Program-made: the position numbers and the translations under genes
Virus record (IMG/VR): IMGVR_UViG_3300032297_000598
Location: 1-22,263 of that record
Length of the DNA stretch: 22,263 nucleotides
DNA from: a virus
Direction: 5' to 3' (one strand)
The notes under the pieces: model-generated
The model's database searches: none
What the model was told of the DNA's origin: nothing
Seen by the model: only the letters and a program-made list of their open reading frames with translations
Shown here: positions 1-22,263 of the stretch, piece after piece
Numbering within the stretch: position 1 is the first letter of the stretch
Layout: each line of letters opens with the position of its first letter

Positions 1-141
1 CACGCTGATGTTGGCGATTGCTTCCGCCTCAGTCTTGCCGTGGGACACACCCGTCGTGCCGTCCGCCTTGCGGTACGTCACACCAACCAAAGCCACCGTC
101 TTGAACTTGCTCACCTTCAGAATGACAATCTCGTTTTGCAT
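1..141 (-). CDS. Partial hypothetical protein, N-terminal 47 residues
   Basis: An open minus-strand frame starts with ATG at 141-139 and runs off the left edge without a stop, giving 47 residues that begin MQNEIVILKV and end EAEAIANISV. I do not recognise the family. The frame is about 56% G+C by hand count, far above the AT-rich genes to its right, so it may belong to another module or have a separate origin. The 19 bases before the ATG show no Shine-Dalgarno sequence. It points away from the operon at 637, so the 495-bp gap between them is a divergent control region if both are real. Confidence is limited because only a fragment is visible; the regular codon structure supports it. Confidence 0.5.
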   Translation of the reverse strand, partial: MQNEIVILKVSKFKTVALVGVTYRKADGTTGVSHGKTEAEAIANISV

Positions 142-636
142 GGACACACTATGGGGGAAAACTCGGTGAGCGTCAACACTTTCAGATAGTTTTTTTCACT
201 TTTTTTCGATGGCCTGGAGGCGCTAGGTTGGCACACTTACTGCACCCAGCACATACCGTGCCAAGTTCTACTATCCCCCCGTTTTTTTGAAATTTTTTTG
301 TTTGACATTAGCGCAATCAAGGTGGGGGGAGGTTATTCTCAATCTCTAATCTCATTTTATCCTATCTATTACATTCTCAATATACCTAACTTACATATTA
401 TATTCATGTTATATATTTACCTATTCATATATTAATATCATCTTATCTTTATCTATTATATCTCCTTCTTATTATCTCAATAACAACACAACCCATACAC
501 CCCTCCCCCCTTTTTCTAAAAACAAAACAAAAACACGCTATAAATCCCTATAAAAAACACAAAAAAAATCCGAGCCATATATTTTCTAAAACAAAAAAAT
601 AAAAAACAAAGCTTTTACATATACAATATACTATAA
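142..636. other. Long non-coding divergent region with GC-rich and G-depleted halves
   Basis: No convincing gene lies in this 495-bp gap. The left part (142-332) is G+C-richer and carries two pairs of T7 tracts (190-196 with 200-206, and 282-288 with 293-299) spaced 10-11 nt, the helical phasing expected of bent DNA, plus C6 (275-280) and G6 (324-329) runs. The right part (333-636) has only five G on the + strand (408, 537, 572, 574, 611), while C, A and T are abundant. GGGGGGAGG at 324-332 is exactly complementary to CCTCCCCCC at 502-510, so the two could pair around a nearly G-free loop. Its role is unknown: control region, untranslated leader, replication site and module junction are all possible. 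Confidence 0.6.
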
Positions 637-638
637 AT
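623..638 (+). promoter_or_regulatory. Candidate start-proximal promoter element of the 637 operon
   Basis: The 16-mer ACAATATACTATAAAT ends on the ATG of the endonuclease VII-like gene. It differs at only two positions from ACAATATAGTGTAAAT at 8032-8047, before the PhoH gene. Both stand where a promoter is expected, at the head of a plus-strand gene run. There is no clear -35 box, and no Shine-Dalgarno sequence precedes the ATG. A transcript starting here would be almost leaderless. That this is a promoter is inferred from recurrence and position only. Confidence 0.35.
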
Positions 639-993
639 GTGTACAAAGATCTGCCGCAACTGTAAAAACGAAAAAGACATAAGTGAATTCCCATTCTTTT
701 CCACAAGTGACGCTGGCAGAAAAAACACTTGCAAGTCATGCAATAATGAACTCAGTTCATTGCGCCGAAACCTACGGTCTCAAAACCCCCCACCTCCTCC
801 CGGTAACTGTCCAATTTGTAAAAACTATACTAGCACATGGATATTAGACCATTGTCACTTTGATAATGTATTTCGCGGATATATATGTAACAGCTGTAAT
901 CTAGGTATTGGGCGCTTTAATGATGACGTTAATATTTTACATAAAGCTATAGAATATCTTAATAAAAATACGATTATAGAGTATCATATATGA
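637..993 (+). CDS. Endonuclease VII-like (T4 gp49 type) HNH nuclease
   Basis: A 118-residue protein matching the recombination endonuclease VII family, which cuts Holliday junctions and other branched DNA before packaging in T4-like phages. The C-terminal half has C58-x2-C61, then D71-H72 of the beta-beta-alpha metal site, then C84-x2-C87 followed directly by N88. This is the same order as the zinc cysteines and Asp-His-Asn active site of T4 gp49. A second cysteine set upstream (C6, C9, C32, C35) looks like an extra zinc ribbon, and residues 51-55 are five prolines. Its TGA overlaps the next ATG (ATGA at 990-993), so it is probably translated together with the glycosyltransferase operon. A free-standing homing-type nuclease of the same fold is the main alternative. 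The family is secure; the substrate is inferred. Confidence 0.88.
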   Translation: MCTKICRNCKNEKDISEFPFFSTSDAGRKNTCKSCNNELSSLRRNLRSQNPPPPPGNCPICKNYTSTWILDHCHFDNVFRGYICNSCNLGIGRFNDDVNILHKAIEYLNKNTIIEYHI

Positions 994-3900
994 AGGTATT
1001 GTACATTACGCCGCATCTATCTACTGGCGGCGCACCTCGCTATCTGCTAGAAAAAATTAGATTATTAAATGACTTGTGCGATATATATTGTATTGAGTAT
1101 ACAGACATTACTGGTGGCGTTTTAATCGTTCAAAAATCCGAAATTCAAAAACTTTTAGGAAATAAATTAATCACAATAGGCGAAAATAAATACGACATTA
1201 TAAAAGAAATAAATCGTATTACGCCCGATGTAGTTCATTTCGAAGAAATGCCAGAATATTTTTGTGATTACGAAGTAGCTAAACAGATATACAACGCAAA
1301 CAGAACATATAAAATATTTGAAACATCACATGATAGCAGCTTTAATGCTAACAATAAATTGTTTTTTCCAGATAAATTTCTACTTATTAGTGAATATCAA
1401 AGAAGGCTGTTCGAATCTATCGACGTTCCTTCTGAGATAGTTGAGTTTCCAATAACATATAAGAAAAAATCAGATAGAGCATCTGCTTTGCGTAAACTAA
1501 ATCTTGATCCAAACTATGTACATATAATTAATGTAGGATTATTTACTCCTAGAAAGAATCAAAAAGAATTAATAGAATATGCGCGAAAACTAGTTAATTT
1601 GCCAGTACGATTTCATTTTATTGGTTCATTAGCCGATAACTTTAAGTTTTATTGGGAAGATGCTATAAAAGATTTGCCTTCTAATTGTGTGGTATGGGGA
1701 GAAAGAGCAGATGTTGATAATTTTTATGATGCTGCTGACTTATTTTTCTTTGCGTCGAGAGGCTTCGAAAATGATAAAGAAACAAGTCCATTAGTTATAA
1801 GAGAATGTATAGGGTGGAATGTGCCTATTTTCTTATATAATTTGCCAGTTTATTGCGACATGTATAATAAATATGATAATATGATGTTTTTATCATTAGA
1901 TAATGACACTAATTTAAATAGTTTAAGAGAAAAGATAGTTTCAGTTTATGATGAACAAGTTAGAAAATATATAGATCCATCTTATTTTACTATAGACTTC
2001 TCAGGTGAGGAAAATAAGTTTTGGGTTTGGTGTCGCGGCTGTTCTAGCTTATTGCCTGAAATGAAGATTCATACAGTTTATAAAGACATAGATTCTTTAA
2101 CTACTTTTTATTCCATAAGAAATAATAATTTTAATAATGGCGGTGGAGTTTGGGCCATACCTATGCAGCAAAATTATGAATTTGGTAAAGATAAAAACTT
2201 TAGAGGCTTTCTTGTAGAATTTTATGATTTAAATTATAATTTACTATTTACTAAAGAACTTTTCACAAATAATTGTGCAAAAAATCCTGATAAAATTGAG
2301 TTTTCTCTTTTAAATCCATTCGATAGACCTTTCTGGAATTTTCAAGAAATGTTTGTAAATAAAAATATAGAAAAGCAGTTTCCTTCTCTTAATTTTCAGG
2401 ATTTAGATGTCGTGTTAGATGCTGGAGCTAATAATGGAATTTTTATTGAAAAGATGTTATTAGCGGGAGTAAAAAAGATTTATGGTTTTGAGCCTAATCC
2501 TAACGCTTTACGCAATCTAAATCACAGATACTCATCTAATCCAAGGGTAGAGATAATTGATAAAGCCGTAAGCGATACAAATGGAAAGTGTCAATTTTTT
2601 TATCATCCAGATAATTCAACAATAAGTGCATTTGATAAAAATCACATATCTTTTCATTTGCCAGAAAATGAAATTGTTAATTTCGAAGTCGATACCGTCA
2701 AATTAGATTCTTTCTGCGATTCTAAGAAAATAGATTACGTCGATTTAATTAAGATAGATATTGAAGGCGCAGAGTATATGGTATTGCATTCATTAGATTC
2801 AAGTTTCTATAAAAAAGTAAAATATTTGTTAATAGAAATTCATGAAAATAGAAATGATGAAGTCAAAAATTTGATTTCATATTTAAGAAGTTTAGATTTT
2901 GAGATAAATACTTTTGCCATCCGCGAAGAAAGCTGCTCCGAAAGTGAATTATTAAATTCACTTAATGGCATGTTTCTCGCGACAAATAAAAAACTAATTT
3001 CATCTAATAAGAATAAAGAAATTAAAGCTGCATTAGTAACAGATGTGTTTTTTCATAGTGAATGCAATTATTTAAATTTTTTTGAATACGCAAACAATAT
3101 GAAGAAAACAGGTTTACCTTTGTTGTTAATGACTAATTCAAAATTTGATAATAAAGTTTTGGATCATGTTGATTATTTAATTTACGATAAAGAAGATAGG
3201 CTTTTTAAAGATAAATATTCTCAATATAAATCTATAGTTTTGTTTTGCGCTGATAATAAATATGCTTTTAGATGTTCTATAGAAGAAAAGCAAAAACATG
3301 GGTTATCTGTTCTATCTAATATATATAGATCATTAATTTATTTAAAAAGTTTAAACTATACTCATATAGTAAAAACTGAAGCAGATTGCTTGCTAGAGAA
3401 TCCAGAAAGAATTAATGACGAACTAAGAAACATGGTTGATTCAAATAAAAAAGGTTTGATTTATTTACATAAAGATGGAGTAGATTTGTTTACTTCTTGT
3501 CATGTTTTATATTTTGATATAGACTTTTTACTTTCTTTGTATCCGCAAATAAACAACGAAAAAGATTATCAGGACTTTATTGATTGTGATAAATTTATTA
3601 TTGCAGAAGGCTTTTTGACTAAAGTCCTAAAAGAAAAAATGAATGAAATAATAGTTAGAGACGGTGATCTTATATTTTCAGATTTTGGAAAAAAAAGCGT
3701 CTGGAATAAAATTCTTTCTCCTAAAGAAAGTGATAAATTAATAAATGGATGTATACCTAATATTTTTAGAGTTTATGTTAATGACGTTTTGCAAGAAAAT
3801 ATTTTTGCGGTGGCTTTAATAAAAATTAATGATGTTAATAATGACTGCAAGTTTATAGTAAATATAAATGGAGAAGAAACTCAATATAATTTTTCTATTG

Positions 3901-4043
3901 ATGGCGTGATCTCTTATGAATTCGCCATGATTAAATTTGATAAAAAACCCACAATAGTTACTATGATCAAAGATGATTTTACAAAAATAGTAGAAGTGAC
4001 TAACGTAATGGAAATCGATAATACATTGTGTATAAAAGAATGA
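990..4043 (+). CDS. Multidomain GT4 glycosyltransferase / FkbM methyltransferase / probable GT-A fusion
   Basis: A 1017-residue fusion. Residues 1-330 are a GT4-type (GT-B fold) glycosyltransferase: glycine-rich STGGAPRYLL near the start, NVGLFTPRKNQ at 181-191 with the conserved Arg-Lys, and an EX7E pair at E264/E272. Residues about 335-450 are a beta-rich linker domain I cannot name. Residues about 470-665 are an FkbM-family methyltransferase: SAM-binding VVLDAGANNGIF (474-485), acidic FEPNP, and LIKIDIEGAEYMVL (586-599). Residues about 675-900 resemble a GT-A fold, with HIVKTEADC (792-800) offering an ExD metal site in place of DxD, and a beta-rich tail follows. One chain may therefore add, methylate and extend a glycan. 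It overlaps the genes on both sides by ATGA. The GT4 and FkbM domains are confident; the third is tentative. Acceptor and sugars are unknown. Confidence 0.85.
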   Translation: MKVLYITPHLSTGGAPRYLLEKIRLLNDLCDIYCIEYTDITGGVLIVQKSEIQKLLGNKLITIGENKYDIIKEINRITPDVVHFEEMPEYFCDYEVAKQIYNANRTYKIFETSHDSSFNANNKLFFPDKFLLISEYQRRLFESIDVPSEIVEFPITYKKKSDRASALRKLNLDPNYVHIINVGLFTPRKNQKELIEYARKLVNLPVRFHFIGSLADNFKFYWEDAIKDLPSNCVVWGERADVDNFYDAADLFFFASRGFENDKETSPLVIRECIGWNVPIFLYNLPVYCDMYNKYDNMMFLSLDNDTNLNSLREKIVSVYDEQVRKYIDPSYFTIDFSGEENKFWVWCRGCSSLLPEMKIHTVYKDIDSLTTFYSIRNNNFNNGGGVWAIPMQQNYEFGKDKNFRGFLVEFYDLNYNLLFTKELFTNNCAKNPDKIEFSLLNPFDRPFWNFQEMFVNKNIEKQFPSLNFQDLDVVLDAGANNGIFIEKMLLAGVKKIYGFEPNPNALRNLNHRYSSNPRVEIIDKAVSDTNGKCQFFYHPDNSTISAFDKNHISFHLPENEIVNFEVDTVKLDSFCDSKKIDYVDLIKIDIEGAEYMVLHSLDSSFYKKVKYLLIEIHENRNDEVKNLISYLRSLDFEINTFAIREESCSESELLNSLNGMFLATNKKLISSNKNKEIKAALVTDVFFHSECNYLNFFEYANNMKKTGLPLLLMTNSKFDNKVLDHVDYLIYDKEDRLFKDKYSQYKSIVLFCADNKYAFRCSIEEKQKHGLSVLSNIYRSLIYLKSLNYTHIVKTEADCLLENPERINDELRNMVDSNKKGLIYLHKDGVDLFTSCHVLYFDIDFLLSLYPQINNEKDYQDFIDCDKFIIAEGFLTKVLKEKMNEIIVRDGDLIFSDFGKKSVWNKILSPKESDKLINGCIPNIFRVYVNDVLQENIFAVALIKINDVNNDCKFIVNINGEETQYNFSIDGVISYEFAMIKFDKKPTIVTMIKDDFTKIVEVTNVMEIDNTLCIKE

Positions 4044-4972
4044 AAATAGTACACACACATCCAGGTTTGCTGCCAATTCCTCCTAATGGTTGGGGGGCTA
4101 TCGAAAAATTGATTTGGTTTTATCACGTTAAATCATTAGATAAAAATCATTTAAGCGAAATCAGATACACAGACGATATAAAGAAAAATGAATTTGATGT
4201 CGTACATGCTCATGTTGGTAATTTAGCAAATTTATTACACAGCAGAAATATTCCTTATTTTTTTAGCATGAACGATCATCATGCTTATTTATATGGAAAA
4301 GACTCTTACGTTTTTAAAGAAAATTACGAAGCTGCAAAAAATTCTATTCATACATTTGTGTCGGCTAAATTTCTTGTTGATTATTTTGATTTGCCAAATG
4401 TGAGTTATTTATCGCTTGGAGTAGATACGTCTTTTTTTAAACCAGCTCATTCTCTTAAACAACATAAGTTATTATGCGTAGCTAATAATGGATTTGGTCA
4501 TGATAATAGCGAAGATAGAAAAGGTTTTTCTTATGCTATAGAAGCGGCTAGAAGACTTAACATGCCGATAACTATTGCTGGCCCTAAAAATAATAAAAAC
4601 TTTTTTGATAAAATGAAAGTAGATTATGATAAGTTAGAAATAAAATATGATCTAACGGAAGAAGAATTACTTAAAACTTATCAAGAACACACTGTATTTT
4701 TACACGCTTCTATATTAGAAGGAGGTCATCCTAATTTAACTCTTTTAGAAGCTCAAGCTTGTGGTCTAATTGTATTGGCAACTTTTGAAAAAAATAATAA
4801 TTTGAAAGGTCTTGTAAGAATAGATAGAGATCACAGATTAATAGCCCAAAAAATCAAAGAAACCTTAGAAAATTATGACCATTTAAAGAAAATAACTTTA
4901 GAATCAGCGAAAGAAAGTGACTGGTCATCGGTCGTAGATAAAATGTTAGAAGTATATAAAAATAAAATATAA
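4040..4972 (+). CDS. GT4-family glycosyltransferase, short form
   Basis: A 310-residue GT-B type glycosyltransferase. I start it at the ATG at 4040, whose ATGA overlaps the previous stop as elsewhere in the operon; an in-frame GTG at 4028 would add four residues. The N-terminus MKIVHTHPGLLPIPPNGWGA is the usual glycine-containing acceptor-side loop of GT4 enzymes. The C-terminal nucleotide-sugar domain has DRKGFSYAIEAARRL at about 159-173 and EGGHPNLTLLEAQACG at about 227-242. That last block matches the EX7E region, but nine residues separate the two glutamates instead of seven, so donor binding may differ. No membrane segment or signal peptide is seen, so it should be cytosolic. Only one base separates its stop from the next ATG. 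The family is clear; donor and acceptor are not. Confidence 0.85.
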   Translation: MKIVHTHPGLLPIPPNGWGAIEKLIWFYHVKSLDKNHLSEIRYTDDIKKNEFDVVHAHVGNLANLLHSRNIPYFFSMNDHHAYLYGKDSYVFKENYEAAKNSIHTFVSAKFLVDYFDLPNVSYLSLGVDTSFFKPAHSLKQHKLLCVANNGFGHDNSEDRKGFSYAIEAARRLNMPITIAGPKNNKNFFDKMKVDYDKLEIKYDLTEEELLKTYQEHTVFLHASILEGGHPNLTLLEAQACGLIVLATFEKNNNLKGLVRIDRDHRLIAQKIKETLENYDHLKKITLESAKESDWSSVVDKMLEVYKNKI

Positions 4973-4973
4973 A

Positions 4974-6164
4974 ATGAAAGAACAACTTTTAAAAAATTAT
5001 TTTGAAACACCGTTTAATATAAAGCCTGTACTAAAACAAAAAAATTCAATTAACATAAGTTTCACTAATGGGCCATTTGTGGAAATATTTGGTAACGACC
5101 AAGAAAGTTATGACATAACATTTGAAGATCCTCGAAATAATTCAATTGTGCATTCCGCCACAATAAATAATAAAATGTGGACATCATGCAATGTAAAGTA
5201 TTACGTTCCTTGGAAAATAACAATTAAATCAAAATCATTTTCAGAAGAGTACATTTTGAATTTAAAAAATAAAAAAGTTTGTATTATAAACGATTCTTGT
5301 TCATTGGGCGACACAATTGCTTGGATGGATTCGATTGAAAAATTTCAGTTGAAACATGATTGTGTAATCGATTACTACACTCCTATCTTTGATATTTTTG
5401 ATCTTGATGCGTATAAAAATATTAACTTCTTTAATTTTTCTGATTTAAGCAAAAACCAGCTAAATTATAATCACATATATAAGATTGGATGTTTTAGACC
5501 ATTTGGGCCAAGTGGTTTTTGCGCTAAAGATTGGAGAACTATAAGCTTGTCAGATATAGCGAATGAAATTTTAGGTTTGCCGTATGGTAATAAACCAGCA
5601 AAACTAAAGAAACCTAATAAAATAACAAGAGAAAGAACAGTTTGCATAGCTACTCAAAGCACTGCTCAGGCTAAATACTGGAATAATGAAACTGGTTGGC
5701 AACAAACTATTGATTATTTAAAGAGCTTAAATTATAAAGTTATTTGTATAGATAAGGATAAACACTTTGGTATCGAAAAAAATATGAACACTATTCCAGA
5801 AAATTGTATTGACAAAACTGGAAATATAAGCTTACATGAAAGAATACAAGATCTATATAACTGCGATTTTTTTATAGGTTTGGGTTCAGGCTTATCTTGG
5901 TTAGCTTGGGGATGCGAAAAGCCGGTAATACTAATTTCTGGTTTTTCAGATCCTAATTCAGAATTTTATACTCCATACAGAGTTCATAATAAAAATGTTT
6001 GTAATAGTTGTTGGAATAATACAAAACACGAATTCAATGGTGGAGATTGGTTATGGTGTCCCGAACATAAAAATGATGATCGCATTTTTGAATGCTCAAA
6101 GAAAATAACTTTTGAGATGGTTAAAGAAAAAATTGATGCTTGTATAAAAGACAATAATCTGTGA
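4974..6164 (+). CDS. TibC/Aah-like protein O-heptosyltransferase, full length
   Basis: A 396-residue homologue of the bacterial autotransporter heptosyltransferases (TibC, Aah), which move heptose from ADP-heptose to serines of repetitive surface proteins. Residues about 25-100 form the family's N-terminal beta domain (GPFVEIFG, NKMWTSCNVKYYVPWKI). NDSCSLGDTIAW (106-117) carries the conserved Asp of the SLGD motif. STAQAKYWNNETGWQ (229-243) and FIGLGSGLSWLAWG (300-313) form the donor-binding half. C343, C346, C362 and C374 match the four cysteines of the iron finger that is diagnostic for this group. Length is as expected for TibC, and all key residues seem present, so it is probably active. 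Recognition is from memory of family motifs. The phage location is unusual; the acceptor could be the Ser/Thr-rich fibre at 21164 or a host protein. Confidence 0.85.
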   Translation: MKEQLLKNYFETPFNIKPVLKQKNSINISFTNGPFVEIFGNDQESYDITFEDPRNNSIVHSATINNKMWTSCNVKYYVPWKITIKSKSFSEEYILNLKNKKVCIINDSCSLGDTIAWMDSIEKFQLKHDCVIDYYTPIFDIFDLDAYKNINFFNFSDLSKNQLNYNHIYKIGCFRPFGPSGFCAKDWRTISLSDIANEILGLPYGNKPAKLKKPNKITRERTVCIATQSTAQAKYWNNETGWQQTIDYLKSLNYKVICIDKDKHFGIEKNMNTIPENCIDKTGNISLHERIQDLYNCDFFIGLGSGLSWLAWGCEKPVILISGFSDPNSEFYTPYRVHNKNVCNSCWNNTKHEFNGGDWLWCPEHKNDDRIFECSKKITFEMVKEKIDACIKDNNL

Positions 6165-7018
6165 AAACTTTAATAAATTTAATCTCACAAAGCCTTGGAG
6201 ATAATATAGCTTTTTCAGTATACGCCGATCTTTATCAAAAAAAGCATGGCGGTAAAGTTTATGTTAAAAGCAAATGGTTTGACTTGTTTTACTCTGATAA
6301 TCCAAATGTTTATTTTGTAGATTTAGATTATGAAGATACGTTTGATATCATAAAAGAAATTTGTTTTATTTTTCAGGAAGGTCCAATGCAAAAAATAATT
6401 TGCGATACTCTTGAATTAAATTATGAAGAAGTAATGCCTTTGATAAAAATATCAGATAAATATAAATTTAATAAAAAGAAAAAGTATGTTTGTATAAGTG
6501 TCCATTCTACAGCGCAAATGAAATATTGGAATAATGGCGTTGGTTGGCAAAAAGTCATTAGATATTTAAAAAAATTAAATTATGACGTTTATGTTATTGA
6601 TAAGTTCGAACTATTTGGATTGAAGGGAAATTTTAATAAAATTCCTGAAGGAGCTATAAATGAAACTGGAGATTATCCAATAGATTATAGAATACAGCAA
6701 ATTAAAAACTGTAGTTTTTTCATTGGTCTTAGTAGTGGTTTGTCTTGGTTAGCGTGGGCTTTAAATAAAAAAGTAGTAATGATTTCAGGATGCACCAACG
6801 AAGATAATGAATTTAAGAAAAATTCCTACAGAGTTATAAATAAAAATGTATGTCATGGTTGCTTAAATGATAGTTCAATAGACAATATTAAAGGAATAGC
6901 TGAAAGTTGGATGTATTGTCCCAGAAATAAAGATTTTGAATGTACGAAAACAATTTCTTTTGAAATGGTAAAAGAAAAAATTGATCAATGTATTAGTGAT
7001 TTAAATAAATATTCATAA
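6161..7018 (+). CDS. Second TibC/Aah-like O-heptosyltransferase, without the N-terminal beta domain
   Basis: A 285-residue paralogue of the preceding gene, starting at GTG in a GTGA overlap with its stop. It lacks roughly the first 100 residues (the beta domain) and begins at the catalytic half: NLISQSLGDNIAF (6-18) matches the SLGD block, STAQMKYWNNGVGWQ (116-130) the donor-site block, and FIGLSSGLSWLAWA (187-200) the glycine-rich block. The iron-finger cysteines are kept at C231, C234, C253 and C261. Sharing over the common region is high, so the pair most likely arose by tandem duplication and then lost the N-terminus in this copy. The loss may change acceptor choice or make it a partner subunit. 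The 3' end overlaps the convergent glycosyltransferase gene by 34 bp. It could be inactive, but no key residue is visibly missing. Confidence 0.82.
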   Translation: MKTLINLISQSLGDNIAFSVYADLYQKKHGGKVYVKSKWFDLFYSDNPNVYFVDLDYEDTFDIIKEICFIFQEGPMQKIICDTLELNYEEVMPLIKISDKYKFNKKKKYVCISVHSTAQMKYWNNGVGWQKVIRYLKKLNYDVYVIDKFELFGLKGNFNKIPEGAINETGDYPIDYRIQQIKNCSFFIGLSSGLSWLAWALNKKVVMISGCTNEDNEFKKNSYRVINKNVCHGCLNDSSIDNIKGIAESWMYCPRNKDFECTKTISFEMVKEKIDQCISDLNKYS

Positions 7019-8031
7019 TAGTCACATTGTTGTTTGATTGTGAATTTAGAGATAGCATTATTATAACAATTTTTAGGATCAATTAAGTTTTTTACGTTTT
7101 GAACAGCATAAATTATATCATTTATGTTTGAGCATCTAAATCCAGTTTCGCCTTGAGATACAGTTTCAGTAAAACCGCCAAAATTAGTTGTTATCGTTGG
7201 CGTTCCTGAAAATTGAGCTTCAATAACAGTCCAATTGCACGGTTCTATAAATAATGAAGGAGCGAATAGAAATTTAGCATCGCTAAGTAAATACATTCTT
7301 TTAATAGGATCGACGAAACCGACAAATTGACAATATTTAGTTTCTTTTAAACCTAGTGTGTTTGGGCCAGCAAAAATTATATCTTGTTTTAAATCATTGC
7401 ATATATCATAAGCAACTTTAGCTCCTTTCGCTTCTGTGATTCTGCCTAAAAATAAAGCTGTATTAGATTTTTCTTTTTTATAAAAAAAATCATTAGGATC
7501 AAAACCGGGATAAACTACAAATTCGTTTCCTATATCTACATTAGTAGAAGAGTATCCATGCATTTTATGCATTTGACTATGAGTTTCGAATATTTTGATA
7601 GGCGCAAACATGCTATCATAACCTATACTTGGTTCTACAACTACAGCTTTATCATAAAAATGTTTAACACATGGTTCATGAGCAAATCCAAACCAACATA
7701 AAATAAATTCTTTATTCGATTTAATTCTTTTACTTAATTCAATAATGCAGTTATTATTAAATATACTAACTGCTTTTGTATTTACATTTTGATTGAATCC
7801 TTTTTCTTTCCAATCATTTAAGTTGCCATAACTCTCTTTTAATATATCATTATTAATAACATTAATATGCTCTGTACAATTAACAATGGAGTCTTCATGA
7901 CCGTAGTGGTAAACAGTATGGCCTCTTGCAGTCATTTCTTCGCAAAATTTGTAAACTTTTTGCACGAAAGCGCACAAAGAAATATCTTTTCTTGTCGATG
8001 AATATGGAACGCTTAAACAGTGAAAAACCAT
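6985..8031 (-). CDS. GT4-family glycosyltransferase on the opposite strand
   Basis: A 348-residue GT-B glycosyltransferase and the only complete gene here on the minus strand. The C-terminal domain shows FLGRITEAKGAKVAYDI (194-210) with the conserved Arg and Lys, FAGPN at about 220-224, and EPCNWTVIEAQFSGTP (263-278) with a correct EX7E pair (E263, E271). The N-terminal half is a Rossmann-like acceptor domain with MTARGHTVYHYGHE at 33-46, typical of GT4. No signal peptide or membrane helix is seen. It faces away from the PhoH gene with only 27 bp between the two start codons, and its 3' end runs 34 bp into the second heptosyltransferase gene. Divergent orientation implies separate transcription and perhaps later acquisition. 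Donor and acceptor are unknown. Confidence 0.85.
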   Translation of the reverse strand: MVFHCLSVPYSSTRKDISLCAFVQKVYKFCEEMTARGHTVYHYGHEDSIVNCTEHINVINNDILKESYGNLNDWKEKGFNQNVNTKAVSIFNNNCIIELSKRIKSNKEFILCWFGFAHEPCVKHFYDKAVVVEPSIGYDSMFAPIKIFETHSQMHKMHGYSSTNVDIGNEFVVYPGFDPNDFFYKKEKSNTALFLGRITEAKGAKVAYDICNDLKQDIIFAGPNTLGLKETKYCQFVGFVDPIKRMYLLSDAKFLFAPSLFIEPCNWTVIEAQFSGTPTITTNFGGFTETVSQGETGFRCSNINDIIYAVQNVKNLIDPKNCYNNAISKFTIKQQCDYYEYLFKSLIH

Positions 8032-8058
8032 ACAATATAGTGTAAATTTCTAAATAAC
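8032..8058. promoter_or_regulatory. Compact divergent promoter region with GTGTAA element
   Basis: Only 27 bp separate two divergent start codons, so the signals for both must lie here or inside the genes. The + strand has ACAATATAGTGTAAAT (8032-8047), nearly identical to 623-638. Its GTGTAA (8040-8045) lies 19 nt before the PhoH ATG, and CTAAATA (8050-8056), close to T4-type late promoter sequences, follows. TACA and TGTA at 8031-8044 form a short inverted repeat. There is no Shine-Dalgarno sequence on either side. Confidence 0.4.
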
Positions 8059-8808
8059 ATGTCAACCAAAAAGAAAAAAATCCAAAAAGAAAAAGAAGAT
8101 CTTAACGAAATCATTGCCGATAATCATTTTAGATCTGTTAAATTAAATATTAAAAACTTCAATTTAACAGACAAACAAAAAAGTTTCGCTCAGATAGCCT
8201 TCGATAAGAATACAAAGATTATTTTTATTAATGGTCCCGCTGGTTCTTCTAAAACATTTTTAGCTGTTTATTGTGCGCTTCATATTTTGAATATGAATCC
8301 TAGATCAGAGCTAAAATATATCAGAACCATCGCTGAATCAGGCGAAAGAGCTTTAGGTTCATTACCTGGAACTGTGGATGAAAAGTTTAATCCATTTATG
8401 ATGCCATTGTATGATAAATTAGATGAGTTGTTACCAATGTCTCAATCTAAATACCTAGAAACAAATGGTTTTATTGAAGCGCTTCCTATAAATTTCTTAA
8501 GAGGAGCTACTTGGAATGATAAGATTATTATTGCTGATGAATCTCAAAACTATAGTAGCAAGGAATTGATCACGCTTCTCACTCGTATTGGAGAAAATAC
8601 CAAGATGTTTATCTGCGGTGATGCAATGCAATCAGATATCGGTAATAAATCTGGTTTTATGAGAGTATATGATCTTTTCAATAATAAAGAAAGTGAAGAG
8701 CGCGGTATTTATTGTTTTCAATTTGATGAAGAAGATATTATGCGCAGCGAAATTCTAAAATATATCGTCAGCGTGTTTAAGAAATTAGATAAAACAAATA
8801 TACACTGA
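8059..8808 (+). CDS. phoH: PhoH-like P-loop ATPase
   Basis: A 249-residue protein of the PhoH family, common in large phages. It has Walker A GPAGSSKT (59-66), the family block GERALGSLPGTVDEK (95-109), Walker B IIIADESQN (156-164) and ICGDAMQSDI (185-194), which contains the conserved Gly-Asp of the PhoH core. The first 20 residues are lysine-rich and poorly conserved. Length fits single-domain PhoH proteins. It should be a soluble cytoplasmic ATPase; the role in phages is unsettled (phosphate stress and RNA-related functions have been proposed). It leads the plus-strand run that continues through the sigma factor into the packaging genes, and carries the GTGTAA element upstream. Family assignment is secure. 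Confidence 0.92.
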   Translation: MSTKKKKIQKEKEDLNEIIADNHFRSVKLNIKNFNLTDKQKSFAQIAFDKNTKIIFINGPAGSSKTFLAVYCALHILNMNPRSELKYIRTIAESGERALGSLPGTVDEKFNPFMMPLYDKLDELLPMSQSKYLETNGFIEALPINFLRGATWNDKIIIADESQNYSSKELITLLTRIGENTKMFICGDAMQSDIGNKSGFMRVYDLFNNKESEERGIYCFQFDEEDIMRSEILKYIVSVFKKLDKTNIH

Positions 8809-8820
8809 TATAATAAACGT

Positions 8821-9225
8821 ATGAGTAATATTTACTGTTCAAGTTGCGGAACTAAGCATGTACAAGGATCTAAATTTTGCACTAATTGTGGTAATTCATT
8901 AGGAGGATTTGCTAATATCGCTAAACCTTCTATTCAGCAACAGCTATCTGCTAGAAATACATCTAGGAATCAATCAAGCGACGTTGATGAAGATGGCATT
9001 CCAACAACATTTGTAAGACCATCAAAGCTGCACTATGAAATTGAGAAGCCAGTAGGTAATAAATATTCTGGTAAAGAACTATTTACCGCCCCGCCTGTAG
9101 ATCCGAATGAAAGAGTATCACTAAGAGCAAATAGTAATTATAGAAGACTGTCTAAAGAAGAATTTTTAGCGCAGTCGCTGAAAGAATGCAGTTCGCGACC
9201 TATTCAGGATATTGATGAATCGTAA
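8821..9225 (+). CDS. Small zinc-ribbon protein
   Basis: A 134-residue protein whose first 25 residues are a zinc ribbon: C6-x2-C9 and C20-x2-C23 in a context (IYCSSCGTKHVQGSKFC) typical of short rubredoxin-like ribbons. The remaining 110 residues are polar, rich in Ser, Asn and Arg, and look mostly disordered, with a short helix near RRLSKEEFLAQSLKE (about 108-122). I do not recognise a specific family beyond the ribbon. TATAAT at 8809-8814 stands just before its ATG, which has no Shine-Dalgarno sequence. Its end overlaps the start of the sigma-like gene by 11 bp, so it may work with it, for example as a transcription accessory; that is only a guess from position. Confidence 0.75.
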   Translation: MSNIYCSSCGTKHVQGSKFCTNCGNSLGGFANIAKPSIQQQLSARNTSRNQSSDVDEDGIPTTFVRPSKLHYEIEKPVGNKYSGKELFTAPPVDPNERVSLRANSNYRRLSKEEFLAQSLKECSSRPIQDIDES

Positions 9226-9928
9226 AAAGAAAAAATTTGAAGACATGTATGAAATAATCGACCAAGTAATCAAGAAGCGAAAAAATAAATGGAAGTTAAA
9301 AGCGATTACTTGGTTCGATTTTGAAGATATAGAGCAAATTATAAAGCTCCATATTTATAAGAAATGGCATCTATGGGATCAATCGCGAGCGATTGAACCT
9401 TGGGTGAATCGTATAGTAACAAATCAAATTAGAAACATAATTAGAAATAATTATACGAGTTTCGCTCGTCCGTGTTTATCTTGCCCGTTTAATCAGAATA
9501 AAGAAGGCGATACTGGTGCGGAAATGTCTTGTGGATTTACGACTAGTGGCAAGCAGTGTAACCAATGTCCTTTATACGCCAAGTGGGAAAAAATAAAAAA
9601 ATCAGCATACGATGTTAAAATAACAGTAAGCTTAGAAAATCATAAGAATTATTTTATGAACTTCGAATCTAGTGCGAGCTATGATTATAAAAATGCAGAA
9701 AATAAACTTCACGATTTGATGAAAAGTAATTTAAGTGATAAACACTTTTTTATTTATAAAATGTTTTTTATGGATAATTTAACAGATGATCAAGTTGCTA
9801 AAATATTACGATTTAAAACTAGTGAAAAAGGCAGAAAAGCTGGCTATAAACAAATCAAAAATTTAAAAAAAATGTTGTATATTAAAGCGCAGAATTTGCT
9901 AAAAGATAATGATATATTCTCTTCTTAA
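9215..9928 (+). CDS. Sigma-70-family RNA polymerase sigma factor with cysteine-rich insert
   Basis: A 237-residue protein with the two domains of small (ECF-like) sigma factors. Region 2 lies at about 33-80: WFDFEDIEQIIKLHIYKKW, then IEPWVNRIVTNQIRNIIRNN, the helix that contacts core polymerase and the -10 DNA. Region 4 lies at about 175-222: HFFIYKMFFMDNLTDDQVAKIL followed by a basic recognition-helix area. Between them is a feature I do not know from standard sigma factors: C87-x2-C90, C106, C115-x2-C118, a likely metal-binding insert. I start at the ATG at 9215; an in-frame TTG three bases earlier is less likely. AGGA at about 9205-9208 is one of the few possible Shine-Dalgarno matches here. 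Lying upstream of the head genes, it is a candidate late-gene factor, in the role of T4 gp55. Confidence 0.75.
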   Translation: MNRKKKKFEDMYEIIDQVIKKRKNKWKLKAITWFDFEDIEQIIKLHIYKKWHLWDQSRAIEPWVNRIVTNQIRNIIRNNYTSFARPCLSCPFNQNKEGDTGAEMSCGFTTSGKQCNQCPLYAKWEKIKKSAYDVKITVSLENHKNYFMNFESSASYDYKNAENKLHDLMKSNLSDKHFFIYKMFFMDNLTDDQVAKILRFKTSEKGRKAGYKQIKNLKKMLYIKAQNLLKDNDIFSS

Positions 9929-9929
9929 T

Positions 9930-11000
9930 ATGTTAACTGACGAAAATAAAGCATTTATTCTAAGAAAAATAAACGAAGGAACACAAGATTATGTTGTGTT
10001 GGCTAATCTTGTCTTTAATAGAGAAGATTTAACAGGTAGATCTAAAGAGGCTAAAGCAGTTAGAGATTTTTTAATTACAACTGGATTTACGAAGAAACAA
10101 GAAAAACCCAAGCCTACCCAAACGGTAGAAATACTATCAAAAGAAAACTGCGAATTCATTGACCAAAACATAAAAACAGGAATTACCCCCAGACAAGTAA
10201 CAGAATTAATATTTCATGAGAAATTTGTTGGACTAGAAAACATAAATATATTTATTACTCCAGAATACAGAGCAGTTCAAAAATATATAAAAGAAAAATA
10301 TCCTGATTTCCTTGTGGATAATGAGTCTGGAGTTGGAGATAAATACTCTGTTCCTCGTTCTATTAAAACAGTAATAAATAAAGTAAATAAATGGGCTGGG
10401 CAAAATATTTCAGAAGAAAAACTTTCATTGCAGCATAGAAAATGCATGGAAAAATTATTAACTTATCTATCAAGTCCTAGATTTGTTGGTAATTATGATT
10501 CTTACAACAGTTCTACAGACAAAGAGTTATTTGAAGCTGAGTTTGTTCGTTCAGTCTGGGATAAGCCTGATCTAACTGTTGATGAAATTAATTTATATAT
10601 TAATGTTTGCATGGATTATATCAATCTACGTCAAATTGATATCAAAAAGAATAAAATTAACGATATGTTTAATGAAACGCAAGATCAAAAAGATTTTACA
10701 ATGCGTTTAACTGAAGTGCTAAAAACTATTTCAGAAGAGTATAATCAATGCGCTAGCCGTATTGATAAAAGCATTCAGAAACTAAACGGCGAACGTTCAA
10801 AAAGAGTTGAGCAAACTCATCAGAAGAACGCTTCAATACTTAATCTTGTAGAACTATTTCAAGATGAACAAGAACGCAAAATGATGATTCAAATCGCAGA
10901 TATGCAAAAACGAACAATCAAGGAAGAAGCTGATCGTTTGGAAAATATGTCTGCATGGAAAGCTAGAATTTTAGGAATTTCTAAAGAAGATGCTATATGA
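9930..11000 (+). CDS. Hypothetical protein with duplicated N-terminal domain and coiled coil
   Basis: A 356-residue, mostly helical protein that I cannot assign. I start at the ATG at 9930, directly after the sigma-gene stop; an ATG at 9909 would add seven residues and overlap it. The N-terminus holds an internal duplication: LTDENKAFILRKINEG (2-17) aligns with LSKENCEFIDQNIKTG (69-84), and similarity continues into LANLVFNREDL against TELIFHEKFVGL and KAVRDFL against RAVQKYI. Each copy is about 50-58 residues and looks like a small helical, perhaps DNA-binding, unit. Residues about 240-345 are charged and likely coiled coil. Position just ahead of nuclease and terminase genes makes a packaging role (small-terminase-like) possible, but nothing diagnostic is seen. 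Its TGA overlaps the next ATG. Confidence 0.7.
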   Translation: MLTDENKAFILRKINEGTQDYVVLANLVFNREDLTGRSKEAKAVRDFLITTGFTKKQEKPKPTQTVEILSKENCEFIDQNIKTGITPRQVTELIFHEKFVGLENINIFITPEYRAVQKYIKEKYPDFLVDNESGVGDKYSVPRSIKTVINKVNKWAGQNISEEKLSLQHRKCMEKLLTYLSSPRFVGNYDSYNSSTDKELFEAEFVRSVWDKPDLTVDEINLYINVCMDYINLRQIDIKKNKINDMFNETQDQKDFTMRLTEVLKTISEEYNQCASRIDKSIQKLNGERSKRVEQTHQKNASILNLVELFQDEQERKMMIQIADMQKRTIKEEADRLENMSAWKARILGISKEDAI

Positions 11001-11662
11001 TAAATCACGAAAGAAAATGGTTACTTTACGATGATCGTAATAAGAAGTTTTTTGAAAAAAACTTCATTAACGTATTTAATGATTCACAGTGGATGTGGTT
11101 CGATTATTTTTATAAAGAGATATACGATTGTGAATATTCTAAAACTAATTGTGTGTATGAAATGTCTGACTGTATAATTAATAAGGATGATGTAGTTGTT
11201 GATTTAGGGGCTAATGTTGGTTTCTTCACCAACTACGCTGCTCAAAAATGTAAAAAAGTTATATCAGTTGAAGGAGGAGATGCTTTTTTTAGTTGTTTGG
11301 TAAAAAATACATATGAAAATAGAAATATAGAATATTTAAATGCAAACGTTGTTGCTGAAAACTCTAAAATTAATAATACATGGGCCAATCCAACTAAAAT
11401 AAATTTAACTATCTCTAATATTTTCGATTTATACAATTTAGATAAAATTAACTTTTTGAAAATTGATATAGAAGGTAGCGAGTATGATATATTTAAAAAT
11501 ATTGATAAAAATATTTTATCTAGAATAGAAAAAATAGCTATCGAGACTCATGATCCAAATAGAAATGATGAATTAATAAATAATATTAATAAAAATAATT
11601 TGTTTCGTTTTGATTGGTGTGTTGGAGGGAATACGCAAACAACATTTTATTTTACCAATTAA
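10997..11662 (+). CDS. FkbM-family SAM-dependent methyltransferase
   Basis: A 221-residue stand-alone FkbM-type methyltransferase. The SAM site is VVVDLGANVGFFTNYA (66-81) with ISVEGGDAF (89-97) after it, and FLKIDIEGSEYDIF (153-166) is the FkbM signature. These enzymes usually O-methylate sugars or related hydroxyls. It is the same family as the middle domain of the fusion at 990, but the N-terminal sequence is different and the match is moderate, so it is not a recent copy. It sits between a gene of unknown function and a nuclease gene of the packaging module, away from the glycosyltransferases, coupled by an ATGA overlap upstream and one base from the next ATG downstream. No membrane segment is seen. 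The target is unknown; a virion glycan is one option. Confidence 0.85.
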   Translation: MINHERKWLLYDDRNKKFFEKNFINVFNDSQWMWFDYFYKEIYDCEYSKTNCVYEMSDCIINKDDVVVDLGANVGFFTNYAAQKCKKVISVEGGDAFFSCLVKNTYENRNIEYLNANVVAENSKINNTWANPTKINLTISNIFDLYNLDKINFLKIDIEGSEYDIFKNIDKNILSRIEKIAIETHDPNRNDELINNINKNNLFRFDWCVGGNTQTTFYFTN

Positions 11663-11663
11663 C

Positions 11664-12620
11664 ATGACATGTAAAATCTGTAATGAATCTTTTATAAATG
11701 ATAAATCTTTTCACGCTCATTTAAAAAAGCATAATCTATATCAAGCTGAATATTATTGTAAATACTATCCCAGACATTCTTTGTATTATAGGCAGCAAAT
11801 ACCATTTAAAAATAAAAAACAATATTTTGAGACAGATTTTATTGATTATAATGAATTTCTTAAGTGGGAAAAATCAGAGAATGAAGAAATGGTGAAGGTT
11901 AAGTGTTTAGATATTTTAAGAAGAAGAGTAGATGAAAAACATTATCATTTTGCGCCATTTCATAATGAGTTGATAACTTTGGATATGCCTAGTTTAAATA
12001 TTTATAAGAAACATTTCAATTCTTATACTTCAGCTTGCAAGTTGTTAAACATAGAGCCTTTATATAATAAGAATTTACCAGAATCTTTTAAGAAAGTTGA
12101 TGTTTCGCATTTACCAATTCTTATAGATACAAGAGAACAAGATCCTTTGGAATTTCCTAAATCAAAGGTAGAAAAAATTTTTGTTGGAGACTATCTTATA
12201 GCGGATAGAAAATATTTTACGAATACATTTGTAGATAGAAAAAGTGAATCAGACTTTTTAGGAACGATGGCTTCAGGAATTGAGCGGTTCGAAAGAGAGT
12301 TGATTAAAGCCGTTGAGCTTGATTGTTATTTATTTGTTGTAGTAGAAAGCAATATAAATACAATTCTATTCAATCAAAAGAAATATAATAGAAAAACAAA
12401 TTTAGAATACGTTTTTCATAATATGCGTAACTTATGCCATAAATATCCTAGACATATACAATTTATATTTACAGGCAGCAGAAATAAATCTTTAGATATT
12501 ATACCTAGATTGTTGTATCATGGTAAGTCACTGTGGCAAGTAGATATTCAATACTTTTTAGACAATGAGTTGGGAAACAGGCAACCAAGTACCAAGGAAA
12601 TCGCAGCTCATTTCCAATGA
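11664..12620 (+). CDS. C2H2 zinc finger / ERCC4-type nuclease
   Basis: A 318-residue nuclease with three parts. Residues 1-23 are a C2H2 finger (C3-x2-C6-x12-H19-x3-H23). Residues about 107-134 (MPSLNIYKKHFNSYTSACKL) resemble the repeat found beside homing endonucleases. Residues about 150-260 are an ERCC4/XPF-type nuclease: LIDTREQDPLEF, then VGDYLIAD (174-181), then VDRKSESDF (190-198), the ERKx3D active site with Asp in place of the first Glu. XPF and Mus81 enzymes cut branched DNA. I place the start at the ATG at 11664, one base after the previous stop, since the finger begins there; an upstream in-frame ATG at 11610 lies within the methyltransferase gene. The 3' end overlaps the terminase gene by 56 bp, suggesting coupled translation and a role in clearing branches before packaging. 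Confidence 0.82.
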   Translation: MTCKICNESFINDKSFHAHLKKHNLYQAEYYCKYYPRHSLYYRQQIPFKNKKQYFETDFIDYNEFLKWEKSENEEMVKVKCLDILRRRVDEKHYHFAPFHNELITLDMPSLNIYKKHFNSYTSACKLLNIEPLYNKNLPESFKKVDVSHLPILIDTREQDPLEFPKSKVEKIFVGDYLIADRKYFTNTFVDRKSESDFLGTMASGIERFERELIKAVELDCYLFVVVESNINTILFNQKKYNRKTNLEYVFHNMRNLCHKYPRHIQFIFTGSRNKSLDIIPRLLYHGKSLWQVDIQYFLDNELGNRQPSTKEIAAHFQ

Positions 12621-14430
12621 GGAATTAGCGAAGATTTCTGGTTATTTAGAAGAGCGAGAAGCGAAGTTGTTGTTTTATCAATTTCTTCGCAATAATACGA
12701 CTTTTGCTACCGATCTAATAACTGGTGTCAAATTATTTCCTTTTCAACATATGGCTATTAAAGGCATGTTGGAAAGCGATTATTTTTTAGGAGTGTGGTC
12801 GCGTGGTATGAGTAAGTCTTATACCACTGGCATATATGCAATACTTGATGCAATTTTAAATCAGGGCGTTGAGACAGGTATTTTATCCCGCTCGTTTCGT
12901 CAGTCAAAAATGATCTTTAAAAAGATAGAAGATATTGCTGCCAAGCCTGAAGCTTATCTTTTAAAACAATGTATCACAAAAATATCCAAGTCTAATGACG
13001 AATGGGTAATGGAGATTGGTAAAAGTCGCATTCGTGCGTTGCCGTTAGGTGATGGTGAAAAACTGCGTGGATTTCGTTTCCATCGTATTATTATTGACGA
13101 GTTTTTATTGATGCCTGAGCGTATTTATAATGAAGTTATCGTACCATTCTTGTCTGTTGTTCAAAATCCAACTCAACGAGAAGAGTTGTATAATTTAGAA
13201 ACGCAATTAATTGCTAAAGGAGAGATGACGGAAAATGACAGATATATTTGGCCTAATAATAAACTGATTGCATTATCTTCTGCATCTTTCAAATTTGAAT
13301 ATTTATACAAATTATATGAGCAGTATGACACTTTGATATTTAACCCTAAAAACAATGAAAAGACAAAGCGTTGCGTCATGCAATTTTCTTATGATTGCGC
13401 TCCAGTTCAACTATACGATCAAAATCTAATTAATCAAGCTAAAGCTACAATGAGTGAGTCTCAATTCTTGCGAGAATTTGGCGCACAATTTAGTGATGAT
13501 AGTTCTGGATATTTTAAAATTTCCAAGATGGCTTTGTGTACAGTGCCAGATGGTGAATTACCTGCTGTTGAAGTTGTTGGAAATCCAGAAGATGAATATA
13601 TATTAGCTGTTGACCCTTCTTGGTCAGAGACGGAATCGTCAGACGATTTTGCAATTCAAGTATTGAAAATAAATAGAGAAAAACAAATCAATACATTAGT
13701 GCATTCTTATGCGCTGTCAGGTTCTTCATTAAAAGATCATATCAAATATTTCTTATATCTACTACAAAACTTTAATGTTGTTGGAGTTTGTATGGACTAC
13801 AACGGTGGCGTTCAGTTTATGAATTCTTGTAATGAAAGCGAGTTGTTTAAAGATGCTAAAATAAATCTTAAACCAATAACAACAGAATTTGAACGTCCTG
13901 AAGAATATACTCAGAATCTTTATTCTGCAAAATCTGAATATAATAAGTCCGATTTTAAATATGTATTTTTAAGAAAACCTACTTCTGGCTGGATACGTTT
14001 AGCTAACGAAATGTTGCAAGCGAATTTTGATCATCGTCGCACATATTTTGCAAGCAGAGCCATTGATGATAACTTTAGAAATCAAACTAAAAAACACATT
14101 GGTATTACTGATCTTAAATTCTCAAACGCTTTAGATAGTGAAAAAGAAAATGAAGAAGCCAAGATGATTGATTTCGTAGAACATTTATCAGATATGATTA
14201 TGCTCACAAAAACAGAATGCGCTCTTATACAAATAACAACTTCTGCACAAGGTATGCAGAATTTTGATCTTCCAGCCAATTTAAAACGCAAATCTGGACC
14301 AGATAAACCTAGAAAAGATAGCTATTCAGCATTAGTATTAGGAAATTGGCTTTGCAAAATATATTTCGATATGGGTAATACTCAAGTTGATGATGTTACA
14401 GAAACTTTTGAGCCTATGTTTATAGGTTAA
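12565..14430 (+). CDS. terL: Terminase large subunit
   Basis: A 621-residue packaging motor of the gp17 type. The ATPase half has the adenine-side FPFQHMAIKGML (58-69), a Walker A variant SRGMSKSY (79-86), Walker B RIIIDEF (174-180) with catalytic Glu179, and the coupling motif ALSSASF (236-242). The RNase H-like nuclease half has ILAVDPSW (346-353) with Asp350, GVCMDYNGG (407-415) with Asp411, and HLSDMIMLTK (540-549) with Asp543. It cuts concatemeric DNA and pumps it into the prohead through the portal encoded next. Length is normal. The start at 12565 makes a 56-bp overlap with the nuclease gene; the next in-frame ATG, at about 12751, would remove N-terminal sequence that looks native. Assignment is secure. 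Confidence 0.93.
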   Translation: MSWETGNQVPRKSQLISNEELAKISGYLEEREAKLLFYQFLRNNTTFATDLITGVKLFPFQHMAIKGMLESDYFLGVWSRGMSKSYTTGIYAILDAILNQGVETGILSRSFRQSKMIFKKIEDIAAKPEAYLLKQCITKISKSNDEWVMEIGKSRIRALPLGDGEKLRGFRFHRIIIDEFLLMPERIYNEVIVPFLSVVQNPTQREELYNLETQLIAKGEMTENDRYIWPNNKLIALSSASFKFEYLYKLYEQYDTLIFNPKNNEKTKRCVMQFSYDCAPVQLYDQNLINQAKATMSESQFLREFGAQFSDDSSGYFKISKMALCTVPDGELPAVEVVGNPEDEYILAVDPSWSETESSDDFAIQVLKINREKQINTLVHSYALSGSSLKDHIKYFLYLLQNFNVVGVCMDYNGGVQFMNSCNESELFKDAKINLKPITTEFERPEEYTQNLYSAKSEYNKSDFKYVFLRKPTSGWIRLANEMLQANFDHRRTYFASRAIDDNFRNQTKKHIGITDLKFSNALDSEKENEEAKMIDFVEHLSDMIMLTKTECALIQITTSAQGMQNFDLPANLKRKSGPDKPRKDSYSALVLGNWLCKIYFDMGNTQVDDVTETFEPMFIG

Positions 14431-14436
14431 AGTTAA

Positions 14437-14476
14437 AAAGTCACTTTCAAAGTTACAATGTGTAACTATTATTAAC
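14437..14476 (+). promoter_or_regulatory. Hairpin and GTGTAA element before the portal gene
   Basis: The 46-bp gap between terminase and portal contains a perfect 7-bp inverted repeat, AGTTACA-ATG-TGTAACT (14451-14467), and the small palindrome AAAGT-C-ACTTT (14437-14447). GTGTAA (14460-14465) lies inside the first repeat, 17 nt before the portal ATG, in the same place as at 8040, 16511, 20092 and 20817. There is no T-run, so it is not a terminator. A promoter with an operator, or an RNA hairpin at the start site, are both possible. Confidence 0.4.
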
Positions 14477-16516
14477 ATGAGTCGCAAATATAATAAAAGA
14501 TCAGATTATTGGAGTAAGTTTTCAAAGGCAGATGAAAACCAATCGGCACCTTTAGACGCCTTATTAAAGGATTACTCAGAGCCTTCGCTTGTTGGCGACC
14601 CGTTTTACGAGCAAAGCACAGCTTCCACATATGAAAGAACTGGAACTGGCGAAACAACCAACCTTCGTAGAAATTTAGCCTATGTAGGACCAAAGATATA
14701 TAAGTATGGCAATATTAGAGAAGGTATGTTGCCATTCGAAATGTCCATAAATGGATATAATATTCGCGATGCTATTGAATTATGTCAAAAAGCTTATGCT
14801 AATGTAGCTATTTTCAGAAATGCAGTTGATATCATGTCTGAATTTGCTAATGCCGAAATTTATTTAGAAGGCGGAAGTCAAAAAGCTAAAGACTTTTTTG
14901 CAAAATGGATGAAGTATACAAGAATGTGGAATGTAAAAGATCAATACTTCCGTGAATATTATCGCAGTGGTAATGTATTTTTTTATAAAATCAATGCTAA
15001 GTTTGAAATAGATGACTTCCAAAAACTATTGGAAACATATGCTTCATATGATGGATCTTCTTATAATACTGATATTAAAGTCTATAATTATCCAACACCA
15101 TATGATGTAAAGAACTTGGTTCCAGTTCAGTATATACTACTCAATCCTTTTTATCTAACAACGAATCATACAAGCTCTTGGCATCAAGTTGTTTATCAGA
15201 AAATACTCTCTGAATACGAATTAGAAAGACTAAGATCTCCTAAAAATGAACACGATAAAACTGTTTTTGAAAGCTTAGATAAAGATACTCAAGAAAAAAT
15301 TAGATTAGGACAGTGGGCTAGAGATGGCTTGAAGATTCAATTGAATCCTACAGATATCATTTATTCTTTTTATAAGAAACAAGACTACGAGCCATTTGCC
15401 GTACCATTTGGTTTTGCAGTTCTTGATGATATCAATTTTAAAATGGAAATGAAAAAGATTGATCAAGCTATTTGCCGCACAATTGAGAACGTAATCTTGT
15501 TAATAACTATGGGAACTGAGCCAGCTAAAGGTGGCATCAACCATAAAAACATAAAAGCCATGCAAAGTCTTTTGAGCAATCAATCTGTTGGTCGTGTTCT
15601 CGTTGCAGATTACACAACAAAAGCTGAGTTCATTATTCCTGACATGAACAAAGTTTTAGGATATGAAAAATACAAAGTAGTTAATGAAGATATCAAAGAA
15701 GGTTTACAAAATATTCTTATTGGATCAGAAAAGTTTGCTAATACTACTGTAAAAGCTCAAGTATTCTTTGAAAGATTAAAAGAAGCTAGAAAAGCTTTCT
15801 TGAATGATTTCTTGCAGCCTGAAATGGAATTAATATTTCGTAATTTAGGGTTTAAAGGTAAGTGTCCAATCGCTAAGTTTGAAGAAGTTTCTATCAAAGA
15901 TGAAACACAGTTTAATCGCGTTGTAACTCGCATGATGGAGCTTGGAATATTGCCACCAGAAGAAGGTTTGAAGGTTATCGAAACGGGTATATATCCAACT
16001 CAAGAAGAGTTAGGTATCGCTCAACAAAAATTCGTCGAAGAAAGAAAGAAGGGATATTATAATCCAATCGTTGGCGGTGTTCCGGTTATTCCTCCACCCA
16101 TGCCAGACGTTTCAACTAGTGGCGGTTCAACGCCTCCAATGAAAAAGACAACTACTCCAACAGAAAAAGGTCGTCCTGTTGGCGCTAAGGCTTCTGTTTA
16201 TGCTAAAGATGCGATTGCTAAGGTAATGGAAAAGACTAAAGATTTATATTCTATTGTAGAAGCTGGATTGAAAAAGAAATATTCTAAAAAGACTTTAAAT
16301 TCCGAACAAAAGAAATTAGCCCAAGGAATTTCTGAAGCAATTATTTTAGCTTCCGAATCAGATAATTGGTCAAATATAGCTTCGCAGGTTTTAAATGATC
16401 CTAATAAATTAGACAAGTTAGGAATATTAAATGAGATTCAAAATACCGCTTCTGAACATGATTTAGATACATATGCTGCGGGTCTTTTATATCACAGTAC
16501 TAAATATTCTGTGTAA
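14477..16516 (+). CDS. Portal protein with long C-terminal extension
   Basis: A 679-residue protein that I call portal from position and sequence character. It directly follows the terminase. Residues about 80-520 have the mixed wing-and-stem pattern of portals: GNIREGMLPFEM and NVAIFRNAVDIMSEFAN near the start, then YFREYYRSGNVFFYK, QYILLNPFYL, and the long helical segment with PFGFAVLDDINFKMEMKKID and NILIGSEKFANTTVKAQVF that is usual for the stem and crown. Twelve copies would form the ring through which DNA enters. After about residue 530 comes a proline/threonine linker (PVIPPPMP, TPPMKKTTTP) and a helical tail of about 110 residues, longer than many portals. The tail may contact the scaffold or connector. 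No Shine-Dalgarno sequence; the GTGTAA element lies upstream. Confidence 0.82.
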   Translation: MSRKYNKRSDYWSKFSKADENQSAPLDALLKDYSEPSLVGDPFYEQSTASTYERTGTGETTNLRRNLAYVGPKIYKYGNIREGMLPFEMSINGYNIRDAIELCQKAYANVAIFRNAVDIMSEFANAEIYLEGGSQKAKDFFAKWMKYTRMWNVKDQYFREYYRSGNVFFYKINAKFEIDDFQKLLETYASYDGSSYNTDIKVYNYPTPYDVKNLVPVQYILLNPFYLTTNHTSSWHQVVYQKILSEYELERLRSPKNEHDKTVFESLDKDTQEKIRLGQWARDGLKIQLNPTDIIYSFYKKQDYEPFAVPFGFAVLDDINFKMEMKKIDQAICRTIENVILLITMGTEPAKGGINHKNIKAMQSLLSNQSVGRVLVADYTTKAEFIIPDMNKVLGYEKYKVVNEDIKEGLQNILIGSEKFANTTVKAQVFFERLKEARKAFLNDFLQPEMELIFRNLGFKGKCPIAKFEEVSIKDETQFNRVVTRMMELGILPPEEGLKVIETGIYPTQEELGIAQQKFVEERKKGYYNPIVGGVPVIPPPMPDVSTSGGSTPPMKKTTTPTEKGRPVGAKASVYAKDAIAKVMEKTKDLYSIVEAGLKKKYSKKTLNSEQKKLAQGISEAIILASESDNWSNIASQVLNDPNKLDKLGILNEIQNTASEHDLDTYAAGLLYHSTKYSV

Positions 16517-16527
16517 AATTTAATATT
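16511..16527 (+). promoter_or_regulatory. GTGTAA start-proximal element before the protease/scaffold gene
   Basis: GTGTAA at 16511-16516 is also the last codon and stop of the portal gene. It lies 17 nt before the next ATG and is followed by an AT-only stretch (AATTTAATATT). Spacing equals that at 14460. Because it overlaps coding sequence, chance is more likely here than at the intergenic copies. Confidence 0.25.
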
Positions 16528-18138
16528 ATGTTTCTTTATAAGACTAAATTTGACAATATCGTTACAGCTTCATTGAATTTTGATAAGAATATCCTCTTGT
16601 CACAAGCTTCATTGGAACCTCTCAAGTCAATTATTCCTTCTTCAGTTAATCTAGAAAAAAATGTTGATTTAGTTGGTGCCGCATTTAATGCCGCTGTTGT
16701 AAATCGTTTCAACAAGAATGGTGACGGTATTGATACAAATACTGCAATTGCTTTTAAGAAATATTTTATTCATAAACCAACAAATATTGAGCATAAAAAG
16801 CAAAGAGTCGTTGGGCATATTGTTAATTCTGCTTTTTCTTCTTACGGAGAAAATAAAATATTATCTGATGAAGATGTAAGAGGTAGTCTTAATCCATTTA
16901 ATATTGCTTTGGCTGCTGTAGTATATAAAACAGTAGACCGTGACTTTGCGGATGCTTTAATGGATTCAAATGATCCTGAATCAGCATTGTATGAAAAGAT
17001 TAGTGCAAGTTGGGAAATTGGTTTCAATGAATATTTTGTTGCAGTTGGAAGTTTAGATCTCAAACAAGCCGAGATCATTACTAAAAAAGAGCAAATCGAT
17101 GAATTTAAAAAATACTTGAAAGGTTTTGATGGATCTGGATTCATGAATGATGGAACTCCAGTATATCGTTTAGTAACTGGTCGCATTTATCCATTAGGTA
17201 TTGGATTTACTACTAATCCAGCAGCGGATGTTCAAGGAGTCGTAATTGATGATGGAACTTCAGCAATAAATTCAGATAATGATACTGAAGAAAATGACAA
17301 AGAAGAAGAAATGGAAACTGAAGAAGCTGAATCTTACGAAGTAAACTCAATAGATTTACTAAGCTTTAACAATAAAATATTTTCACAAAAAGAAAAACAA
17401 CCTGTAAATAATACCAAAACTAAAACTATGGATTTAGAACAAATACTATCTGCATTAAAAACAGTTCTCGCTGAGAAGCAAGATTCTGTCAAGTTTAGTG
17501 AAGAAGCTGTTGCCTCAATTTCTGCTAAAATCGCTGAAAGCATTAAACTCAAGAACGACGAAATTAAGCTCGAAATGGAAAAAGCTGAAATCGCCAAGGC
17601 TGAAGCTGTCGCTCAAGCCGAACAATTCAAGAAAGATCTAGAAGAGAACAATAAGAAACTTTCTGAAACCGCTGCCAAGCTCGCAGAACTCGAAAACACA
17701 ATTTCTGCTCAAGCTGCTCAAGAACTTTATAGTTCAAGAATGAATTTACTAGATAGCGAATATGATCTTGACGAAGTTGATCGTCAGTTCCTCGCTAAAG
17801 AAGTTTCTGTTCTAGCTAATACCGATGAAGCTTTTGCTTCTTATAAGGATAAGATTGCTGTTCTATTTAGACACAAGAGCAAATCTTCAAAGCTAGATCA
17901 AGATAAGATTTTCCAAGAACGTTTAGAAGCTGAATTGGCTAAGAGAATGGGTCAAGTTAAGACTCAACCAACTGAAGTTGTCGAAAAGACAGTTGAGGTT
18001 GAAACAGCTTTGGCTAATGCCAAACGCGAAGAGCCAGCTATTCCCGCTCAGTCAATTACTCCTTCTGAAACAAAGACTTCTTGGAAAGAAAGACTAGGTA
18101 AGGCTTTCAGCAAAGAAAATATAACCGTTAAATTTTAA
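16528..18138 (+). CDS. Prohead protease-scaffold fusion
   Basis: A 536-residue protein of two functional halves. Residues about 1-245 look like a head maturation protease: NIEHKKQRVVGHI (around 90-102) offers the His of a herpes-type serine protease, and ISASWEIGF (around 160-168) resembles the serine-containing strand. Residues about 246-300 are an acidic linker (EENDKEEEMETEE). Residues 301-536 are a charged, Ala/Glu/Lys-rich coiled coil typical of scaffolds (around 345-400), ending in a basic tail that could bind the capsid shell. Met301 (ATG at 17428) opens the scaffold half and may be an internal start, as in lambda C/Nu3. Codon use changes there: by hand count AAG:AAA is about 7:19 before and 18:12 after. 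Scaffold is well supported; protease identity is moderate. Confidence 0.72.
   Translation: MFLYKTKFDNIVTASLNFDKNILLSQASLEPLKSIIPSSVNLEKNVDLVGAAFNAAVVNRFNKNGDGIDTNTAIAFKKYFIHKPTNIEHKKQRVVGHIVNSAFSSYGENKILSDEDVRGSLNPFNIALAAVVYKTVDRDFADALMDSNDPESALYEKISASWEIGFNEYFVAVGSLDLKQAEIITKKEQIDEFKKYLKGFDGSGFMNDGTPVYRLVTGRIYPLGIGFTTNPAADVQGVVIDDGTSAINSDNDTEENDKEEEMETEEAESYEVNSIDLLSFNNKIFSQKEKQPVNNTKTKTMDLEQILSALKTVLAEKQDSVKFSEEAVASISAKIAESIKLKNDEIKLEMEKAEIAKAEAVAQAEQFKKDLEENNKKLSETAAKLAELENTISAQAAQELYSSRMNLLDSEYDLDEVDRQFLAKEVSVLANTDEAFASYKDKIAVLFRHKSKSSKLDQDKIFQERLEAELAKRMGQVKTQPTEVVEKTVEVETALANAKREEPAIPAQSITPSETKTSWKERLGKAFSKENITVKF
17428..18138 (+). CDS. Possible internally started scaffold protein (236 residues)
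   Basis: In-frame ATG at 17428 inside the protease-scaffold gene would give a stand-alone scaffold with no protease domain. Support comes from position at the exact domain border, an AT-rich leader (CCAAAACTAAAACT) like those before true starts in this genome, and a codon shift toward AAG, GCC, CTC and ATC that matches the strongly expressed capsid genes downstream. Lambda, P2 and others make scaffolds this way. No Shine-Dalgarno sequence is seen, but other genes here also lack one. Annotated as an alternative product, not as a separate locus. Confidence 0.4.
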   Translation: MDLEQILSALKTVLAEKQDSVKFSEEAVASISAKIAESIKLKNDEIKLEMEKAEIAKAEAVAQAEQFKKDLEENNKKLSETAAKLAELENTISAQAAQELYSSRMNLLDSEYDLDEVDRQFLAKEVSVLANTDEAFASYKDKIAVLFRHKSKSSKLDQDKIFQERLEAELAKRMGQVKTQPTEVVEKTVEVETALANAKREEPAIPAQSITPSETKTSWKERLGKAFSKENITVKF

Positions 18139-18143
18139 AATAT

Positions 18144-18821
18144 ATGTCACTAAGATTATATCCATTCAGACAGTATAGCGATAACGATGTTATTAACATG
18201 TTCGCTAGCGACACTGTTGATGCCACCCCATCTACAAATGGTAATGGTTCAGCTGGTGTTTTCGTTAAGGTATCTGCTGGTAATTTGGATCTAGATCCAA
18301 TTCAATACACAGCTACCGATATTACAAATACACTAGGTAAAGCAGATTATCCTTTCTTGGGTGCTGCTCAATATCCTGCTGTACCTCTACAATTTACTGC
18401 GGCTACCGCTGGTACTCCAGTTCTCGGTATTACGCTAAATCAAACTCTCGCCGCTGATGAAAATGGCGAAAGACTACTTTATAATCCTGTAAAGAGAGCT
18501 GAATTGCAAGCTGTTCTTACTGGACAAGCCGTTCCTGTAGCTACTAAGGGTATCTTCACCTTGGCTGATACAGCTATCGATTGGGTAGACGCAAGCATGA
18601 CAGTAAACAATCACCTCGTTATCTCTGCTAACGCTGGTAAGGTTTCCGGTCTATCTGCTGCTACATTATCACCAATCACTGGAACTACCAGCATCATTGG
18701 TAGAATTTTGGGAACTGGTCAACGTGTTTCTCAGAATGGTAAGAGCGATTATTTCGCTGGAACTACCACTGGTAAGTACGCCCTAGTCCAAATCGACTGT
18801 GTAACTTCCTACGTTGTCTAA
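18144..18821 (+). CDS. Virion structural protein, probable head decoration protein
   Basis: A 225-residue protein rich in Ala, Thr, Gly, Val and Ser, with few charges and an expected beta-strand pattern (for example HLVISANAGKVSG and TGKYALVQIDCVTSYVV). It has no signal peptide, coiled coil or catalytic motif. It lies between the scaffold and major capsid genes, where many phages place a head-stabilising or decoration protein (the lambda gpD position), and its codon use is as biased toward C-ending codons as the capsid gene, suggesting a high copy number. I recognise the composition and place, not a named family; a head fibre or other shell protein is possible. The gap to the scaffold gene is 5 bp, to the capsid gene 19 bp. 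Confidence 0.6.
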   Translation: MSLRLYPFRQYSDNDVINMFASDTVDATPSTNGNGSAGVFVKVSAGNLDLDPIQYTATDITNTLGKADYPFLGAAQYPAVPLQFTAATAGTPVLGITLNQTLAADENGERLLYNPVKRAELQAVLTGQAVPVATKGIFTLADTAIDWVDASMTVNNHLVISANAGKVSGLSAATLSPITGTTSIIGRILGTGQRVSQNGKSDYFAGTTTGKYALVQIDCVTSYVV

Positions 18822-18840
18822 CATTTAAAAACTTAAAAAT

Positions 18841-20016
18841 ATGAAAATCGTTTTAAAGAGAACAGATGAACAAGTCGAGCTAATCAAAGCTCTAGCCTCA
18901 AAGAACCGTGAAGTAGCCTTCGATGCTCAAGTAGCATTGGCTGAATTCATTGGACCAGTATTGGCTGAAGTAATTAATAACGCTCCAACCATCTCCAACT
19001 TGTTCACAAGCCTTCAGTTCAATGCTGAAGATAATCCCTCAATTCCTCTAGACCTCTATTATGATATCTTCGACGAAGATTACATCAAGGTCTATAGCCA
19101 AAGTGTCGCTGGTGGTCTTCCTCAGAACGTAGTTCAACCTTTGGCTTCTGAGCTAAAGATCGCTACTTATCGTCTCGACAGCGCTGTCGCTTTCGATAAG
19201 AAGTACGCCGCTAAGAGCCGCTTGGACGTAGTTAGCAAGTCTTTCACTCGCATTGCTCAGGAAGTCATGCTCAAGCAAGAAAGAACTTCTGCTAACCTCG
19301 TAATGACTGCTCTAGCTCAAGCTTCAACTGGTAATGATAGCACTGCTGCTAATAATTATCACGTTTTCCGCTCTGCTGCTGCTGGTCGTTTCGTTCTTAA
19401 CGACTTGAACAAGCTATTCACCAAGATCAAGCGTATTAACGCTTCATTCGTCGGTGGTACTCCTTCTGGCGCTCGTAGAGGTCTAACTGATCTTATCGTT
19501 TCTCCAGAAATCATCGAAGAAATTCGTGGTATGGCTTACAACCCAATCAATACTAAGGGAAGTTTGACCACTGGTAACGCTGCTTCACAAACAGCTTCAA
19601 ATGCTCCTATCGCTGCTACTGATGAAATTCGTAATCAGCTTTTCAGTCAGTCCGGTATGCCTGAATTCTTCGGAGTTTCTATTATGGAAATTCTTGAATT
19701 CGGTGTTGGCAAGAAGTTCACCACCATTTTCGATACAGTCGCTAGCACTACAGCTTATGCTGATAACTATGCTGTACAGTCCAATGGTGGCACTGCTCAA
19801 CAATTCCTCGCTACTGAACAGATCGTAGTTGGTCTCGACAGATCACGCGATTCACTCGTTCGCGCTGTAGCTGTTGATGCTGATTCTGGATCTGAATTCA
19901 ATCTAGTCGCTGATGACCAATATACTCTACGTCAGGGTAAGATCGGTTATTATGGCGCTCTTGAAGAGGGCCGCATGGTTCTCGACAATCGCGCTTTGGT
20001 TGGATTGATTGTCTAA
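18841..20016 (+). CDS. Major capsid protein (HK97-type)
   Basis: A 391-residue protein at the major capsid position, directly before a strong terminator. It begins with a helical segment (DEQVELIKALASKNREVAFDAQVALAEF, residues about 9-36, given here only as limits), then FNAEDNPSIPLDLYYDIFDEDY, where an HK97 E-loop/N-arm may lie, and a long helix-like block with KSFTRIAQEVMLKQ resembling the spine helix. DLIVSPEII (221-229) and FGVSIMEILEFG are typical P-domain and A-domain strands. There is no long N-terminal delta region, as expected when a separate scaffold is present. Codons are the most optimised in the window (many AAG, GCC, CTC, ATC, TTC). The call rests on position, length, fold-like pattern and expression bias, not on a unique motif. 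Confidence 0.8.
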   Translation: MKIVLKRTDEQVELIKALASKNREVAFDAQVALAEFIGPVLAEVINNAPTISNLFTSLQFNAEDNPSIPLDLYYDIFDEDYIKVYSQSVAGGLPQNVVQPLASELKIATYRLDSAVAFDKKYAAKSRLDVVSKSFTRIAQEVMLKQERTSANLVMTALAQASTGNDSTAANNYHVFRSAAAGRFVLNDLNKLFTKIKRINASFVGGTPSGARRGLTDLIVSPEIIEEIRGMAYNPINTKGSLTTGNAASQTASNAPIAATDEIRNQLFSQSGMPEFFGVSIMEILEFGVGKKFTTIFDTVASTTAYADNYAVQSNGGTAQQFLATEQIVVGLDRSRDSLVRAVAVDADSGSEFNLVADDQYTLRQGKIGYYGALEEGRMVLDNRALVGLIV

Positions 20017-20042
20017 TATAAATTATAGTTCGTCATAAATTA

Positions 20043-20072
20043 GGCGTTATCCGAAAGGGTAACGCCTTTTTT
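20043..20072 (+). terminator. Rho-independent terminator after the capsid gene
   Basis: A 10-bp stem, GGCGTTATCC (20043-20052) with GGGTAACGCC (20057-20066), closes on a GAAA tetraloop and has one U-G wobble. Six T (20067-20072) follow. It lies 26 bp past the capsid stop and should end the head-gene transcript. Confidence 0.93.
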
Positions 20073-20091
20073 ATTGAATATTATCAATTTT

Positions 20092-20105
20092 GTGTAATAT
20101 AGTAT
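20092..20105 (+). promoter_or_regulatory. Candidate promoter with GTGTAA/AATATAGTAT element after the terminator
   Basis: GTGTAATATAGTAT runs straight into the ATG at 20106. It lies 20 bp after the terminator, so transcription should restart here. TTGAAT (20074-20079) is 15 nt before TAATAT (20095-20100), a poor sigma-70 fit. The 3' part AATATAGTAT resembles AATATAGTGT at 8034 and AATATACTAT at 625. Confidence 0.45.
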
Positions 20106-20525
20106 ATGGCTAAAAAGTCCACAAAAAAGAAACCAACAAATGAAGCAAAGCCTGAGCCTAAAAAGTCAGAGCTAGACAATCTAAATCTTGCTGACGGAAA
20201 AGTTAATGTAGACCCTGATATTGAAAAAGTTAAGAAGCTTGAAGAAATTCTTGGAATTAAGAAGATGAATCCATTTGGCACATCTAATATTGATGTTTTT
20301 AGAGAAAAATTAAATGAAATGACGATAGTTGATTTACAGCATATGTGTGAAAAAGTTGGTATATTCGCAAGTGGATCGCGACAACAAATTAAAGAAAAGT
20401 TATTGCGCGAATTCAAGTCTACTAATAAGGGTACAATCTCTATGTTGGTGCAAAATCCTTCTTTAGTTTTAGATCCTAATAATCCAAAGCATCTAAAGAC
20501 TTTAAAAATTCTACGCGAGATATAA
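20106..20525 (+). CDS. SAP-domain protein
   Basis: A 139-residue protein with a lysine/proline-rich N-terminal tail (residues 1-25, KKSTKKKPTNEAKPEPKK) and a probable SAP domain at about 68-104: LNEMTIVDLQHMCEKVG, then SGSRQQIKEKLLREF, which is the helix-turn-helix pattern of the SAP motif with its conserved leucines, glycine and basic residue. SAP domains bind DNA, usually AT-rich. Placed just after the capsid gene behind its own terminator and promoter, it may be a DNA-contacting head or neck protein; that is inference. The C-terminal part (105-139) is unassigned. No Shine-Dalgarno sequence precedes the ATG. Confidence 0.72.
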   Translation: MAKKSTKKKPTNEAKPEPKKSELDNLNLADGKVNVDPDIEKVKKLEEILGIKKMNPFGTSNIDVFREKLNEMTIVDLQHMCEKVGIFASGSRQQIKEKLLREFKSTNKGTISMLVQNPSLVLDPNNPKHLKTLKILREI

Positions 20526-20545
20526 TATAAACAAACCAATTTATT

Positions 20546-20752
20546 ATGGAACAGAATAATCAGAATCAAATCAATCTATCACAGGTATCAGATATTCAGC
20601 TAAAGGCTTTTGCTTATGATGAACTAGGAAAGATCGAAGTAGCTCAAGCTAATCTTCGCGTTATCAATCAAGAACTAGCTAATCGTGCAAAGGCTGCAAA
20701 TGGAGCGTCAAGTAATGGAGTGGTCAATCCAGACTTGCCTGTAATTAAGTAA
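20546..20752 (+). CDS. Small helical hypothetical protein
   Basis: A 68-residue protein with a Gln/Asn-rich start (MEQNNQNQINLSQVS), one amphipathic helix of about 35 residues (about 14-50, with DIQLKAFAYDELGKIEVAQ) and a flexible end. I do not recognise a family. It lies 20 bp after the SAP-domain gene and is followed by a strong terminator, so the two form a short transcript unit. The leader has TATAAT-like sequence (ATATAATATAAAC) and no Shine-Dalgarno sequence. Coding is supported by codon use like that of its neighbours and by its fit between two signals. Confidence 0.65.
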   Translation: MEQNNQNQINLSQVSDIQLKAFAYDELGKIEVAQANLRVINQELANRAKAANGASSNGVVNPDLPVIK

Positions 20753-20767
20753 AATAAAATAAACTAT

Positions 20768-20796
20768 AAAACCCAAGCGAAAGCTTGGGTTTTTTT
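20768..20796 (+). terminator. Rho-independent terminator after the small helical protein
   Basis: AAACCCAAGC (20769-20778 with flanking A) pairs with GCTTGGGTTT (20783-20792) around a GAAA tetraloop (20779-20782), and T continues to 20796. It has the same GAAA-loop design as the terminator at 20043. It separates the SAP unit from the fibre genes. Confidence 0.93.
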
Positions 20797-20816
20797 GTCT
20801 CCAAATTTAATATAAC

Positions 20817-20832
20817 GTGTAATAAATAACAA
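20817..20832 (+). promoter_or_regulatory. Candidate promoter with GTGTAA and ATAAATA before the fibre genes
   Basis: GTGTAATAAATAACAA stands 16 nt to 1 nt before the ATG at 20833 and only 20 bp after a terminator, so a promoter is expected. It combines the recurring GTGTAA with AATAAATA, close to the TATAAATA late promoter core of T4-like phages. No Shine-Dalgarno sequence is present. Confidence 0.45.
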
Positions 20833-21162
20833 ATGGCAATTCAGTTATCAGTTATAAGAGGAGATACTTTTCCAACGCAAACAGTAACTGTAACTTCTGA
20901 GGTTTTGGATTTTACTAATATTGTTTGCACAGGTCAATTAAGACCACATCCTGATGGAAATTTATTATATCAATTTGTTCCAACAGTTGTTTCGGGATTT
21001 TATCAAACAGGTGTAGTGCAATTTAGTATTCCGTCTTCAGTAACAAAAGGTTTTCCTCCAATAAATCTTTATGGAGATTTGCATTTTTATTCTACAGGAA
21101 TAATGGATCGCACTTTATTTGAATTCAGATTAGATGTTCAGCAAGATGTAACACAATTATAA
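20833..21162 (+). CDS. Beta-rich virion protein upstream of the fibre
   Basis: A 109-residue, mostly beta-strand protein. Its opening AIQLSVIRGDTFPTQTVTVTS followed by LDFTNIVCTGQLRPHPDGNLLYQF follows a pattern often seen in small phage proteins and at the N-termini of baseplate or fibre-adaptor proteins (an RGDT block, then a D-x-T-x-x-x-x-x-x-Q-x-R strand). I recall this pattern but cannot name the family firmly. It precedes the collagen-like fibre gene by one base and probably shares its transcript, so an attachment or adaptor role for the fibre is a reasonable inference. No signal peptide or membrane helix. Confidence 0.65.
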   Translation: MAIQLSVIRGDTFPTQTVTVTSEVLDFTNIVCTGQLRPHPDGNLLYQFVPTVVSGFYQTGVVQFSIPSSVTKGFPPINLYGDLHFYSTGIMDRTLFEFRLDVQQDVTQL

Positions 21163-21163
21163 A

Positions 21164-22263
21164 ATGGCTAATATTGATGTAAAAGTAGATTCGAATACTA
21201 ATGCTGTAAAAGTTGAAGTAGTAGGTGGGGCTACAATAGCCGCAGTAGATACTACAAATAAAAATAATGTTGTAATTCAATCTGTTCCACCTCCAACCGT
21301 AACAGGTATAATTGTGGAAAGAGGTCCAGCAGGAACTTCAGGCTCAAGTGGAGTATCAGGAACTTCTGGAATATCAGGAACAAACGGATCTTCTGGAATA
21401 ACTGGATCATCAGGTACATCTGGATCATCTGGAACGACTGGTTCATCAGGAAGTAGTGGATCTTCGGCAACTAGTGGAAGCTCTGGAATAGACGGAACTT
21501 CTGGATCTAGCGGAATTTCAGGAAGTTCAGGAACATCTGGTTTAAATGGTTCTAGCGGTAGTTCAGGTAGTAGTGGGTCATCAGGATCATCAGGAAGTTC
21601 TGGTTTTTCTGGAAGTAATGGATCATCTGGAAGTAGCGCTTCATCTGGAACATCAGGGGTAAATGGCTCTAGCGGTTCATCTGGAACTTCTGGAATTAAT
21701 GGTTCCAGCGGAAGTTCTGGAACTGCTGGAAGTTCTGGATCGTCTGGTACTAACGGCACTTCTGGAACAACTGGTACTTCTGGTTCAACTGGATCTTCAG
21801 GAACATCAGGAATAAATGGTTCTAGCGGTTCATCTGGAACTTCTGGAATTAATGGTTCCAGCGGAAGTTCTGGAAGTTCTGGAAGTTCTGGATCTTCTGG
21901 TACGAATGGCACTTCTGGAACAACTGGTACTTCTGGCTTAACCGGATCTTCAGGAACATCAGGAATAAATGGTTCTAACGGTTCATCTGGAACTTCTGGA
22001 ATTAACGGTTCCAGCGGAAGTTCTGGAAGTTCTGGATCATCTGGAACTAACGGCACTTCTGGAACAACTGGCACTTCTGGCTCAACCGGATCTTCAGGAA
22101 CATCAGGAATAAATGGTTCTAGCGGTTCATCTGGAACTTCTGGAATTAATGGTTCCAGCGGAAGTTCTGGAAGTTCTGGATCATCTGGAACTAACGGCAC
22201 TTCTGGAACAACTGGCACTTCTGGCTCAACCGGATCTTCAGGAACATCAGGAATAAATGGTTC
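21164..22263 (+). CDS. Collagen-like Gly-Ser/Thr fibre protein, 3' end outside the window
   Basis: A plus-strand frame from the ATG at 21164 stays open to the right edge (over 365 residues). Residues 1-52 are a small beta-rich head (VKVDSNTNAVKVEVVGG, PPPTVTGIIVERGPAG). From GPAGTSG on, glycine occupies nearly every third position in G-X-Y triplets with X and Y mostly Ser, Thr, Asn or Ile, for example GTSGINGSSGSSG. Such collagen-like repeats form trimeric shafts in phage tail or head fibres. Proline is nearly absent, so stability must come from elsewhere, possibly polar zippers or glycosylation. One triplet is imperfect (SSATSG, around residue 101). The frame follows the beta-rich gene by one base. 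Its Ser/Thr density makes it the best candidate in the window for modification by the heptosyltransferases, although no direct evidence links them. Confidence 0.85.
   Translation, partial: MANIDVKVDSNTNAVKVEVVGGATIAAVDTTNKNNVVIQSVPPPTVTGIIVERGPAGTSGSSGVSGTSGISGTNGSSGITGSSGTSGSSGTTGSSGSSGSSATSGSSGIDGTSGSSGISGSSGTSGLNGSSGSSGSSGSSGSSGSSGFSGSNGSSGSSASSGTSGVNGSSGSSGTSGINGSSGSSGTAGSSGSSGTNGTSGTTGTSGSTGSSGTSGINGSSGSSGTSGINGSSGSSGSSGSSGSSGTNGTSGTTGTSGLTGSSGTSGINGSNGSSGTSGINGSSGSSGSSGSSGTNGTSGTTGTSGSTGSSGTSGINGSSGSSGTSGINGSSGSSGSSGSSGTNGTSGTTGTSGSTGSSGTSGING
21659..22263 (+). repeat. 144/153-bp tandem repeats in the fibre gene
   Basis: The ATA/GTA-AAT-GG landmark recurs at 21659, 21812, 21965, 22109 and 22253, giving periods of 153, 153, 144 and 144 bp (17 or 16 Gly-X-Y triplets). 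The last two complete units are almost identical and the first is more diverged. All periods are multiples of nine, so the frame and triplet register are kept. The array continues past the right edge. Recombination within it would change fibre length. Confidence 0.9.

What the first reader, a model, noticed from the sequence alone, without database searches (positions are those of the whole stretch)
4974..7018. Tandem TibC/Aah-type protein O-heptosyltransferases in a phage operon
Two adjacent genes keep the SLGD, AQ-x-KYWN and GLSWLAW blocks and all four iron-finger cysteines of the autotransporter heptosyltransferases. These enzymes are known from bacteria, where they glycosylate serines of repetitive surface adhesins with heptose. 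Two intact copies in a phage suggest that the phage glycosylates a repetitive protein of its own or of the host. The second copy lacks the N-terminal beta domain, so the pair may differ in acceptor.
Basis: partly seen in the sequence, partly recalled or inferred. Interest (0 to 1): 0.78.

Follow-up and report, generated by a model that had tools for sequence, protein, structure and literature searches.

The report
Phage enzymes that sugar-coat collagen-like fibres
This phage carries two intact relatives of TibC, a bacterial enzyme that attaches heptose sugars to surface proteins, and gene-neighbourhood evidence suggests that they decorate the phage's own collagen-like, serine-rich fibre, which would be an unrecognised and widespread way for viruses to build sugar-coated fibres.

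Summary
A (4974-6164, 396 aa) and B (6161-7018, 285 aa) both pass the TIGR04414 (Aah/TibC) cut-off, keep TibC's donor-site residues, catalytic Asp and four iron-finger cysteines, fold like TibC in AlphaFold models, and are under strong purifying selection. B lacks the N-terminal barrel, as do all its relatives.

What is new is the context. TibC-type genes occur in at least 553 IMG/VR contigs and form a mainly viral clade apart from autotransporter enzymes. The acceptor is probably not the autotransporter repeat (0 of 25 viral records) but a proline-free, Ser-rich collagen-like repeat, such as ORF 21164-22263. Of 50 viral contigs chosen only for a Gly-[S/T]-[S/T] repeat, 21 carry TibC, against 0 of 36 random contigs. 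In this phage's lineage the two genes are present or absent together. Five chromosomal members of the viral clade sit beside a small Gly-Thr-Ser-repeat gene, a repeat found in 0 of 57 autotransporter-clade loci.

The donor (ADP-heptose) is inferred from conserved residues; transfer was not shown. The hydrophobic thumb tip of the TibC dodecamer is not conserved. Verdict: a new variant of a known kind.

The parts
990..4043 (+). 1017-aa fusion: GT4-type glycosyltransferase (about residues 167-301), FkbM methyltransferase (477-638) and an unassigned C-terminal part
   Evidence: Pfam and NCBIfam hits. First of four closely spaced genes ending with B; inferred extension/methylation of the glycan.
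4028..4972 (+). GT4-type glycosyltransferase
   Evidence: Pfam Glycos_transf_1 7.8e-8; present in the relatives L003-L007 at 84-92% identity
4974..6164 (+). A: TibC-type protein O-glycosyltransferase, full length with N-terminal beta-barrel
   Evidence: TIGR04414 324 bits; 4rap 7.5e-74; AF2 pLDDT 91.6, TM 0.85-0.86 to TibC; catalytic, donor and cysteine residues intact
6161..7018 (+). B: barrel-less TibC-type paralogue, overlaps A by 4 bp
   Evidence: TIGR04414 206 bits; 4rap 1.3e-39; AF2 pLDDT 84.9, TM 0.81-0.85 to TibC; own clade of 15 viral rows, support 99
6985..8031 (-). GT4-type glycosyltransferase (phrog_3408), conserved between B and PhoH
   Evidence: PHROG 3.1e-60; present in the relatives
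10997..11662 (+). FkbM-family methyltransferase, present in some relatives only
   Evidence: TIGR01444 1.8e-18; also in L005/L019
21164..22263 (+). Proposed acceptor: collagen-like Gly-X-Y repeat ORF, cut by the window end; about 100 triplets, mostly Gly-Ser-Ser and Gly-Thr-Ser, essentially proline-free in the repeat
   Evidence: Pfam Collagen 4e-47; about 41% Ser, Y position mostly Ser; present downstream of the putative capsid gene across the lineage

Best explanation
A and B are active TibC-type (GT9, GT-B fold) protein O-glycosyltransferases belonging to a largely viral clade of the Aah/TibC family. During infection A, alone or with B, transfers a sugar (most likely heptose from host ADP-heptose) to serines of the phage's Ser-rich, proline-free collagen-like fibre (ORF 21164-22263). 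Asp113 of A (TibC Asp110) acts as the base; Thr230/Lys234 hold the donor phosphate, Arg290 the adenine, Trp309 the sugar. The adjacent GT4 and FkbM enzymes then probably extend and O-methylate the glycan. The glycan would stabilise, solubilise or disguise a fibre that lacks proline. Shown: family, intact active site, predicted fold, purifying selection, genomic coupling to the repeat. Inferred: heptose as donor, serine as acceptor, order of transfers, benefit.
For: Family and active site; fold; selection. Acceptor: (i) 21/50 viral contigs picked only by a Gly-[S/T]-[S/T] repeat pattern carry TIGR04414 (20 over cut-off) against 0/36 arbitrary contigs, Fisher p 1.4e-6, and 9/31 vs 0/20 when restricted to 30-80 kb, p 0.008. 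(ii) Same phage lineage: close relatives have the repeat gene just downstream of the conserved 391-aa ORF, and the nine long contigs that also reach the upstream island have TibC; relatives at 60-73% identity have neither (0/13). (iii) In other phages the repeat ORF lies 31-438 bp from TibC (L096, L009, L010). (iv) Five chromosomal members of the viral clade sit beside a small Gly-Thr-Ser-repeat gene; by a strict repeat criterion 4/9 viral-clade loci vs 0/57 autotransporter-clade loci, p 1.7e-4. (v) The autotransporter repeat TIGR04415 is in 10/16 genomes of the bacterial clade, 0/9 of the viral clade and 0/25 viral records. Glycan processing: GT4/FkbM neighbours and fusions.
Against: No transfer was shown. 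In this window the repeat ORF is 14 kb from the enzymes. 29 of 50 repeat-bearing contigs lack TibC, and about 10 of 23 TibC contigs over 30 kb lack a strong collagen hit, though all are fragments. Control contigs were shorter on average. No ADP-heptose genes were found in the viral records searched apart from GmhA in one megaphage, so the host must supply the donor, and the host is unknown. The adenine-contacting Arg286 is missing in 28 of 99 viral domains (not in A or B). The dodecamer thumb tip is not conserved, and TibC without its barrel is inactive (PMC4358343), which bears on B.
Confidence: 0.62

Rival explanations
1. The enzymes are real protein glycosyltransferases, but they modify a host surface protein or adhesin, for example to block superinfection or alter a receptor.
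For: Phage glycosyltransferases are usually interpreted as changing the host surface (PMC7029224). Known TibC/Aah enzymes act on surface adhesins (PMC4358343). The island between the endonuclease VII-like gene and PhoH is variable between relatives.
Against: No autotransporter repeat in the viral records (host genomes could not be searched because the host is unknown), and the coupling to the phage's own repeat gene in several lineages.
Confidence: 0.12
2. They do not act on protein at all: they add heptose to a lipid-linked or LPS-type glycan together with the neighbouring GT4 enzymes.
For: GT9 folds include the LPS heptosyltransferases WaaC/WaaF, and GT4 and FkbM neighbours are typical of polysaccharide loci.
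Against: TibC is the far better match in sequence and fold, the iron finger is invariant, and in five cellular genomes the gene stands next to a repeat-protein gene.
Confidence: 0.1
3. B is not an independent enzyme but a partner of A: a hetero-oligomer subunit, or an enzyme that works only on the glycan started by A. (Compatible with the best explanation; concerns B alone.)
For: B lacks the barrel whose deletion abolishes TibC activity (PMC4358343). Every B-bearing record in the set except one 7.9-kb fragment also has an A-type gene, whereas A-type genes often occur without B.
Against: B keeps the catalytic Asp and all donor residues and evolves under strong constraint, which a purely structural subunit would not need.
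Confidence: 0.4
4. The link to collagen-like repeats is indirect: both genes are simply common in large aquatic phages of certain hosts.
For: Repeat-bearing contigs were longer than the controls (4.5 vs 1.65 Mb in all), and the lineage comparison may reflect a single gain or loss.
Against: The length-restricted test still holds. The same pairing, gene beside gene, recurs in bacterial chromosomes of the same enzyme clade but not of the autotransporter clade.
Confidence: 0.12

Closest known systems
TibC / Aah autotransporter heptosyltransferases (BAHT family, TIGR04414; PDB 4rap, 4rb4; PMC4358343)
   Same: Sequence family, GT-B fold, catalytic Asp, donor-binding residues, four-cysteine iron finger, N-terminal barrel (A), partnership with a repetitive Ser-rich protein (inferred here)
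   Different: Separate, mainly viral clade; no strand-loop-strand autotransporter partner; hydrophobic thumb tip (F265/V266) replaced by K,N in A and G,N in B; B lacks the barrel; relatives often fused to GT4, FkbM or DUF3431 domains
Mimivirus L230, collagen lysyl hydroxylase-glucosyltransferase (reviewed in PMC9614988)
   Same: Virus-encoded enzyme that glycosylates virus-encoded, proline-poor collagen-like proteins
   Different: Unrelated enzyme; glucose on hydroxylysine; virus of a eukaryote. Here Ser is the presumed acceptor and heptose the presumed sugar
BclA collagen-like glycoproteins of Bacillus spores (PMC8968730)
   Same: Bacterial collagen-like repeat carrying glycans
   Different: No viral gene; from general knowledge a different enzyme set; bacterial collagens of that kind contain proline, these repeats hardly any
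Prophage collagen-like tail fibres of E. coli O157 (PMC3368898)
   Same: Phage structural proteins with a Gly-X-Y stalk
   Different: Proline-rich in X, and the recombinant protein tested there was not glycosylated; TibC-type enzymes not searched for there as far as I read

Membership tests
TIGR04414 / TibC-Aah sequence family | Score above the curated cut-off (200 bits) | tested here: met
   A 324.1, B 206.2 (narrowly; 200.5)
TIGR04414 / TibC-Aah sequence family | Catalytic base D110 and donor residues T226, K230, R286, W305 | tested here: met
   All present in A and B; D 98/99, T 98/99, K 94/99, W 99/99, R 71/99 across unique viral domains
TIGR04414 / TibC-Aah sequence family | Four iron-finger cysteines | tested here: met
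   Present in A, B and 99/99 viral domains; the metal itself cannot be modelled here
TIGR04414 / TibC-Aah sequence family | TibC fold as best structural match | tested here: met
   A TM about 0.86, B TM about 0.83 (query-normalised); next best are WaaC/WaaF-type heptosyltransferases
BAHT in the strict sense (TibC) | N-terminal beta-barrel, required for TibC activity | tested here: inconclusive
   Met for A (AF2 strands 25-106, aligned to TibC); not met for B and all B-clade relatives
BAHT in the strict sense (TibC) | Hydrophobic beta-hairpin thumb tip that holds the dodecamer | tested here: not met
   F265/V266 are K,N in A and G,N in B; the oligomeric state itself was not testable here
BAHT in the strict sense (TibC) | Partner autotransporter with strand-loop-strand repeats (TIGR04415) | tested here: not met
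   0/25 viral records including the window; positive in 10/16 genomes of the bacterial clade
BAHT in the strict sense (TibC) | Transfer of heptose from ADP-heptose to serine | not testable with these tools
   Needs biochemistry

The most novel reading that the evidence does not exclude
The viral branch of the TibC family is a dedicated collagen O-glycosyltransferase system: it heptosylates the Y-position serines of proline-free Gly-[T/S]-Ser repeats so that they form stable, protected fibres without proline or hydroxyproline. It is used by many aquatic phages for fibres and by a few bacteria (Methylococcaceae, Polaromonas) for small secreted proteins.
Probability: 0.45. Interest if true: 0.85.

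Novelty: new variant of a known kind. Interest (0 to 1): 0.72.

Why it matters
TibC-type enzymes are known as virulence-linked modifiers of bacterial adhesins. Finding a large, mainly viral branch of the family coupled to a different repeat points to a widespread protein-glycosylation system of phages that seems to have gone unnoticed: I found no report of it in the papers searched, and no PHROG family matched A or B. It gives a concrete acceptor for otherwise unexplained phage glycosyltransferases, a possible answer to how proline-free collagen-like repeats hold together, and a two-gene bacterial version that is easy to test.

Tried and rejected
Autotransporter-type acceptor in the phage: TIGR04415 gave 0 of 25 records. 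Recent transfer from a pathogen's autotransporter locus: the tree separates the viral clade from 48 bacterial rows (support 98; quick tree, some long branches). A complete phage-borne ADP-heptose pathway: no HldE domain over cut-off and only one GmhA, in a megaphage. B as a decaying pseudogene: rejected by dN/dS and intact residues. Antisense reading of the repeat (PEVPDDP-type ORFs): rejected because the plus-strand ORF starts one base after the stop of the preceding gene and matches the collagen profile. PHROGs had no family for A or B.

Full report
1. What is there. The window is a 22.3-kb virus record from IMG/VR. It carries an endonuclease VII-like gene, a four-gene run 990-7018 (GT4-FkbM fusion, GT4, A, B), a GT4 gene on the other strand, PhoH, a sigma-like ORF, an FkbM gene, an ERCC4-type nuclease, the terminase large subunit, and ORFs in the places expected for portal, protease and capsid protein, then a collagen-like ORF cut by the window end. 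The portal, protease and capsid labels rest on gene order only; no profile matched them convincingly.

2. A and B match TIGR04414 at 324 and 206 bits (cut-off 200), and TibC is by far their best solved relative. I numbered the residues on TibC using the eLife 2014 study (PMC4358343). Both copies keep the catalytic Asp110, the donor residues Thr226, Lys230, Arg286 and Trp305, and the four iron-finger cysteines. Across 99 unique viral domains the cysteines and Trp305 are invariant. AlphaFold models (pLDDT 91.6 for A, 84.9 for B) match TibC with TM about 0.86 and 0.83. dN/dS is well under 0.2 for both copies.

3. How A and B differ. A has the N-terminal barrel; B starts at the catalytic domain, like every member of its clade (15 rows, support 99). 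Deleting this region inactivates TibC, and B was never seen in a sizeable record without an A-type gene, so B may depend on A. Position 300, which sets heptose stereochoice in TibC/Aah (Pro/Ser), is Gly in A and Ser in B. The hydrophobic thumb tip needed for the TibC dodecamer is not conserved in either, so the quaternary structure probably differs.

4. How widespread. In named phage records only four have one: Microcystis phage Mel-JY01 and three megaphage records, two of them of equal length and apparently the same genome. Many viral versions are fused to GT4, FkbM or DUF3431 domains.

5. Looking for the acceptor. The known acceptor of TibC/Aah, the strand-loop-strand repeat, is absent from 25 viral records, while it is present in 10 of 16 bacterial genomes with an autotransporter-clade enzyme. 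Instead many records hold long Gly-X-Y repeats: across 15 loci 80% of Y positions are Ser, X is mostly Thr or Ser, and proline is 0.1%.

6. Test in both directions. Contigs chosen only because they contain a Gly-[S/T]-[S/T] repeat: 21 of 50 encode TibC. Contigs chosen by an arbitrary 14-mer: 0 of 36 (3 of 36 have any strong collagen hit). Fisher p is 1.4e-6, and 0.008 within 30-80 kb. The sets differ in length, and all are fragments.

7. Test within one lineage. Using the conserved 391-aa ORF (18841-20016) as marker, close relatives have the repeat gene just downstream where the contig reaches, and the nine long contigs that include the upstream island have TibC; more distant relatives (60-73% identity) have neither. 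This may be one evolutionary event. Other lineages place the repeat 31 to 438 bp from TibC.

8. Test in cells. In the tree a few bacterial genes fall on the viral side. Five of these (four Methylococcaceae, one Polaromonas) lie beside a small gene with Gly-Thr-Ser repeats; the four methanotroph products begin with an apparent signal peptide, judged by eye. None of 57 autotransporter-clade loci has such a gene. This is the cleanest evidence that this branch of the family serves the repeat.

9. Mechanism proposed. Serine O-glycosylation of the repeat by A (and B), with heptose from the host's ADP-heptose, followed by extension and methylation by the neighbouring GT4 and FkbM enzymes. A proline-free collagen helix should be weak; sugars on Y-position residues stabilise some animal collagens (general knowledge: threonine-linked galactose in vent-worm cuticle collagen) and are thought to help BclA (PMC8968730). 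The repeat might equally form another glycine-rich fold. The donor is the weakest link: no pathway genes in the phages searched, and the host is unknown. 19 of 20 start sites have no Shine-Dalgarno motif, which would fit a Bacteroidota host but does not prove it.

10. Verdict. Membership in the TibC sequence family is met for both; membership in the autotransporter heptosyltransferases in the strict sense is not (partner and thumb tip not met). It works like TibC, on what is probably a different repeat, in viruses. New variant of a known kind.

Noticed in passing
window 1-22263, start sites: 19 of 20 genes have no Shine-Dalgarno-like motif upstream, with AT-rich leaders; this resembles Bacteroidota phages.
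   Followed up: partly
L010, L011, L013, L014, L031 (Mel-JY01): A subclade has lost the Arg286 equivalent that contacts adenine in TibC and has a changed thumb (Y-M), hinting at another nucleotide-sugar donor.
   Followed up: partly
L258 (LR756504.1, 430182-430640): A 636-kb megaphage genome with a TibC-type gene also encodes GmhA (phosphoheptose isomerase) over the NCBIfam cut-off, about 27 kb away.
   Followed up: partly
L035:7175-11119, L039, L051, L053: Multi-domain proteins hold a second, degenerate TibC-like domain (46-62 bits) besides the intact one.
   Followed up: no
L021:7305-9965: GT4-TibC-DUF3431 fusion; DUF3431 (7.9e-35) may be a further glycan-modifying domain.
   Followed up: no
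L031 739-2298 (PP395634.1): The deposited annotation calls a gene on the minus strand where the plus strand encodes a long Gly-Thr-Ser repeat ORF (2-3052); the TibC domain of 4750-8430 is annotated only as FkbM methyltransferase.
   Followed up: partly
L116, L136, L158: MAG contigs labelled Chloroflexi, Pacearchaeota and Rickettsiaceae carry viral-clade TibC genes and look like misbinned phage contigs.
   Followed up: no
window 637-8031: The stretch between the endonuclease VII-like gene and PhoH is variable among relatives (different glycosyltransferases, fusions) while A-type and B genes persist.
   Followed up: partly
window 21277-22263, minus strand: Long antisense ORF of PEVPDDP type is a by-product of the Gly-X-Ser repeat.
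   Followed up: yes
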